64,000 bases of DNA from assembly GCA_003215175.1 (NCBI GenBank), contig QCKS01000002.1, positions 1 through 64,000 of the forward strand. Direction: 5' to 3'. Shown here one piece after another: positions 1 to 64,000 of this stretch; position 1 is the first letter of the stretch; each line of letters starts with the position of its first letter. The translations under genes and the position numbers were made by a program. Below the pieces are notes generated by a model, which was not told the DNA's origin, ran no database searches, and was given only the letters and a program-made list of their open reading frames with translations. This DNA is from Acidimicrobiales bacterium AG-410-I20. Its GTDB lineage: Bacteria > Actinomycetota > Acidimicrobiia > Acidimicrobiales > MedAcidi-G1.

Positions 1-1
1 C

Positions 2-91
2 GCCGGGTACATCGTGTTCTCGTCATCGAAGAAACTCTTGAGTGAGTTCAGACGAGAAATGGATTACGACGATTCGTTAGTCAATACATAG
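2..91 (+). CDS. possible 3' end of an upstream gene (partial)
   Basis: Frame 2 is open from the window edge to a TAG at 89-91 and encodes about 29 residues ending in DYDDSLVNT. It would be the C-terminus of a gene that starts outside the window. The stretch is too short to recognise a family, and an open frame of this length can arise by chance. The 67 bases between this stop and the next start at 159 are AT-rich and may hold the promoter of the crotonase gene. Confidence 0.25.
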   Translation, partial: AGYIVFSSSKKLLSEFRREMDYDDSLVNT

Positions 92-158
92 TGAACTAAT
101 ACTGAAAATAAATTGTGCCACTTGGGACAATTACTGATTAAACGATTATCTTTCTTGT

Positions 159-980
159 ATGGAAGAAACTAAAGACGTACCTCTTGATGGTGGTACAGAA
201 GAAATACAAATCACCCGTGAAAATGACATTGTCACAATAACCCTCAATCGTCCTGAGGTCATGAATGCAATGACCTCAAAGATGTTCAGTGATTTTGGGC
301 GTGCCTGTAGAGAAATCAATGAAGACATCTCAATTCGCGCTGCAGTTATAACAGGTGCCGGAGGAAATTTCTGCTCTGGAGCTGATGTTGGCGGGAAAAG
401 AAATGAAGCCCTTAGTTCGTCAGAAACTATACCTCTTCGCAATCTTCGAAGAATAAAAGAATCAGCTCAAGCGCTTCACGATATACAACATCCAGTAATA
501 GCTAAGGTACGAGGTGTCGCCGCTGGGGCTGGACTCAATTTAGCATTGGGATGCGACCTCATATACGCATCAGATAATGCCAGATTTTCTGAAGTATTTG
601 CCCGTAGAGGTCTTTCTATTGATTTTGGTGGTTCTTGGCTTTTACCAAGACGTGTAGGACTTCACCGAGCGAAAGAACTGGTCTTCCTAGCAGAAATGAT
701 TGACGCTACTGAAGCGGATCGAATCGGATTAGTAAACCGAGTGGTGAGTGACACGGAGCTTGATGCATATGTTGTAGACATCGTAGAAAGAGTTGCAGCC
801 GGACCGCCATTAGCATTGTCATTAAGTAAAGCTCTTTTGAATAATGCATCGACTTCTTCAATGAGTCAGGCGTTAGAAGCAGAAGGGTCCGCCCAAGCAA
901 GCAATTTTTCCACGGAAGATGTCCGCGAAGCAGGATTGGCATGGATGGAAAAAAGACCTGCGAAATTCATCGGCCGTTAG
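159..980 (+). CDS. enoyl-CoA hydratase/isomerase family protein, PaaG-like
   Basis: A crotonase-fold acyl-CoA enzyme of 273 residues, about normal length. The two oxyanion-hole loops are visible as NFCSGADV (about 70-77) and GVAAGAGLNLAL (119-130). The two glutamates used by classical hydratases are not at their usual places: Asn127 and Phe147 occupy them. An Asp lies in GLSIDFGGSW (about 151-160), as in the PaaG-type isomerases. I therefore expect double-bond or epoxide isomerisation of an acyl-CoA rather than simple hydration; the substrate is unknown. The next gene starts 16 bases downstream, so the two are probably co-transcribed. Confidence 0.85.
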   Translation: MEETKDVPLDGGTEEIQITRENDIVTITLNRPEVMNAMTSKMFSDFGRACREINEDISIRAAVITGAGGNFCSGADVGGKRNEALSSSETIPLRNLRRIKESAQALHDIQHPVIAKVRGVAAGAGLNLALGCDLIYASDNARFSEVFARRGLSIDFGGSWLLPRRVGLHRAKELVFLAEMIDATEADRIGLVNRVVSDTELDAYVVDIVERVAAGPPLALSLSKALLNNASTSSMSQALEAEGSAQASNFSTEDVREAGLAWMEKRPAKFIGR

Positions 981-996
981 TTATTAGGAGCATTAC

Positions 997-2313
997 GTGG
1001 ATTCAAGAAATAAATATGATGCTGTCATAATTGGTGCAGGAGTAATTGGCTCTGCAGTAGCTTACGAATTAGCACAACGCGGATGGAAAACTTGCAACAT
1101 CGACAAACTTCCTACTGCTGGATACGGATCCACTTCGAACTCGTGCGCAATTGTCCGTTTCAGCTATTCGACGTACCAGGGCGTAGCAATGTCCTATGAA
1201 GGCATGCATTACTGGACTGACTGGGACAACTATTTAGGAGGACCAGAAGTTGACGAATCTGGACTTATAGAGTTTAGACAGACCGGTACTGCGCTCATTA
1301 AAGCTCCAGATGGACATCACGAAAAAGTCACCCCTCTTCTTGAAGAACTCAACATCCCGCATGAGCACTGGGACTTAGAAAAACTTTCAGAAAGACTACC
1401 AATACTTGACCATGGCGTATTTGGCCCTCCAAGCAGACCTGATGACGATTCTTTCTGGGCTGATCCAACGGACAACATCGTCGGAGCATTATTTACTCCA
1501 GAATCAGGGTATGTAAGCGACCCACAGCTTTCGTCACATAATCTGCAACGTGCTGCTGAAAGTTGTGGAGCGGAATTCCGATTTGGACAAAAAGTAATAT
1601 CAATAAATAAAGAAGGGAATCAAACCACCGGTGTCGGTCTTGAAGATGGAACACAAATCGAATCCCCAGTCGTAATTAATGTTGCTGGCCCACATTCCTA
1701 CATAATTAATGATCTAGCGGGACTTACAGGAACAATGAACATAACCACCAAGGCACTACGTCACGAGGTTCACCATGTTCCTTCACCAGAAGGATTCAAT
1801 TTTGAAGTAAATGGTATGCATGTTTCAGATGGAGACGCTGCTGTCTATTTCCGTCCAGCTACCGGTAACAACATTTTGATAGGTAGTGAAGACCCAGAAT
1901 GCGATGTAAAAGAATGGGTGGATCCTGATAACTACGATCAAGAAATCCGTGATGATCAATGGGAAGCCCAAGTGCTGCGTTGCGCTAGAAGAGTAGAAGG
2001 ACTAGGTCTACCACATGAGAAAAAAGGGGTAGTTGATCTTTACGATGTGAGCGATGACTGGATACCAATTTATGACCGGACTGACCTCGATGGTTTTTAT
2101 GTCGCGATTGGTACGAGTGGGAATCAGTATAAAAATGCAGGAGTAGCGGGCCATTGTATGGCGGAACTCATTACAGCTGTTGAATCAGGACATGATCACG
2201 ATGCTGACCCTGTGAAGGTAAACGGGCGGTATACCGGCTTAGAAATGGATCTTGGGTTTTATTCAAGGAACCGAGAAATTAACCCAAATTCATCTTTTTC
2301 TGTGAATGGTTGA
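997..2313 (+). CDS. FAD-dependent oxidoreductase (DAO / sarcosine oxidase-like family)
   Basis: A 438-residue flavoprotein of the glycine oxidase/sarcosine oxidase fold. The N-terminal FAD motif GAGVIGSAVAYELAQRG (about 13-29) is clear, and a C-terminal GTSGNQYKNAGVAG segment fits the second flavin-contact region. The family oxidises secondary or tertiary amines or amino acids, giving an imine and reduced flavin. The start is GTG at 997, chosen because AGGAG lies six bases upstream (986-990). It follows the crotonase gene by 16 bases and ends one base short of the convergent dddP-like gene. The proximity to the methylated-amine locus suggests an N-methyl amino acid substrate, but this is inference. 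Confidence 0.8.
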   Translation: MDSRNKYDAVIIGAGVIGSAVAYELAQRGWKTCNIDKLPTAGYGSTSNSCAIVRFSYSTYQGVAMSYEGMHYWTDWDNYLGGPEVDESGLIEFRQTGTALIKAPDGHHEKVTPLLEELNIPHEHWDLEKLSERLPILDHGVFGPPSRPDDDSFWADPTDNIVGALFTPESGYVSDPQLSSHNLQRAAESCGAEFRFGQKVISINKEGNQTTGVGLEDGTQIESPVVINVAGPHSYIINDLAGLTGTMNITTKALRHEVHHVPSPEGFNFEVNGMHVSDGDAAVYFRPATGNNILIGSEDPECDVKEWVDPDNYDQEIRDDQWEAQVLRCARRVEGLGLPHEKKGVVDLYDVSDDWIPIYDRTDLDGFYVAIGTSGNQYKNAGVAGHCMAELITAVESGHDHDADPVKVNGRYTGLEMDLGFYSRNREINPNSSFSVNG

Positions 2314-2314
2314 A

Positions 2315-3622
2315 CTAGCAGAATTCTGTAAGGCTTAAAGACCAAGGTGTCAGATTTTCATATCCAGTTTCGGTGATCAAAACCTGATCTTCTAGTTTCA
2401 CTCCTTCGCCGCCGGCATAGGGGCCAACATAAGACTCAACGGTCATTACCATCCCTGGTTCGAGCACACCGTCATAGCCGAAATCTTCCCAACTCGCCGG
2501 AAAACCAATGCCCGGCCATTCATCACATTGACCCACTCCATGAAAAAGAACACTGTAATGGCGGTAATCATCTAACGAAGGAAACCAAGCTTTATGTGTT
2601 AATTCATGAAATGAACGCCCAGGAGTAAGTAATTCTATGTTTCGTGTCATCTGTTCAAGAGCCAGTTCATGGGTATGTTTTTGCGCAGCGCTTGGTTTTG
2701 AATCACCACAAATCCATGTTCGCGAAATATCAGTCATCATCCCATACGAGCCAACGAGATCTGTGTCAAAGCCAACTAAATCACCATCTTGGATGACATA
2801 ACTTGAACACTCCTGAAACCATGGATTTGTTCTTGGGCCTGCTGCAAGTAAACGGCACTCCATCCATTCGCCACCACGCGCAAGCATTTCAGCCCAAAGT
2901 ACCCCCCATAACTGTTGCTCCGAAATTCCCGGAGTGAGGGCTTCAAAAAGTTTTTGGCAAGAGATACGAGTTGCCTCAACCCCACATCTCATTGCTAAAA
3001 GCTCGTCTTTGCCTTTTATCGCACGAGCTCTTTCCATGATCTCCATTCCGTTAGTGAGAGTTAGGCCAGTAGCTTCCAATGCCGTTGATCCCTGTGGAGG
3101 AATGACATCAACAGCTAAACGGGTGTTCCCTCCTCCGTATTTCTTCACAAGATCATGTATTTCTTTAGCCATTTTTTCTGCTTGTTCATTTGAGCGATCT
3201 CCAGCTAAAAAATAAGTGAAAGAAGTATTAGGACGTACTTCCGTTACATGAGGGTTATGGCCAGAAAGGAAATCACAGCCGCTAAATTCCCAAAGAACTA
3301 TTGGACCGTCAGCTGCTATGAACGCCCATCTTGCCTGATTGTGACTAATCCAGAGTTGCATATTCGGAGAATCAGTGGCATACATCAAATTCAGTGGATC
3401 AAAAAGTAAAGCACCTGCAACGTCATTTTTAACCAGTTGTTCTCTAATTCGATTAACTCGATAATTTCGCATCTCTTCAAGATTGGGAAGAGACAGGCCT
3501 GCCGCAGCCCACTCACTGAGAGCAGGCTCTCCAGGTCCCATCACAATTCTGTGGCCATCTGAGAGAGCTGCTTGAACTAGTGGATCGTCCATGGATTTAC
3601 GTATTTTTTCTTCAGCACCCAT
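2315..3622 (-). CDS. dddP: DddP-type DMSP lyase (M24 metallopeptidase fold)
   Basis: A 435-residue member of the M24 (creatinase/aminopeptidase P) fold. All metal ligands and the catalytic acid described for the DMSP lyase DddP of Ruegeria lacuscaerulensis (D295, D297, D307, H371, D377, E406, E421, as I recall them) have counterparts with a near-constant offset of 9-10. They are D286, D288, D298, H361, D367, E396 and E411; Tyr356 lies five residues before H361. The Asp-x-Asp-x9-Asp spacing and HGVGQCDEWP separate it from ordinary M24 peptidases. DddP cleaves dimethylsulfoniopropionate to dimethyl sulfide and acrylate in the cytoplasm. It is the last gene of a long minus-strand run, 7 bases after the dimethylglycine dehydrogenase-like gene. 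A related lyase or hydrolase of another zwitterion remains possible. Confidence 0.8.
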   Translation of the reverse strand: MGAEEKIRKSMDDPLVQAALSDGHRIVMGPGEPALSEWAAAGLSLPNLEEMRNYRVNRIREQLVKNDVAGALLFDPLNLMYATDSPNMQLWISHNQARWAFIAADGPIVLWEFSGCDFLSGHNPHVTEVRPNTSFTYFLAGDRSNEQAEKMAKEIHDLVKKYGGGNTRLAVDVIPPQGSTALEATGLTLTNGMEIMERARAIKGKDELLAMRCGVEATRISCQKLFEALTPGISEQQLWGVLWAEMLARGGEWMECRLLAAGPRTNPWFQECSSYVIQDGDLVGFDTDLVGSYGMMTDISRTWICGDSKPSAAQKHTHELALEQMTRNIELLTPGRSFHELTHKAWFPSLDDYRHYSVLFHGVGQCDEWPGIGFPASWEDFGYDGVLEPGMVMTVESYVGPYAGGEGVKLEDQVLITETGYENLTPWSLSLTEFC

Positions 3623-3629
3623 TAAGCCC

Positions 3630-6065
3630 TCAACTTCTCATCTTTGATCCAGAAGGATCAAAGAGCGGCTCATCTAATGGAGTAGCAAGACGCTTCTCAC
3701 CGAGAATTTCAATTTCAAATGTTCCATTTGCATCAATAGGAACGTAGCCAAGAGCACACGATTCTTGTGACCAATGTGCATAGCCCCCAGAAGTAACCCA
3801 ACCGACCACTTCACCGTTAACCCATATTGGCTCATCGCCGATCGCATCAACATCCTCAGTGTCGACTTTGAAAGCAGTTAGCTTACGACTAATACCTTTT
3901 CCTTGAGCGGCTAAAGCCGCTTCCCGACCAATAAAATCTCCTTTATCTAATTTTACGAAGGGCCCCAAACCTGCTTCCCACGGGTTATAGATTGGGCGGT
4001 ACTCGGTAGCCCAACCTCCAAAGTTTTTATCGAAACGTAAAGAGTTCAGAGCATGCAGTCCAAACAATTTCATTCCAAATTGCTCTCCAGTTTCAACTAG
4101 CAAATCAAAAAGAGAAGCCTGTAAAGAAGCTGGCACCCATAATTCGTAACCGAGATCTCCAGTAAAAGAGATACGTCCAACTATGGCTGGAACCATGCCA
4201 ACATTCATCGGTCTAATGTCTAAAAATCGAAAAGCCTCATTGGAAACATCTTCTTCAACCAATGACATCAAAACATCTCTAGCAAGCGGTCCGGCAATCG
4301 AAAGTCCTGTCATTTCATGGCTTAATACCTGATAATGAACTGATCCATCATCAGGTAGATGGCTTGTGAACCATCGGAAGTGATAACCCTCAGCTACACC
4401 TGAGCCAAAGACGAGAAAACGCTCTTCTGCGCTAAATGAGTCGGCCAAAGTCGCGACAGTGAAATCTCCTATCAACATGCCCATTTCATTAAGCATCGGG
4501 GTAAGAGCAAGTCGTCCGGGAGAAGGAACGTTGTTTGTAACAAGTTTTTCTAGAAACTCTCTTGCTCCCGGGCCTGAAAACTCATGCTTTGCAAAACCTG
4601 TTGTTTCTATCAACCCTACTTTTTCTCTGACAGCACGAACTTCTTCCCCAACGCGATCAAAAGCATTTGAACGTTTAAATGTCACATCCTCAATTGGTTC
4701 CTTTCCTTTTTCTTGAAACCACAACGCGTTCTCAAGTCCGTAACTAGCTCCCCAGACCGCATTGGCCTCTGTCAGACGTTCGTAAATAGGAGAGGTGTAC
4801 AGCGGACGCCCCGCCGGTAGCTCTTCATTCGGGAATGAAATTTGGAACCGGCGACTGTAATTCTCCATAACTTTTTCTTGGGTATAACGCGGAGAAGTCC
4901 AGTCCCCATAGCGTGCTACGTCCATTCCCCAAATATCAAAACCTGGGTCTCCTGTGGTTATCCAATTTGCCATAGCTAAACCAACACCCCCGCCTTGGCT
5001 TAGACCTGCCATAACGCCACAAGCCACCCAGTGACCTTTTTGGTCGCGAATAGGCCCGATTAACGGATTCCCATCTGGAGCAAATGTAAATGGGCCATTT
5101 ATTACTTGCTTTATTCCCACGTCATTAAAAATTGGGAAATGAGCAAAACTCACTTCAAATGAAGGCTCAAGCCGGTCTAAGTCAGGGGTAAGAAGTTGAG
5201 AGCCAAAATCCCACGGCGTTTCTTTAACAGACCAGGGAACACATGCTTTTTCATAGGTTCCTAGTAAGAGTCCAGCACCTTCAGCACGCAGATAAATTTC
5301 ACCACCAAAATCTACTGCGCCAAAACCGTGCCCGCCTGTTGCTTCTAGCCAAGGTTTGATTTCAGGGATTTCTTCCGTAAGTAAGTACATGTGCTCCATT
5401 GCCAAAATTGGTAGTTCAATACCACACATGCGCCCGACTTCACGTGCCCAAAGGCCACCACAGTTAACAATATGTTCAGTGTTTATTACTCCTTGTTCGG
5501 TAACTACATCCCATGTGCCATCTTTTTTTTGAACTAGGTCGTGAGCCCATGTGTTTCTATACACTTCTGCTCCAGCCATTCGCGCTGCGGTAGCATAAGC
5601 ATTTGTTACACCGGATGGGTCTACGTGCCCGCCGACTGGATCCCACATAGCTCCAGCGAAGTATTTTTCCTCAAGGATGGGAAGCATCTCTTTAGCCTCA
5701 GCAACGGAAATCATCTCAGTTTCCATAGAGAGATATTGTCCGCGCGCATGAGTCATACGTAGCCAATCCAGTCGCTCTTCGGTGTCCGCTAGCATCAATT
5801 CTCCAGTTTGATGGATACCGCAGTCCACGCCGGATATTTCTTCTATATCTTTGTAAAGTTGCACGGTATATCTCTGAAGAGCAGCAATATTTGGGTCACC
5901 GTTGAGTGTGAGCATGCCTCCAGCAGCGTGCCAAGTTGAACCAGCGGTTAATTCTTTGCGTTCCACTAAAACTACGTCAGTCCAGCCGGCCTTGGTTAAG
6001 TGATAGAGGATGCTCGCTCCGACTACACCACCTCCGATGACCACAACTTGTGTGCTGGTTTTCAT
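3630..6065 (-). CDS. dimethylglycine/sarcosine dehydrogenase-like flavoprotein with GcvT domain
   Basis: An 811-residue two-domain protein. The N-terminal DAO-type FAD domain has GGGVVG at 11-16 and STWHAAG with His46 at the place where mammalian dimethylglycine dehydrogenase carries covalent FAD. From about residue 430 a GcvT-like tetrahydrofolate domain begins (YTSPIYERL region) and ends near residue 800. Enzymes of this family oxidatively remove N-methyl groups from dimethylglycine or sarcosine and pass the carbon to tetrahydrofolate as methylene-THF, or release formaldehyde. The gene lies 18 bases after the MttB-like gene and 7 bases before dddP, so it belongs to the same transcript. Whether the substrate is dimethylglycine, sarcosine or another N-methyl compound cannot be read from the sequence. 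Confidence 0.88.
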   Translation of the reverse strand: MKTSTQVVVIGGGVVGASILYHLTKAGWTDVVLVERKELTAGSTWHAAGGMLTLNGDPNIAALQRYTVQLYKDIEEISGVDCGIHQTGELMLADTEERLDWLRMTHARGQYLSMETEMISVAEAKEMLPILEEKYFAGAMWDPVGGHVDPSGVTNAYATAARMAGAEVYRNTWAHDLVQKKDGTWDVVTEQGVINTEHIVNCGGLWAREVGRMCGIELPILAMEHMYLLTEEIPEIKPWLEATGGHGFGAVDFGGEIYLRAEGAGLLLGTYEKACVPWSVKETPWDFGSQLLTPDLDRLEPSFEVSFAHFPIFNDVGIKQVINGPFTFAPDGNPLIGPIRDQKGHWVACGVMAGLSQGGGVGLAMANWITTGDPGFDIWGMDVARYGDWTSPRYTQEKVMENYSRRFQISFPNEELPAGRPLYTSPIYERLTEANAVWGASYGLENALWFQEKGKEPIEDVTFKRSNAFDRVGEEVRAVREKVGLIETTGFAKHEFSGPGAREFLEKLVTNNVPSPGRLALTPMLNEMGMLIGDFTVATLADSFSAEERFLVFGSGVAEGYHFRWFTSHLPDDGSVHYQVLSHEMTGLSIAGPLARDVLMSLVEEDVSNEAFRFLDIRPMNVGMVPAIVGRISFTGDLGYELWVPASLQASLFDLLVETGEQFGMKLFGLHALNSLRFDKNFGGWATEYRPIYNPWEAGLGPFVKLDKGDFIGREAALAAQGKGISRKLTAFKVDTEDVDAIGDEPIWVNGEVVGWVTSGGYAHWSQESCALGYVPIDANGTFEIEILGEKRLATPLDEPLFDPSGSKMRS

Positions 6066-6083
6066 TATTTTCTCCTAGTAAAT

Positions 6084-7619
6084 TCAATAATCGGTTTCTA
6101 CGCCGCCCTCAGCGACTCTGCGTTCTAAATAGTCATCAAGTTCTTCTCGAGTTTCTTTACGCATTGCCGGTTCTTGATGCGTATCTATAATTTGTTGCGC
6201 CAATTTTGTTGCTCGTTGGAAAGCATCAATGCGGCCAGTTTCATCCCAACTTTCAAAGTTTCGCCAATCAGAAACCATTGGCTGAAAATGTTCAGTACTG
6301 TATCGGTCTTGCGTATGTTGCGACCCAAAGAAGTGCCCAGCTGGGCCGACTTCTGCGATAGCTTCTACTGCCAGACTCGCATCATCAATGGTGATTGGTT
6401 TAAGCATGGCGGCCACCATGCTAAGTATGTCAGCGTCAATGACTACTTTTTCGTAGGACGTCAAGAGTCCACCTTCAAGCCAGCCTGCTCCATGCATCAT
6501 CAAGTTCACTCCGCCCATCACTGCCCCCCAGATCGATATGACACTTTCATAAGCTGATTGAGGGTCGGTGCTATTAGAGGCATTCACATTTGAAGATCTA
6601 TATGGAACGCCATATCGTCTTGCGAGTTGTCCACCTATAAGACAAGCCTGCCAATATTCCGGTGTTCCAAAAGCTGGGGCGCCGGAACGCATATCTACGT
6701 TTGAAGTGAATCCACCATAAATTACCGGAGCGCCTGGACGAACCACTTGAGTGTAAGCAATTCCCGCGAGAGCTTCTGCATTCTGGAGTACAAGTGCGCC
6801 AGCAACAGTCACTGGGGCCATAGCGCCGGCCAAAGTAAAAGGAGTAATAACTATGCACTGATTGCGTGAAGACATTTCTTGTATTCCATGAAGCATGACC
6901 GTGTCGTAACGCAAAGGAGTGCTGGCATTAATTACAGAAGAAATTGATGGTTCGTTGTTGAAAGTTTCCTCATTCACCTCTCGTGCGATACGAGTCATTT
7001 CCATAGCGTCAATGTTGCGTTGTCTGCTCAAACTATAAACGAAAGGAATTTTGTCAGAGAGGGTCAAGGAATCATGAGTCGCATATAGATGCCTTACAGA
7101 AGGATGTATATCCATTGGCTCAACGGGATACCCACCAGAGGCATGAATAATGTTTAGAACTTGTCCCATCTTGAGGAGATTTCTGTAATCTTCACGATTC
7201 CCATCCCGTCGATCTCTTCCTAATCCCGTAACAAAAGGTGGGCTAGCAACCAAAGTGTTAGTAATTAAATTTCCGCCCAAGACCACATTACGTTCTGGAG
7301 TTAACCCGTGCATTACAAATTTTTCGGGAGCTGTAGAGACCAACGACATGACTAATTCAGGATCAAATCGGACTCTTTCTCCTTCCACTTCTGCTCCTGC
7401 ATTGGCGAGCTGAGTTCTTGCTGTCTCGTCTAAAAAGTTGATACCAGTTTCAGAGAGAACTTTTAGTGATGACTGGTGAATAGCCTCTAACTCATCTTCA
7501 GAAACGGCTCTTAAGGGTTCAAACCGCATTTGAGGCTGGCCGAAAGGCAGTTGTTCACTAATAACATCGCGAGTTTTTGGTCTTTGACTCCTTACTCCTC
7601 GCCGCCGATTCTCGGTCAT
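6084..7619 (-). CDS. MttB/MtgB-type trimethylamine methyltransferase family protein (non-pyrrolysine)
   Basis: A 511-residue protein of the MttB family, similar in length to the characterised glycine betaine and proline betaine methyltransferases. Recognisable stretches are TPFTLAGAMAPVTVAGAL, GGFTSNVDMRSGAPAFGTPE and MHGAGWLEGGLL. The frame is uninterrupted, so there is no amber pyrrolysine codon. Known non-Pyl members demethylate quaternary amines (glycine betaine, proline betaine, carnitine) and methylate a cognate corrinoid protein. No corrinoid protein gene is present nearby, which leaves the methyl acceptor open. Its start codon overlaps the stop of the upstream enolase-superfamily gene (ATGA, 7616-7619), indicating translational coupling. 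Confidence 0.88.
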   Translation of the reverse strand: MTENRRRGVRSQRPKTRDVISEQLPFGQPQMRFEPLRAVSEDELEAIHQSSLKVLSETGINFLDETARTQLANAGAEVEGERVRFDPELVMSLVSTAPEKFVMHGLTPERNVVLGGNLITNTLVASPPFVTGLGRDRRDGNREDYRNLLKMGQVLNIIHASGGYPVEPMDIHPSVRHLYATHDSLTLSDKIPFVYSLSRQRNIDAMEMTRIAREVNEETFNNEPSISSVINASTPLRYDTVMLHGIQEMSSRNQCIVITPFTLAGAMAPVTVAGALVLQNAEALAGIAYTQVVRPGAPVIYGGFTSNVDMRSGAPAFGTPEYWQACLIGGQLARRYGVPYRSSNVNASNSTDPQSAYESVISIWGAVMGGVNLMMHGAGWLEGGLLTSYEKVVIDADILSMVAAMLKPITIDDASLAVEAIAEVGPAGHFFGSQHTQDRYSTEHFQPMVSDWRNFESWDETGRIDAFQRATKLAQQIIDTHQEPAMRKETREELDDYLERRVAEGGVETDY

Positions 7620-8836
7620 AACCCTTCCTTGAACGGTTGAGGTTCAATTTCAGGCATTAAATGAAGGTCATTCTCTGAATAGGGGTTAGCGCGAGCGACA
7701 TCTTCGTTTAATACCACCCCTAATCCTGGCTCACTAGAAGGAATTACATTTCCGTCTTCCCATTTAATTGGAGTTTCTAAAAGGTCGGCATGAAATCCGT
7801 CGAAGGTTCCAATACATTCCAAAATTAGAAAGTTTGGTGAACACGCAGCTAAGGCAATGTTTGCTGCAGCTACGACAGGTCCGCAGTAGCAATGGGGGGC
7901 AATTAACGCATGATGGGTTTCCGCTATGGAAGCAATCTTTTTACCTTGAAGAATTCCACCACTTCGTCCTAAGTTCGGTTGCAAAATCTGAGCAGCGTTT
8001 GATTTCAAAACCGCAGCAAATTCTGAAACTGTTGTAAGTCTTTCTCCTGTTGCAACTGGGATACTTGTCCCGGCGGCAACTGCTGCCATTCCATTGATGT
8101 CATCAGCCGGTATAGGCTCTTCAAACCAAAGCGGGTCATATTGCTCAAGTCGTTGAGCTAATCGTAATGCTCCAGATGGAGTGAACTGTCCATGAGTTCC
8201 AAAAAGTAGATCAGCCTCATTTCCGACTGCTTCTCTTAAGGTAGAAACATATCTTTCAGATAGATCAAGCCGCTCCAACGAAGGTTGCCTGCCATCGAAT
8301 GCAGTGTAGGGACCCGCAGGATCAAACTTTATGGCAGTAAACCCCTTACTGATTTCTATAAGTGCTTGTTCAGCAGCTAACTCAGGTTTTGTATATAGAT
8401 TTGGTTCGTCTTTAGGGGCATAAGCGTCTTCTTCAGGAGGGTAGAGGTATGTGTAACTCCTTAAACCCTCATGGATGCGACCACCAAGTAAATCATAAAC
8501 CGGACGGTTTGTCTCTTTACCGATGATGTCCCAGCAGGCCATTTCAAGAGCACTGATCACACCACAAAGAGTTGGGTCCGGCCGAGACGAATACCCGCTT
8601 GCGTACGATCTTCTCCAAAATGATTCGATATTGAAAGGGCTTTCTCCGATTAGCCACCGTTCGGCAAGATCCTCGATCATTTTGGCGACAAGGTGAGGGC
8701 TAAAAGTGGCTACATAAGCTTCACCTACGCCTTTTACTCCTTGGTCTGTAGTAACGGTTACAAATATGAAATACCGTCCGCCATGGCGAGGAGGAGGATT
8801 ACCTACTACAAAAGTTTCGACTTCAGCAACCTTCAT
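7616..8836 (-). CDS. mandelate racemase / D-galactonate dehydratase-like enolase superfamily protein
   Basis: A 406-residue enolase-superfamily member with the N-terminal capping domain and a C-terminal barrel. Against E. coli D-galactonate dehydratase (D183, H185, E209, E235, H285) a constant offset of 30 gives H215, E239, E265 and H315, all present. The first metal ligand position is Gly213 (in LLFGTHGQFTP) instead of Asp. Catalytic histidines are therefore retained but one Mg ligand is missing, so the reaction is uncertain. It could be a sugar-acid dehydratase or a racemase/epimerase acting on a betaine, as HpbD does on hydroxyproline betaine. It is 17 bases downstream of the alcohol dehydrogenase gene and overlaps the MttB gene. 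Confidence 0.85.
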   Translation of the reverse strand: MKVAEVETFVVGNPPPRHGGRYFIFVTVTTDQGVKGVGEAYVATFSPHLVAKMIEDLAERWLIGESPFNIESFWRRSYASGYSSRPDPTLCGVISALEMACWDIIGKETNRPVYDLLGGRIHEGLRSYTYLYPPEEDAYAPKDEPNLYTKPELAAEQALIEISKGFTAIKFDPAGPYTAFDGRQPSLERLDLSERYVSTLREAVGNEADLLFGTHGQFTPSGALRLAQRLEQYDPLWFEEPIPADDINGMAAVAAGTSIPVATGERLTTVSEFAAVLKSNAAQILQPNLGRSGGILQGKKIASIAETHHALIAPHCYCGPVVAAANIALAACSPNFLILECIGTFDGFHADLLETPIKWEDGNVIPSSEPGLGVVLNEDVARANPYSENDLHLMPEIEPQPFKEGL

Positions 8837-8853
8837 ATTTGCCCTCTATCCTT

Positions 8854-9966
8854 TCAAATATCGTTGAAGACTATGACATTCCGCAGGACTTTTCCAACAC
8901 GTACTTCTTCAAGTGCTTCATTTATTTTGTCGAGTGGATGAGTGTTACTAATCATCGAATCAAGAAAGAGATTTTCGCTCAAATAGTCTTCTATAAGTGC
9001 AGGAATATCCACTGATAATCGAGCTGTTCCCATTTTTGAACCAAGAATTCTTTGATTGTTCGCAGCAAGTAATCCAGGGTCAATAGTGAAAGTAGCCCCA
9101 TCTCCCGGCATGCCGACTAAAACTAGCGAACCCATAGGTGACAAAAGGTTGATGGCTCCCGAAAGTGCAGATATCGAAGAAGTTGCAATAAATACGTAGT
9201 CGGCAAGTCGTCCCCCAGTAGCTTCGCGCAACACTTGGGCAACATCATCAATCTTTGGATTAGCAGCATGAGTGGCACCCATACTTAGTACCGCTTCGTG
9301 CTTTTGGCTCTCAGGATCAACAGCCAAAATGACTTCAGCATTAGCGAGGCGAGCTCCTTGCACAGTTCCTATACCCACGCCTCCACAACCGATTACGACG
9401 ACGACGTCGCCTTCAGAGACTTCAGCGGTATTCCGTGTTGCTCCAATACCAGTTAAAACACCACACCCCAACAAAGCAGCAGCAGACAAAGGCATTTCTT
9501 CAGGAATTTCTACAATTTGAGAACAATGCACGAGTACTTGTTCGGCGAATCCACCCGTGTTTAGGCCTTGAAAAATAGTCTCCCCGTCTTTGTCGGTTAA
9601 TGGGCTTCGTTCATCTAATGCAACCGTTTCTTGACAGGCCACGTCTTGGCCTTTTGAACAGAATCGGCATTTCCCGCATGACCTTATTAGTGATACAACC
9701 ACTGGAGACCCAACGGAGACATTTGAAACATTCTCACCAATTTCAATAACTCGTCCAGAGACTTCATGGCCAAGAACCAGAGGAAAAGTGGTAGACCATC
9801 CTCCATCTATATACATGAGGTCAGAATGGCATATGGCGCAAGCAGATACCTCCACACGAACTTCTTCTGGTCCCGGGGAAGCAATTTTTATGGTTTCAAT
9901 TGAAGCTGGTTCGGTGACAGCCCGATGAACTGCAGCTCGAACTAAATTACTTTGGTTTTTCCCCAT
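8854..9966 (-). CDS. zinc-dependent alcohol dehydrogenase, class III / mycothiol-formaldehyde dehydrogenase-like
   Basis: A 370-residue medium-chain dehydrogenase. CAICHSD and GHE supply catalytic-zinc ligands; the four cysteines of SCGKCRFCSKGQDVAC form the structural zinc site. GCGGVGIG is the NAD-binding glycine motif. Layout and the N-terminal RAAVHRAV resemble the class III/mycothiol-dependent formaldehyde dehydrogenase group of Actinobacteria. In a locus with an N-demethylating dehydrogenase, oxidation of released formaldehyde is the natural role, and the ino1 gene at 60828 would provide inositol for mycothiol. Substrate assignment is inference; other aldehydes or alcohols are possible. 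It is 32 bases downstream of modB and 17 bases upstream of the enolase-superfamily gene. Confidence 0.85.
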   Translation of the reverse strand: MGKNQSNLVRAAVHRAVTEPASIETIKIASPGPEEVRVEVSACAICHSDLMYIDGGWSTTFPLVLGHEVSGRVIEIGENVSNVSVGSPVVVSLIRSCGKCRFCSKGQDVACQETVALDERSPLTDKDGETIFQGLNTGGFAEQVLVHCSQIVEIPEEMPLSAAALLGCGVLTGIGATRNTAEVSEGDVVVVIGCGGVGIGTVQGARLANAEVILAVDPESQKHEAVLSMGATHAANPKIDDVAQVLREATGGRLADYVFIATSSISALSGAINLLSPMGSLVLVGMPGDGATFTIDPGLLAANNQRILGSKMGTARLSVDIPALIEDYLSENLFLDSMISNTHPLDKINEALEEVRVGKVLRNVIVFNDI

Positions 9967-9998
9967 TAGTGGACAGTAGTAGATATGTGTTAGAGACG

Positions 9999-10808
9999 CT
10001 AAGCCTCTACTGTAAATTTTTCCTCATTTTTAGAGGTAGGCATCCAATGATCACGCAAAGCAAGTAAGACAGCAAGAGAAATGACCACCAAAATTAAACT
10101 AAGCGCTAGTGCTTCTTCTGGGTTGGACTCAAGAGCTAAAAAAGTGGCTAAAGGTAAAGTTTGAGTTCTTCCTGGCAGATTTCCAGCAAATGTGATTGTT
10201 GCTCCAAATTCACCTAAAGCACGGGCCCAAGCTAATGCTAAACCGGCGGCCATTGCTGGAAATATTTGAGGAAGAGTGACACGCCTTAGAACCGATATCG
10301 GAGGGAGCCCAAGAGTTCGAGCGACGTTTTCAAGTTCGTTGAGTTGATGCTCTGAAGTCATTAATGCGCTTTCCATGGCGATTACATAGAAAGGAAGTGA
10401 AACGAATACAGCAGCAACTACTGCACCTGAAATCGTAAATGGGAGAGAGATGTTGAACCAGGAATATAACCATTGTCCGATAAATCCGCTTCTTCCCAAA
10501 GCGAACAATAAGGCTGTTCCTCCGACCACTGGAGGAAGAACCATAGGAAGCACTACTAAGGAGCGCACGAGACGACGCCCAGGAAAACTCATTTTTGCTA
10601 ACACCCAAGCTAAAGGTGTGCCTAGAGAAAAGACAATAATCGTAGATATAAGGCTCACTGTTAATGAGACACGCAGAGCATCAAGTGTTGTGTCACTGGT
10701 GAGTAAGTTATTTAATTCACTCCAAGGGACACGCTGAAAAAGTCCAATAAATGGAAGAGCAAGAAATGCGGTCGTTAGAACGGCGAGAATGATGAATGAT
10801 CGTTTCAT
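9999..10808 (-). CDS. modB: molybdate ABC transporter permease
   Basis: A 269-residue inner-membrane permease with about five hydrophobic spans. It carries the ABC permease coupling-loop signature, seen as ARTLGLPPISVLRRVTLP and ARALGEFGATITFAGN, typical of ModB/CysT permeases. It imports molybdate or tungstate with ModA. Its start overlaps the modA stop by four bases (10805-10808). No modC ATPase gene lies in this window: the next gene downstream is the zinc dehydrogenase. The ATPase must be encoded elsewhere or shared with another importer. A molybdenum enzyme that could need this supply, a CoxL-like hydroxylase, is at 27468-29732. Confidence 0.9.
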   Translation of the reverse strand: MKRSFIILAVLTTAFLALPFIGLFQRVPWSELNNLLTSDTTLDALRVSLTVSLISTIIVFSLGTPLAWVLAKMSFPGRRLVRSLVVLPMVLPPVVGGTALLFALGRSGFIGQWLYSWFNISLPFTISGAVVAAVFVSLPFYVIAMESALMTSEHQLNELENVARTLGLPPISVLRRVTLPQIFPAMAAGLALAWARALGEFGATITFAGNLPGRTQTLPLATFLALESNPEEALALSLILVVISLAVLLALRDHWMPTSKNEEKFTVEA

Positions 10809-11503
10809 GGTGTCAAAAATCCATATTCAGTAAACACCGCTTGAGCGGTTCCCTCAGATAGGTGCTGTGATATATCTTCGCCCTTGGGAGTAAAGGCAAT
10901 CCCGTGGTAGTCAACACATGGGCATTGCGGACTATCCGGCCATATTGAAATAATTTTGGGTTCTGAGATCACATCAGTTGCGTAAACAACACCTAAATCA
11001 ACTTCACCTAGAGTTAAGCGACTCGTCACTGCACGAACGCTAGGTTCATACGTGTCTGCGGCAATTGAGACCCCAAGACTTTCTGCAGCCTTACCACAAG
11101 GAACTTCTTGTGCACAGACAGCGATGGATAGATCTGTTCTAGATAGATCCATAGTTCCTGAGATATTTTTCTCAGATCCCATAGGAATTGCAAGAACTAT
11201 GTAATTTGAAGCCAAGACAAAATCGGGTGCTTCGGCGATATCAGGACTAAGGGCCTCAACATCAGCGGTTAGAAATAAATCTATGGGTGCGCCATCGTTA
11301 ATTTGAGCAGCAAGATGGTTTGATCCCCCATAAACAACATTGATATCAGTATCTGTTTTTGCCTCGTAAGTCTCAAGTAGGGCAGGGAGCACCTCAATCA
11401 AGGAGGAAGCAGCAAAGATAGATATTTCTTTTTCAGAGTGGCTAGCGCAGGAAATGCACATCCACCCCAATAAAGGGGCAAGGAGAAGGCAGAGTTTTTT
11501 CAT
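10805..11503 (-). CDS. modA: molybdate ABC transporter substrate-binding lipoprotein
   Basis: A 232-residue periplasmic-type binding protein. The N-terminus (Lys-Lys, then a hydrophobic core ending near CISCAS at about 16-21) looks like a lipoprotein signal, although the lipobox is not canonical. ModA oxyanion-binding segments are visible: FAASSLIEVLPAL, VYGGSNHLAAQI and GAPIDLFLTADVEAL. It would capture molybdate or tungstate outside the membrane and deliver it to ModB. Overlaps of four bases with both the regulator upstream and modB downstream show a translationally coupled three-gene unit. Confidence 0.9.
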   Translation of the reverse strand: MKKLCLLLAPLLGWMCISCASHSEKEISIFAASSLIEVLPALLETYEAKTDTDINVVYGGSNHLAAQINDGAPIDLFLTADVEALSPDIAEAPDFVLASNYIVLAIPMGSEKNISGTMDLSRTDLSIAVCAQEVPCGKAAESLGVSIAADTYEPSVRAVTSRLTLGEVDLGVVYATDVISEPKIISIWPDSPQCPCVDYHGIAFTPKGEDISQHLSEGTAQAVFTEYGFLTP

Positions 11504-11892
11504 TGAGGACGTTCAATAACCACATTCGTAGATTTAATGACCGCAGAAGCGAGCGCTCCTGGCGCCAATTCCAGATCTTCTGCTGCCTCAGTTGATATAA
11601 GGGAAACAATTCGGTGCGGGCCGGCTTGAATTTCGATTTGTGTCATAACCTTGTCTTTAATCACTCGAGTGACTAATCCGGTAAATCGGTTTCGCGCCGA
11701 AATGCTATTTTCAGATCCGCTCGGGTCGTTAGCTCGTTTTTGAGCGAATTTGGCAAGGTCATCACCATTAATTAAGCGATGCCCTCCATGAGTTCGGTGA
11801 GCATCAATTTCTCCAGAGTCAACCCACCGGCGCACCATATCGCTGCTAACACCAAGCAGATTAGCTGCTTCACCAATTTTAAACTTGTTCAT
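11500..11892 (-). CDS. helix-turn-helix (excisionase/MerR-type) regulator with TOBE/Mop molybdate-binding domain
   Basis: A 130-residue two-domain protein. Residues 1-50 form a winged helix of the excisionase/MerR type (FKIGEAANLLGVSSDMVRRW, then THGGHRL). Residues about 65-130 form a single Mop/TOBE domain (RNRFTGLVTRVIKDKVMTQI and a SLISTEAAEDLELAPG segment), which in other proteins binds molybdate or tungstate. It is the first gene of the mod unit and very likely senses molybdate to control modAB, by analogy with ModE. The DNA site is not evident. Only 38 bases separate it from the crotonase gene upstream, so read-through from valS is possible. Confidence 0.85.
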   Translation of the reverse strand: MNKFKIGEAANLLGVSSDMVRRWVDSGEIDAHRTHGGHRLINGDDLAKFAQKRANDPSGSENSISARNRFTGLVTRVIKDKVMTQIEIQAGPHRIVSLISTEAAEDLELAPGALASAVIKSTNVVIERPQ

Positions 11893-11930
11893 ACAAGATA
11901 ATATATATAAAAATCTTGCAAATAAGAGTA

Positions 11931-12731
11931 TTAACTTCTTTTATTCTTGAGTCGTTCAATATAGGCAGCTTGGGCTTCTTTACTCTCAGGATCCCGCAAT
12001 GCATTCCCAAGACCTTCGGCATCAGACCAAGATCGACCCGTCCCGACCATCTGATCAGTTACGGCATTCGTATGACGTTTCGTGGCAAGAACAGCCATAC
12101 GAGGACGAGAAGCCACAGCTTCGGCAAGTGCTTCAACCGCTTCATCTAAATCGTTCACACTCACAACAGAATTAAGAAACCCAGCCGCTTTTGCTTCTGC
12201 TGCATCAAATGGGCGACACGTCATAACTAGTTCCTTAGTTAAAGCAGGACCTATCTCACGTACTAAACGAGGAATACCGCCCCACGCAAGAGGAATACCT
12301 AAATCAACTTCCGGAATAGAGAACCGAACGTCATCAGCTGCGACTCGAAGGTCGCAAGCAGCAGCAAGGACAAGACCGCCGCCTACAACATGCCCATGCA
12401 ACTGAGCGATTAGAACAGGAGAAGTCCGCTCAAGAGCTTCTGCCATTAACCGTCCCGTGTCAGCAGGGACACGACCACCAGCAGGAGAAATTCCAGTATC
12501 GGTGAACGCAGTTACATTAAATCCAGAACAAAAAGCTCGCCCTTCACCGGAAACAACGACCACCCGAAGGTCAGGCTGATGATCAAACCAATTAGCAGCA
12601 TCAATGATTTCTGCCATTACCTCGTTTGTGAGGCTATTTAGTGAATCCGGACGATCCAAAGTCAGCGTCGCTCGTCTACCATCACAGGTAACTTTGATAT
12701 GTGAGAAACTAGGAACAGAATTTTCAGTCAT
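11931..12731 (-). CDS. enoyl-CoA hydratase/isomerase family protein
   Basis: A 266-residue crotonase-fold protein. The oxyanion loops are AFCSGFNV (about 67-74) and GHVVGGGLVLAAACD (113-127). Of the two hydratase glutamates, the second is present (Glu141 in FSIPEVDLG) and the first is replaced by Val121, so hydratase or isomerase activity cannot be decided. It lies between valS (32 bases upstream) and the molybdate regulator (38 bases downstream) on the same strand. No functional link to either neighbour is obvious. It could hydrate acryloyl-CoA formed after DMSP cleavage further down the run, but this is speculation. Confidence 0.85.
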   Translation of the reverse strand: MTENSVPSFSHIKVTCDGRRATLTLDRPDSLNSLTNEVMAEIIDAANWFDHQPDLRVVVVSGEGRAFCSGFNVTAFTDTGISPAGGRVPADTGRLMAEALERTSPVLIAQLHGHVVGGGLVLAAACDLRVAADDVRFSIPEVDLGIPLAWGGIPRLVREIGPALTKELVMTCRPFDAAEAKAAGFLNSVVSVNDLDEAVEALAEAVASRPRMAVLATKRHTNAVTDQMVGTGRSWSDAEGLGNALRDPESKEAQAAYIERLKNKRS

Positions 12732-12763
12732 AAGACAGTCTGTCTCAGAAAGTTAGTTCGGGC

Positions 12764-15394
12764 TCAGTCGGGGTCTTCAACTGCTTCAAGTTCAACCTCA
12801 ACACTCAACTCTGAGCCTTCACAAAGCATGATCTCTGAAGCCTTGGCGCCTAAAACAACATCTTCTAAGGCTTCACGAAGGAGATCAAGCCGTTCCGAAG
12901 TATCAGTAAGAGAACACGAAACAACAGGAGTAGCAAGCGAACGCTTCGCTAATGTTTTGGATTTTCTTATCTCAGCTAGTGCGTCAGAAGCAACAACAAA
13001 GATTTCAGATTCAGTCTCCTGTGCTATTGAGCGAAGATCCGAAGATAAAGGCCATTGCTGTCGATGTACAGACCCAGACTTCCACCAAGACCAAACTTCT
13101 TCAGTGACGAAAGGGAGGAAAGGAGCAAATAAACGTAAAAGAACTGAAAGAGTCAAGCGCAAAGTATTCCGAGCAGACTCGGCTCCTTCAGAGTCTCCTT
13201 CGTAGGCTCGAACTTTAACCAATTCAACGTAATCATCAGTAAACGACCAAAAGAAAGACTCTGTTCTTTCAATAGCCCTCGCGTAATCAAAATCGTCAAA
13301 AGCTTTTGTCGCCTCTTCCACCAAATCTGCCAAACGGCTTAATAGGGAAAGATCTAATGGAGAAGTGATAGACGCAGGATCAATTGTCAAAGGCCCTTCA
13401 CCAAACCCGAGAGTAAAGCGACTGGCATTCAAGAGTTTTATCGCGAGCCGTCTCCCAACTTTCATTTGCCCATCATCAAAAGCAGTATCAGTTCCAGGCC
13501 GACCGTTAACAGACCAATAGCGAACAGCATCTGATCCGTATTCCTCCAGCAGACCCATAGGTGTGACCACATTGCCCTTAGATTTAGACATCTTCTTTCG
13601 ATCTGGATCAAGCACCCAACCACTTAAAGCAGCATGCTTCCATGGAGCAGAATCTTCTTCTAAATGAGAACGAACCATGGTAGAGAAAAGCCAAGTACGA
13701 ATTATGTCATGTGCCTGTGGACGTAAATCCATAGGGTAGGTGCGGTTGAATAAATCCTCATCAGTGCTCCAACCGCAGACAATTTGCGGGCTTAATGAGG
13801 AAGTCGCCCACGTATCCATAACATCTGGATCACCTGTGAAACCATCAGGTTGACTTCTCTGAGATTCATCAAATCCTGGCGGAGTAGAAGAGGAAGGGTC
13901 CACAGGTAGTGCCGAAACATCAGGAATGATTGGTTGTTCATAAATTGGTTCACCCTGTTCATCAAGCTTGTACCAAAGAGGAATGGGTACACCAAAGAAA
14001 CGTTGACGACTAATGAGCCAATCACCATTTAAACCATCAACCCAGTTGGTATAGCGCGCCTGCATGTAAGGCGGATGCCAAGAGACTTCATCTCCACGAT
14101 CAATTAAAGCTTGACGAAGTTCAGCCTCACGCCCACCATTTCGGATGTACCATTGACGGCTTGTAACAATCTCAAGAGGACGGTCGCCTTTTTCAAAGAA
14201 TTTCACTGGATGTTCGATAGGTTCCGGCTCACCAACCAATTCTCCAGTCTCCCGAAGAATTTCAACAATTTCTTTCTGAGCTGAAAAAACAGTCTTGCCT
14301 GAAAGACGAGCATAAGCAGTTAGCCCTTCTTCAGATTCAATGCCTGGCGGAGAGTCTGTTTGGAAACGACCTTCACGATTAATAACTGCTCGTACCGGCA
14401 AATCAAGTTCACGCCACCAGATCACATCAGTCGTGTCTCCGAAAGTACAGATCATGGCAATACCCGTCCCTTTTTCAGGGTCAGCTAGTTCATGAGCAAG
14501 CACCGGGACGCTTACTCCAAAAATAGGTGTCGTTACAGACATCCCAAATAATGGTTTATAACGCTCGTCATCAGGGTGGGCTACTAAGGCAACACAAGCT
14601 GGCAACAACTCCGGACGAGTAGTAGCAATAGTCAAATCAATTTCGCCATTATGTGAAGTAATGCCTTCAGGCAGGTGAAAAAGCAAGTTGTGGTAAGCCC
14701 CTGGTTGAGGACGATCTTCAAGTTCGGCTTGCGCTACCGCTGTTCTGAACGTGACATCCCAAAGTGAGGGAGCCTCAATTTGGTAAGCCTCTCCGCGTTT
14801 AAGATTCTCCAGAAAAGCTAGTTGGGCAATGCTTTGGCAATGATCGTCAATGGTTGCGTACGTTAAAGACCAGTCAATGGAGAGTCCAAGATGACGCCAA
14901 AGAGATTCAAAGGCTTTTTCATCTTCTTGAGTCAGTAAGTGACATAACTCAACAAAATTGCGACGACTAATATCAATGTCTTTGCGCTTCTTTAGTGCTT
15001 TAGCATCTCCTGCATCTTCCGGTGGAGAAAAATTCTCTTCATAGGGGAGCGAAGGATCGCAACGAACACCAAAATAATTCTGCACTCGCCGTTCAGTTGG
15101 TAGGCCGTTATCATCCCAGCCCATTGGGTAGAAGACCTCTTTTCCTTGCATGCGCTGGTATCGGGCAATTGTGTCCGTGTGTGTATACGAGAAAACATGG
15201 CCGACATGGAGAGAGCCGCTTACCGTGGGGGGAGGGGTATCAATAGAAAAAATCTCTTCTCGAGATTTTGTTCTATCAAAACGAAAGACATCACCATTTT
15301 CCCAGACCTCATCCCAACGTGATTCCAGCCCTTCAATTGAGGGTTTCTCTGGAATAGAGGGGTCTATTGGGCTATCTGAAGAATGAGAACTCAT
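12764..15394 (-). CDS. valS: valine--tRNA ligase
   Basis: An 876-residue class I aminoacyl-tRNA synthetase that charges tRNA-Val with valine. The HIGH motif is HVGH in SGSLHVGHVFSYTHTD (near residue 60). The KMSKS motif is intact in DRKKMSKSKGNVVTP. The segment NGLPTERRVQNYFGVRCDPS after the HIGH motif matches the ValS form I associate with Actinobacteria, archaea and Rickettsia rather than the E. coli form. A CP1 editing domain and an anticodon-binding C-terminal helical domain fit the length. It heads the minus-strand run and is divergent from an acyl-CoA dehydrogenase gene, with 141 bases between. Confidence 0.96.
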   Translation of the reverse strand: MSSHSSDSPIDPSIPEKPSIEGLESRWDEVWENGDVFRFDRTKSREEIFSIDTPPPTVSGSLHVGHVFSYTHTDTIARYQRMQGKEVFYPMGWDDNGLPTERRVQNYFGVRCDPSLPYEENFSPPEDAGDAKALKKRKDIDISRRNFVELCHLLTQEDEKAFESLWRHLGLSIDWSLTYATIDDHCQSIAQLAFLENLKRGEAYQIEAPSLWDVTFRTAVAQAELEDRPQPGAYHNLLFHLPEGITSHNGEIDLTIATTRPELLPACVALVAHPDDERYKPLFGMSVTTPIFGVSVPVLAHELADPEKGTGIAMICTFGDTTDVIWWRELDLPVRAVINREGRFQTDSPPGIESEEGLTAYARLSGKTVFSAQKEIVEILRETGELVGEPEPIEHPVKFFEKGDRPLEIVTSRQWYIRNGGREAELRQALIDRGDEVSWHPPYMQARYTNWVDGLNGDWLISRQRFFGVPIPLWYKLDEQGEPIYEQPIIPDVSALPVDPSSSTPPGFDESQRSQPDGFTGDPDVMDTWATSSLSPQIVCGWSTDEDLFNRTYPMDLRPQAHDIIRTWLFSTMVRSHLEEDSAPWKHAALSGWVLDPDRKKMSKSKGNVVTPMGLLEEYGSDAVRYWSVNGRPGTDTAFDDGQMKVGRRLAIKLLNASRFTLGFGEGPLTIDPASITSPLDLSLLSRLADLVEEATKAFDDFDYARAIERTESFFWSFTDDYVELVKVRAYEGDSEGAESARNTLRLTLSVLLRLFAPFLPFVTEEVWSWWKSGSVHRQQWPLSSDLRSIAQETESEIFVVASDALAEIRKSKTLAKRSLATPVVSCSLTDTSERLDLLREALEDVVLGAKASEIMLCEGSELSVEVELEAVEDPD

Positions 15395-15467
15395 ACTGCA
15401 TTGAGGCTACCGAAGATAACCGCGCCGTTGAACGATGGACAAGAATTCTTTCTCCTTAATGGTTAGT

Positions 15468-15507
15468 TGTCACAAAACTAAGCTGAGGCAGTCTCCGCTG
15501 TCACAAA
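15468..15507. promoter_or_regulatory. pair of TGTCACAAA direct repeats in a divergent promoter region
   Basis: TGTCACAAA occurs at 15468-15476 and again at 15499-15507. The spacing is 31 bases, about three helical turns. The pair lies in the 141-base gap between divergent valS and the acyl-CoA dehydrogenase gene. It could be a tandem activator or repressor site, but no known consensus is matched with confidence. Confidence 0.25.
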
Positions 15508-15535
15508 TACATTTCAGACCCTCTAAAGTTTTTGT

Positions 15536-16750
15536 ATGAGCGAATTTTCAATGAAATTATCTGATGAACAAATCCAATTAAGAGACTGGGTGCATGATTT
15601 TGCAGCAGACGTCATAAGACCTGTGGCGGAAGAGTGGGATGAAAAAGAAGAGTTCCCGTACCCGGTGGTTCAACAAGCAGCAGAGATTGGATTGTACGGC
15701 TGGGAATTTATGGCACAGGGAATGATGGGGGACCCAACCGGTTTGACTATGCCGTTAGCGATTGAAGAACTTTTCTGGGGAGATGCTGGAATAGGAATGG
15801 CAATTATGGGAACAGGATTAGCTGCCGCTGGTATAGCAGCTTCAGGAACTCCAGAACAGTTGATGGAATGGGTCCCACAATGTTATGGGGATGCAGAGGA
15901 TCTTAAACTCGGTGCTTTTGCTGCCAGTGAACCAGATGCTGGATCAGACGTAGCAGGGTATAGAACACGAGCCGTATATGACGAAGCAACTGATGAATGG
16001 ATTCTTAATGGAACAAAAGCATGGATTACTAATGGAGGTATCGCAGATATTCACGTGGTAATCGGAGTTGTAGACCCTGAGCTTCGAGCAAAAGGACATG
16101 CTTCATTCATCGTTCCTCCAGGAACAAAAGGTTTAAGCCAAGGCCAGAAATACAAGAAACATGGAATCCGGGCAAGCCACACCGCAGAAGTGGTATTGGA
16201 AGATGTCCGAGTGCCAGGTCACTGTCTGCTCGGGGGTAAAGAAAAACTTGATGAAAGACTTGCAAGAGTGCGTGAAGGGAAAAGCGGCAATGCTCAAGCC
16301 GCCATGCAAACCTTTGAAGCCACACGGCCGGCAGTGGCAGCACAGGCACTCGGCGTAGCTAGAGCAGCCTACGAATATTCTCTTGAGTATGCCAAAGAGA
16401 GGCATGCCTTTGGAAGAGCAATCATAGAAAATCAAGCTATCGCTTTCATGCTTGCGGATATGGCAACAGAAATTGAAGTCACTCGAGCTCTCATTTGGAA
16501 AGCAGCATGGTTAGGCAAAAATGGAACTTTTGAAAATGCTGAAGGGTCAATGGCGAAATTGAAAGCTGGAAGAGTAGCTACGTGGGTAACAGAACGAGCA
16601 ATTCAAATCCTTGGTGGCTACGGCTATACCCGTGAATACCCAGTTGAACGCTGGCATCGGGACGCCAAAATTCATGACATTTTTGAAGGAACTGAACAGA
16701 TTCAACAGTTGGTAATCAGCCGAGTAATTTCCGGAATTCGTATTGAATAG
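15536..16750 (+). CDS. acyl-CoA dehydrogenase
   Basis: A 404-residue flavoprotein with the complete acyl-CoA dehydrogenase architecture: N-terminal helices, a middle beta domain with FAASEPDAGSDVAG and WILNGTKAWITNGG, and a C-terminal helical bundle with GGYGYTREYPVERWHRD. The catalytic glutamate is in HDIFEGTEQIQQL near the C-terminus. It oxidises an acyl-CoA to a 2-enoyl-CoA, passing electrons to electron-transfer flavoprotein. The chain length preferred cannot be read from the sequence. It stands alone on the + strand between two minus-strand genes. Confidence 0.92.
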   Translation: MSEFSMKLSDEQIQLRDWVHDFAADVIRPVAEEWDEKEEFPYPVVQQAAEIGLYGWEFMAQGMMGDPTGLTMPLAIEELFWGDAGIGMAIMGTGLAAAGIAASGTPEQLMEWVPQCYGDAEDLKLGAFAASEPDAGSDVAGYRTRAVYDEATDEWILNGTKAWITNGGIADIHVVIGVVDPELRAKGHASFIVPPGTKGLSQGQKYKKHGIRASHTAEVVLEDVRVPGHCLLGGKEKLDERLARVREGKSGNAQAAMQTFEATRPAVAAQALGVARAAYEYSLEYAKERHAFGRAIIENQAIAFMLADMATEIEVTRALIWKAAWLGKNGTFENAEGSMAKLKAGRVATWVTERAIQILGGYGYTREYPVERWHRDAKIHDIFEGTEQIQQLVISRVISGIRIE

Positions 16751-16759
16751 AAGTTTTAA

Positions 16760-18334
16760 TTAGTCAAATCGTTCTGTGGGTAAGTGTCTTCCGATATAAC
16801 CGATATGAATCTTTTGGGTTTTCCCCCATGTGTCATCGTAAAAATAGAGGCGTGGTGCAAGTAAGCCATTAGCAATCTTCAAATGAGCTCCCATATATAC
16901 GGAGCCAGATGAATCAACTTCATGATCAATAGGGAAGACTCGTAACTTTCGAAGATTTTCTTTGCGCTTTACGGTGTCAGATTCGTCTGCAGCATATTTG
17001 TTAACACCAAAGTTCCATACTCTTGCACTTTCTGCATCTTTACACCATTCATGAAACCCTCCTGGGTTTCGATCGCTTTGTATCGCATATGTATTCAAGG
17101 CGACTAAACCTCGCCAAACCGAATTCCCCCAAGTCCTACTATGTAGTGTCTGGTCTAATTCTTCTAAATCGCCTCTGATGTTCTCGGGTATAACAACTCC
17201 TGACAAGTGTTGTCGACCAGCGGAGATTGCCTCTGCGATTGAACTAACTTCCTCAGGTATTCGTGTGGATTCTTCTAATGCTTTGCTTTCATTTCGTAGT
17301 AATGCTGCGACACGTCTTTGAAGAAAAGCAATTTTCGTATCACGCTCTTCTAGCTCAGCAATACCATCAATTACTTCATTTTGGCTTTTCTCAAGATCAG
17401 AACGTAACCGCTGTATCGTTTTTTCATTCTCAGCGAGATCTTCATTGGCGGCACGAAGAGAGTCTCCTTCTGTCAAACCAATTCCTTTACGCAGCAGATC
17501 AAAACTTGCATCAAATATTGTTGGGGGTCGCCGATTAGCCATAGCCGGTTGAAGCAACATGCCGAATTGCTTAGCAGCAGACTCTGGGGACCGTGAAACT
17601 AGTTCTCGGTCAAGTAGACGATGTTGATTTGCTGGCATATCTCCAGGTAAGTAAATGCGAGCTTCACCCGACTCGATTCCATAATCATTGCCAATAATGT
17701 TATTAAAAACAGCCTCTGCACCTCTAGTGAGCATTCTTACGGCTACTACACCAGCTAGCGAGTCACAGACGCGATTTGCTCTCTCTACTGTTGCTTCTGC
17801 TCCGTTTAGGTAGTCATGGGCAAAGACAACTACTGGGCATTCTCGGAGGGGACTTTTTATTAGATTAATCAGATTTGTTTGCACCGAAGTTGGAGGAACA
17901 GCAAGTGGCCCATCTGTTAATCGAACTACACCCCATCGAGGTGCAGCCTGCATTGCATTGGCTCCGTGTAAAAGGCTACGAACTAACCAAGGGCTATTGG
18001 TGTCAGGTTTTGACCAAAGATTTTCGCTGACTCTTTCAACGTCAACCCAAATCCAATTTTCGATACCAGTGGTCACCTTGAGTGTGGTGGTTCTACGTTC
18101 AGAGTCATCTTCTTCCCTGAGTAAGAATTCAGTTATAGACAATCCATGTTGCTCTATTGACGTACGGGCTGAAAATAGAATGTCAGAACCCTCGGGTGTA
18201 GCGTAAGAAGAGGTATCTTTTGAGAGATCAAGTTCAGGATGGTTGTCTTGCGTCCAATCTTCGAAGGTTTTTTTGGCAACTTCTTCTAAATTGCTTCGAT
18301 TTTCTTGCCAGATGGCCCGGTATGTTACTGTCAC
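16760..18334 (-). CDS. uncharacterised coiled-coil protein with conserved-looking C-terminal module
   Basis: I do not recognise this 524-residue protein. There is no signal peptide or membrane span. Residues 1-160 are mixed and acidic. Residues about 165-245 contain PVVVFAHDYLNGAE and GEARIYLPGDMPANQHR. A heptad-rich coiled coil runs from about 290 to 350. The C-terminus (about 478-520) ends in a compact module with RLYFYDDTWGKTQKIHIGYI followed by GRHLPT. I have a vague memory of similar C-termini in uncharacterised actinobacterial proteins, but cannot name a family. It is a single gene, divergent from the RDD gene (107 bases apart) and convergent with the acyl-CoA dehydrogenase gene. A defence or stress role is conceivable but unsupported. 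Confidence 0.75.
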   Translation of the reverse strand: MTVTYRAIWQENRSNLEEVAKKTFEDWTQDNHPELDLSKDTSSYATPEGSDILFSARTSIEQHGLSITEFLLREEDDSERRTTTLKVTTGIENWIWVDVERVSENLWSKPDTNSPWLVRSLLHGANAMQAAPRWGVVRLTDGPLAVPPTSVQTNLINLIKSPLRECPVVVFAHDYLNGAEATVERANRVCDSLAGVVAVRMLTRGAEAVFNNIIGNDYGIESGEARIYLPGDMPANQHRLLDRELVSRSPESAAKQFGMLLQPAMANRRPPTIFDASFDLLRKGIGLTEGDSLRAANEDLAENEKTIQRLRSDLEKSQNEVIDGIAELEERDTKIAFLQRRVAALLRNESKALEESTRIPEEVSSIAEAISAGRQHLSGVVIPENIRGDLEELDQTLHSRTWGNSVWRGLVALNTYAIQSDRNPGGFHEWCKDAESARVWNFGVNKYAADESDTVKRKENLRKLRVFPIDHEVDSSGSVYMGAHLKIANGLLAPRLYFYDDTWGKTQKIHIGYIGRHLPTERFD

Positions 18335-18441
18335 TCAATTCACCTCCTAACAATTCTTCCTAAGTTCACGAACGTAGATTACTGGCTGGCCCTGAACAAA
18401 CCCGTAATGATTTATAAATCAAAGAGTATTAACATGTTTGT

Positions 18442-19092
18442 ATGACTTATTTTGAAAACACAGGAATTGACGACGAAATTTCAACGGATAATAATATCCC
18501 AGCAAGTTATCTCAAGCGTGTGGGTGCAACGATTGTGGATATTTTGATTTGGATTCTTGCTTTTGCGCCGTCGATAACACTTTTTGTAGTTGGTTTGGTG
18601 CAGGGTATTGAAGACTCAGACGTTGTACTTACTGAAGCCGAACTCTTAATAACCTCGTCCGGAGCTACTACAGCACTGTGGATAGTTGCTTGGCTACTCG
18701 CAGTTGTAGCGATTATTTGGTCGCTATGGTATTTCGGGTATCGGCAAGGAAAAACTGGATTGACTCCTGGTAAAAAGGTTGCAGGAACCAAGTTAATTCA
18801 TATAGAAACAGGAGAACCACCAGGTGGAGCTAAAGGGCTAGGAAGGTCAATAATCCCGTCAGCTCTTGGAGCTTTTTCCTCCGGCATATATCAACTTATT
18901 GATTATTTGTGGCCTTTGTGGGATGACAAAAATCAACGGCTTACGGATAAAATGTTTTCAACTCAAGTGGTTCTAAATCAGGGATCTAAAGGGGCTCAAG
19001 GTGTTTCTTTAGAATCTGGGACTACTGACAGAAGTGATTCGTTATCGGGTTCTAATCAAGGACCGTTAGGTGACGACCCGATAATAAGTTAG
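18442..19092 (+). CDS. RDD family membrane protein
   Basis: A 216-residue protein with the RDD domain in its first two thirds. An Arg in SYLKRVGATIVD is followed by an Asp starting a first membrane span, a second span lies around LWIVAWLLAVVAIIWSLWYF, and GLTPGKKVAGTKLIH is the characteristic loop. A third hydrophobic stretch lies around 140-155. The C-terminal 50 residues are polar and low in complexity (Ser, Gly, Asp). RDD proteins are integral membrane proteins, some proposed as ion antiporters; most are uncharacterised. A second, shorter RDD gene follows after 25 bases. Confidence 0.85.
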   Translation: MTYFENTGIDDEISTDNNIPASYLKRVGATIVDILIWILAFAPSITLFVVGLVQGIEDSDVVLTEAELLITSSGATTALWIVAWLLAVVAIIWSLWYFGYRQGKTGLTPGKKVAGTKLIHIETGEPPGGAKGLGRSIIPSALGAFSSGIYQLIDYLWPLWDDKNQRLTDKMFSTQVVLNQGSKGAQGVSLESGTTDRSDSLSGSNQGPLGDDPIIS

Positions 19093-19117
19093 AAATTTGA
19101 CACAATAAGGAAAAAAA

Positions 19118-19567
19118 ATGAGTGAATTTGGTAATGACTTCGATGGAAACGCTGCTCCTGAAAAAGCACATATTGGGAAACGAATTGGCGGGTACCTAAT
19201 AGACGCAATCTCAATGGGGTTGATTTCGTGGGCTCTATCATTCGGTAGCGCACTTCTTTCTTTCATACTTGTTTCAGCGCTGTCGCTTTATCTATTTGGT
19301 TGGCGTATGGGAGCAACCGGTGTGACACCTGGAAAACAAGTAGTTGGACTCAAGATTGTTGATGCAAGCACAGGCGAGTTGTTAGGTTCAAATCGAGGGC
19401 TGCAAAGGGCTGGGTTAATTTGGATAATCGGTTCCGCTGCTGTCTTTCCTATAGTCGGCCTATTTTTTGGGCTCATAGCTTTGATAGATGTAGTAGTCGC
19501 TCTTGTTGATGACAGAGGACAAAGAGTCACGGACAAGATTGTTGGTTCTGTAGTTACTAACGCTTAG
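19118..19567 (+). CDS. RDD family membrane protein
   Basis: A 149-residue paralogue of the preceding gene, lacking its polar tail. It has GKRIGGYLIDAISMGLISW at the first span, a second hydrophobic span ending at SLYLFGWRMG, the loop GVTPGKQVVGLKIVD, and a third span around 110-130 followed by DDRGQRVTDKI. The start ATG at 19118 follows a purine-rich AAGGAAAAAAA stretch that serves as ribosome binding site. The two RDD genes probably form a bicistronic unit and could hetero-oligomerise. No function is established for this subfamily. Confidence 0.85.
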   Translation: MSEFGNDFDGNAAPEKAHIGKRIGGYLIDAISMGLISWALSFGSALLSFILVSALSLYLFGWRMGATGVTPGKQVVGLKIVDASTGELLGSNRGLQRAGLIWIIGSAAVFPIVGLFFGLIALIDVVVALVDDRGQRVTDKIVGSVVTNA

Positions 19568-19621
19568 ATTCTTCGCTTTTCCCGATTCGTGGCAGTCTTG
19601 GCTGTCATGCCAATATAAGTC

Positions 19622-20188
19622 ATGTCTGAATTTCGTAGAACAGGTATTCATCATGTTGCTTATGCATGCAGAGATGTTGAGGAAACGCGACATTTTTATG
19701 AAGACCTTTTAGATATGCCTTTAGTGCATACAGAAGTCAAACGAGAAGGGGATAGTTATTTCCGCCATCTCTTTTTTGACACCGGTGATGGTTCCTGCAT
19801 TGCTTTTTTTCAAGTTTCAGGTATGGGAGAATCAGCAGATTATTCAACGCAGATATCGACTGGGAATGGTCTTCCGGTTTGGGTAAACCATGTTGCTTTT
19901 GCCGCAGATGTAGAACGAACAGAGTCAGTACGGCAAAGAATGACGGAAGATGGCATCGTGCCCTTCATGGAAGTAGATCACGGTTGGTGTGTTTCGCTTT
20001 ATTACCTTGATCCAAATGGGATCATGGTTGAAATGTGTAGAGATACAACAGGGTTTGCTATTGATCCTGAGTTGGCGACTGAACGGATGAATACAACTGA
20101 TAATACGGATGATTCAACTTTTCTTTCCCCGATGGACCTTGAGGGTTTGCGGGGATTTGATCTACTTCCAACTGAAAAGGGGTCCTGA
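19622..20188 (+). CDS. VOC family protein (glyoxalase/bleomycin resistance/dioxygenase fold)
   Basis: A 188-residue protein with paired beta-alpha-beta-beta-beta modules. It opens with GIHHVAYACRDVEETRHFYE, has NHVAFA in the second module, and ends with YLDPNGIMVEMCRDT. Possible metal ligands are the histidines in GIHHVAY and NHVAFA and the Glu in MVEMC. Such proteins act as dioxygenases, isomerases or lyases on small metabolites. The last 35 residues are a polar extension. The next gene starts two bases after this stop, so the pair is certainly co-transcribed and probably acts in one pathway. Confidence 0.85.
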   Translation: MSEFRRTGIHHVAYACRDVEETRHFYEDLLDMPLVHTEVKREGDSYFRHLFFDTGDGSCIAFFQVSGMGESADYSTQISTGNGLPVWVNHVAFAADVERTESVRQRMTEDGIVPFMEVDHGWCVSLYYLDPNGIMVEMCRDTTGFAIDPELATERMNTTDNTDDSTFLSPMDLEGLRGFDLLPTEKGS

Positions 20189-20190
20189 TA

Positions 20191-20853
20191 ATGCCTCGCC
20201 TTCGGCAGGTCCGTAGATCTGAGTTGCATTGTGGCGCTGAACCAGTTTTTCAATTGTTGTTTGGTGATCGCGACCCAGTGGACGAACCGGGAACCGATAC
20301 AGGAACACCGGGGGACTGGTGGACCGTTTTTGCTTTAGTGCCAGATGTATTTGACCATGCCACTCATGGGTTCGCTCTTTATCGATCAGAAAAACGGCTG
20401 ATTGATCCACAATTGCGAGAGCTCGGTCAAACTCGGGTGGGGTGGAATATTGGCAGCAAGTTTGTTTACTCTCAGCACTGTAAGTCGTGTCGGACAGTTG
20501 GCTTCACTGAAGAACAAATTGCTGCGATTTCGCAGTGGGAAGAGTCCGATTGTTTTAGCGAAGCTCAAAGGGCAGTGTTGGCGTATACCGATGGGTTAAC
20601 TCTGGGAAATGGTGATGTTTCTGAAGAAGTTTTTGCAGAGCTTCAGCAACATTTAAGCGATGAAGAAATTCTTGAATTTACTTACATCACATGCACGTAC
20701 GCGATGCATGCAGTGATGAGTAAGGCGCTCAAATTAGAATTTGATGCAGAAGATGGGCCCTTGGAAGAAGTCCCTGGGCCTCATGAAAGTCTTAGTGTTG
20801 AACACACTCGACGGGCGCTAAGACTGATTGTGGGCGGTAACGAACAAGGGTAG
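20191..20853 (+). CDS. carboxymuconolactone decarboxylase family protein (AhpD-like)
   Basis: A 220-residue all-helical protein of the carboxymuconolactone decarboxylase/AhpD fold. It has SQHCKSCRTVGF with a CxxC pair, followed by WEESDCFSEAQRAVLAYTDGLT, a typical pattern of the family. The CxxC would act as a redox or proton-relay site. AhpD's characteristic His following the CxxC is not evident, so peroxidase function is uncertain. The ATG at 20191 is preceded by AAAGGGG within the end of the VOC gene. The context (VOC partner) suggests degradation of a ring-cleavage or hydroxy-acid metabolite; no substrate is known. Confidence 0.85.
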   Translation: MPRLRQVRRSELHCGAEPVFQLLFGDRDPVDEPGTDTGTPGDWWTVFALVPDVFDHATHGFALYRSEKRLIDPQLRELGQTRVGWNIGSKFVYSQHCKSCRTVGFTEEQIAAISQWEESDCFSEAQRAVLAYTDGLTLGNGDVSEEVFAELQQHLSDEEILEFTYITCTYAMHAVMSKALKLEFDAEDGPLEEVPGPHESLSVEHTRRALRLIVGGNEQG

Positions 20854-20863
20854 TTTTTAGTTG

Positions 20864-21787
20864 CTACTTCTCCCACGGAGGAACCCACTCACCTTCAAGA
20901 CGGAAAGAAATGCCGGTGTCATCCTCAATTTGTTTAGCTACATGGAGTTCGCCGGCCTCGTTGCCATAGCGTGCAGCAGCTCGACTAAATACCTCATGGG
21001 CAGCCTCGGTCATTGGTAAGTGAGAGGGTAAAAGAGATGAAAGTTCATTAATTAGCCCTAAATCTTTTAGGCAAAGATCCAAGGTAAAGGATGGGTCGTA
21101 ATGGCCAGCAAAAATAGACGGCGCATCATGACGGGCGACAAACGAGTCACCTACAGAGTCTTGAATTGCATCGTAGAGTACGGCAAGATCAACTCCGTTC
21201 GCCATCCCTAAAGCGAACCCTTCTCCTAAGGCAGCAGCAGCGATAAACCAAAGTTGATTGGTTACAAGTTTCACTACATTTCCGGAGCCAAGTTCTCCAC
21301 ATTCAATAACTCGCCCAAGGTGCTTAAGAACTTGGGTGGAGCGAATACGCACCGTAGGTTCTCCGCCAACAAAAAGAGTGAGCTTTCCATTCCTGGCGCC
21401 ATCAACTGCTCCTGTTACTGGACTGTCAGCAACAGAAACATTCTTTGGGGCCTTTTCTGCTAATTCTTGAATGAATTCTTTCCGATTGGTCGTGAGGTCA
21501 ATCCAGAGAGAACCATCGGATAAACAAGGCAATGTTTCTTGAGTGATCATTACTGTTTCGACATGATCGGGGCGCGGGAGGGAAGTTAATAGAACATCTG
21601 AAGAGCGAGCCGCCTCTTTTGCGTTACTTGCGACATTGGCGCCGGCTTTAGATAGTTGTTCAAGTGGTTCTGGATTCAAATCAAACACAGTGACTGTATA
21701 GCCTGCTTTGATGAGGCGTAATGCCATAGGGAAACCCATATTCCCCACCCCAATGAATCCAATGTTTTGATCTAAGGAGTCAGTCAT
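20864..21787 (-). CDS. NAD(P)-dependent beta-hydroxyacid dehydrogenase (3-hydroxyisobutyrate dehydrogenase family)
   Basis: A 307-residue enzyme with all family signatures: the nucleotide-binding GFIGVGNMGFPMALRL near the N-terminus, the substrate loop DSPVTGAVDGARNGKLT, and the catalytic lysine in GSGNVVKLVTNQL. KDLGL lies in the C-terminal domain. It interconverts a beta-hydroxyacid and its semialdehyde or keto form, for example 3-hydroxyisobutyrate, 3-hydroxypropionate or tartronate semialdehyde. The gene is 4 bases downstream of the Lrp-type regulator on the same strand. It is probably co-transcribed with that regulator and may be connected to amino acid (valine or alanine) metabolism. 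Confidence 0.9.
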   Translation of the reverse strand: MTDSLDQNIGFIGVGNMGFPMALRLIKAGYTVTVFDLNPEPLEQLSKAGANVASNAKEAARSSDVLLTSLPRPDHVETVMITQETLPCLSDGSLWIDLTTNRKEFIQELAEKAPKNVSVADSPVTGAVDGARNGKLTLFVGGEPTVRIRSTQVLKHLGRVIECGELGSGNVVKLVTNQLWFIAAAALGEGFALGMANGVDLAVLYDAIQDSVGDSFVARHDAPSIFAGHYDPSFTLDLCLKDLGLINELSSLLPSHLPMTEAAHEVFSRAAARYGNEAGELHVAKQIEDDTGISFRLEGEWVPPWEK

Positions 21788-21791
21788 GCTC

Positions 21792-22271
21792 TTACCCTTT
21801 CAGCGGGTAAGCGGTTCGATCACACACTGGGCGTAAGGCAAAACTTGAGACTAATCGAGCTACGCCAGGTAGTTGAGCTAGATGGGTTCGGTGGAGAGCC
21901 TCATAGTCAGCTACGTCATCAATGACAACACGAAGAAGGTAGTCGAAGTCTCCCGCCATTAAATGGCAACTCATGATTTCTGGTCGTTTAGTGACAGCTA
22001 TTTCGAAAGCATCTAGGGCATCTTCGGCTTGACTAGACAAAGTGATCTCTACAAAGACATTGGTTCCCATGCCGACACGGCTCGGGTTAATTAGTGCCAC
22101 GTACTGATTGATGAAGCCTTCTTCTTCAAGGCGACGCACACGACGAAGGCATGCAGAAGGAGAAAGGTTGACTGCATCAGCAAGATCAACATTGGCGAGG
22201 CGTCCGTCTTCTTGGAGTAAATCAAGAATGGCACGATCAACACTGTCTAAAGAGTTATGCGCATTATTCAT
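21792..22271 (-). CDS. Lrp/AsnC family transcriptional regulator (AldR-like)
   Basis: A 159-residue regulator. The N-terminal winged HTH runs LDSVDRAILDLLQEDGRLAN then LSPSACLRRVRRLEEEGFI. The C-terminal RAM ligand-binding domain follows, with the pattern AGDFDYLLRVVIDDVADYEA. It is transcribed divergently from ald across 144 bases. Divergent Lrp-family/alanine dehydrogenase pairs are known as AldR-ald in mycobacteria and similar pairs elsewhere, where alanine is the effector. By position this protein very likely controls ald and itself. Confidence 0.9.
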   Translation of the reverse strand: MNNAHNSLDSVDRAILDLLQEDGRLANVDLADAVNLSPSACLRRVRRLEEEGFINQYVALINPSRVGMGTNVFVEITLSSQAEDALDAFEIAVTKRPEIMSCHLMAGDFDYLLRVVIDDVADYEALHRTHLAQLPGVARLVSSFALRPVCDRTAYPLKG

Positions 22272-22300
22272 GCGTTTAATCTTATATGAATGAAATATTA

Positions 22301-22329
22301 TTGTGCAAATAGGTATATTTTGTGCTTAT
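22301..22329. promoter_or_regulatory. candidate Lrp/AldR operator repeats upstream of ald
   Basis: TTGTGCAAAT at 22301-22310 and TTGTGCTTAT at 22320-22329 form an imperfect direct repeat 19 bases apart, about two helical turns. They lie in the divergent gap between the Lrp-type regulator and ald. Lrp-family octamers often bind such phased sites. The assignment rests on position and phasing, not on a known consensus. Confidence 0.35.
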
Positions 22330-22415
22330 TCCGCAATCCTATATCAGTCTAAAAGGTCTACTTTTTATATAAGGCATTCCAAAGCCAAGTAAATGACTTA
22401 ACTAGGAGAGTTGTT

Positions 22416-23537
22416 ATGGATATCGGAGTTCCCGCAGAGATAAAAACAGCAGAAAAAAGAATTGGTCTTACCCCGAGTGCGGTCAGTGAACTTACTGGCC
22501 TCGGTCACAATGTCGTGATTGAATCTGGAGCAGGGGTTGGCGCTGGGTATGAAGACAACTCCTACCAAGAAGTAGGAGCATCAATAGCTTCTTCCGCTGC
22601 TGAAGTGTTCGACACTTCTGAAATGATTGTAAAAGTTAAAGAGCCTCAAGCATCGGAACGAGCAATGCTTAAACCCCACCACACTCTCTTTACCTATTTA
22701 CACCTTGCCGCTGATCAACCTCAAACCGATGAACTTATTAAAAGCGGTGCGACTTGCATTGCTTATGAAACAGTTACTGATGATGCAGGACGTTTACCAC
22801 TGCTTGCCCCTATGTCGGCAATTGCTGGACGCATGTCGGTACAAGCAGGAGCGCATGCTTTAGAAGCCACTCAAGGTGGGTCAGGGCTTTTACTAGGTGG
22901 AGTTCCGGGAGTTCGGCCAGGAAAAGTTGTCATTATCGGAGGAGGAGTTGTAGGTGAGAATGCCGCAGAAATGGCTGTAGGCCTTAAAGCCGAAGTCACG
23001 GTGCTTGATCGCAATCCAAAAGTACTTGAAGAGCTAGATAAAAGATTTAATGGTCGAATACGAACTGTGTATTCAACGAATGCAGAACTTGAGAATTCAG
23101 TTATTGATGCCGATCTTGTTATCGGAGCAGTTTTAGTAAAAGGAGCGAGAGCTCCTCGGTTAGTTACACGAGAGATGCTCTCTCGTATGAGAAAAGGATC
23201 AGTCCTTGTCGATGTAGCGGTAGACCAAGGCGGATGTTTTGAAACTACGAAAGCTACTACACACTTAGACCCAACTTTTGTAGTCGATGGAATTGTTCAT
23301 TACTGCGTGGCAAATATGCCAGGAGGGGTTCCCCGAACCTCTACTCAGGCCCTTTCAAATGCGACTTTGCCGTATGTTGTAGCGCTCGCGAACAAAGGCG
23401 TGCTAGAAGCTCTTCAACAAGATCCACATTTATTAAATGGACTCAACGTTTGCGATGGAAACATCACTGATAAAGCAGTTGCTGAAACTTTTTCTCTTGA
23501 CTACGTCGCTCCCATAGAGGCACTTAGCGCTAAATAG
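22416..23537 (+). CDS. ald: alanine dehydrogenase
   Basis: A 373-residue enzyme of normal length catalysing NAD-dependent oxidative deamination of L-alanine to pyruvate and ammonia. Signature residues are visible: Arg15 in EKRIGLTP, the lysine of IVKVKEP (about 75) and His96 in YLHLAAD. The NAD-binding glycine motif is [19 protein letters not shown], and [14 protein letters not shown] lies in the C-terminal half. The start ATG follows TAGGAGAG. Control by the divergent Lrp-type gene is likely. It ends 3 bases before the convergent LLM-oxidoreductase gene. Confidence 0.95.
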
Positions 23538-23540
23538 AAC

Positions 23541-24449
23541 TTAAAGACGACTTAACAAAAGGGAGTGAGTGCGGGCACTCTCGTCAGCATTTCTCCCAAT
23601 TTCCAATGCTGCAAAATCAGTTGTCCCAGCAGCACTAAGAGCATCAAGTTGTGACATCACTTGTTCTTCGTCTCCAACAATCGCAACCTCACCTGGCTGG
23701 TCGACCCCTTCGCGATCAAGCATTGCCCGGTAACTTGGCAATTGTCCATACATCGCGAACATTTTAGATAGGTCTTCACGCGCTTCAGATTCGTTATCGG
23801 TAACGCAAATAGGCAAACTACACACGATGCGAGGAGCTGGCCTTCCTGCTTCAGCTGCTGCCGCATTAATTGTGGGAGCGATATGAGAAGCAATAGTTTT
23901 AGGTCCAGTCATCCAGAGGATTGTGCCATCACACCGGTGGCCAGCAACTCGAAGAGACTGTTCTCCTAATGCGGCAACCATTACGGATGGGGCTTGACTC
24001 GGGCGAGAAGTGTTCATGTAAGTGGTGAATGCTTCCCCTTTGTATTCGACAGCGCCCTCTTCAAGCAATGGATTGAGTATCGAAAGATAATCAATGAGGT
24101 GGCGGATTGGTTTATCAAATGACATACCGAGCATCCCTTCAACTACGGGTTGATGAGATAAACCAATTCCTAAAACTAGAGGCTGCTCTCCCATCACTGC
24201 TTGGGTGGTTAGTGCTTGCCCAGCAAGCATGGTTGGATGCCGAGGATAGGTAGGAATTACCGCGGTCCCTAATTCCAGAGAAGGAAATTTTCCATCCATT
24301 GCAGTGAATACCGTCAAAGCATCAATAAGGCCAGTTTGGGCTAACCACCACCCAGAGAATCCTTCGTCTGCACTTTGAGCGGCATGGTCTTTGAGAGCGC
24401 CGACATCGCCAGAGCCTAAAAGGCTAGAAGCATTTAGAGAAATACGCAT
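23541..24449 (-). CDS. LLM class (F420-type) flavin-dependent oxidoreductase
   Basis: A luciferase-like TIM-barrel monooxygenase/oxidoreductase of 302 residues. Recognisable parts are GFSGWWLAQTGLIDALT, LGTAVIPTYPRHPTMLAGQA and VLGIGLSHQPVVEGMLGMSF, typical of the F420-dependent subfamilies of Actinobacteria. I chose the ATG at 24449 (MRISLNASS) because AAAGGAGATCCC precedes it directly; an upstream in-frame ATG at 24482 would overlap the preceding gene. It is the last gene of an operon with the SRPBCC gene (10 bases upstream) and the GrdB-like selenoprotein candidate. Its substrate is unknown. Confidence 0.88.
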   Translation of the reverse strand: MRISLNASSLLGSGDVGALKDHAAQSADEGFSGWWLAQTGLIDALTVFTAMDGKFPSLELGTAVIPTYPRHPTMLAGQALTTQAVMGEQPLVLGIGLSHQPVVEGMLGMSFDKPIRHLIDYLSILNPLLEEGAVEYKGEAFTTYMNTSRPSQAPSVMVAALGEQSLRVAGHRCDGTILWMTGPKTIASHIAPTINAAAAEAGRPAPRIVCSLPICVTDNESEAREDLSKMFAMYGQLPSYRAMLDREGVDQPGEVAIVGDEEQVMSQLDALSAAGTTDFAALEIGRNADESARTHSLLLSRL

Positions 24450-24459
24450 GGGATCTCCT

Positions 24460-24924
24460 TTAGTTTGCTGAAGATTCAGCAACCGTTTTTATTTGATCAA
24501 CAAATCCTGTTATAACTTGTTGAGACAGTGTAACAAAGCCATCGCTCTCCCCATTTGGAAGAGGGTCAATCAATAAAGTCCATACTATTAAGCACCCGTC
24601 TTCTTCTTCAGTTAACGCAGTGGTTCCTTGGTAAAGAGCTACTGGCGCGCCGGAGATCTCGTAGACCCGGCGCCATGGGGGTTCAAAAGAAATAACTTCT
24701 TCACGTAAGTCTTGACCTGGTATTGGTAGAGCTATAACCGCTCCTAGCCCATGAGGAGCGGGATCACCTTCAGTTAAATAGCCACCTACATTTTTCTCAA
24801 TTAATTCAAGTAATACGTTCCAAGTAGTTTCACGATCAGCATCAACATGACGTTCTACGACAAAGGTTGTGTATTCCTTCTTTACATACGGGGGAGGATC
24901 GTCGGGGCTATTTTCTTCATTCAT
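24460..24924 (-). CDS. SRPBCC family (polyketide cyclase/START-like) protein
   Basis: A 154-residue protein with the helix-grip pattern: an N-terminal strand around TTFVVERHVDADRETTWNVL, a middle region with PPWRRVYEISGAPVALYQGT, and a long C-terminal helix ending QVITGFVDQIKTVAESS. SRPBCC proteins bind hydrophobic ligands and include cyclases and aromatase-like enzymes, but the ligand here is unknown. Its start overlaps the end of the GrdB-like gene by eight bases (24917-24924), so translation is coupled. The trio with the LLM oxidoreductase suggests a common pathway. Confidence 0.75.
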   Translation of the reverse strand: MNEENSPDDPPPYVKKEYTTFVVERHVDADRETTWNVLLELIEKNVGGYLTEGDPAPHGLGAVIALPIPGQDLREEVISFEPPWRRVYEISGAPVALYQGTTALTEEEDGCLIVWTLLIDPLPNGESDGFVTLSQQVITGFVDQIKTVAESSAN

Positions 24925-26098
24925 CGGTGTCGCTTCCTGGTTCGCGTACTTGAGTCAAGGGAAGAATATAAGTGGTGAAATAGGAGCCAGCTTCTTGCTT
25001 TTCTAATGCAATACGAGCACGTTGAATTACGTCACCAGCCTTGGTTTGAGTAACAAACCAAGTTTCGGCTTGTCGCGCCCCAGGAACACCTTCGCTCAAA
25101 GACAGTGAAGCCTCTTCATAAAAATTCTTAATGTCTGCTCCTAACTTCGTTGGGTCTCCAGGCAGACCAACAGAAGTCCAGTCTTCTCCGTCAGCTATTC
25201 TTGCAAAAAGAGTTACGATTTCTGGAACTTGTTCCGGGGTAACCGCTTTACCAACAGTGGTTCTTCCATATTTTTCATAGGTGCGCCGCCAGATGGGTAA
25301 TAACCCAAGTGCCTCTGCTTCAGCAGGATGTTTGTCGCTGTGATCAGCAGGAGGAATCGTGCATGAAAGAGGAGCATCTGCGTCGTCGCTTATTTCTTCC
25401 GGGTAGTCAACTAGAACTGGCCCAGATTCCGCATTTAATAAATCAAATGCAGCATCAAGAACTTGCTGTTGAAATTTTGAGTCACCAGGTTTCCCTAAAG
25501 GTCTACCTAGAGGAAATTCGCAATGAAGGGCGCGTGGCGGCTGGGTTGCTTCTATCTGCTCACGAATGATGGAAATCGCAACAGTCGCTATACCCGACTG
25601 TTCAAGTACTGAGGCGAGCGTACCCACGGTACGCGTGCAAAGTGGTCAAACAGGAGTAAGGAGAACTACATCTACTTCATCTTCAAGCAGTATTTTTGCA
25701 GCTGCCGGACCAGTATCTAATCGGATAGTTTCCAAAGTGTGGTCAGGTTGAGCACCCATAAATGAAATATGAGTCTTAGCCACTGATCCAATCTTTCCTT
25801 CAGCAGCCATCTCATCAAGACGATCAAGTGGAATCACGATATTGGAGTCAACTATCCATCCAGTTCGATCAAAATTTGGACTGAAATGACCCAAAGTAAA
25901 GTTACGCTCTTCACCGGATAAAACAGTGAAACCTTGGTCTCCTGGGTTCCAATCAGCATTTCCTTCTTGATTCAATCCAGCTGTTGTAACGACAGCGACT
26001 CGACATTCTGAAAGCGGTTTAGGGCTTACCCAAGGAACCTCGTCAAAAGAATATCCTTCTAACCGAGAAAGAAGTTTCCGTACAACCTTGTCACTCAT
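24917..26098 (-). CDS. GrdB/PrdB-family reductase-like selenoprotein (in-frame TGA read as Sec)
   Basis: One 393-residue frame interrupted by a single TGA at 25646-25648 (codon 151). Both halves belong to the glycine/sarcosine/betaine/D-proline reductase selenoprotein B family. The first half has VALVTT-like RVAVVTTAGL, VIPLDRLDEMAAEGKIGSVA and HISFMGAQPD. It ends VDVVLLTPV just before the TGA. The second half continues directly PLCTRTVGTLASVLEQSGIA and has PPRALHCEFPLGRPLGKPGD. Relatives carry Cys or Sec at the TGA position in a C/U-x-x-C redox motif (here U-P-L-C). TGA ends other genes here, so general reassignment is excluded. A candidate SECIS hairpin follows. A GTG at 25627 could start a separate second ORF, but that would cut the family domain in two. 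The enzyme's substrate is unknown; a Cys-to-TGA nonsense mutation is the main alternative. Confidence 0.8.
25618..25634 (-). promoter_or_regulatory. candidate bacterial SECIS hairpin
   Basis: On the coding strand, GCGTACC-GTG-GGTACGC forms a perfect 7-bp stem with a three-base GUG loop, or CGUGG if the top pair opens. The stem begins 12 bases and the loop 19 bases downstream of the in-frame TGA (25646-25648). Bacterial SECIS elements recognised by SelB are short hairpins inside the coding region just after the UGA, with G residues in the apical loop, so position and form agree. A bulged U as in E. coli fdhF is not obvious. Confidence 0.5.
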
Positions 26099-26137
26099 TT
26101 AATTCTCCGTCCTTGAATGAAACTGTAGCATCCATAA

Positions 26138-26153
26138 GTTACCGAACAGTAAC
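26138..26153. promoter_or_regulatory. inverted repeat, candidate operator
   Basis: GTTAC-CGAACA-GTAAC is an inverted repeat with 5-bp arms around a 6-base spacer. It lies 40 bases upstream of the GrdB-like start in the 210-base divergent gap before the acyl-CoA dehydrogenase gene. The rest of this gap (26099-26308) is AT-rich, with no ORF that I can support. A TetR-type repressor site is a possibility; no consensus is matched. Confidence 0.3.
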
Positions 26154-26308
26154 GTAAGCTGTGAGTTTTTCTATAAAAAAAATTTTCGTAACTTTAGTTA
26201 GACATATCTCAAATTTTCAGTGAATGGTATCCGGAATATGCATTCTCGTTTTTATTCTGTAGGTTTCATACAGTGACTAGTCCTGACTAAAAGCAAAGGA
26301 ACAATGTC

Positions 26309-27466
26309 GTGGCTACAGATAAGGCTCTTGCCGATGAAATGATTTCAACCGTTCGCTCTTGGGTAGATCAAGATGTCATACCTAACGTGGAAGCATTTGA
26401 ACTAGAAGACGAATTTCCTCAAGCCATGTTCGATCAAATGTGTGAATTTGGCTTATTCGGTTCAACGATCCCAGAAGAATATGGCGGCTTAGGACTAGAT
26501 ATCACTACCTATACCCGCATTATTGAAGAACTATCAAGAGGCTTCATGTCTTTAGCTGGAATTTTAAATACTCACAAAATTGCAGTGACAATGATTTGCC
26601 GATACGGAACCGAAGAACAAAAAGAACGATTCCTTCCCCGTATGGTTGATGGCTCATTTAGAGCAGCTTTTTCACTCTCAGAACCAGATGCCGGAAGTGA
26701 CACGGGGGCTCTTCGCTGCAAAGCAGAATTAGACGGCGACGAATGGATAATTAATGGAACCAAAATGTGGGTTACCAACGGCGTTCGTTCTTCCCTTGTC
26801 ATGCTCCTTGCTCGCACCCCTGATGATCGTGTCACTTGCTTCTTAGTAGAAAAAGAGCCAGGGGAAACATTTCAAGGCATCACTGCCTCAAAGAAAATCA
26901 ACAAACTTGGATATCGCGGACTGGAAACAGTCGAGATGTCCTATGTAGATCACAGAGTTCCAAATGACAATGTATTAGGAGGCGAAGAAGGCCTTGGTAA
27001 CGGAAGAAAATATGCGCTTTCTGCCTTAGAACTAGGAAGAATAAATGTTGCCTCTAGAGCAGTAGGAGTAGCACAGGCAGCATTCGATGCAGCGATGACG
27101 TATGCGCAGCAACGTGAGACATTTGGGCAACCAATCTTCAAACACCAAGCTATTCAATTCATGTTGGCAGAAATGGCAACAAAACTGCAGGCAGCACGCC
27201 TAATGACCTACGATGCTGCTACCCGTGCAGACGCAGGCGAAAGGGTGGACATGGAAGCAGGAATGGCAAAACTTTTTGCTTCAGAAGCTGCTTATGAAAT
27301 AGCCACCGACGCTCTAAGAATCCACGGAGGGAACGGATACACCACCGAATATCCCGTAGAAAGATACTTTAGAGACACTCCGCTAATGATTATTGGCGAA
27401 GGAACAAGCGAAATTCAAAAAATGGTAATAGCCCGAAAATTATTAGATCGCTATTCTGTGGAGTGA
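26309..27466 (+). CDS. acyl-CoA dehydrogenase
   Basis: A 385-residue acyl-CoA dehydrogenase. The middle domain has FSLSEPDAGSDTGALR and WIINGTKMWVTNGV. The C-terminal domain has GGNGYTTEYPVERYFRD and the catalytic-Glu segment IIGEGTSEIQKMVIARKLL. It oxidises an unidentified acyl-CoA with FAD and donates electrons to ETF. The start is GTG at 26309, preceded by AAAGGA at suitable distance; the nearby ATG at 26304 is out of frame. The molybdenum hydroxylase gene starts one base after its stop, so the two are co-transcribed. Confidence 0.92.
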   Translation: MATDKALADEMISTVRSWVDQDVIPNVEAFELEDEFPQAMFDQMCEFGLFGSTIPEEYGGLGLDITTYTRIIEELSRGFMSLAGILNTHKIAVTMICRYGTEEQKERFLPRMVDGSFRAAFSLSEPDAGSDTGALRCKAELDGDEWIINGTKMWVTNGVRSSLVMLLARTPDDRVTCFLVEKEPGETFQGITASKKINKLGYRGLETVEMSYVDHRVPNDNVLGGEEGLGNGRKYALSALELGRINVASRAVGVAQAAFDAAMTYAQQRETFGQPIFKHQAIQFMLAEMATKLQAARLMTYDAATRADAGERVDMEAGMAKLFASEAAYEIATDALRIHGGNGYTTEYPVERYFRDTPLMIIGEGTSEIQKMVIARKLLDRYSVE

Positions 27467-27467
27467 G

Positions 27468-29732
27468 ATGAAACAACCAGGACTGACATCTACTTCAATT
27501 CTCGGCAACCCTGTACTTCGACGCGAGGACGCAACACTTATTCGTGGCCAGGGAGAATACGTAGGAAATCAAATCATTGAAGGAGCGCTTCACTGCCATT
27601 TTGCTCGATCCACAGTAGCCCACGGAGAAATTCTCTCTATCGAAACAAGTGAAGCAGAGTCAATGCCTGGAGTCGTCGCAGTGTATACCACCCAAAATCT
27701 TGGTTTAGCTGATCGAGAAGGAGCCATGGATTTTTATGCGTCAGAAATGACTCGACCGTATCTAGCGAGAGACAAAGTTCGTTTCGTTGGAGAACCCATC
27801 GCTGTAGTTGTTGCAGAAACTGCATATCAAGCCGCTGATGCCGCCGAAAGTATTTGGGCAGACATAGAACCTCTCGATTCAGTTATTGACCTTAATGATT
27901 CCCTCGAAGCAAAAACTGTTCTCTTCGATGGGATGGAAAACAATATTTGTTGGGAAAAAGAGATAGAAGACCCAATTGACTTCTCCCAATATGAAGTTGT
28001 TATCTCACAAGACCTTGTGAACTCGCGTGTCGCTCCTGTATCAATTGAGCCGCGGGTTGCTGCAGCTACATGGGAGAATGATCGTTTGATTTATTGGGCA
28101 TCATCGCAAGGAACCCACGACTTCCGAGACGAAGTCATATCCGCTTTAGAAATTGAGAAAGAAGATATAAGAGTCTTTGTGAAAGACATCGGAGGCGGCT
28201 TCGGGGCAAAAGGTTTCGCATCTGAAGAAGAGATCATTATCGCACAACTAGCAAGACTTCTGAAGAAACCAGTTCGTTGGACAGAGTCCCGAACCGAGAA
28301 TTTAACCGGTTATGTCCACGGTCGGGCACAAAATCAAAAAGTCAAAATGGCTGGGACCTCAGACGGGCGTATAAAAGCCTTCAGACTAGAAATCCTCCAA
28401 GACTGTGGGGCCTATCCAAAATGGGGGCCATATCTACCAGAGTTCACAAGACAACTTGCGTGCGGGGTATATGACATAGAACGAGTTGAATGTGAGTTCA
28501 AATCGTTGATGACAAATACCGCACCAACCTGCGCATATCGCGGAGCGGGCCGCCCCGAAGCTACCGCAGCCATAGAACGCGCAGTGGACTTATTCGCAGC
28601 AGAAATCGGCATGGATCCTGCCGAAGTAAGACGTATAAACTTCATACCGCCAGAAGCATTTCCATTTACTACAGCAACCGGAACCCTTTACGACAGTGGA
28701 GACTACGAAAAAGCATTAGACGCTGCACTCAAAGCCGCCGATTATGAAGGACTACGCGCAGAACAAGAACAAAGGCGCCAAGAAAAAAACACAAAACAAC
28801 TAGGTATAGGCGTAGCTACTTATGTAGAAATCACCGGCTTCGGTGGTAGCGAATATGGGCACGTATCCTTACGCCCCGATGGAACTGTGTTGGCTACAAC
28901 AGGAGCTACTCCAATCGGTACGGGACATTTCACGACCTGGGCAATGATAGTTGCGGAAAAACTAGGTATCCCTATGGAAAAAATTGAAGTTTTCCATGGA
29001 GATACCGACATTGTTCCGACTGGAGAAACAACGGGAGGGTCACGATCTGTGCAACTCGCAGGTTCTGCTATGGCAGATGCTTCCGACAAACTCATTGAAA
29101 TAGCTCGCCAAAAAGCCGCTGACCTACTCGAAGCTTCTCCAGAAGACATCGTGCTAGACACCGATAAAGGGGAGTTTCATGTAGCCGGGACTCCTTCTAT
29201 ATCCCACTCCTGGGCAGATATTGCAGAATCAACTGAAGATCCACTTGCTGGACTTTCAGATTTTTCGCAAGAAGGAGCCACTTTCCCATTCGGTACCCAT
29301 ATCGCTGTCGCTGAAGTAGATCTTGAAACAGGAAAATCGACAATTCAACGAATCATCGCTGTAGATGATTCTGGAAAAATCATGAACCCACTCTTAGCGG
29401 CAGGACAAATACATGGAGGCCTAGCCCAAGGTGTAGCCCAAGCGCTTCTCGAAGAGTTCAAATATGACTCTGATGGCAATCCTCAAACTACAAATTTGGC
29501 AGACTATACAGCGATCTCAACCACGGAACTTCCTCTTTACGAGCGTTCTTTTACAGAAACGCTCTCTCCAAGTAACCCACTTGGAGCAAAAGGCATTGGA
29601 GAGTCAGGCTCAATTGGTTCCACTGCAGCAGTGCAAAGTGCGATAGTAGATGCACTATCCCCACAAGGTATTCGACACCTTGATATGCCCCTCACTCCAG
29701 AGAAAATCTGGATGGCCCTGCAAACAGTCTGA
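27468..29732 (+). CDS. xanthine dehydrogenase family, molybdopterin-binding (CoxL form II-like) subunit
   Basis: A 754-residue large subunit of a molybdenum hydroxylase. DIGGGFGAKGF is the conserved glycine loop. AYRGAGRPEA is the active-site loop typical of form II CoxL-like proteins; form I CO dehydrogenases have AYRCSFR. KGIGESGSIGS near the C-terminus holds the catalytic glutamate. The enzyme should hydroxylate an aldehyde, heterocycle or CoA thioester using Mo-cytosine dinucleotide. The usual FAD (CoxM) and 2Fe-2S (CoxS) subunit genes are absent on both sides, so electron transfer partners must come from elsewhere. It is flanked by the acyl-CoA dehydrogenase (1-base gap) and the transaminase (7-base gap), forming an operon. 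Confidence 0.9.
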   Translation: MKQPGLTSTSILGNPVLRREDATLIRGQGEYVGNQIIEGALHCHFARSTVAHGEILSIETSEAESMPGVVAVYTTQNLGLADREGAMDFYASEMTRPYLARDKVRFVGEPIAVVVAETAYQAADAAESIWADIEPLDSVIDLNDSLEAKTVLFDGMENNICWEKEIEDPIDFSQYEVVISQDLVNSRVAPVSIEPRVAAATWENDRLIYWASSQGTHDFRDEVISALEIEKEDIRVFVKDIGGGFGAKGFASEEEIIIAQLARLLKKPVRWTESRTENLTGYVHGRAQNQKVKMAGTSDGRIKAFRLEILQDCGAYPKWGPYLPEFTRQLACGVYDIERVECEFKSLMTNTAPTCAYRGAGRPEATAAIERAVDLFAAEIGMDPAEVRRINFIPPEAFPFTTATGTLYDSGDYEKALDAALKAADYEGLRAEQEQRRQEKNTKQLGIGVATYVEITGFGGSEYGHVSLRPDGTVLATTGATPIGTGHFTTWAMIVAEKLGIPMEKIEVFHGDTDIVPTGETTGGSRSVQLAGSAMADASDKLIEIARQKAADLLEASPEDIVLDTDKGEFHVAGTPSISHSWADIAESTEDPLAGLSDFSQEGATFPFGTHIAVAEVDLETGKSTIQRIIAVDDSGKIMNPLLAAGQIHGGLAQGVAQALLEEFKYDSDGNPQTTNLADYTAISTTELPLYERSFTETLSPSNPLGAKGIGESGSIGSTAAVQSAIVDALSPQGIRHLDMPLTPEKIWMALQTV

Positions 29733-29739
29733 TTTCACT

Positions 29740-30906
29740 ATGTCAACAGTTAATCCGTTTCTAATCACACGGATGCAAGACCACCAGTTTTCTATTTTCG
29801 CAGAAATGTCAACACTGGCGTTAGAAACCAAATCCATCAACTTAGGACAAGGATTCCCAGACAGTGACGGACCTACCGAAGTTCTTGATGCTGCAATTCA
29901 AGCAATCCGCGATGGGCACAACCAATATCCTCCTGATAGGGGAATAGAACAGTTAAGACGAGCAGTTGCAGAACACCAAGACCGTTTCTACGGGCAACTA
30001 GTTGATCCAAATGATGTGGTTATTTCAACAGGCGCAGCAGAATCTCTTGCGGCAGCGACATTGGCCTTGGTTACTCAAGGAGACGAAGTCATTTTGTTTG
30101 AACCGTATTTCGATTTATATGCATCATGTATTTCTCTGGCGGGAGGAATAAGAAAGACAGTAACGCTCAATGCCCCTGATTATTCATTCAATATTGATGA
30201 ATTAAATGAACAAATAACATCACGTACCCGCTTCATACTTCTGAACACACCCCATAATCCAACAGGAAAAGTATTCTCTCGCGAGGAAATGGAACAAATA
30301 GCTGAAGTCGCTATTAAAAACGATGTTTTAGTCGTAACCGATGAAGTTTATGAACACATGACCTATGACGGAAAGCAGCATATTCCAATAGCGACTCTGC
30401 CTGGCATGGCTGAACGAACACTCACTGTTTCCTCATCAGGTAAATCATTTGGACTAACCGGATGGAAGATCGGCTGGTGTCATGGTCCCACTGAGATGGC
30501 TAAAGCAGTGCATACCGTGAAACAGAACCTAACTTTTGCTAGTGGGGCGCCATTCCAACCAGCAATCGCTGAAGCGCTTGCTTTAGGAGACGACTACTTT
30601 GAAGAACTTGCAAGAGATCTTTGTGCAAAACGTGATCTAATTTCTGCTGGGTTAACTGACATCGGTCTTCAAGTTTTTCCTGCTTCTGGAACGTATTACG
30701 TTACTGCAGACGTAACACCACTTGGGTACGAAGACGGAATGAGCTTTTGTTTAGACATTCCAAAACGCTGCGGAGTAGTTGCTGTGCCTACTGATGTTTT
30801 TTATGATCACCCAACAGCAGGTAAATCCATAGTTCGTTTTGCCTACTGCAAGCAGCCTGAAGTCCTCAATGAAGCGGTAGAACGACTATCAACTCTGAAA
30901 GCATGA
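29740..30906 (+). CDS. pyridoxal-phosphate aminotransferase, class I/II (glutamine transaminase K / MtnE-like)
   Basis: A 388-residue fold-type I aminotransferase. LNTPHNPTGKVFSREEMEQI and VVTDEVYEHMTYD hold the PLP-contact Asn and Asp/Tyr; the Schiff-base lysine is in TVSSSGKSFGLTGWKIGW. I chose the ATG at 29740 (MSTVNPFL), just behind the hydroxylase stop, rather than the in-frame ATG at 29650 inside that gene. Directly coupled to an omega-amidase gene (one base apart), it resembles the glutamine transaminase K or methionine transaminase (YbdL) type. In this type, glutamine donates the amino group to a 2-oxo acid such as 2-oxo-4-methylthiobutyrate. Confidence 0.9.
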   Translation: MSTVNPFLITRMQDHQFSIFAEMSTLALETKSINLGQGFPDSDGPTEVLDAAIQAIRDGHNQYPPDRGIEQLRRAVAEHQDRFYGQLVDPNDVVISTGAAESLAAATLALVTQGDEVILFEPYFDLYASCISLAGGIRKTVTLNAPDYSFNIDELNEQITSRTRFILLNTPHNPTGKVFSREEMEQIAEVAIKNDVLVVTDEVYEHMTYDGKQHIPIATLPGMAERTLTVSSSGKSFGLTGWKIGWCHGPTEMAKAVHTVKQNLTFASGAPFQPAIAEALALGDDYFEELARDLCAKRDLISAGLTDIGLQVFPASGTYYVTADVTPLGYEDGMSFCLDIPKRCGVVAVPTDVFYDHPTAGKSIVRFAYCKQPEVLNEAVERLSTLKA

Positions 30907-30907
30907 A

Positions 30908-31672
30908 ATGCAAATAGCAGCAATCCAACACGACATCGTTTGGGAAGACCCACAAGCAAATCACACGCGACTTACTCCACTAATCGCCCAAGCCGCGGAA
31001 ATAGGAACAGAGATGGTTGTGCTCACAGAAATGTATGCCACAGGATTCTCTATGAATAGTGAAGCCATAGCTGAACCTCCTGAAGGTCAATCAGTTACTT
31101 TTCTTTTGACCCAAGCAAGAAAGCACGGTCTATGGATAGCGGGTTCAGTTCCGATCAGAGATAAACAAGAGGAAAAACCGGTAAATCGATTTGTGTTAGC
31201 TGGACCAGACGGTGAAAACCACCATTACGACAAGCGATACCCATTCTCTTATGCACAAGAAAATGAATATTATCGAGCGGGAGACAAAGCAATTACAGTC
31301 CCGATAAACGGGATCCGCTACACACCTACTGTGTGCTATGACCTCAGATTTAGTGATGCTTACTGGCCTGTAGCTCTAGATACAGACTGTTACTTAGTGG
31401 TAGCTAATTGGCCAGAAAGTCGCCGCCATCATTGGAAAACGCTTCTCGTTGCTCGAGCCATCGAGAACCAAACTTATGTTGTGGGAGTTAACCGTGTCGG
31501 GGTGGATCCAAATGTTTCATATTCCGGTGACAGCCTTGTAATTGACCCACTTGGAGAGATTGTTGCAGAATGCCCACCCGGTATGGAAGCTACGCTTATT
31601 GCTGAAATTGATCCAAATAAAGTCGCTGAGACTCGCGAAAAATTTCCTTTCATGAATGACCGCAAATCGTGA
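30908..31672 (+). CDS. carbon-nitrogen hydrolase, omega-amidase (Nit2/YafV-like)
   Basis: A 254-residue nitrilase-superfamily amidase. The Glu-Lys-Cys triad is visible as Glu41 (VVLTEMYATGFSM), Lys109 (HYDKRYPF) and Cys143 (TVCYDLRFSD). Length and motifs fit the omega-amidase group, which hydrolyses 2-oxoglutaramate (from glutamine transamination) to 2-oxoglutarate and ammonia. This pulls the coupled transaminase reaction forward. The gene starts one base after the transaminase stop, and its own stop overlaps the GTG start of the polyprenyl synthase (31669-31672). Confidence 0.9.
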   Translation: MQIAAIQHDIVWEDPQANHTRLTPLIAQAAEIGTEMVVLTEMYATGFSMNSEAIAEPPEGQSVTFLLTQARKHGLWIAGSVPIRDKQEEKPVNRFVLAGPDGENHHYDKRYPFSYAQENEYYRAGDKAITVPINGIRYTPTVCYDLRFSDAYWPVALDTDCYLVVANWPESRRHHWKTLLVARAIENQTYVVGVNRVGVDPNVSYSGDSLVIDPLGEIVAECPPGMEATLIAEIDPNKVAETREKFPFMNDRKS

Positions 31673-32682
31673 AAAGCGCACCCTCAATACTTGAACGAGC
31701 ACGCCAAATCGTTGAACCTGAAATTGAAACAGCAGTCAATGAGTTATGCCCTGAACTTCTTTTCCCCGTTCGTTATCACTTTGGATGGCAAGAGATTGAT
31801 GGAACACCAAGTTCAGTCAGGTCTGGGAAAGGACTGAGACCAGCATTAGCTATTTTGTCGGCAGAAGCTGTAGGGGAACCAGCAACAACGGGAGCTTTAG
31901 GTGCAGCAGCGGTAGAGCTCATTCATAACTTCTCTTTAATTCATGACGACATCATTGACGGAGACACTGAGCGAAGACACCGCACTACCGTTTGGAAGGC
32001 TTTTGGCGTTAATGATGCCGTAATTAGCGGAGACGCACTTCACACTTTGGCATTTCAAATTCTCCTTTTGGATCCTTCTCCCGAGCGCGTTACCGCCTCA
32101 TCTCGATTAGCTAAAGCCACCACCTTGATGTTGGCCGGCCAAGCCGCTGACATGTCGTTCAATGACCAGCCCATAGTAACTTTTGAAGATTGTGTAGCCA
32201 TGGAAGCTGGGAAAACAGGAGCCCTTCTTGGTTGTGCAGCTAGCATCGGGGCGGTTTTATCTGGTGCACAGAAAAATCAAATTGATGCGCTGGACCAGTA
32301 TGGACAGAAACTAGGTATTGCTTTTCAAGCAATTGATGACATTCTCGGTATCTGGGGAGATTCTGAAATTACAGGGAAACCAGCTGGAAATGACTTAAGA
32401 GAGCGGAAGAAGTCTATGCCCGTCGCATTTACACTTAGTTCAAACACCATTGAAGCAGAAGAACTAAAAGACATCTATAACAAACAAACTGATCTAAATG
32501 ATGCAGAAATCAAAAGAGCCAAGGTCCTCATTGAAAAATCAGGTGGCAAAGAAAGAACCCAAGAAGAAGCCCAAAATCAGTTAAGCAGTGCACTCAAAGC
32601 ATTAGAAGGTGCAGAATTTGAAGATAAACCTCTAGAAGAACTCCAAGAGATAACAGTCTTCGTTCACGAAAGAGACCACTAG
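31669..32682 (+). CDS. polyprenyl (geranylgeranyl-type) diphosphate synthase
   Basis: A 337-residue trans-isoprenyl diphosphate synthase. The first Asp-rich motif is LIHDDIIDGDTERR; the second is FQAIDDILGIWGD. Chain-length determinants are not clear enough to name the product. It condenses isopentenyl diphosphate with an allylic diphosphate in membrane lipid, quinone or carotenoid synthesis. The GTG start overlaps the omega-amidase stop (GTGA), an odd operon partner for nitrogen metabolism. The Lys/Glu-rich C-terminus is somewhat extended. The stop overlaps the convergent SDR gene at a shared CTAG. Confidence 0.9.
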   Translation: MKSAPSILERARQIVEPEIETAVNELCPELLFPVRYHFGWQEIDGTPSSVRSGKGLRPALAILSAEAVGEPATTGALGAAAVELIHNFSLIHDDIIDGDTERRHRTTVWKAFGVNDAVISGDALHTLAFQILLLDPSPERVTASSRLAKATTLMLAGQAADMSFNDQPIVTFEDCVAMEAGKTGALLGCAASIGAVLSGAQKNQIDALDQYGQKLGIAFQAIDDILGIWGDSEITGKPAGNDLRERKKSMPVAFTLSSNTIEAEELKDIYNKQTDLNDAEIKRAKVLIEKSGGKERTQEEAQNQLSSALKALEGAEFEDKPLEELQEITVFVHERDH

Positions 32683-33437
32683 AAAACTGTGTAGCCGCCG
32701 TCAACAACTATATTTTGGCCAGTGTGATAGATCGCATCCGGATCAGAAAGAAAAATTGCGGCAGGCACCATATCGTCAGGTTCACCCCATCTTCGAACCG
32801 GCGTCCTAGCAGTTGTAGCTTCACGAAATTTGTCCCACCCATAACCATGCTCAGTCATTTCAGTTTTGGTCCAACCTGGGCTTAACGCGTTAACGCGAAT
32901 ACCGTGACGAGCAACTTCTACCGCAAGACCTCGAACCAAACCAAGAAGACCTGTCTTGGCCACCCCATAAGGAATGTTATTTGCTGCTCCATGCACGGCA
33001 GCAGTAGAAGCTACCGCAACCAAAGAGCCACCTTCACCACGATCAATTAGATGATCTACTGCATGACGAAAAGTTAAAAAGACCCCGTCAAGGTCAACAC
33101 CTAAAACTCGATGCCACTCTTCAAGCGAAGTTTTATGTATCGGTGACCCATCTCCCGGAACTCCTGCGTTTGCAATAACGATGTCAACCTTTTTCATATC
33201 TTCAAGTGTTTGAGAAAAAGCGGTAGCCGTAGAAGTCTCATCGCTGACATCTACAACATATGAATTCGCTGTTACTCCCTGAGAACGAAGGACGGATAGT
33301 GCTGACTCGTTTTTCTCAGCGTTCCTACCCCAAATAGCGACATCAGCGCCTGCAACACCTAACCCTTGCGCTATTCCCAATCCAATGCCACCGTTACCTC
33401 CAGTGATCAATGCGGTCTTCCCCGTGAAATCTTTCAT
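32679..33437 (-). CDS. SDR family oxidoreductase
   Basis: A 252-residue classical short-chain dehydrogenase. The cofactor motif is TGGNGGIGLGIAQGL; NAG appears as IANAGVPGD; the catalytic Ser region is VAVASTAAVHG; and the Tyr-x-x-x-Lys is YGVAK. It ends in the typical GGYTVF. It oxidises or reduces an alcohol/ketone with NAD(P). The substrate is unknown. The tag gene lies three bases upstream, so the pair is co-transcribed. Confidence 0.9.
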   Translation of the reverse strand: MKDFTGKTALITGGNGGIGLGIAQGLGVAGADVAIWGRNAEKNESALSVLRSQGVTANSYVVDVSDETSTATAFSQTLEDMKKVDIVIANAGVPGDGSPIHKTSLEEWHRVLGVDLDGVFLTFRHAVDHLIDRGEGGSLVAVASTAAVHGAANNIPYGVAKTGLLGLVRGLAVEVARHGIRVNALSPGWTKTEMTEHGYGWDKFREATTARTPVRRWGEPDDMVPAAIFLSDPDAIYHTGQNIVVDGGYTVF

Positions 33438-33439
33438 AT

Positions 33440-34063
33440 TTATTCCCTCCTACGAGGTCGCTTAAATTGATTCAATTCTTCTTCAACAACAAAATGAAAT
33501 TTACAACCAAACACATGGTCGTTTACTAGCCCAACGGATTGCATAAAGGCATACATGGTGGTTGGGCCAACAAAAGACCATCCACGCCGCTTTAAATCCT
33601 TACTTAGCGCAGTAGACGTACTTGTACTAGGAGGAATTGAAAATTCTTCTTGCCTCTTTACTTTTTTTGGTTCCCACGACCAGATATAAGCAGCGAGAGA
33701 ACCAAATTCTTCTTTTATTTCCAAAACCCTGTGTGCGTTATTAATGACAGATTTTATTTTGCCACGGTGCCTAATGATTGTTTCATTTTGTAGGAGTTGA
33801 TCTACATCATGGTCTTTGAAAGTAGTGATAATTTCTGGTTTAAAGCCTTCAAAGCTGGTCCTAAAAGCTTCTCTCTTTCGCAAGATTGTTAACCAAGATA
33901 AACCTGCTTGGAAACCTTCAAGACAAATTTTTTCAAAAAGGCGGTCATCATCACTAACGGGACGCCCCCATTCAAAATCATGGTACGAAAGGTAATCCTC
34001 ATGGTCTCCAGGCCACCAGCAACGGTCTATTCCATCTGCTCCAGAAATTATTTGGTTAGACAA
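33440..34063 (-). CDS. tag: DNA-3-methyladenine glycosylase I
   Basis: A 207-residue DNA repair enzyme excising 3-methyladenine from alkylated DNA. Zinc-site residues typical of Tag are visible: the Cys and His of DRCWWPGDHEDYLSYHDFEW near the N-terminus and the His and Cys of NDHVFGCKFHF near the C-terminus. CLEGFQAGLSWLTILRKREA is the conserved helix-hairpin region. It is divergent from the antibiotic-biosynthesis monooxygenase gene, with 81 bases between, and lies three bases upstream of an SDR gene. Confidence 0.94.
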   Translation of the reverse strand: MSNQIISGADGIDRCWWPGDHEDYLSYHDFEWGRPVSDDDRLFEKICLEGFQAGLSWLTILRKREAFRTSFEGFKPEIITTFKDHDVDQLLQNETIIRHRGKIKSVINNAHRVLEIKEEFGSLAAYIWSWEPKKVKRQEEFSIPPSTSTSTALSKDLKRRGWSFVGPTTMYAFMQSVGLVNDHVFGCKFHFVVEEELNQFKRPRRRE

Positions 34064-34144
34064 TATTTACTCCTGATGTGCCTAAATGCATGTCTTTACA
34101 GTACGCTCCAGCAACAGTTATTTGCCTAATCCACGGAGACAATC

Positions 34145-34447
34145 ATGATAATTATTGCTGGAACAATCAACTGCGACCCTGAAAAAATGGAAGAAGCATT
34201 AGAAGCTATTCGACCACTCATGGAAGGCACCCACGCAGAAGAAGGATGCATTGATTATGTACTTAGTGCAGATCCATTAACTCCAGGAGTAATACGGATT
34301 TTTGAAAAATGGGAGAGTGACGAAGCGTTAAAAAGTCATGCGCGTGCCCCACACTTTGCAGAATTCCAAGCAAAATTAGGTAGTTGCGGAGTTACTGGAA
34401 TGTCCGTAGATCGGTTTGATGGCGCTACTCAAAGCAAACTTTTCTAA
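34145..34447 (+). CDS. antibiotic biosynthesis monooxygenase (ABM) domain protein
   Basis: A 100-residue ferredoxin-like-fold protein of the ABM family. It opens with IIIAGTINCDPEKMEEALEA and contains EEGCIDYVLSADP and RIFEKWESDEALKSHARAPHF, the classic pattern of the family. Such small dimeric proteins include quinol monooxygenases and uncharacterised stress proteins. It stands alone and overlaps the convergent DUF7064-like gene by four bases at their stops. Confidence 0.88.
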   Translation: MIIIAGTINCDPEKMEEALEAIRPLMEGTHAEEGCIDYVLSADPLTPGVIRIFEKWESDEALKSHARAPHFAEFQAKLGSCGVTGMSVDRFDGATQSKLF

Positions 34448-35490
34448 TCAGACAGAACATCTTTTCCGACAGGAACTCCATCAATAATTTGATCAAGATA
34501 TTCTGAGAGACCCCAACCTACAGACCCATCACAGGTGTACTTTGTTAAGCCTTCCGTGATACGGGTTAACAACTCTTCACCATCAGGAGAGGTTCGGCGG
34601 TTCCGAAGAGGGATAAGTGAAGCAACCTCTCCTTTTATTTCATAGGAGCGATGGTCCGTACTCACATTCGCAATGAGATTCGTTTGATACCACTTCTCAT
34701 CCCAAGTCGTTTCAATAGAAGCCTCACGAATCAAGTGATATTCATCACCTTCTAGAACCATGCCGCCTGTTCGGGCATTAACACCGTCGGCACTAACTAT
34801 GGAAATCATCATTGCGAAGTCTTCACTAAATGCCATTGGTAACCAGCGATACCAAGAAATTGCTTGCCAAAAACGAGGACCCCAAGACTTATCCCGTAGG
34901 CCTAGACCATTTATCTCAAAGACTTCTTCATCAACTTTTATAACTCCTACACCCGATACATGCTGCTCGTAATGAGCCTTAGAAAAAGACTGTTCAGGGT
35001 CCTGTTCAGGTTCTTCACCAGTAGCTGCATCAACTGGACGACCGCCGAACATGGGTGAGATACCTCGAAAATCAAGATCAATGTTGCATTCAACTATCGG
35101 ATTTTCAGTAAAAGCTAACTTTGGATTAGCCATTTGTGAAGGGTCAGAAAGCAAACAAACATTGCCGGAATACTTGACTCGGAGGTGTTTAAAGGGTTCA
35201 ACCACCTCAATGCTGAGCCCACCAGCGTCAAACACGTCGTTAGTTGCAATTTTTGGTCGCTGATACATGAAACCAATACGTCCATCTGGCAAGTAAACGC
35301 AACAAGACATCTCGGCGTAACCCTCGTTGACACGGTTGCCGATTCGAAACCAACCTCCAACTTTTTTCTCATGGTCAACAACATTGAAATACATTGACTC
35401 GTTGAAATTAGAAATGGTTCCGGGATCATGATTGAACTCATCTTCTGGTTCAAGAACGATCCGTGTCGTCAAATGATTAGATTCACTCAC
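34444..35490 (-). CDS. DUF7064/7065-like (hydroxyneurosporene synthase/AttH-like lipocalin) protein
   Basis: A 348-residue beta-rich protein. The segments FNVVDHEKKVGGWFRIGNR and INGLGLRDKSWGPRFW place it, with moderate confidence, in the two-domain lipocalin-like group once annotated as hydroxyneurosporene synthase (CrtC)-like and now split into DUF7064/DUF7065. Members in Actinobacteria and Proteobacteria often lie beside steroid or lipid catabolism genes; no activity is established. There is no signal peptide. It is divergent from an acyl-CoA ligase gene across a gap holding a perfect 20-base palindrome. Confidence 0.7.
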   Translation of the reverse strand: MSESNHLTTRIVLEPEDEFNHDPGTISNFNESMYFNVVDHEKKVGGWFRIGNRVNEGYAEMSCCVYLPDGRIGFMYQRPKIATNDVFDAGGLSIEVVEPFKHLRVKYSGNVCLLSDPSQMANPKLAFTENPIVECNIDLDFRGISPMFGGRPVDAATGEEPEQDPEQSFSKAHYEQHVSGVGVIKVDEEVFEINGLGLRDKSWGPRFWQAISWYRWLPMAFSEDFAMMISIVSADGVNARTGGMVLEGDEYHLIREASIETTWDEKWYQTNLIANVSTDHRSYEIKGEVASLIPLRNRRTSPDGEELLTRITEGLTKYTCDGSVGWGLSEYLDQIIDGVPVGKDVLSD

Positions 35491-35544
35491 AACACATATC
35501 TTGACAGGCTGAGACGTTTTAGGCTTGATCGGAACAAAATTTCT

Positions 35545-35564
35545 GAGATTTTTTAAAAAATCTC
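35545..35564. promoter_or_regulatory. perfect 20-base palindrome in a divergent promoter
   Basis: GAGATTTTTTAAAAAATCTC reads identically on both strands. It lies in the 121-base gap between the DUF7064-like gene and the acyl-CoA ligase gene. A bidirectional operator is likely. The form resembles a Rho-independent terminator, but both flanking genes point away from it. Confidence 0.45.
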
Positions 35565-35611
35565 CCGTCCACCTCTATATATCTTCTAAAACCCGGTGTA
35601 AATTCAAAGTT

Positions 35612-37168
35612 ATGGATATACGAAAAATTACAAGTGTTGCCGACATCATCCTTACAGGAGCGGCAGAAAAACCAGAAGCAGAAATGATCGTCTTTGAAGG
35701 GCAGCGCATTACCTGGCAAGAAATGAAAGATCGAGCAGGTCAAGCAGCCAACGCAATGGCAGCTGATGGAGTAGGTAACCAAGAACGCATTGCCTATCTA
35801 GACAAGAACGGTCTCGAGTATTTTGAGTTAGCTTTTGGATGCGGGTTCATAAACGCCGTTACCGTTGCTGTTAATTGGCGTTTAGCGCCACCAGAGATGG
35901 CGTACATCATCAACGACTCTGAAGCTAAAGTGCTCGTTATCCATGAAGAGTTTTCAGAACAACTCGCTGCTTTCGAATCTGATCTTGAACACGTACAGCG
36001 GATCGTAGTTATAGGAAACCATGACACGCACATCTCTTATGACGATTGGCGTAATGCGCAGTCAGCAGAATGTGAAATGACACCTGCCGGCGGCGGAGAC
36101 GTATCAATGCAGCTTTACACGTCTGGGACAACAGGGCTTCCTAAAGGTGCCCAACTCACAAACGATAACTTCCAAGCATTATTCAAAGTTGTCAAATGGC
36201 AGATGACCGACGATTCCCGAAACATGGTAGTTATGCCACTCTTCCACATAGCAGGAAGCGGATGGGCCCTATTTGGTATGGGATGTGGAGCAACGTCCAT
36301 AATGATGCGTGACTTTGACCCAGTTGGAGCCCTTCAACTCATCGAAGCAGAAAAAGCCACTCACGCGATCTTTGTCCCCGCAATTTTAGGATTCTTCCTA
36401 CTCGTACCAAGCGAAGGAATTGACTTAAGCACCATGGAACTCATCGCTTACGGTGCGTCACCAATCACTCAAGACATTTTGGTTAAATCAATGGAACAAT
36501 TCGGTTGCCAATACATGCAAGTTTACGGACTTTCCGAAACCACCGGAGCGGTGACCCAGTTAGATCCAGAAGACCATGACCCAGGTGGGCCACGGGAACA
36601 TTTACTTCGCTCGGCTGGAAAAGCAATTGAAGGAGTAGAACTCAAAATTGTTGACGAAGAGACCGGAGAATCACTTCCTGACGGAGAAGTAGGAGAGGTT
36701 TGGATCAAAGGTAAGCAAAACATGCTTGGCTATTGGAAACTCCCAGAAGCAACAGCAGAAGCGCTACCAGGAGATGGATGGTTTCGTTCAGGAGACGCCG
36801 CCTACATTGAAGACGGATATCTTTACATCCATGATCGAGTAAAGGACATGATCATCTCAGGAGGAGAAAACGTTTATCCCGCAGAGATCGAAAATGCATT
36901 AATGGCTCATGAGGCCATAGCTGATGTCGGGGTAATTGGAGTCCCAGATGAGAAGTGGGGAGAAGTCGGCAAAGCAATGGTAGTTGTAGCGCCAGGAAGC
37001 GAAGTAACAGAAGAAGAAATCATTGCGTTCGCTCGAGAGCGACTCGCTGGGTTCAAGTGCCCACAAAGCGTTGACTTCGTAGAAATGCTTCCTCGAAACC
37101 CTTCAGGAAAAATACTTAAACGTGAATTACGTGAGCCATATTGGGAAGGCCGAGAAAGACAGGTTTAA
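35612..37168 (+). CDS. AMP-forming acyl-CoA synthetase
   Basis: A 518-residue ANL-superfamily ligase converting a carboxylic acid, ATP and CoA to acyl-CoA. LYTSGTTGLPKGAQ is the ATP-binding P-loop, the hinge region has DRVKDMIISGGENVYPAEIE, and the catalytic lysine is in NPSGKILKREL. I chose the ATG at 35612 (MDIRKITS) because the upstream in-frame ATG at 35525 would place the palindrome and promoter inside the gene. Substrate class is probably a medium or long chain or aromatic acid; not determined. An SDR gene follows after 50 bases. Confidence 0.92.
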   Translation: MDIRKITSVADIILTGAAEKPEAEMIVFEGQRITWQEMKDRAGQAANAMAADGVGNQERIAYLDKNGLEYFELAFGCGFINAVTVAVNWRLAPPEMAYIINDSEAKVLVIHEEFSEQLAAFESDLEHVQRIVVIGNHDTHISYDDWRNAQSAECEMTPAGGGDVSMQLYTSGTTGLPKGAQLTNDNFQALFKVVKWQMTDDSRNMVVMPLFHIAGSGWALFGMGCGATSIMMRDFDPVGALQLIEAEKATHAIFVPAILGFFLLVPSEGIDLSTMELIAYGASPITQDILVKSMEQFGCQYMQVYGLSETTGAVTQLDPEDHDPGGPREHLLRSAGKAIEGVELKIVDEETGESLPDGEVGEVWIKGKQNMLGYWKLPEATAEALPGDGWFRSGDAAYIEDGYLYIHDRVKDMIISGGENVYPAEIENALMAHEAIADVGVIGVPDEKWGEVGKAMVVVAPGSEVTEEEIIAFARERLAGFKCPQSVDFVEMLPRNPSGKILKRELREPYWEGRERQV

Positions 37169-37218
37169 GCGCCGCCCGCTAGCGTTACTTGCTTTAGACC
37201 CGACTAGAGTCACCCAAC

Positions 37219-37998
37219 ATGGATAGAAATTTAGAAGGAAAAGTAGCGATCGTTACTGGTGGATCCCGAGGGATAGGTCGATCAATAGCTCAAACAATGT
37301 CACAGGCAGGCGCCAAAGTGATGATTACAAGCCGCAAAGCCGATGCTTGTGAAGAAACTGCGGAAGCAATTACTAAAGAAACAGGCGGCGAAGTAGCTTA
37401 TGTGCCAGGTCACGTTGGAAGATCTGAAGATACTGAACGAGTCGTAACGGCCACATTGGATACATTTGGGGCTATTGATATTTTGGTCAATAACGCTGCA
37501 ACCAATCCTTACGCAGGGCCTGTTATAGATGTTGATATACCACGCTGGGAAAAAACATTTGATGTGAATGTGACCGCTCCGCTTGCATGGGTTCAAGCAT
37601 GCTGGGGCGCCTATATGAAAGAACACGGAGGAAATATCATAAACATCTCTTCCGTTGGCGCTTTTTCAACAAACGCAATTCTTGGAGTTTATGACATCAC
37701 AAAATCAGCTTTAATACATTTGACACAGCAACTCGCCGCCGAACTTGGCCCAAACACTCGAGTAAATGCAATTTGCCCAGGACTCATCAAGACTGATTTT
37801 GCACGAGTCCTTTGGGAAGAAGGACGAGGCGATCAAGTTGCACAAATGTATCCACTTAAAAGACTTGGTGAAGTAGAAGACATAGCACAAGCAGCCTTAT
37901 TTTTAGCTACCGAATCGTCTGATTGGATTACTGGCCAAGCAATAGTTGTTGATGGCGGAGGGCTTGCAGGATTTGGGACCCCTTCAGTTTCTCTATAA
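37219..37998 (+). CDS. SDR family oxidoreductase
   Basis: A 259-residue classical SDR. TGGSRGIGRSIAQ is the cofactor motif, ILVNNAATNPYAG contains NNA, IINISSVGAFS holds the catalytic serine, and the Tyr-x-x-x-Lys is YDITK. The C-terminal GQAIVVDGGG is typical of the 3-oxoacyl reductase-like group. It follows the acyl-CoA synthetase gene on the same strand and may act on the same acyl chain. It ends 16 bases before the convergent nitronate monooxygenase-like gene. Confidence 0.9.
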   Translation: MDRNLEGKVAIVTGGSRGIGRSIAQTMSQAGAKVMITSRKADACEETAEAITKETGGEVAYVPGHVGRSEDTERVVTATLDTFGAIDILVNNAATNPYAGPVIDVDIPRWEKTFDVNVTAPLAWVQACWGAYMKEHGGNIINISSVGAFSTNAILGVYDITKSALIHLTQQLAAELGPNTRVNAICPGLIKTDFARVLWEEGRGDQVAQMYPLKRLGEVEDIAQAALFLATESSDWITGQAIVVDGGGLAGFGTPSVSL

Positions 37999-38014
37999 CT
38001 CTTGGCCTAGAGAA

Positions 38015-39163
38015 CTAGACGTCTAATTGGTTTCCAAGACTCTCAGTAGCATCAATAAATTCTTGCACCATCTCTAACACCACTTGCGCTGCAGGGCGTG
38101 AACGATTCATAGATCCCACAATTTGTCCAACAAAATAAGTGGCTAATTTCTCCGCACCAGATCCGCTTCTATGCGCTGAACGATTAATTCTTTGCTGAGT
38201 TCCACCCGTCAAGATCGACTGCAACGGCATCCCCAGAGGATCAGGAGTGTCTTCACGATCCCATTCATCTGTCCACGCGGTACGAAGCATACGTGCCGGT
38301 TTACCAGTAAGAGAACGAGATCGTAATGTGTCATGAGTGTTTGCTTCAAGCATTTTTTGTTTAACCACAGGATGGGTTTCAGCCTCTTCAGTAGTCAACC
38401 AAACCGACCCACACCAAACTCCCGCAGCCCCTAAAGCCATAGCCGCCGCCATTTGACGTCCGCCACCTATACCTCCGGCACCTAGAACAGGAACAGGGGA
38501 AACAGCATCAACTACATCAGGTATCAAAACCATCGTTCCTATCTCTCCGGTATGACCACCAGCTTCAGCACCTTGAGCGATAATCAAATCAGCTCCCGCA
38601 TTCACATTACGTTCAGCATGAACGCGAGAACCTGCTAAAGCAGCTACTTTTACCCCTGCTTCGTGGCACTTTTCAATCATTTCAGGGGGTGGAGGTCCAA
38701 GTGCGTTAGCCATCAGAGCGGGCTGATGCGACAAGGCTATTTCTAATTGCTCTCCAGCCCTATTAGCGGAAAAAGGAGCATCTACAGATTCGCCTAAAGA
38801 GCCCCAAGTTGATTCTTGGTCATTGGCATCCTCATCTAATGGAACTTCGTAACGGGTCAAAAGGTCGTTAAGAAAATCACGATGTTCACCTGGAATTAAG
38901 GCCGCTACATCCGCCATAGTTAAACCACCGCCGTCGTCTCCTGCGTAACGAGCGGGGACAATTAAATCCACTCCAAAGGGGCGATCACCTACTTCATCTC
39001 GTATCCAAGCCAAATCTATTTCAAGGTCCTGGTCAGAATGAGCTACAGCACCGAGAACCCCCATGCCGCCTGCTTTGCTAACTGCCGCCACTACATCTCG
39101 ACAATGAGAGAAGGCCAAAATAGGGAATTCAATTTCAAACATTTCAGTTATCGGAGTTTTCAT
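38015..39163 (-). CDS. nitronate monooxygenase (2-nitropropane dioxygenase) family protein
   Basis: A 382-residue FMN-dependent TIM-barrel protein. ITEMFEIEFPILAF is the N-terminal strand, IIAQGAEAGGHTGEIGTMVL contains the conserved GxEAGGH with catalytic-type His, and VLGAGGIGGGRQMAAAMALG binds the FMN phosphate. An insertion of about 50 residues near 80-140 is seen in some actinobacterial members. Possible activities are oxidation of alkyl nitronates or an enoyl-reductase-like role. The gene is divergent from fetB-like, 90 bases apart. Confidence 0.88.
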   Translation of the reverse strand: MKTPITEMFEIEFPILAFSHCRDVVAAVSKAGGMGVLGAVAHSDQDLEIDLAWIRDEVGDRPFGVDLIVPARYAGDDGGGLTMADVAALIPGEHRDFLNDLLTRYEVPLDEDANDQESTWGSLGESVDAPFSANRAGEQLEIALSHQPALMANALGPPPPEMIEKCHEAGVKVAALAGSRVHAERNVNAGADLIIAQGAEAGGHTGEIGTMVLIPDVVDAVSPVPVLGAGGIGGGRQMAAAMALGAAGVWCGSVWLTTEEAETHPVVKQKMLEANTHDTLRSRSLTGKPARMLRTAWTDEWDREDTPDPLGMPLQSILTGGTQQRINRSAHRSGSGAEKLATYFVGQIVGSMNRSRPAAQVVLEMVQEFIDATESLGNQLDV

Positions 39164-39253
39164 TAGGGTCCTATCTCATTTGCTTACTCTGATTTATTAT
39201 TTTAGAGACGTTACTCGGTACCAAGGCAATGATCACAATGGGCGAATCAGATA

Positions 39254-40027
39254 ATGAGTGAAGTAGCAATTGGCTGGTGGGGCTTAGTTCTGTCTTTAGT
39301 GCTAATAGCAGTGACAATAGCCGTGTCTTTGAGTTACAAACTCAAGTTAGAACAAAGTCTTGTCGTAGCGACTTTGCGAGCAATTGGGCAACTTGTTTTA
39401 GCAGGTTGGGCGCTTACCTTAATCTTAGATAAAGACGCTTCGGCGATTTACGCTTGGTTGTGGGTTGGGGCCATGATCCCCGCCGCTGCTCTAAGCGCAA
39501 AAAGAAGAGAAAGACGACTACCTGGATTAGCTGTGACTACAGCAATTGGTTATGTCCTTGGTTTAGGAGTATCGCTAGTAACCGTCTTTGCTCTTGACAT
39601 CATGCCCTTAGAAAATCGGGTGCTCGTCCCAGTTGCTGGGATGATAGTTGGCAACTCACTAAAAGTTGTTGTGGTTGCAGCCACTCGGTTAGTTGACGCA
39701 GTAACTGAACAAAAAGGGCAAATTGAAGCAATGCTTGCACTGGGTATTGATCAAAGAAAAGCCCTAAATGGGGTACGGGTTGAAGCACTCCGCTTAGCTT
39801 TACTTCCACAAATTGAAACTACGCGCTCAGTTGGAATCGTTTTTCTACCTGGGGTTCTAACGGGTCTGATTCTTGCAGGTATAGACCCATTGGATGCTGC
39901 GCTTATTCAAGCTTCAGTATTGTTTTTGATTTTAGGATCTGCAACGATTACTGGACTTGTAGTGGTAATTACAGGAGCTAATCGGTTCATCACAGAAGAT
40001 CAGCGATTAGCTATTCCCGAACTTTAA
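39254..40027 (+). CDS. fetB: FetB/YbbM-family ABC transporter permease (UPF0014)
   Basis: A 257-residue integral membrane protein with about seven hydrophobic spans. The family core appears as PVAGMIVGNSLKVVVVAATRL then EAMLALGIDQRKAL and LPGVLTGLILAGIDPLDA. E. coli FetB with the ATPase FetA is implicated in iron export and oxidative-stress tolerance. No fetA-like ATPase is adjacent, so the partner must be elsewhere. The C-terminal end overlaps the maf gene on the other strand by 17 bases. Confidence 0.85.
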   Translation: MSEVAIGWWGLVLSLVLIAVTIAVSLSYKLKLEQSLVVATLRAIGQLVLAGWALTLILDKDASAIYAWLWVGAMIPAAALSAKRRERRLPGLAVTTAIGYVLGLGVSLVTVFALDIMPLENRVLVPVAGMIVGNSLKVVVVAATRLVDAVTEQKGQIEAMLALGIDQRKALNGVRVEALRLALLPQIETTRSVGIVFLPGVLTGLILAGIDPLDAALIQASVLFLILGSATITGLVVVITGANRFITEDQRLAIPEL

Positions 40028-40574
40028 GGAATTTCATGAGTTCGAAAACTGCACTCATTGAAAGTCCGATTACATTTTCATGGCACCCTTCAACTCGAGA
40101 AATCAGATCTGCTCCTCGTCCCTGAATGGCATAACCCCCTGCTTTGTCTAGAGACTCACCAACTTCTACGTAATCCATGATTTCCTCATTAGTTAAATCA
40201 CGGAAAGTGACTTCAGTGGTGATCGTTCCAGAAATGTCTTGTCCCATATGGCGAAGAGCAATTCCGCCAACAACATTGTGAGTTTGTCCCGAGAGATCTT
40301 TGAGCATAGTGATTGCCTTTTTTTGTGACCCTGGTTTCCCAAGAATCTCTCCATCAAATTCCACTACAGTGTCTGCGGCAAGACCGGTCTCTTCAAGATC
40401 TACTACATCTCTTAGTTTTGTAAGAGCTAATCGTTCAACCAGCACTCGAGCAGATTCTTCAGGCTGTGGAGTTTCATCAATCTGTGGGATACGGACTTCA
40501 ATTGAGAATCCATAGTCTTTCAATAAGCGAAGTCGCTGTGGTGACTGTGAAGCCAAAATCAGAGTCTTATCCAC
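40011..40574 (-). CDS. maf: Maf family nucleotide pyrophosphatase
   Basis: A house-cleaning nucleotide pyrophosphatase of about 187 residues, probably dephosphorylating modified or canonical NTPs to NMPs. The N-terminal ASQSPQRLRLLKDYG is the Maf substrate-binding loop; ETGLAADTVVEFDGEILGKP carries the conserved Asp and Lys region; GGYAIQGRGADLISRVEGC is the C-terminal signature. I prefer the GTG at 40574 (MDKTLILASQ), which overlaps the dus stop, over an ATG at 40598. Co-transcribed with the dus gene upstream. Confidence 0.88.
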   Translation of the reverse strand: MDKTLILASQSPQRLRLLKDYGFSIEVRIPQIDETPQPEESARVLVERLALTKLRDVVDLEETGLAADTVVEFDGEILGKPGSQKKAITMLKDLSGQTHNVVGGIALRHMGQDISGTITTEVTFRDLTNEEIMDYVEVGESLDKAGGYAIQGRGADLISRVEGCHENVIGLSMSAVFELMKFLKVRE

Positions 40575-41757
40575 CGGACACCAAAGCTTCGGATTCAATA
40601 GGCAGAGGAGTAATATCTTCGGGATCGTCTAACCAGCCTTCTGGAAGAGAAACTTTTCTCGGCCCACTTCTATGACTACGTGGGATTCGTAACGATTCCG
40701 GGTCAAGAGACAAATTAGGGTCTAAATCATTTAGACATATCTTTAAATCATCAAGAGATTTTATTTGGTGAAGAGCATGTCGAGCCGCGGGACCAGTTGC
40801 ATAACCCTTTAAATACCAAGAGGTGTGTTTGCGAAAGTCCTGTATTCCATGTGGACCTGCCCAATCAATAAGCAAACTGGCATGCCGAGTCATAGTTTCG
40901 CAAACTTCAGCCAATAGTGGAGGCTCTCCTGGTTCTTGCCCCCCGGTTGCTGATGTAGGACCAAAAACAGAAGCAAGATCTCTAAATAACCATGGGCGTC
41001 CCAAACAACCCCGACCAACAACCACACCGTCACATCCTGTTGATCTCATCATTCGCAAAGCGTCCCAAGGCTCCCAAATATCCCCATTCCCGAATACAGG
41101 AAGAGAGGTTACAGATTGCTTAAGGGCTTCAATTTTTGTCCAGTTAGCTTCCCCAGAATAAAGTTGTTCAGCGGTGCGTGCGTGTAATGCGATAGAAGCT
41201 GCACCGAGATCTTCAGCAATTCGTCCTGTATCCAAAAAAGTTTGGTGATCATCGTCAGTTCCTACTCTGAACTTCAGTGTTACTGGTGTTGACTCTGCAG
41301 CGTCAATAGCTGCTTTTACGATGGAAGCAAGAAGGCGCGGTTTCAAAGGCAAGGCGGCACCACCACCTTTTCTTGTAACTTTTGGCATTGGGCAACCAAA
41401 ATTAAGGTCTATATGATCAACACGGTTTTCACCTACTAGCATCCGCACGGCCTCGTACATGCTCACTGGCTCTGTTCCGTAAAGTTGGATACTTCTCGGA
41501 TTTTCTTCTGGAGAGAAATGACTAAGCCTCTGAGTTTTCAAATGACCTTCAACAAGGCCACGAGCAGTAATCATTTCACTCACATATAAACCAGCACCAA
41601 AACCTCTACAGAGAGACCTAAATGGAGCATTTGTAACACCGGCCATTGGAGCCAGAATTACTGGAGGCCACACAGTCATGTCACCAATTTTTGGTGCAGA
41701 GAACTCTTCAGGGGCTGCAACCCCTACATTCTTATTTATTACTGTTCGTAACCCCAT
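40567..41757 (-). CDS. dusB: tRNA-dihydrouridine synthase (DusB-like)
   Basis: A 396-residue flavoenzyme reducing specific uridines in tRNA to dihydrouridine. APMAGVTNAPFRSLCRGFGA is the N-terminal signature. LNFGCPMPKVTRKGGGAAL carries the catalytic cysteine, and DGVVVGRGCLGRPWLF binds FMN phosphate. An extended C-terminal helical domain follows. The start ATG at 41757 lacks an obvious Shine-Dalgarno, though no better start is seen. It lies 18 bases downstream of the FGE gene, so it may be read from that operon. Confidence 0.93.
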   Translation of the reverse strand: MGLRTVINKNVGVAAPEEFSAPKIGDMTVWPPVILAPMAGVTNAPFRSLCRGFGAGLYVSEMITARGLVEGHLKTQRLSHFSPEENPRSIQLYGTEPVSMYEAVRMLVGENRVDHIDLNFGCPMPKVTRKGGGAALPLKPRLLASIVKAAIDAAESTPVTLKFRVGTDDDHQTFLDTGRIAEDLGAASIALHARTAEQLYSGEANWTKIEALKQSVTSLPVFGNGDIWEPWDALRMMRSTGCDGVVVGRGCLGRPWLFRDLASVFGPTSATGGQEPGEPPLLAEVCETMTRHASLLIDWAGPHGIQDFRKHTSWYLKGYATGPAARHALHQIKSLDDLKICLNDLDPNLSLDPESLRIPRSHRSGPRKVSLPEGWLDDPEDITPLPIESEALVSGG

Positions 41758-41775
41758 AAGAATAGGTTAGGGGAA

Positions 41776-42633
41776 TTAACGTGCGAGTCGTATACCTTGA
41801 TGCCCAGTTGAACTATCTGGGGTAGTAGAAGATCGAGCTCCTACTCGATACCGATGACAGTAACTGTCATGACAAAGAAAAGAACCACCTTTGATCACTC
41901 GATGAGTTCCAAATTGAGCTCCCTTGGGATTCTTCAATGAGTGTTCTTCACCAAACTGTGTCGAAAACCAATCGTTACACCATTCCCACACATTTCCAGA
42001 ACAATTAAAAAGCCCAAATCCATTCGGTTTAAAAGCATCAACTGGACAGGTGCCTGCGTATCCATCTTCAGCGGTGTCTTCAGTTGGGAAGGTGCCAGTC
42101 CAAATATTGCACTGATGTTCTCCTTCAATCATCAAACTATTACCCCAAGGCAATTCAGATTGATCAAGCCCTCCCCGCGCAGCAAATTCCCACTCAGCTT
42201 CAGTAGGTAAACGACCACCAGCCCACTCGGCAAAAGCAACGGCATCAAACCATGAAACATGTACTACGGGATGATCCTGTCGGTCATCTATATGACTATT
42301 TGGCCCCTCAGGTTTTTTCCAATCAGCATTGTGCACCTGTCTCCACCATTCCGCACCTACAACACCACGTGTCTCGGGGAAATCAATTGGAAGATGACCA
42401 GAAAAAACGAAAGACCATCCTTCTTTTTCAGCTGTAGTGACGTAACCGGTTTCATTAACAAAAACAGAAAACTCTTCGTTTGTTACAGCAGTAGCTGAGA
42501 TAGAAAAAGCGTCGACAGATACTTCTCGAACCGGACCTTCACCATCAGCTTGGTATGACCTTGGGTTCTCACTTCCCATACGGAAAGACCCTCCCTCAAG
42601 TTCAATGAACTGGAGTGTCTGTTTCATATTCAA
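41776..42633 (-). CDS. formylglycine-generating enzyme (sulfatase-modifying factor family)
   Basis: A 285-residue FGE-sulfatase domain protein. GGSFLCHDSYCHRYRVGARS contains the two active-site cysteines (Cys254 and Cys259) with the same five-residue spacing as Cys336/Cys341 of human SUMF1. RLPTEAEWEFAARGG and GNVWEWCNDWF are the other family blocks. True FGE oxidises a Cys in CxPxR of type I sulfatases to formylglycine using copper and oxygen. The cysteine pair argues against the EgtB or protein-kinase-linked relatives. No sulfatase gene lies in this window. The start overlaps the stop of the alpha/beta-hydrolase gene (42630-42633). Confidence 0.88.
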   Translation of the reverse strand: MNMKQTLQFIELEGGSFRMGSENPRSYQADGEGPVREVSVDAFSISATAVTNEEFSVFVNETGYVTTAEKEGWSFVFSGHLPIDFPETRGVVGAEWWRQVHNADWKKPEGPNSHIDDRQDHPVVHVSWFDAVAFAEWAGGRLPTEAEWEFAARGGLDQSELPWGNSLMIEGEHQCNIWTGTFPTEDTAEDGYAGTCPVDAFKPNGFGLFNCSGNVWEWCNDWFSTQFGEEHSLKNPKGAQFGTHRVIKGGSFLCHDSYCHRYRVGARSSTTPDSSTGHQGIRLAR

Positions 42634-43310
42634 AGTAGAGAAGAAACAAATGATCTAATTGCATCAGCGCACTGGTCCGCTGCTTTCAAGTGAACCATGT
42701 GCCCTTGATCAGGGACAACGACACTTTCATGAACATTCAAGTCTCGGGAAAAAAGGGAAGCAGCAGCAGCGAATCGTTTATCTCGCTCACCGAGGATAAC
42801 GAGGGTAGACGCTGAGATATTAGTTAAATGATCTATTACTTCAGAATCCACATGCATCGATATCTCTTCTACTCCAGGACTCTGATCAAGTTTTTCAGCA
42901 CTAGCGCGAACAGCGTCATTCCATTCTTCGCGAGCTTCTGCATTGCGGAAACCAGGTCCAGCGGCAATCAGAACAAGACCAGATACATCTTCTGGACAAT
43001 CCAAAGCATGAGCAAGAGAGAGGTAGCCTCCGAGACTATGTCCAACTAAAACCGCTGGTCGTCCAGAAGCATCAAGCACAGCGCGTAAATCCGACAGGGC
43101 ATGTTGACGAGAATAAGAACCAGGCGGAGGGGAATCACTTTCTCCATGGCCACGAAGATCCCAACTAGCGACTGTATGGTCTTCAGACAGATTCTTAACT
43201 AAGGGGTCCCAGACAGATCGATCATTAACCCACCCATGAGTCAGAACTAATAAAGGTCCTGATCCCTGTAATTCAAAACCAATTTGTACACCATCACTAC
43301 TTGCGATCAT
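42630..43310 (-). CDS. alpha/beta-fold hydrolase
   Basis: A 226-residue hydrolase. LTHGWVNDRSVWDPLVK gives the oxyanion HG motif, VLVGHSLGGYLSLAHA carries the nucleophilic serine, and VVPDQGHMVHLKAA the catalytic histidine. It should cleave an ester, lactone or related bond in the cytoplasm. It is translationally coupled by 4-base overlaps to the epoxide-hydrolase gene upstream and to the FGE gene downstream, so the three act from one transcript. Confidence 0.9.
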   Translation of the reverse strand: MIASSDGVQIGFELQGSGPLLVLTHGWVNDRSVWDPLVKNLSEDHTVASWDLRGHGESDSPPPGSYSRQHALSDLRAVLDASGRPAVLVGHSLGGYLSLAHALDCPEDVSGLVLIAAGPGFRNAEAREEWNDAVRASAEKLDQSPGVEEISMHVDSEVIDHLTNISASTLVILGERDKRFAAAASLFSRDLNVHESVVVPDQGHMVHLKAADQCADAIRSFVSSLL

Positions 43311-44458
43311 CGAACACCCCGGAAAAATTCTCGAACATCGTCAATATATATTTGTGGGGCTTCCAGAGACGCAAAATGACCGCCTTTTTCATGCTCTCTC
43401 CAGAACACAACATTGTGCGAAGCTTCAACCCAACGTTTACGAGCTACAAAGAGTTCGTTAGGAAAAGCTGATACTCCCAACGGAACATCACCCAAAGAAT
43501 CCATAGTCATGCCGCCAGGTTGCCTGTTTTCAAAATAAAAGCGAGTGGACGAGTTAATGGTTTCGGTAAACCAGTACACAGCAACATTCGCAAGTAGAGT
43601 ATCCCGGTCTACGACTGAGAACAGATCATCTTCATGGTCGGTCCATCCGTAAAACTTTTCTCCGATCCAAGACAGCAAACCAACTGGAGAGTCATTTAAT
43701 CCAGCGCCGAGAGTCTGTGGGCGAGTTTCTTGGATACGAAAATAACCATTATCTTCAGCCGCATACCAAGAACTTCTATCAAAATGTTGCTGCTCTTGAG
43801 GGGTTATGTCAGCAAAATCATCCTCATTCCCAGCAGGACCTGCCGCCATCATATTTACATGACATCCGACAACCTTTGTGGGATCTAAATGAGCCATGTG
43901 CCGAGAGACCATAGAACCCCAATCTCCACCTTGCACTCCATATTTGTCGTAACCTAAACGATTCATGAGAGTCACAAAAGCAGAAGCGGTGCGGTTTACC
44001 CCCCACCCTTTTTCTGTAGGTGGTTTGGACCATCCGTAGCCAGGAAGTGAAGGCGCCACTACGTGAAAAGCATCCGACGGATCACCTCCGTAAACTTCCG
44101 GATTTGTTAGAGGATGGATTACTTCAAGAAATTCTACGACTGAACCAGGCCACCCGTGATTCAGCACTAAAGGCAAAGCTCCTTCGTGAGGGGATTTCTG
44201 GTGAATGAAATGAAAACTTTGGTTATCTATTTCAGTTAAGAAATGATCGAAAGAGTTAATTTGATTCTCAGTTGCTCGCCAGTCAAATTCCTCTGCCCAA
44301 TACCGTGCTAAATCCTTTAACCAAACTTGATCGCAGCCATAATCCCAGCCACTATCGGGTATTTGATCAGGCCATCGGGTGGCACTTAAACGGGCATTTA
44401 GATCAGAAATCTGATCTTCGTTTACTGAAATTGTGAAGGGATGAATTTCTTCTGACAC
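43307..44458 (-). CDS. epoxide hydrolase family protein (EHN domain)
   Basis: A 383-residue alpha/beta hydrolase with the N-terminal epoxide-hydrolase (EHN) domain (ARLSATRWPDQIPDSGWDYG). LNHGWPGSVVEFLEV holds the HGWP oxyanion motif, GVQGGDWGSMVSRH the nucleophilic Asp, and EHEKGGHFASLEAP the catalytic His. It hydrolyses epoxides to diols; the substrate is unknown. First gene of the hydrolase/FGE operon, divergent from an SDR gene 77 bases away. Confidence 0.92.
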   Translation of the reverse strand: MSEEIHPFTISVNEDQISDLNARLSATRWPDQIPDSGWDYGCDQVWLKDLARYWAEEFDWRATENQINSFDHFLTEIDNQSFHFIHQKSPHEGALPLVLNHGWPGSVVEFLEVIHPLTNPEVYGGDPSDAFHVVAPSLPGYGWSKPPTEKGWGVNRTASAFVTLMNRLGYDKYGVQGGDWGSMVSRHMAHLDPTKVVGCHVNMMAAGPAGNEDDFADITPQEQQHFDRSSWYAAEDNGYFRIQETRPQTLGAGLNDSPVGLLSWIGEKFYGWTDHEDDLFSVVDRDTLLANVAVYWFTETINSSTRFYFENRQPGGMTMDSLGDVPLGVSAFPNELFVARKRWVEASHNVVFWREHEKGGHFASLEAPQIYIDDVREFFRGVR

Positions 44459-44535
44459 TTTGAATCCTTTTTGTTAACTATAAAAACCGTACTCTGCTTC
44501 TTTCACTATGTAGGAGCCCGGTATAAGTTAAAAGT

Positions 44536-45342
44536 ATGGAAATAAAAAATGCACAAGTCTTAATCACGGGAGGATCACGGGGAATTGGAGCAGCATTAGC
44601 CCGTGAATACTCAGCAAATGGAGCGCGAGTAATCGTTACAGCTCGATCTGAAGAAGATCTAGAAAAAGTAGCTACAGAAATTAATGGAATAGCGCACGTG
44701 GCAGATTTAAGTATTTCTGATCATGTGGATAATTTGATACAGGAAATTGAATCATCACATGGCCCAATAGACATCCTTGTCAATAACGCTGGAATCGAAA
44801 CAGTTAACCCTGTAGCAACTGTTGACGTAGGAGACATTAGAGCGGCCGCAAGAATAAATCTTGAAACTCCTATGGTGCTTACACGTCAAGTGCTACCCGG
44901 AATGATCAACCGAGGAAAAGGCGCTTTAGTCTTTTTATCTTCGCTTGCAGGAACTTCCGGATTCGCTGGGATGGGTCCTTACTGCGCCACAAAGGCCGGT
45001 TTGAATAATTTTGTTGCTGCTTTACGTATAGAACTTAAAAACACTCCAATTCATGCAACTCTTGTCGCTCCCGGACCGGTTGATACACGCATGTGGGATG
45101 CAGTAGAAACTGCTTCTGAAAGCATTCAACGCTCCGTTAAACGATTTGAGAATCTTGGCCTGTTACCGAAGACCAGCCCAGAAAGACTTGCCCAACGAGT
45201 TGTTGCAGCTACCCAGAATGAACGCCGCCATGTGCGTCACCCACACCGTTTGGCACTTAATTTCTGGTTAGGTGAAACCCCACGACGAATAACAGAGGCT
45301 TCAATGATTGGAGTTAAATTTAATCCCTTAGATCACGTTTAG
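44536..45342 (+). CDS. SDR family oxidoreductase
   Basis: A 268-residue SDR. LITGGSRGIGAALAREYS is the cofactor motif, ILVNNAGIE the NNAG motif, LVFLSSLAGTSG holds the catalytic Ser, and the Tyr-x-x-x-Lys is YCATK. The last 60 residues (TSPERLAQRVVAATQNERRH) resemble SDRs with a C-terminal basic segment that act on lipids. It is a single gene, three bases from the convergent LLM gene. Confidence 0.9.
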   Translation: MEIKNAQVLITGGSRGIGAALAREYSANGARVIVTARSEEDLEKVATEINGIAHVADLSISDHVDNLIQEIESSHGPIDILVNNAGIETVNPVATVDVGDIRAAARINLETPMVLTRQVLPGMINRGKGALVFLSSLAGTSGFAGMGPYCATKAGLNNFVAALRIELKNTPIHATLVAPGPVDTRMWDAVETASESIQRSVKRFENLGLLPKTSPERLAQRVVAATQNERRHVRHPHRLALNFWLGETPRRITEASMIGVKFNPLDHV

Positions 45343-45345
45343 TGA

Positions 45346-46383
45346 TTAGGCATGCTCAGCTAACTCTCGAAGTTTGCCTAAAGTGCGAGCAGCGTCACCT
45401 CCGACCGCACTCACATTCAACGTAGTTACCCCGGCTGCCTTATAGGCGGCTAATCGATCGACGATGTAAGCCTCGTCACCACACAAAGTTGTGTTCTCGA
45501 TCAATTCAGCGGGCAAAGCCGCCATAGCTTCGTCTCTGCGTCCATCTAAATATGCATCTTGAACAGCTGCTGCTTCATCAGCAAAGCCGTAATCTCGGCA
45601 AACGTCGTTATAGAAGTTCTTTCCTTTTGCTCCCATACCCCCGATATACAGAGCAGCCATTGGTCGAGCAAAATCACGGTATTGGGCAGCATCGTCACCA
45701 ATAGCAACAATACCTCCAGCCACTACGTCAAATTCTCCAAGTGAAGGATCGCGACGGTTCAAGCCAACTTCTACAGCTTCTCCCCAAATTAGGTGCATAC
45801 GCTCCGGATAAACGAGGAACGGTAACCACCCATCGGTAGTTGCAGCAGTTTCCTCAACGCTTTTTCTTCCGAGAGACGCGACATAAATAGGAATGTTGTC
45901 ACGAACCATGTGGTTAATAATTTTAAGTGGCTTACCTAAACCAGTGCCTTCTTCCGGAGGTAAGGGCAGGGTAAAAACTTTTCCTTCAAACTCAAGTTTT
46001 TCTCTTTTCCATGCCATTCGACAAATAGAGATAATTTCCTTCATACGAGTAAGTGGCATTGAATAGGGCATCCCATGGAAACCTTCAATTACTTGAGGGC
46101 CGGATGCTCCAAGCCCTAAAGAAAAACGGCCACCCGATAAAGCATCAAGGCCTGCGGCTGTCTGAGCGAGCAAAGCCGGTGTACGGCTATAAGTATTAAG
46201 GATGCCGCTTGCTAATTCAATTTTGTCAGTAGTAGCGGCTAAATAGCCCAACAAACTGACAGCATCTAATCCGTAAGCTTCAGGTATCCAAATTTTGTCC
46301 ACACCAGCTGCTTCGAGCTCTCGAGCCTGAGCGGCAGCTTCTTGTGGGTCAGTGGCATAATTGAGAAGAGTTGTAATACGCAT
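45346..46383 (-). CDS. LLM class (F420-type) oxidoreductase
   Basis: A 345-residue luciferase-like protein. EAAGVDKIWIPEAYGLDAVS, ELASGILNTYSRTPALLAQ and FSLGLGASGPQVIEGFHGMP match the F420-dependent LLM oxidoreductases abundant in Actinobacteria. Hydride transfer to an unidentified substrate is expected. A separate family member lies at 23541-24449. It is divergent from the mutA gene across 143 bases that contain an inverted repeat at 46413-46432. Confidence 0.9.
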   Translation of the reverse strand: MRITTLLNYATDPQEAAAQARELEAAGVDKIWIPEAYGLDAVSLLGYLAATTDKIELASGILNTYSRTPALLAQTAAGLDALSGGRFSLGLGASGPQVIEGFHGMPYSMPLTRMKEIISICRMAWKREKLEFEGKVFTLPLPPEEGTGLGKPLKIINHMVRDNIPIYVASLGRKSVEETAATTDGWLPFLVYPERMHLIWGEAVEVGLNRRDPSLGEFDVVAGGIVAIGDDAAQYRDFARPMAALYIGGMGAKGKNFYNDVCRDYGFADEAAAVQDAYLDGRRDEAMAALPAELIENTTLCGDEAYIVDRLAAYKAAGVTTLNVSAVGGDAARTLGKLRELAEHA

Positions 46384-46412
46384 GCTTATATCATCTCATT
46401 GAAAAACCTAAA

Positions 46413-46432
46413 ATGGTTAGTCGGGTAACCAT
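46413..46432. promoter_or_regulatory. inverted repeat, candidate operator of mutAB-meaB and/or LLM gene
   Basis: ATGGTTA-GTCGGG-TAACCAT has 7-bp perfect arms around a 6-base spacer. It lies 30 bases upstream of the LLM oxidoreductase start and about 95 bases upstream of mutA. Shape and size fit a dimeric repressor site, but no regulator gene is adjacent. Confidence 0.4.
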
Positions 46433-46526
46433 CAAATACTGCTTAAATTGCTTAAAAATCTCGTATTTCCGGGTCATCAGTCACATAAATTCCCAATAAG
46501 GGCTCATACTCACCTACGATTTATAG

Positions 46527-47897
46527 ATGGCTGACTTCCCGCCAATGCAATTAACGAATGAATTTGAACAAGTTTCAAATTCAGATTGGGTTGCCCTCGC
46601 AGAAAAAACTTTAAAAGGGGAGCCACTGGAGTCTTTAGCTACGACAACAGTTGATGGCATATCAATTCAGCCGATTTATTCCGCATCAGAGAATATAGGA
46701 CGCACCATCTCACCAGGTAGCGATGAATGGGATATACGTGCACTAGTTATGTCTTCAGGTCCAGACACTGCAAATCAAATAGCGCATGAAGAACTAACGA
46801 AAGGTTCGACCTCGCTGCTTATAGACCTATTCAGCATTGGTTCTTCAAACCTTGAACAAATTTTGGAAGGCATATATCCCGAGATGACAACCATCTCGCT
46901 CCATCCAAATCCCTATGGGTTTGAAGCAGGAGAAAAATTATTAGAACTATGGAGAAGTAAAAACCTTTCTTCTTGCAAAGGTGATTTAGGGCTTGATCCG
47001 CTTGGAGTTTCTTCTCGTTATGGTGGAGAAACGGATTGGAATGGCATAGTTGAAGCCACTATTTCAACACAAGATCATCCTGACGTTCATTCAATCACTG
47101 TTGATTCAACTGTTTATGCCGAAGCGGGAGCTAGCGAAGCATGGGAGTTGGCTTGCTCTCTGTCTACAGCAGTCGCTTATTTAAGGCATCTGCAAGACAA
47201 TGGGATAGAACCCAGTGATGCCGCTGGTTCATTTACCTTTACGTATTCCGCAGACACTGATCAATTTTTTACTATGGCAAAGTTCCGTGCGGCACGGTAT
47301 CTCTGGGAACAAGTGCAGCAGCACTGCGGTATCTCTCCAATGCCTCAGCATCAAACAGCGGTCACTTCAGCGGCAATGCTTACACGGTCAGATCCTTGGA
47401 TGAATCTCTTGCGTACAACAGTTGCTGCTTTTGCTGCAGGAACTGCTGGGGCAAACGCAGTTACTTTACGTTCTTTTGATACACCATTAGGTCAACCTGA
47501 TGAGTTTGGACGGCGACTCGCGCGAAATAGTCAGTTACTTCTTACCGAAGAAAGCGGCTTAGGACAGGTAAGCGACCCGGGCGGAGGCTCTTGGTATTTA
47601 GAGAATCTCACTAAAAGACTTTCAGAAGAATCTTGGAAAAGATTCCAAATAATTGAAGCTGAAGGCGGAATGCAAAATACGTTAACGAGCGGGAAGATAC
47701 ATTCTGAAATTGAAACTACTTGGAAGGCCCGTAAAAACAGTTTGGAGTCAGGAGAGACCTCCTTAATTGGTGTAAATATCTATGCAAATCCTGAAGAAGA
47801 GACTTTGTCTCGATCATCTTCTCTTCCATCACCAGATGGACCGTTTAAACTTCGACGTTGGTCAGAGCCGTTTGAAGAGTCAGGAAAGAAATCATGA
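46527..47897 (+). CDS. mutA: methylmalonyl-CoA mutase small subunit-like protein
   Basis: A 456-residue paralogue of the mutase barrel. It contains [20 protein letters not shown] and [28 protein letters not shown], as in actinobacterial MutA. MutA is the non-catalytic partner of the MutB heterodimer. The usual length is around 610-630 residues, including a degenerate B12-fold at the C-terminus. Here the protein ends shortly after the barrel, so that second domain is missing. Its stop overlaps the mutB start by four bases, which supports a heterodimer. Confidence 0.88.
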
Positions 47898-50014
47898 TTC
47901 CAGACTTTTCAACACTGGAGATGCAAACTCTGCATTCAGAACCTCTAGAGAATGTAAAAGGCGAAGCATTTAATACGCCAGAACAAATAGACGTGCTCCG
48001 CTACACAACACAACAAGACATTAGTGAAGTTGATTTTCTTAACACTTGGCCAGGATTCCCACCTTACTTAAGAGGCCCATACTCAACGATGTACACGAAT
48101 CAGCCTTGGACAGTTAGGCAATATGCAGGGTTCTCAACAGCTGAAGAGTCAAACGCTTTCTACCGCCGAAACCTTGAAGCGGGTCAACGCGGACTTTCAG
48201 TAGCTTTTGACTTAGCGACTCATCGAGGTTACGACAGCGACCACCCCCGTGTAGCTGGTGATGTTGGAATGGCAGGGGTAGCTATTGACTCCATCCTTGA
48301 TATGCGCGCTCTATTTGCAGGAATACCTCTAGATCAAATGAGTGTCTCGTTTACCATGAATGGCGCAGTACTACCAATTTTGGCTTTTTATGTTGTAGTC
48401 GCAGAAGAGCAGGGAGTTTCCCCTGATCAACTTACCGGAACGATCCAGAATGACATTCTGAAAGAATTCATGGTTAGGAATACATATATCTACCCGCCAG
48501 GGCCTTCTATGCGTATTGTCTCCGACATCATTGAATGGTCAAGTAAAGAGATGCCAAAGTTTAATCCAATCTCAATTTCTGGCTATCACATACAGGAAGC
48601 AGGAGCTACGGCTGATTTAGAGTTGGCTTACACACTCGCCGATGGGATTGAATATGTCAGAGCCGCAATCAACGCGGGTCTAGACGTAGATGCATTTGCT
48701 CCTAGGCTAAGTTTCTTTTGGGGAATCGGAATGAACTTCTTCATGGAAATCGCCAAACTAAGGGCCGGACGTCTTCTCTGGGCTCATTTGATGCAACAAT
48801 TCAATCCTCAGAATCCAAAGTCTCTATCGCTACGTACACACTGTCAGACTTCTGGCTGGAGTTTGACCGCCCAAGATCCTTATAACAATGTGATTCGAAC
48901 CTGTATAGAAGCGATGGCGGCAACACAAGGGCACACGCAATCTCTTCATACGAACGCTCTAGATGAGGCACTTGCGTTGCCAACAGACTTTTCGGCACGA
49001 ATTGCAAGAAACACTCAACTATTCCTTCAAGAAGAGAGCGACACGTGTCGGGTAATTGACCCGTGGGGAGGCAGTTATCACGTTGAGAAACTAACTCATG
49101 ATCTAGCTAACCGGGCTTGGGAACACATAAAAGAAATTGAAGAAACCGGTGGAATGGCAGCAGCTATCGAAGCAGGCATACCAAAAATGAGAATTGAAGA
49201 ATCAGCCGCCCGAATACAGGCTCGTATTGATTCAGGCCGTCAAATAGTCATTGGTGTAAACAGATATCAGCTCGAACAAGAAGAAGAAATTGATGTTCTC
49301 CGCGTAGACAATGCTCAGGTGCGTTCTGACCAAATCAGTCGGTTAGAAAAACTCAAAAGTGAAAGAGACACAGAAAAATGTCTAAAACAACTCGAAGCAC
49401 TCACTCGTTGTGCAGAAACTGGGGAAGGTAACTTACTAGCTTTGGCAGTCAACGCTGCCCGAGCACACGCTACAGTCGGTGAAATAAGTGAAGCTATAGA
49501 AAAAGCTTTTGGCCGGCATATAGCGGAGGTAAGAACAATTTCTGGAGTGTTTAGTTCTGAAGCAGGAGATGAAGCGGCAGTGCAAGAGGCACGAAATCAA
49601 GTCGTAGAATTTGAATCTCTTCATGGTCGTCAACCGCGAATCTTGGTAGCCAAAATGGGCCAAGATGGGCATGACCGTGGGCAAAAAGTGGTTGCTACCG
49701 CTTTTGCTGATTTGGGTTTCGACGTTGATATCGGGCCTTTGTTTTCCACTCCAGCAGAAGTCGCACGCCAGGCAGTAGAAAATGATGTGCATGTAGTAGG
49801 GGTAAGTTCGATGACCGCTAGCCATTTAACTCTGGTTCCTGAGTTACGAGATGAATTGAAGAACCTTGGTCGTGACGACATCGCCATAGTCGTAGGTGGA
49901 GTTATACCTACCCAAGATCATCAAACTTTATTAGATACCGGGGCATCAGCAATTTTCCCGCCAGGAACAGTAATTGCAAGTGCTGCAACAGAATTAATAA
50001 AGAAGTTGAAGTGA
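47894..50014 (+). CDS. mutB: methylmalonyl-CoA mutase large (catalytic) subunit
   Basis: A 706-residue adenosylcobalamin enzyme isomerising (R)-methylmalonyl-CoA to succinyl-CoA. The barrel has [20 protein letters not shown] and [18 protein letters not shown]. The C-terminal B12 domain carries the base-off motif [10 protein letters not shown] (DxHxxG). This is the last step of propionyl-CoA use from odd-chain or branched acids, valine, or acrylate/propionate from DMSP. It sits between mutA and meaB with 4-base overlaps on both sides. Confidence 0.95.
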
Positions 50015-50991
50015 AGACAAACATTGAAGACCTAATAACTGGAGTTAAAGAAGGTGACCGAGCTGTTATTGGACAAGCCATAACTTTAGTTGAATCTTCG
50101 CTTGACGAAGATAAGCAATCAGCTCACACACTTCTAGAAGAGTTACTTCCACATACTGGTAACGCTCATCGAGTCGGAATTACTGGCGCTCCAGGTGTAG
50201 GGAAGTCCACTTTAATTGAGTCTTTGGGCAGCAAACTCACTGATTCTGGACACCGCGTTGCTGTATTAGCAGTGGATCCAACGAGCAGCATCACTAAGGG
50301 ATCAATTTTGGGTGATAAAACCCGTATGGCTCAACTCGCTAATGATCCTGCGGCATTCATACGCCCTTCTCCTAGTTCAGGAACGCTTGGAGGTGTTGCG
50401 CGCACAACTCGTGAGACAATGGTGGTTCTTGAAGCAGCTGGCTATGACGTAGTGATAGTAGAAACGGTTGGTGTAGGTCAGTCAGAAACAGAAATGGCCA
50501 GCATGGTAGACACCTTCTTAGCGTTGTTGTTGCCCGGAGCTGGTGATGAGTTGCAAGGAATTAAGAAAGGTGTTCTCGAAGTCGCTGATTTAATTGCTGT
50601 AAATAAAGCAGATGGCGACAATCTTGCGCAAGCACGCAACTCAGTAAACGATTACACAATGGCTTTACGTTTAACTCGATCCACTAATCAGAATTGGGAC
50701 CCAAAAGTGATGATGGTAAGCGGATTGACGGGTGATGGGCTTGATGATTTATGGGCAGCGATCATGCAGCATCGTCAAGTTCTAACTCAAAGCGGAGATT
50801 GGGACCAGCGACGAAGAGAACAACGTTTGTCGTGGATGTGGTCAACGATAGAAAACCATGTTATTTCTGGAATCCATAGCCACCCTGAAGTAGTTGAAAT
50901 TGTGGAGAGAATAGAAGAAGACGTTTCTGCAGGCGCGATGAACCCAAGACGTGGTGCAGAAGAAATTCTTAAAGTTTTCGAGAAAGATTAG
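50011..50991 (+). CDS. meaB: methylmalonyl-CoA mutase-associated GTPase MeaB
   Basis: A 326-residue G3E-family GTPase that protects and reloads methylmalonyl-CoA mutase. [19 protein letters not shown] is the P-loop, [22 protein letters not shown] is the family signature, [10 protein letters not shown] the switch region and AVNKADGDN the NKxD motif. It begins within the end of mutB (GTG overlapping TGA). Its stop overlaps the convergent nrdB end by four bases. Confidence 0.95.
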
Positions 50992-52058
50992 AAATCTTCG
51001 TCAAAAGCTACGTCTCCGGAAACACCTGTTTGGTAGGCAGCAACTGTTCTCTCGAAGAAGTTTGTTAACTCTTGTACATCTTGTAGATCCATAAATCCGA
51101 ATGGATTTTTAGAGTTATAGCGTTTTTCCATACCTAGTTGCAGAAGGCGCTGGTCAGCGACATATTGCAAGTATTCGCGGGTGTCTTTGGTTGATAAGCC
51201 AGAAATTCCTTGCCCCAAAAGATCTTCAGCAAACTGGTATTCACATTCAACGGCTTCTTCAAGCATTTCAACGATTCGCAATTTCAGATCTTCATCAAAA
51301 AGTTCTGGTTGCTCAGCACGCACCGTGTCAACCACAGCAAATGCAAAGTTCATATGGCAACTTTCATCACGGAAAACCCAATTAGTGCCAGCAGCTAAAC
51401 CGTTAAGCAAGCCCTTTGATCTCAGGAAGTACACATATGCAAAAGCAGCGAAAAAGAAAAGCCCTTCAATGCATGCGGCGAAACAAACCAGATTCAATAA
51501 AAACTTTTTTCGGTCTTCAACGCTATGAAGTTCACCAAGTTCATCGATTGAACCAATCCATTTAAAGCAAAAATCTGCTTTCTTCTTAATAGAAGGGATG
51601 TTATGGATAGCAGCAAAAGCTTCTTCCCTTTCTTCATGGTTAGGGATGTAATTATCAAGCAGGGTCAAATAGAACTGGACATGGAGTGCTTCTTCGTAGA
51701 GTTGACGAGAGAGATACATCCGTGCTTCAGGAGCGTTGATGTGCTTGTAAAGGTTCAGAACTAGATTGTTTGCGACAATAGAGTCCCCAGTAGCGAAGAA
51801 GGCGACAAGTCTTGATACAAGATGCTTTTCGGCTGGATCAAGTTTTCTATCAAGGTCCGATAAATCGTCAGAGAAATCAATTTCATCTACTGTCCAAGTG
51901 TTCTTAATTGCATCTTGGTACATCTCATAGAACAGCGGATAACGCATCGGCCGTAATGTGAGATCAAATCCGGGATCCAAGATGTTTCCACGAGAGTCAG
52001 CAGTGCTTTGAGACGGGGTTTCTTCAAATTCTTCGAAGGGTTGTTCTGCAAGAGCCAT
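50988..52058 (-). CDS. nrdB: ribonucleoside-diphosphate reductase, beta subunit (class Ia/b R2)
   Basis: A 356-residue ferritin-like radical subunit. YEEALHVQFYLTLLDN gives Glu-x-x-His followed by Tyr four residues after the His, the spacing of E115, H118 and radical Y122 in E. coli R2. CIEGLFFFAAFAY and RDESCHMNFAF supply further diiron ligands. I chose the ATG at 52058, which overlaps the nrdA stop as TGATG, over a TTG at 52067. It supplies the tyrosyl radical to NrdA for dNTP synthesis under oxygen. Confidence 0.94.
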   Translation of the reverse strand: MALAEQPFEEFEETPSQSTADSRGNILDPGFDLTLRPMRYPLFYEMYQDAIKNTWTVDEIDFSDDLSDLDRKLDPAEKHLVSRLVAFFATGDSIVANNLVLNLYKHINAPEARMYLSRQLYEEALHVQFYLTLLDNYIPNHEEREEAFAAIHNIPSIKKKADFCFKWIGSIDELGELHSVEDRKKFLLNLVCFAACIEGLFFFAAFAYVYFLRSKGLLNGLAAGTNWVFRDESCHMNFAFAVVDTVRAEQPELFDEDLKLRIVEMLEEAVECEYQFAEDLLGQGISGLSTKDTREYLQYVADQRLLQLGMEKRYNSKNPFGFMDLQDVQELTNFFERTVAAYQTGVSGDVAFDEDF

Positions 52059-54451
52059 CAGTCGCAAGCCTCACATGTCTCAGGGTTCTCTAAAGAACAA
52101 GCAACTGCTTCAGCATCTGTAAATGCTTTCTCTGGTTCAGGAGGAGTTGTTCCATTAGAGGTAACAGTTGTTTGGTTAATCCGTGTCGCAGGACGTGACC
52201 TCAAATAGTAAGTGGTTTTTAGCCCTGACTTCCATGCATGAAGATACATCGAACTTAGTTTTCCTATAGTTGGTGACTCCATAAAGAGATTCAACGACTG
52301 GCTTTGATCAATGAACGCTCCACGATCTGCCGCCATGTCAATTAGAGACCGCATTGGAACTTCCCATGCGGTTCTATAAATAACTTTAAGGTCTTCAGGG
52401 ATACCATCAACATCTTGTATAGAGCCCTCAGCTGCTTTTATCGCAGAAATTATTTCTTCTGTCCACAAATCGCGTGCCTGCAGTTCTCGAACTAGGTACC
52501 GGTTTATTTGAAGGAACTCACCTGAAAGGGTCTCTCTCTTGAACATGTTTGAAACCTGAGGCTCAATGCACTCGTAGCATCCTGCGATTGTCGCAATTGT
52601 TGCAGTGGGGGCAATCGCGATCATAAGAGAATTTCTTAACCCGTGGGCCGCAATGCGATCCCGTAGGGTCTGCCACCGCTCTGGGTCAGATGGAGCTACC
52701 CCCCAAAGATCAAATTGCAGGTCACCTTTTGCTGCTCGAGTGATTGGAAAGTTTTCATGCGACCCTGAAGCCTCTGCTAACTCGGTTGAGGCCCAAAGAG
52801 CATTGAAGTAGATCTCTTCAGATATCTGAGCTGAAAGTTTTCTAGCTTCTTCCGAATCAAATGGAAGACCTAATTTGAAGAAAACGTCTTGAAGACCCAT
52901 AAGGCCCATACCTACTGGACGCCATGCTGAGTTGGAGAAACCAGATTCTGGAGTTGGGTAGAAATTTATATCAATAACTCGGTCTAAGAATGGAATAGCG
53001 GTACGGACAACTTCGCCTAACCGATCAAAATCAAATTCTCCATCTGAGACTAAAGAACCAAGATTGACAGAACCAAGATTGCATACAGCGGTTTCTTGTT
53101 GATCAGTGACTTCAAGGATCTCTGTGCAGAGATTTGAGAGGTGAATCACCCTTCCTGGTTCTCCGGTTTGGTTAGAACGAGTATTAGATGGATCTTTGAA
53201 GGTCATCCAACCATTACCAGTTTGGGCGAGTGTCCGCATCATACGGCTGTACAACTCCCTTGCTGGTAGTTGTCTCTCATATAGTCCTTCCTCTTCCGCT
53301 TTAAGATAGGCGGAGCGGAACTCTTCTCCATAAGTGTCGGTAAGTTCTGGAACTTTTTTAGGATCAAAAAGAGACCAAACCCAATCGTTCTCTACTCTTT
53401 CCATGAACAGATCAGGTACCCAATTTGCAAGATTGAGATGGTGGGCGCGTCTTTGATGGTCACCAGTGTTGTCTCTTAACTCAAGAAAGTCTTCGATGTC
53501 GGCATGCCAAGTTTCAAGATAAACACAAGCAGCTCCTTTTCTTCTCCCGCCTTGATTCACAGCAGCCACTGAAGAATCAAGTGTTTTCAGCCAAGGAACA
53601 ATTCCGTTTGACAAACCATTTGTTCCGCGAATCAAAGAATCCTTAGATCGAATTCTGTGCCAAGCCACTCCGATGCCACCAGCGAACTTAGAAAGTTGAG
53701 CTATATCGGCGTAACGCTTATAGATGCCTTCAAGGCTGTCTTCTGGAGAGTCAAGCAGGTAACAAGAAGACATCTGTGGATGTGACGTGCCTGAATTAAA
53801 GAGAGTAGGACTTGAAGGCAGATATTGAAGCGAGGAAATAAGTTTGTAGAAGGTAATTGCTTCTTCTTGAGACGTGGCGAGACCACAGGCAACTCGAAGG
53901 AAGAAGTACTGAGGTGTTTCAGTCACTTTTCGAGTTTCTGGATGCCGAAGTAGATAGCGGTCGTAAACAGTGCGTAGCCCAAAGAATTCAAATAACTGAT
54001 CTCTGTCGTGTTCAATAGTGTCATTCAATTTTCTTGCGTTAGTAGAAACGAATTCAGCGACTTCTTCACCAATAAGGCCTTGGTCAAGTCCAACCTGTAT
54101 TGATTGAGAGAATGAATGGATGTCTTGATTGCGGACCTCTTTGTCAATAACAGTGGCTAAAAGTCGTGCAGCGAGACGAGAGTAGTTTGGCTCTTCACCA
54201 ATAAATGAAGAAGCGGTTCGTATCGATAAGTCATCAAGCTCTTCTGTGGTGGCTCCGTCACAGAGTCCCGAGATAGTTCTAGTAGCGATTCGTAAAGGGT
54301 CAACTCCGGAGAGCCCTTCAGAGGAACGCTCTACTGCCTTTACAATTTTGTCTAAGTTGACTGGCTCAAGGTCACCGTTACGTTTGCGCACCATCATCTG
54401 AGACGATCCTGTATTTGGGGGAGTGTCAAGATGTTCTTCTATGAGCGCCAT
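52058..54451 (-). CDS. nrdA: ribonucleoside-diphosphate reductase, alpha subunit
   Basis: A 797-residue catalytic subunit that reduces ribonucleotides. An ATP-cone (about 20-110, with MVRKRNGDLEPVNLDKIVKA) precedes the ten-stranded barrel. SSCYLLDSPEDSLEGIYKRY, NLCTEILEVT and VCNLGSVNLGS carry active-site cysteines, and LMIAIAPTATIATIAGC the finger-loop segment. The C-terminus ends ETCEACD, the swinging redox Cys pair. The ATG is preceded by AGGAAAA. It heads a two-gene operon with nrdB. The 265-base region upstream holds two short palindromes. Confidence 0.95.
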   Translation of the reverse strand: MALIEEHLDTPPNTGSSQMMVRKRNGDLEPVNLDKIVKAVERSSEGLSGVDPLRIATRTISGLCDGATTEELDDLSIRTASSFIGEEPNYSRLAARLLATVIDKEVRNQDIHSFSQSIQVGLDQGLIGEEVAEFVSTNARKLNDTIEHDRDQLFEFFGLRTVYDRYLLRHPETRKVTETPQYFFLRVACGLATSQEEAITFYKLISSLQYLPSSPTLFNSGTSHPQMSSCYLLDSPEDSLEGIYKRYADIAQLSKFAGGIGVAWHRIRSKDSLIRGTNGLSNGIVPWLKTLDSSVAAVNQGGRRKGAACVYLETWHADIEDFLELRDNTGDHQRRAHHLNLANWVPDLFMERVENDWVWSLFDPKKVPELTDTYGEEFRSAYLKAEEEGLYERQLPARELYSRMMRTLAQTGNGWMTFKDPSNTRSNQTGEPGRVIHLSNLCTEILEVTDQQETAVCNLGSVNLGSLVSDGEFDFDRLGEVVRTAIPFLDRVIDINFYPTPESGFSNSAWRPVGMGLMGLQDVFFKLGLPFDSEEARKLSAQISEEIYFNALWASTELAEASGSHENFPITRAAKGDLQFDLWGVAPSDPERWQTLRDRIAAHGLRNSLMIAIAPTATIATIAGCYECIEPQVSNMFKRETLSGEFLQINRYLVRELQARDLWTEEIISAIKAAEGSIQDVDGIPEDLKVIYRTAWEVPMRSLIDMAADRGAFIDQSQSLNLFMESPTIGKLSSMYLHAWKSGLKTTYYLRSRPATRINQTTVTSNGTTPPEPEKAFTDAEAVACSLENPETCEACD

Positions 54452-54537
54452 ATGTATTTTCCTGTTCTTCTTTGCGGCGTTCCTACCGTGGTGTACCGCT
54501 TACTGTCTTGAGTTTTAACCCCGAACCTTTCACGCTC

Positions 54538-54601
54538 TACAAATTTGTAATAAGTAGATCATTGTTTAACCCGGAATATTAATTTCACGCATGTAATTAC
54601 A
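54538..54601. promoter_or_regulatory. two palindromes upstream of nrdA, candidate operator
   Basis: TACAAATTTGTA (54538-54549) and TGTAATTACA (54592-54601) are perfect palindromes, about 53 bases apart centre to centre. They lie 87-150 bases upstream of the nrdA start, where NrdR or another dNTP regulator might bind. They do not fit the usual NrdR box and spacing closely. The remainder of 54452-54716 is AT-rich, with no supportable gene. Confidence 0.3.
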
Positions 54602-54689
54602 ACAATGTCAAGAGAATTGCGTCTCTAATGGAAAATTTTTTTTTCATCACACTCTGTGTGGCCATATAACTTCAGTTAGGTTCAATAGT

Positions 54690-54704
54690 CGCGCTCTAAG
54701 CGCG
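54690..54704 (-). terminator. hairpin after ileS, possible terminator
   Basis: CGCGCT-CTA-AGCGCG gives a 6-bp GC-rich stem with a three-base loop. It begins 12 bases downstream of the ileS stop. The T-tract of a classical intrinsic terminator is missing, so this is only suggestive. A second weaker hairpin, CACAC-TCT-GTGTG, lies at 54648-54660. Confidence 0.35.
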
Positions 54705-54716
54705 AATACAGAAGTA

Positions 54717-57700
54717 TTAAATATCGGCTACGCGGAGGCCGATTGTTAAGGTGTGGCCCTCGATTTCAACTTCGGTCACATGCTCTCCGTCTTTACCAAT
54801 CAGAATCTCAGTTGCGAGAACTTGGCTTGCAACGTAAGACTCATGAGCGCTCACTGCTTGAAGAAGATCTTCACTTCCTTCAAGCCAGAGCTTTATTCGA
54901 TCAGTAACGACTAGATCAGCTTCCCGCCTGGCTTGTTGTACTTGACGAACTACGTCACGGGCCAGTCCTTCAATTTGAAGTTCAGGGGTGAGTTCAGCAT
55001 CAAGTACCACCACTATGTTTTCTCCACTTAGAGTTGCTGCAGTTGTGCCCTCAGGAGAATTTAACGCCAGTTCAAACTCACTGGGTTCTAATACTTCATC
55101 ACAGATGGTTACAGTGCCATCGTCATTTTGAATGAAGTCTCCAGAACGAGCAGCAGCGAATACTTCTTGCACTTTTCCTCCAAGGCGCGGCCCCAGAACC
55201 CCGCCATTGGGTTGGAGAGTAAAGGAAGCGTATTGGTTAATATCTTCCGAGAATTGCACCGACTTCACATTCACTTCGTCAGTAAGAAGATGAGTCAATT
55301 CTGGAACTATTGCAACTTCTGTTCCTGCTATTGTCAAACAGTTCAAAGGTAGCCGGACGCGCAACCCACTTTCCTCGCGCAACCTCAAAGCAGTTGAAGC
55401 TATTTCTCGAATAAGGTCCATGTTCTTAACAAGGTCAGGGTCAGAAGGTAAAGAAGAAGGATCTGGCCAGTCGCAGAGATGAACACTCTGACTTTCGGTT
55501 AAGCCAGTATGGATCTCTTCCATGATCATTGGTAAAAAAGGTGCAGACACTCTTGAGAGAGTTACTAATACGGTATATAGAGTGTCATGAGCATCCCGTT
55601 TATCAAGTTCGTTATCGTCCGAAGATTTAGCCCAGAACCTATTACGGCTACGCCTGATGTACCAATTATTAAGAGCATCAATGAAATTATGGATCTCGGT
55701 TGTGGCACCAGAGATGTCGTAAGCATCCATACGCTCGGTCACTGACTCAATGAGTAGTCGAGTTTTTGCAAGAAGGTACTTGTCAAGAAGTTGTTCTGAA
55801 TTTGTGCGAAATTCGGCTTTATAGTTGTCTGCGTTCGCATAAAGAGTAAAGAACGAATATGCATTCCAGATAGGAAGAAGCACCTGTCGTACTACGTCAT
55901 CAATTCCTGTATCGCTAATGCGGAGGTCTCCTCCGCGAACAATCGCAGAAGACATTAGATACCACCGGAGAGCATCTGCTCCTTGTGAAACAAAAATTTC
56001 CTCAGGCTCTGTATAGTTTCTCAGTTTCTTTGAGAGTTTCGCTCCATCTTCAGCGAGGAGAATTCCGTGACAGATGACATTGGAAAAAGCAGGTCTATCA
56101 AATAGTGCAGTGGCTAACACATGCATTGTGTAAAACCAGCCCCGTGTTTGGTTGATGTACTCAACGATGAAATCAGCGGGGAAGTGTTCTTCGAACCACG
56201 CTTCATTTTCAAATGGATAATGGAATTGTGCAAATGGCATTGACCCGGATTCAAACCAGCAGTCAAGAACTTCTGGCACTCTACGCATCACCGATTTCCC
56301 TGTTGGGTCATCAGGATTTGGACGGGTTAGGTCGTCAATAAATGGACGGTGAAGATCATTTGGTCTTACTCCAAAGTCTGCTTCAATTTCGTCGAGACTT
56401 CCGTAAACGTCAGTTCGGGGGTATTCAGGGTTGTCGCTTTTCCAAACAGGTATAGGGGAGCCCCAAAATCGATTACGGCTAATTGACCAATCCCGTGCTC
56501 CGGAAAGCCACGTGCCAAACCTTCCATCACGAACATGGTCTGGAATCCAATTTATTTCTTTATTGATTTCAACCATTTGATCTCGAAAGTCAGTCACTTT
56601 CACATACCAAGACGAAATAGCCTTATAGATGATCGGGGTGTCTGTTCTCCAGCAATGGGGGTAGTTGTGCTCGTAGGTGTCATGGCGGATTAGATGACCA
56701 AGGCTTTTAAGTTCACGAATGATTTCTGGGTTAGCGTCGAAAACATTCATCCCAGCCCAATCAGGTACAGCTTCAGTGAACTTTCCTTGATCATCTACCG
56801 GTACAACTTCCCCAATAAAAATTCCATTTGATTCACATAGGTTCTGATCGTCTTCACCGAATCCAGGGGCCATATGAACCACACCGGTTCCTTCAGCTGC
56901 ATCAACAAAATCAGCTTCTAAGACTCTGAAAGCGTCTGTTCTATCAGCGAAATAATCAAACAAGGGAGTGTATGTTCGACCAACCAAATCAGATCCGTGC
57001 ATTGTTCCTATTTCTGAAGCGGATTCAAGTTGAGCTGAGTATCTTTCAATAGCATCAGATCCAAGAACAAAAATTGTTCCTTCACTATCCTGCATCAGCG
57101 AATAAGTAACTTCAGGTCCCACCCCTAAAGCTAGGTTTGACGGCAAAGTCCACGGGGTGGTGGTCCAAGCAAGTATTTTCATTGGGCCAAGATCTCCCTC
57201 AGACGGAGATAAAGAGAACGCTACGGTTACCGCAGGGTCTTGTCGAGGTCTAGTGGCATCATCAAGGCGAATTTCAAAATTTGAAAGTGGAGTTTCTGCG
57301 CCCCATGAGTACGGCATAACGCGGAACGCTTCGTAGAGCAGCCCTTTGTTCCATAGTTCCTTAAAGGCCCACATGACTGATTCCATGTAGTCACGATCCA
57401 TGGTTTTATAGTCATGGTTAAAGTCAACCCATCGTGCTTGTCTGGTGACAGTCTTCTCCCATTCATTGGTGTAGCGCAGCACTGAGCTGCGACAGTGGGC
57501 ATTGAATTCTTCAATGCCGTAGTCAATGATGCTTGCTCGACCAGAAACTGGGAGCTCTTTTTCGGCTTCCATTTCTGCAGGGAGTCCATGGCAGTCCCAA
57601 CCAAACCTTCGGGTTACTTTGTGGCCTTTCATAGTTTGATATCTCGGTATCACATCTTTTACGTAGCCAGTTAGTAGGTGTCCGTGATGTGGAAGGCCAT

Positions 57701-57878
57701 TTGCGAAGGGAGGGCCGTCGTTAAAGGTGAATTCGTTATTGTCTGGCCGCTGGTCTATTGATTTTTGGAATGTATTGTCGTCAAGCCATCGTTGGAGAAT
57801 CTTTTCTTCAATGGAAGGAAAGATTGCTTTTCCGGCTTCTGGATAAGCCTGCGAGGAAGAAGTCTGTTCGTTGTTCAT
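54717..57878 (-). CDS. ileS: isoleucine--tRNA ligase (IleRS type 2)
   Basis: A 1053-residue class I synthetase charging tRNA-Ile. The HIGH motif reads HHGH in FANGLPHHGHLLTG. The KMSKS motif reads KLSKK in DGAKLSKKLRNYTEP. These forms, with the length, are those of the IleRS2 type (eukaryote-like), which is naturally mupirocin-tolerant, rather than IleRS1 (HIGH; KMSKS). The editing domain contains GTGVVHMAPGFGEDD. A small gene of unknown function lies upstream of it (58263-57922). Confidence 0.95.
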   Translation of the reverse strand: MNNEQTSSSQAYPEAGKAIFPSIEEKILQRWLDDNTFQKSIDQRPDNNEFTFNDGPPFANGLPHHGHLLTGYVKDVIPRYQTMKGHKVTRRFGWDCHGLPAEMEAEKELPVSGRASIIDYGIEEFNAHCRSSVLRYTNEWEKTVTRQARWVDFNHDYKTMDRDYMESVMWAFKELWNKGLLYEAFRVMPYSWGAETPLSNFEIRLDDATRPRQDPAVTVAFSLSPSEGDLGPMKILAWTTTPWTLPSNLALGVGPEVTYSLMQDSEGTIFVLGSDAIERYSAQLESASEIGTMHGSDLVGRTYTPLFDYFADRTDAFRVLEADFVDAAEGTGVVHMAPGFGEDDQNLCESNGIFIGEVVPVDDQGKFTEAVPDWAGMNVFDANPEIIRELKSLGHLIRHDTYEHNYPHCWRTDTPIIYKAISSWYVKVTDFRDQMVEINKEINWIPDHVRDGRFGTWLSGARDWSISRNRFWGSPIPVWKSDNPEYPRTDVYGSLDEIEADFGVRPNDLHRPFIDDLTRPNPDDPTGKSVMRRVPEVLDCWFESGSMPFAQFHYPFENEAWFEEHFPADFIVEYINQTRGWFYTMHVLATALFDRPAFSNVICHGILLAEDGAKLSKKLRNYTEPEEIFVSQGADALRWYLMSSAIVRGGDLRISDTGIDDVVRQVLLPIWNAYSFFTLYANADNYKAEFRTNSEQLLDKYLLAKTRLLIESVTERMDAYDISGATTEIHNFIDALNNWYIRRSRNRFWAKSSDDNELDKRDAHDTLYTVLVTLSRVSAPFLPMIMEEIHTGLTESQSVHLCDWPDPSSLPSDPDLVKNMDLIREIASTALRLREESGLRVRLPLNCLTIAGTEVAIVPELTHLLTDEVNVKSVQFSEDINQYASFTLQPNGGVLGPRLGGKVQEVFAAARSGDFIQNDDGTVTICDEVLEPSEFELALNSPEGTTAATLSGENIVVVLDAELTPELQIEGLARDVVRQVQQARREADLVVTDRIKLWLEGSEDLLQAVSAHESYVASQVLATEILIGKDGEHVTEVEIEGHTLTIGLRVADI

Positions 57879-57921
57879 ACTTGGTAAAAGATTAGTGGCA
57901 GGTTAGAACTTGGCGGGGTGA

Positions 57922-58263
57922 TTACTCTGAATCACTCGATTGCTTATCGTCGTTAGATTCGTTGGCTGGTTCTTCTGATTCGTTGGCTGGTTCTTCTGAT
58001 TCGTTGGCTGGTTCTTCTGGTTCAACACCATCTCTAAGGTCTTGCCATGTTTTGAGCGCTGCACGATAGGCAGTATCAGCTTCGGCTATAACGTCTGCTT
58101 CTGCTCCAGCATCTTGTGCTTTCTTTAGAGCGCCGGCTGCATCATCTTTAGCTTTAGCAGCTTTCGCTAAACGTTTATCTTCGACTGCTTCAGACTCAGC
58201 TGCTTCAGCTCTTCTGTTGAAGAGTAAAAGAGCTTTACGTGTCTCTTCATCAAGTTTGACCAT
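57922..58263 (-). CDS. small charged hypothetical protein with EEPANES repeats
   Basis: A 113-residue, strongly acidic, alanine-rich protein I do not recognise. Residues 1-75 look like a long amphipathic helix or coiled coil (TRKALLLFNRRAEAAESEAV, DDAAGALKKAQDAGAEADVI). The tail has three exact copies of EEPANES followed by a Ser/Asp-rich end. There is no signal or membrane segment. It lies 43 bases upstream of ileS on the same strand. The helix plus disordered tail suggests a structural or binding role only. Confidence 0.6.
   Translation of the reverse strand: MVKLDEETRKALLLFNRRAEAAESEAVEDKRLAKAAKAKDDAAGALKKAQDAGAEADVIAEADTAYRAALKTWQDLRDGVEPEEPANESEEPANESEEPANESNDDKQSSDSE
57956..58018. repeat. 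three exact copies of a 21-bp tandem repeat
   Basis: The unit GATTCGTTGGCTGGTTCTTC+T (21 bases) occurs at 57956-57976, 57977-57997 and 57998-58018 with no mismatch. It encodes the EEPANES heptapeptide on the minus strand. Identical copies at nucleotide level suggest recent slippage expansion, so the copy number may vary among strains. Confidence 0.9.
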
Positions 58264-58335
58264 GCCTTAATGATCGCTTGTGAAAATGATACTCACACCT
58301 TTTCTGCTCTGATTCTTTAAAATCTTTACCAGCTG

Positions 58336-59154
58336 TTATTGATCAAGTAAGGCTTTTGCTCGACGAAAAACAGGTTCATCAACCATTTCTCCGTCAACTT
58401 GTATAGCTGCTTTACCTTCGGAAAGAGCTTTTGAATATTCAGAAACGATTCGATTTGCCCACTCAATCTCTTCATCTGAAGGGCGGAAAAGCTCATTTGC
58501 TAAACCTACTTGATCGGGATGTATGCAAAGTTTCCCTGCATACCCCAGTGACCGGGCTTCCCCAGCTTCTCGTTTGAAACGCTCAGAGTCTCGAAAGTCT
58601 GTAACCACCATGTCCAGCGCACTTATACCAGTTATTCTTGCTGCTTGTGCCACTTGACTTCTTGCCACTAAAACTTCAAGGTTGTCGGATCGGCGTACCC
58701 CACCTAGATCAGCAACATAGTCTTCCGCTCCAAAATAACACCACTTAATTCTCGGGTGCTTAGTGACTTCAACAGCGTTCATGACACCCTGTACAGTCTC
58801 AACCCCCGCCATTATTGAAAGATCGGTAAGCCCAGCACTGTCAAGGGCACTAACTGCTCTTTCGACATCTTCAGATGAAGCGAGTTTTGGAACCAGAACT
58901 CCAAGAAGGGAAGGCGAGAGAACTTCTGCTACATCGTCTTCAAACCATTCAGTATCTATACCGTTGATGCGTATCAGCAGAGGACAAGATTTTGTAATAA
59001 CTTCTGCCGCCTCAAAAGCAATTTTACGAGATTCAGCCTTATGAGAAGCCGGAGTGGAGTCTTCTAGATCAATAACGGCAGCTACTGGGTTGGTGCGCGG
59101 CAGTTTACTGATTACATCTGGTTGATTTCCTGGAGCGAATAAAACACTTCTCAT
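58336..59154 (-). CDS. HpcH/HpaI aldolase/CitE-like CoA ester lyase
   Basis: A 272-residue TIM-barrel lyase. It opens RSVLFAPGNQPDVISKL; AAVIDLEDSTPASHKAESR contains a Mg ligand Asp, LIRINGIDTEW the CoA-contact Arg, and IMAGVETVQGVMNAVEV the conserved Glu. KLCIHPDQVGLANELF is typical of the (S)-malyl/citramalyl-CoA lyase group. It would split or form a malyl-, citramalyl- or related CoA ester. It is divergent from an acyl-CoA ligase gene only 23 bases away. Confidence 0.88.
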   Translation of the reverse strand: MRSVLFAPGNQPDVISKLPRTNPVAAVIDLEDSTPASHKAESRKIAFEAAEVITKSCPLLIRINGIDTEWFEDDVAEVLSPSLLGVLVPKLASSEDVERAVSALDSAGLTDLSIMAGVETVQGVMNAVEVTKHPRIKWCYFGAEDYVADLGGVRRSDNLEVLVARSQVAQAARITGISALDMVVTDFRDSERFKREAGEARSLGYAGKLCIHPDQVGLANELFRPSDEEIEWANRIVSEYSKALSEGKAAIQVDGEMVDEPVFRRAKALLDQ

Positions 59155-59177
59155 AATGGAAAACGTTAATACCTTTC

Positions 59178-60818
59178 ATGCTAAGTACCTCTACTGCGAT
59201 TTTCCCCCGAGTGGTAGAGAACGTATCAAGAGAGAGTAGTTTTCAATTTGTGAATGACGAAATAACTCTACCAGACCGAGAATACCCAGGATTTTGGGCT
59301 GAACGAGAGCCTGATCGTTTAGCCATTGTTGTTCATGGCTCAGACCAGTCAATGACTTTTCTAGAGTTACACAACGAAGCCGCCCGTATCTCCAACCTTT
59401 TTCGCAGCTTGGGTCTTAAGCCAGAGGACCATGTTGCTTTTTGTTTAGAAAATAGAATCGAATTCCTTCCGCTCGCTTGGGGGGCAATATACGCAGGGCT
59501 TACTTATACAGCGATATCTTCGCGACTCACCACAGATGAAGTCGCGTACATTGTTAATGACTGTGGAGCTCGAGTATTTGTAACTTCGCCATACAAAGCT
59601 GAAGCTGCAGCAGAAATTGTCTCTGATACGCCGAATGTGGAAGCCCGTTTTTCTATCGGAGGCGAACTCCCTGACCATGCCCCGTTTGAAGATGCGGTCG
59701 CAACTCAAGGAATAGACGTTCCAGAGGATGCGGTAGAAGGTCAAGACATGCTTTACTCCTCTGGAACCACTGGTCGTCCAAAAGGAGTCAAACGAGCTCC
59801 TATCGGAGCGCTTCTTGGAATGGGCGACACCATAGCTGCGATGGTGAAACTCTTATTTAGAGGTGAACCAGGCGGCGTGTACCTTTCACCTGCCCCCCTT
59901 TACCATGCCGCACCACTTCGGTTTTGCTTGGCATATCAAAGGATAGGTTGCACTGTGGTCGTCATGGAGAAATTCGATCCAGAGGAGGCGCTTGCCGCGA
60001 TTGAGGAACATAAAGCCACTGGAAGTCAGTGGGTTCCAACAATGTTCGTGCGGATGCTCAAATTGCCTGAAGAAGCAAGAGCCAAATATGACGTTTCTTC
60101 GTTGTTGTCTGCCATCCACGCAGCAGCTCCATGTCCAGTAGAAGTAAAACGAAAAATGATTGATTGGTGGGGTCCAGTAATACATGAGTATTACGCAGGA
60201 ACAGAAGGGAATGGTTTCACCTATATCGGTTCGGAAGATTGGTTGGAGCATCCCGGTTCGGTAGGAAGATCACTTGTTGGTGAGTTAGTTATTGTTAATG
60301 ACGAAGGTGAAGAAGTGCCTACTGGCGAAGAAGGTGGGGTTTACTTCCGGGGCACCGCGGGATTTGAATATCATAATGATCCAGAAAAAACAGCTGGGGC
60401 AAAAATAGGTGCTGACTTAAGCACCCTTGGTGATGTGGGTCGTGTAGATGAAGAAGGGTACCTCTATCTCACCGACCGTAAGGCATACATGATCATTTCA
60501 GGTGGAGTGAATATCTATCCGCAAGAGGCTGAAAATGTTTTAACAATGCACCCCGCAGTTTTTGATGTAGCAGTAATAGGGGTCCCAAATGATGAATTTG
60601 GAGAAGAAGTGAAAGCGATAGTCCAACCTGCTGATATGTCTACGGTTGGGCCAGAGTTAGAGAGGGAACTAATCGCTTTTTGTCGCTCACAACTTGCTGA
60701 TGTTAAGTGTCCGCGTAGCGTTGACTTCCGTGAAGAATTGCCACGTCATCCAACTGGGAAACTTTACAAACGGCTACTCAAAGATGAATACTGGGCAGGC
60801 CGCGACACGCGTATTTGA
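59178..60818 (+). CDS. AMP-forming acyl-CoA synthetase
   Basis: An ANL-superfamily ligase of up to 546 residues. LYSSGTTGRPKGVK is the ATP loop, YAGTEGNGFTYIGS an active-site block, YLTDRKAYMIISGGVNIYPQ the hinge, and HPTGKLYKRLL the catalytic Lys. It activates an unidentified acid. The ATG at 59178 leaves only 23 bases to the divergent lyase gene. A GTG at 59250 (MNDEITLPDREYPG) is an alternative start, giving a family-like N-terminus and room for a promoter. It ends 9 bases before the convergent ino1 stop. Confidence 0.9.
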   Translation: MLSTSTAIFPRVVENVSRESSFQFVNDEITLPDREYPGFWAEREPDRLAIVVHGSDQSMTFLELHNEAARISNLFRSLGLKPEDHVAFCLENRIEFLPLAWGAIYAGLTYTAISSRLTTDEVAYIVNDCGARVFVTSPYKAEAAAEIVSDTPNVEARFSIGGELPDHAPFEDAVATQGIDVPEDAVEGQDMLYSSGTTGRPKGVKRAPIGALLGMGDTIAAMVKLLFRGEPGGVYLSPAPLYHAAPLRFCLAYQRIGCTVVVMEKFDPEEALAAIEEHKATGSQWVPTMFVRMLKLPEEARAKYDVSSLLSAIHAAAPCPVEVKRKMIDWWGPVIHEYYAGTEGNGFTYIGSEDWLEHPGSVGRSLVGELVIVNDEGEEVPTGEEGGVYFRGTAGFEYHNDPEKTAGAKIGADLSTLGDVGRVDEEGYLYLTDRKAYMIISGGVNIYPQEAENVLTMHPAVFDVAVIGVPNDEFGEEVKAIVQPADMSTVGPELERELIAFCRSQLADVKCPRSVDFREELPRHPTGKLYKRLLKDEYWAGRDTRI

Positions 60819-60827
60819 CTCCTGTTG

Positions 60828-62132
60828 CTAGCCGGCCTCGGAGTGGGTAACTGGTTGTTCTCCCATCCATTCTCTTAGCGTATTTTTTAGCTTTGTTTGT
60901 TGAATGAAGAGGTCATGCTCTGGCCCCGACTCTGTTGCGGATTGAGGAGCTTTCAAGTAGAAAGACAGCCATTCTTGGACACCGGATTGTCCAGCGCGTG
61001 CCGCTAAATCCATAAAGAGAGCTAGATCGAGAACGATGGGTGCGGCAAGAATTGAATCCCGGCAAAGAAAATCAACTTTGATTTGCATGGGGTATCCAAG
61101 CCAACCAAAAATGTCAATATTGTCCCAGCCTTCTTTGTTGTCTCCTCTTGGTGGGTAGTAGTTGATTCGTACCACATGATGAATGTCGCTATAAAGATCC
61201 GGATAAGACTCGGGTTGGAGTATTGCATCTAATACTCCAAGTTTTGAAACTTCTTTAGTTTTGAAATTTTCTGGGTCATCAAGAACTTCGCCATCACGAT
61301 TACCCAAAATGTTTGTTGAGTACCAGCCATTTAATCCCAACATGCGAGCTTTTAATCCTGGAGCTAACAAAGTTTTCATGAGGGTTTGACCAGTTTTAAA
61401 ATCTTTTCCTGCGATAGGCACTCCACGTGATTTAGATAGTTCAATCATGCAAGGGAGGTCTACAGAAAGATTTGGCGCTCCGTTAGCAAAGGGCACATCA
61501 CTCATTAAGGCTGCATATGCATAAATTTGGCTTGGCGAAATGTTGTCATCGTCTGCATGCAAGCCAGCTTCAAAAGCTTCGACCGTAGCGTGAACCTCAC
61601 TTGGCTCTTGGAAAGCTTCGGTGGAGCCGCACCACACCATGACTAGTCGTTCACAGTTGTTTTCGTTTCGGAAATTCTCTATGTCGGCTATAAGCGCTTC
61701 AGCCTGTTCCCATTTAGAACTTATATTCTTGATACGAACGCCATCGAGTTTCTTCACCCACCTGTTATCGAAGACTGCGTCCATCGGGACAATGCCTTCT
61801 AACTCGGCGGAAAGAGGAGCAAGATCTTTCTCTTCAAGAACTCCGCAAGTTCTCGCTGCTTCTAAAGCGTTTGGTGAAATTGGATCCCATCCACCAAAAA
61901 CAAGGTCATCGAGTCCTGCAAGTGGAACAAAATCTCGAATAAGAGGATTCCGATCTTCTTCTCTTGCTCCTAAACGGATGTGAGCCATTTGGCTAACAGA
62001 ACCGATAGGGGCGGCGAGACCTTTACGTGCAGCAATTACTCCCGCAATGAAGGTTGAAGCTACTGCTCCAATACCTGGAGTAAGAATGCCAAGTTTTCCT
62101 GAAGCTGGTTTGATATCTACGGGTTTGTTCAT
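60828..62132 (-). CDS. ino1: inositol-3-phosphate synthase
   Basis: A 434-residue NAD-dependent enzyme converting glucose-6-phosphate to myo-inositol-3-phosphate. KLGILTPGIGAVASTFIAG is the NAD-binding start. PIAGKDFKTGQTLMKTLLAP and NGWYSTNILGNRDGEVLDDP are family landmarks, the first holding a conserved catalytic Lys. In Actinobacteria the product feeds phosphatidylinositol and mycothiol. Mycothiol would serve the formaldehyde dehydrogenase-like enzyme at 8854. It is divergent from a LysR gene 76 bases away. Confidence 0.94.
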   Translation of the reverse strand: MNKPVDIKPASGKLGILTPGIGAVASTFIAGVIAARKGLAAPIGSVSQMAHIRLGAREEDRNPLIRDFVPLAGLDDLVFGGWDPISPNALEAARTCGVLEEKDLAPLSAELEGIVPMDAVFDNRWVKKLDGVRIKNISSKWEQAEALIADIENFRNENNCERLVMVWCGSTEAFQEPSEVHATVEAFEAGLHADDDNISPSQIYAYAALMSDVPFANGAPNLSVDLPCMIELSKSRGVPIAGKDFKTGQTLMKTLLAPGLKARMLGLNGWYSTNILGNRDGEVLDDPENFKTKEVSKLGVLDAILQPESYPDLYSDIHHVVRINYYPPRGDNKEGWDNIDIFGWLGYPMQIKVDFLCRDSILAAPIVLDLALFMDLAARAGQSGVQEWLSFYLKAPQSATESGPEHDLFIQQTKLKNTLREWMGEQPVTHSEAG

Positions 62133-62172
62133 AACGACTAATCATAAGATATTCTCAAGCAAATTGTTTATA

Positions 62173-62189
62173 ATTAAGAAATGCTTAAT
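62173..62189. promoter_or_regulatory. candidate LysR-type binding site
   Basis: ATTAAG-AAATG-CTTAAT is a perfect inverted repeat containing T-N11-A (T62175 to A62187), the core of LysR-family sites. It sits in the 76-base divergent gap between ino1 and the LysR gene, where autoregulation and control of the divergent gene are usual. Confidence 0.45.
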
Positions 62190-62208
62190 ATAAAGAAAGA
62201 AGATTGAA

Positions 62209-63099
62209 ATGTTCGATGATGAGGCAACCCCCTTGCCAAATCTGAGTGTTCAACAACTTGAGTATTTATTAGCTGCTGCGAATCATCCCACCAGAGCCGC
62301 TGCTGCTGAGCAATTAGGGGTAACTCCATCCGCCTTAACTCAGGGGCTCACAGAACTTGAGCGCAGAGTCGGACTGTCGCTATTTGAACGGAGAGGAAAA
62401 TTTACTGTGCTTCGACCGCAAGCGGAACAAGTGCTTGATTATGCACGACGGGTTATAGCAGAAACAAGAGATCTAAAGAACTGGACACAAACAGAGCTTG
62501 CTGGTACCTCTGGACAAATCCGTCTTGGCACAGTGGATGCGGTTGCAGTACACCACAGAGCAAATGAAATAAGAGAGTTCCATAAGAGTCTTCCAAAAGT
62601 GGATTTACGACTCACTGTCGCCCCCTCTGGGCAATTACTAGAGGCTTTGTTCGACGGAGCATTAGACATAGTCGCTTGCGTAGAGCCAGAAATAATCCCA
62701 GATGGATTATCAAGTGAAGTTTTTTTGGAAGAACCTTTATTTATTTATGCCCCAAAAGGAAAAGTGATAAGAGATCCAAAGAAATGGGGGCCATGGGTCT
62801 CATTTCCAAAAGGTTCTCACACTCGGGAAGTAATTGCCTCTTCGCTTGCTGCCCTTGGGGCATCTTACGAAGTGACAGCTGAATCAAATCAGCCCGAAGT
62901 TCTCGCAGAAATGGTCCGCCTTGGTTTAGGTTGGGCGGTTCTGCCTTCCGCCCAAGCCAAAACTGGAATTGAGAACCTCACACCAATCAAAAAAACTCCT
63001 CTAGCGATCAGGAGACTCGTTCTGATGCGTAGATCGTCATCACCCCTAGATTCTGCCACTCAAACACTGGTTAAATATTTAAAAAAAATAGAGACATAA
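62209..63099 (+). CDS. LysR family transcriptional regulator
   Basis: A 296-residue regulator. The N-terminal winged HTH is LSVQQLEYLLAAANHPTRAA followed by VTPSALTQGLTELERRVGLS and LFERRGKFTVL. The effector domain spans about 95-290. It is transcribed away from ino1 and may regulate it, which would be unusual since ino1 is normally not a LysR target. The effector is unknown. It precedes glyA by 113 bases. Confidence 0.92.
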   Translation: MFDDEATPLPNLSVQQLEYLLAAANHPTRAAAAEQLGVTPSALTQGLTELERRVGLSLFERRGKFTVLRPQAEQVLDYARRVIAETRDLKNWTQTELAGTSGQIRLGTVDAVAVHHRANEIREFHKSLPKVDLRLTVAPSGQLLEALFDGALDIVACVEPEIIPDGLSSEVFLEEPLFIYAPKGKVIRDPKKWGPWVSFPKGSHTREVIASSLAALGASYEVTAESNQPEVLAEMVRLGLGWAVLPSAQAKTGIENLTPIKKTPLAIRRLVLMRRSSSPLDSATQTLVKYLKKIET

Positions 63100-63212
63100 C
63101 TATCTTGATGGTAAATACCTCGGTTAGTTTTCTTATACCTCTTGAATGCGTGGTTATATTCGTAGTAGCGCATTAAGAAGTAAAGATAAATAGAACAGTA
63201 AGGAAAGCAAAG

Positions 63213-64000
63213 ATGCCTTGGCCAACAAATCGAGACGAAGAACTTTTCGGATACATCGACCAAGAAATTGAACGTCAGAATTCCACGTTGCAACTCATCG
63301 CTTCAGAAAATTTTGCTTCACCAGCGGTATTAGAAGCCTCTGGCTCAGTGCTTACAAATAAATACGCTGAGGGATACCCCGGTAAACGCTATTACGGCGG
63401 AAACATAATTATAGATGAGGTCGAAGATCTGGCACGTGAAAGAGTTAAGGCACTCTTTGGGGCTGAACACGCAAATGTCCAACCACATTCCGGCGCCAAT
63501 GCAAATATGGCCGTTTTCCAAGCGCTATTAGAACCTGGTGACACGGTTCTTGGACTCAGTCTTGACCACGGAGGACATCTAACTCATGGGTCACCAGTCA
63601 ATTTCAGCGGGATACTTTATAACTTCGTCTCCTATGGTCTAACTAAAAGTGACGAGCGCCTTGATTTCGAAGAATTACGTGAGCTTGCCTCTACCCATAA
63701 ACCAAAACTGATTGTGTCAGGCGCAACCGCTTATCCCAGAATTATTGAGCCAGCTCCCTTGCGTGAGATCGCCGATGAAGTTGGTGCATTATTGATGTTT
63801 GACGCAGCACATATCGCAGGTCTAATAGCGGGAGGTGTTCACCCCAACCCAGTCCCTTATTCAGATGTAGTTACCTTTACGACGCACAAAACCCTCCGTG
63901 GGCCAAGAGGCGGATGCATACTCACACGCGAAACTCTTGCAAACAAAATAGATAAAGGGATTTTCCCCGGAATACAAGGTGGACCCTTAGAGCACCACAT
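63213..64000 (+). CDS. glyA: serine hydroxymethyltransferase (partial, runs off window)
   Basis: The first 262 residues of glycine/serine hydroxymethyltransferase; the gene continues past 64000. ATG at 63213 is preceded by [40 protein letters not shown] and [11 protein letters not shown] are invariant-type blocks. [16 protein letters not shown] contains the PLP-contact Asp, and [12 protein letters not shown] the Schiff-base lysine. It exchanges one-carbon units between serine and tetrahydrofolate, linking to the folate-dependent demethylation locus at the other end of the window. Confidence 0.95.

What the first reader, a model, noticed from the sequence alone, without database searches (positions are those of the whole stretch)
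24917..26098. Probable new selenoprotein: GrdB/PrdB-family gene with TGA at the redox-active position
Two adjacent same-frame ORFs (26098-25646 and 25627-24917) join into one 393-codon frame if TGA 25646-25648 is read through. The flanking sequence ...VVLLTPV-[TGA]-PLCTRTVG... matches the position where family members carry Cys or Sec in a C/U-x-x-C motif, so the TGA replaces exactly the redox residue. Both halves show family motifs. GrdB and PrdB proteins are best known from anaerobic clostridia; a selenoprotein relative in an apparently aerobic marine actinobacterium, with an SRPBCC protein and an F420-type oxidoreductase in the operon, would be an undescribed reductase system.
Basis: partly seen in the sequence, partly recalled or inferred. 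Interest (0 to 1): 0.87.

Follow-up and report, generated by a model that had tools for sequence, protein, structure and literature searches.

The report
PrdB-like selenoprotein in marine Acidimicrobiales
A gene in an uncultured, apparently oxygen-breathing marine actinobacterium very probably uses a UGA 'stop' codon to insert the rare amino acid selenocysteine into a reductase-like protein; the protein family is known from sea-water DNA, but this longer form, which lacks the partner subunit of its anaerobic cousins, has no known function.

Summary
One 393-codon frame (26098-24917, minus) is interrupted only by TGA at 25648-25646 (codon 151). Full-length homologs in Acidimicrobiales and other actinobacteria carry the same TGA in 36 of 37 genomes; the exception has TGC (Cys) and is intact. 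Sec151 aligns with the Sec of clostridial PrdB (UGTC) and with Cys in a Roseomonas relative. Just 3' of the UGA lies a SECIS hairpin with almost no synonymous variation and covarying pairs. The genome encodes selA, selB, tRNA-Sec(UCA) and a Sec-containing SelD.

Less novel than proposed: Sec-containing 'PrdB' proteins have been reported as abundant in sea water since 2005. New here: a long architecture with a ~150-residue C-terminal extension (invariant Cys246, no Pfam match), in genomes with cytochrome oxidase and no PrdA/GrdE-type pyruvoyl subunit. So it is PrdB-like, but not a D-proline or glycine reductase of the known kind. The SRPBCC/F420 'operon' is confined to one clade, and the gene flips strand there.

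Best mechanism: a stand-alone selenol reductase using a U-x-x-C couple, substrate unknown.

The parts
24917..26098 (-). prdB-like selenoprotein gene, 393 codons with one in-frame TGA; ends in TGA 24919-24917
   Evidence: PF07355 E=2e-8, TIGR04483 E=8e-30 (below the equivalog cut-off); homologs
25646..25648 (-). UGA codon 151, read as selenocysteine
   Evidence: TGA in 36 of 37 genomes, TGC in one; aligns with Sec of clostridial PrdB
25637..25639 (-). Cys154, resolving Cys of the UxxC motif, invariant
   Evidence: C in 32/32
25614..25638 (-). SECIS hairpin: GC-AC-GCGUACC-GUG-GGUACGC-UC-GC, apical loop GUG 18 nt after the UGA
   Evidence: fold; synonymous identity 0.7-1.0 over codons +3 to +10 against about 0.3 around it; covariation
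25625..25627 (-). GTG listed as start of the second ORF = SECIS apical loop
24920..25381 (-). C-terminal extension, residues 240-393, with invariant Cys246; no Pfam match; found only fused to this family
24460..24924 (-). SRPBCC protein (PF10604), overlaps the end of the prdB-like gene by 8 nt; neighbour, functional link unproven
23541..24482 (-). F420-dependent LLM oxidoreductase (TIGR03564); neighbour, functional link unproven
26309..27466 (+). acyl-CoA dehydrogenase, conserved neighbour in the same clade
22416..23537 (+). alanine dehydrogenase, conserved neighbour in the same clade

Best explanation
The gene is translated through UGA151 as selenocysteine: SelB with Sec-tRNA(UCA) reads the UGA because of the hairpin immediately 3' of it (strong sequence evidence, not measured; I put this part alone at about 0.97). 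The product is a PrdB-like selenoprotein with an extra C-terminal domain. It works without the pyruvoyl subunit of proline and glycine reductases (absence shown; the consequence is inferred). Most likely the Sec151 selenolate attacks or reduces a small electrophilic substrate, Cys154 resolves the bound selenium as a selenenyl sulfide, and thioredoxin or a low-molecular-weight thiol restores the selenolate. Cys193 and Cys246 may take part. Substrate and electron donor are unknown; these chemical steps are inference from the U-x-x-C motif and the family.
For: Site: TGA in 36 of 37 homologs and TGC in one intact homolog; Sec aligned with Sec of Peptoclostridium and Acetoanaerobium PrdB and Cys of Roseomonas. 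SECIS: hairpin, suppressed synonymous change only over codons +3 to +10, U-A to C-G exchange in 7 of 33 sequences, scattered on the tree, with 0 of 500 shuffles reaching the covariation score and slid controls lower; the exchange changes the amino acid (Thr to Val or Ala), so RNA pairing overrides protein identity. Machinery in the same genome: selA and selB adjacent on contig C18, tRNA-Sec with anticodon TCA on the same contig, SelD itself with Sec in GUGC. No PrdA and no PF09338 pyruvoyl subunit in own genome or genus. Coding constraint on both sides. Aerobic respiration genes.
Against: The hairpin's folding energy alone is not unusual against shuffles (z -0.4 to -1.2), and Rfam's SECIS_1 does not match (that search rang in no control genome). 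One sequence breaks the covarying pair (C-A, L029), and the loop-closing pair is C-A in most. The own genome is 83% complete, so absences lean on its sister genomes (up to 96%). No conserved partner gene supports any substrate. No protein or activity data. The AlphaFold model failed (pLDDT 32).
Confidence: 0.6

Rival explanations
1. It is a Sec-dependent thiol/disulfide or peroxide-type redox protein (protection or repair), not an enzyme that cleaves a C-N or C-X bond of a metabolite.
For: U-x-x-C motif with conserved extra cysteines C193 and C246; aerobic host; no pyruvoyl partner for C-N cleavage; most marine U-x-x-C selenoproteins are thiol-redox proteins (PMC2398784).
Against: No thioredoxin-fold match for this protein; the sequence belongs to the PrdB/GrdB superfamily, whose characterised members act on substrate carbon; many invariant polar residues (H71, D77, D84, N86, H110, D128, R189) look like a substrate pocket.
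Confidence: 0.3
2. It is the PrdB subunit of a true D-proline reductase, or GrdB of a glycine/betaine/sarcosine reductase.
For: Best NCBIfam match is TIGR04483 PrdB, E 8e-30; the marine family is filed as proline reductase in the literature (PMC1088965, PMC2398784).
Against: 104 bits against an equivalog cut-off of 300; no PrdA and no GrdE/PrdA-type PF09338 gene in own genome and genus, although the same search finds strong hits in 4 of 61 relatives; 150-residue extension absent from PrdB; aerobic host.
Confidence: 0.05
3. UGA is a real stop: two separate genes (second starting at GTG 25627), a pseudogene, or a sequencing error.
For: Standard ORF listing gives two ORFs.
Against: Same TGA in 36 genomes, never TAA or TAG, one TGC homolog intact; purifying selection on both halves; the GTG is the SECIS loop, and Sec151 and Cys154 would be lost from the second ORF.
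Confidence: 0.01
4. UGA is reassigned generally (for example to Trp, as in code 4).
For: None beyond the open frame.
Against: This gene itself ends in TGA and only two long TGA-interrupted frames exist in the window; the aligned residue is Cys or Sec, never Trp; dedicated tRNA-Sec and selAB present.
Confidence: 0.005

Closest known systems
Marine 'proline reductase PrdB' selenoproteins of Sargasso Sea/GOS (PMC1088965, PMC2398784, PMC9402790)
   Same: pfam07355, U-x-x-C, Sec/Cys exchange, marine bacteria; this gene very probably belongs to that set
   Different: those papers give read-level counts only; their main texts report no C-terminal extension, actinobacterial host or missing pyruvoyl partner for PrdB (supplements not read)
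Clostridial D-proline reductase PrdB (TIGR04483)
   Same: homologous over residues 26-221; Sec at the aligned position
   Different: about 29-36% identity; PrdB is ~240 residues with UGTC and works with pyruvoyl PrdA; here UPLC, +150 residues, no PrdA
Glycine/sarcosine/betaine reductase GrdB/GrdF/GrdH (PF07355, TIGR01918)
   Same: C-terminal part of the PF07355 profile matches residues 17-148; U-x-x-C
   Different: lacks the N-terminal ~210 positions of the profile and the third Cys of UxxCxxC; no GrdE-type subunit
'Glycine/sarcosine/betaine reductase selenoprotein B family protein' of aerobic Alphaproteobacteria (Roseomonas)
   Same: relative with no annotated Grd/Prd partner beside it, C-x-x-C at the site
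   Different: Cys form, ~300 residues, more like the short paralog on own contig C29

Membership tests
Bacterial selenoprotein (SelB-decoded UGA) | In-frame UGA conserved against Cys/Sec in homologs | tested here: met
Bacterial selenoprotein (SelB-decoded UGA) | SECIS hairpin immediately 3' of UGA within the coding region | tested here: met
   loop GUG 18 nt downstream
Bacterial selenoprotein (SelB-decoded UGA) | selA, selB, selD, tRNA-Sec(UCA) in the genome | tested here: met
Bacterial selenoprotein (SelB-decoded UGA) | Sec present in the protein | not testable with these tools
   needs mass spectrometry or 75Se labelling
PF07355/GrdB-PrdB superfamily | profile match over curated cut-off and C/U-x-x-C at the site | tested here: met
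   34.2 bits, cut-off 22
D-proline reductase PrdB (TIGR04483) | score over equivalog cut-off 300 | tested here: not met
   104 bits
D-proline reductase PrdB (TIGR04483) | PrdA pyruvoyl proprotein in the genome | tested here: not met
   none in own genome or genus; own genome 83% complete, sisters up to 96%
Glycine/betaine/sarcosine reductase protein B | GrdE-type PF09338 subunit | tested here: not met
   none in own genome or genus; found in 4 of 61 relatives
Glycine reductase | GrdA selenoprotein (PF04723) | not tested
D-proline reductase PrdB (TIGR04483) | D-proline to 5-aminovalerate activity | not testable with these tools
   needs assay

The most novel reading that the evidence does not exclude
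A single-chain, oxygen-tolerant Sec reductase family: the PrdB active site freed from its pyruvoyl subunit and joined to a C-terminal domain of unknown fold, used by marine Acidimicrobiales for an undescribed reductive reaction, and responsible for part of what marine surveys file as 'proline reductase'.
Probability: 0.45. Interest if true: 0.65.

Novelty: new variant of a known kind. Interest (0 to 1): 0.45.

Why it matters
Sec-containing 'PrdB' is one of the most abundant marine selenoprotein families, and its name implies an anaerobic Stickland enzyme. These genomes show at least one large group that cannot be that enzyme as known: an aerobic host, no pyruvoyl subunit, a different architecture. 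The label should be changed and the activity sought; it bears on how sea-water bacteria spend selenium. It also gives a clean case of RNA-structure constraint overriding amino-acid choice next to a UGA.

Tried and rejected
Rfam gathering scan of the window and SECIS_1 on the genome: nothing; bacterial SECIS vary too much, and SECIS_1 rang in no control. PDB sequence search: no hit. Neighbour clustering for a conserved partner of the ~45%-identical subfamilies: nothing beyond lineage-local genes. Considered and rejected: general UGA reassignment, pseudogene, separate downstream gene from GTG 25627 (that GTG is the hairpin loop). An SRPBCC/F420 partnership was kept only as possible, because the gene lies on the opposite strand to them in G002, G006, G012 and G024. 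Literature searches for Acidimicrobiia selenoproteins found none; other term sets gave no paper on this form.

Full report
Observation. On the minus strand, 26098-24917 is one frame of 393 codons interrupted only by TGA at 25648-25646, codon 151. Both halves match the PrdB/GrdB superfamily: PF07355 at 34.2 bits (cut-off 22), and TIGR04483 PrdB at E 8e-30 over residues 26-221, spanning the TGA, but at 104 bits against an equivalog cut-off of 300.

Relatives. In 61 genomes of the same genus, family and order, 42 carry homologs. The long form was read at the site in 37 genomes once a phylum-wide sample was added. In 36 of them codon 151 is TGA; in one (G085, L060, same phylum but another order) it is TGC and the gene is intact. 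No TAA, TAG or frameshift occurs at the site. Named close relatives are marine Acidimicrobiales, such as MedAcidi-G2B at 92% identity. Aligned with clostridial PrdB, residue 151 falls on its Sec (UGTC), and on Cys in a Roseomonas relative (CPVC). dN is 0.05-0.09 and dS 0.8-1.6 against the 86%-identical ortholog, upstream and downstream of the TGA alike.

SECIS. Eighteen bases after the UGA lies the loop GUG of a hairpin GCGUACC-GUG-GGUACGC, with a second short stem GC/GC below it. Its energy alone is unremarkable against shuffles, so the case rests on comparison. Over 29 genomes, synonymous codons agree in 70-100% of pairs at codons +3 to +10, but only about 20-60% at most surrounding codons. 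Column pair 18-28 is U-A in 25 sequences and C-G in 7; no shuffle of 500 reaches the covariation score, and sliding the partners lowers it from 0.132 to 0.097 or less and the paired cells from 93% to 58% or less. On the tree the C-G state appears in separate places (L017, L062, L063, L031+L065, L019, L020). The partner side of this change is ACG to GTG or GCG, so the amino acid changes while the base pair is kept. In the TGC homolog the stem has decayed.

Machinery. The same genome holds selA and selB side by side on contig C18 (about 28-30 kb), a tRNA-Sec with anticodon TCA on that contig and a selD whose own active site reads GUGC with TGA as U. A second, shorter PrdB-like selenoprotein gene lies on contig C29 with UPVC and its own hairpin.

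What it is not. PrdA is absent from own genome and genus, and so is any PF09338 subunit, the pyruvoyl-forming partner of glycine, betaine, sarcosine and proline reductases (family knowledge); the same search gives strong matches in four of 61 relatives, so it can find them. Own genome is 83% complete; sister genomes reach 96%. Two COX1 genes indicate aerobic respiration. Residues 240-393 have no Pfam match, and in 396 genomes of the phylum they occur only in genomes with the long form. Cys154 and Cys246 are invariant, and Cys193 nearly so, in 32 full rows.

Context. AlaDH, Lrp, LLM, SRPBCC, the prdB-like gene and an acyl-CoA dehydrogenase stay together in the window's clade, but the prdB-like gene lies on the opposite strand from SRPBCC/LLM in G002, G006, G012 and G024. 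The ~45%-identical subfamilies have none of these neighbours in a conserved way. The 8-base overlap with SRPBCC is therefore at most a local arrangement.

Function. Best-supported mechanism: UGA decoding by SelB (well supported), then a stand-alone selenol reductase with the Sec151/Cys154 couple recycled by thioredoxin or thiols (inferred). Substrate unknown. A thiol/peroxide redox role is the main rival.

Known or new. Sec-containing PrdB proteins with UxxC were the third most abundant known selenoprotein family in the Sargasso Sea (42 genes; PMC1088965) and among the most abundant in GOS (235 Sec and 110 Cys; PMC2398784); a 2021 survey gives proline reductase as 6.4% of marine selenoprotein genes (PMC9402790). 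Their fusion lists, as far as the main texts show, do not mention PrdB. So the family is known; the long form, its host lineage and its lack of a pyruvoyl partner appear undescribed in the papers read. Supplementary data could not be read.

Noticed in passing
G000 contig C29:6232-6897 (L050, TGA at 5629-5631): Second PrdB-like gene in the same genome, short form (~300 aa), also with in-frame TGA (LLVPV-U-PVCHQTV) and a downstream hairpin; homologs in most family members searched, each with one TGA.
   Followed up: partly
G000 contig C22:10231-11154 (L049): selD is itself a selenoprotein gene: AGUGCKF with TGA at U.
   Followed up: partly
L060 (G085): Intact Cys (TGC) homolog of the long form in a genome that still has selA; the hairpin has decayed.
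   Followed up: partly
G045:C77:18472-20999, G057:C57, G023:C45, G019:C24: PF09338 pyruvoyl-type subunits in a few order members; in G045 one lies next to a weak PrdB-like frame, suggesting a real two-subunit reductase in some Acidimicrobiia.
   Followed up: no
L068 (G215 contig C157:71609-72667): A further, divergent long-form paralog (39% identity, VPI-U-PICTGSVG).
   Followed up: no
window 57956-58023: 21-base tandem repeat, 3.2 copies, 97% matches (unit length a multiple of three).
   Followed up: no
window 61981 (+): Second TGA-interrupted frame (130 + 70 codons); no support sought, probably chance.
   Followed up: no
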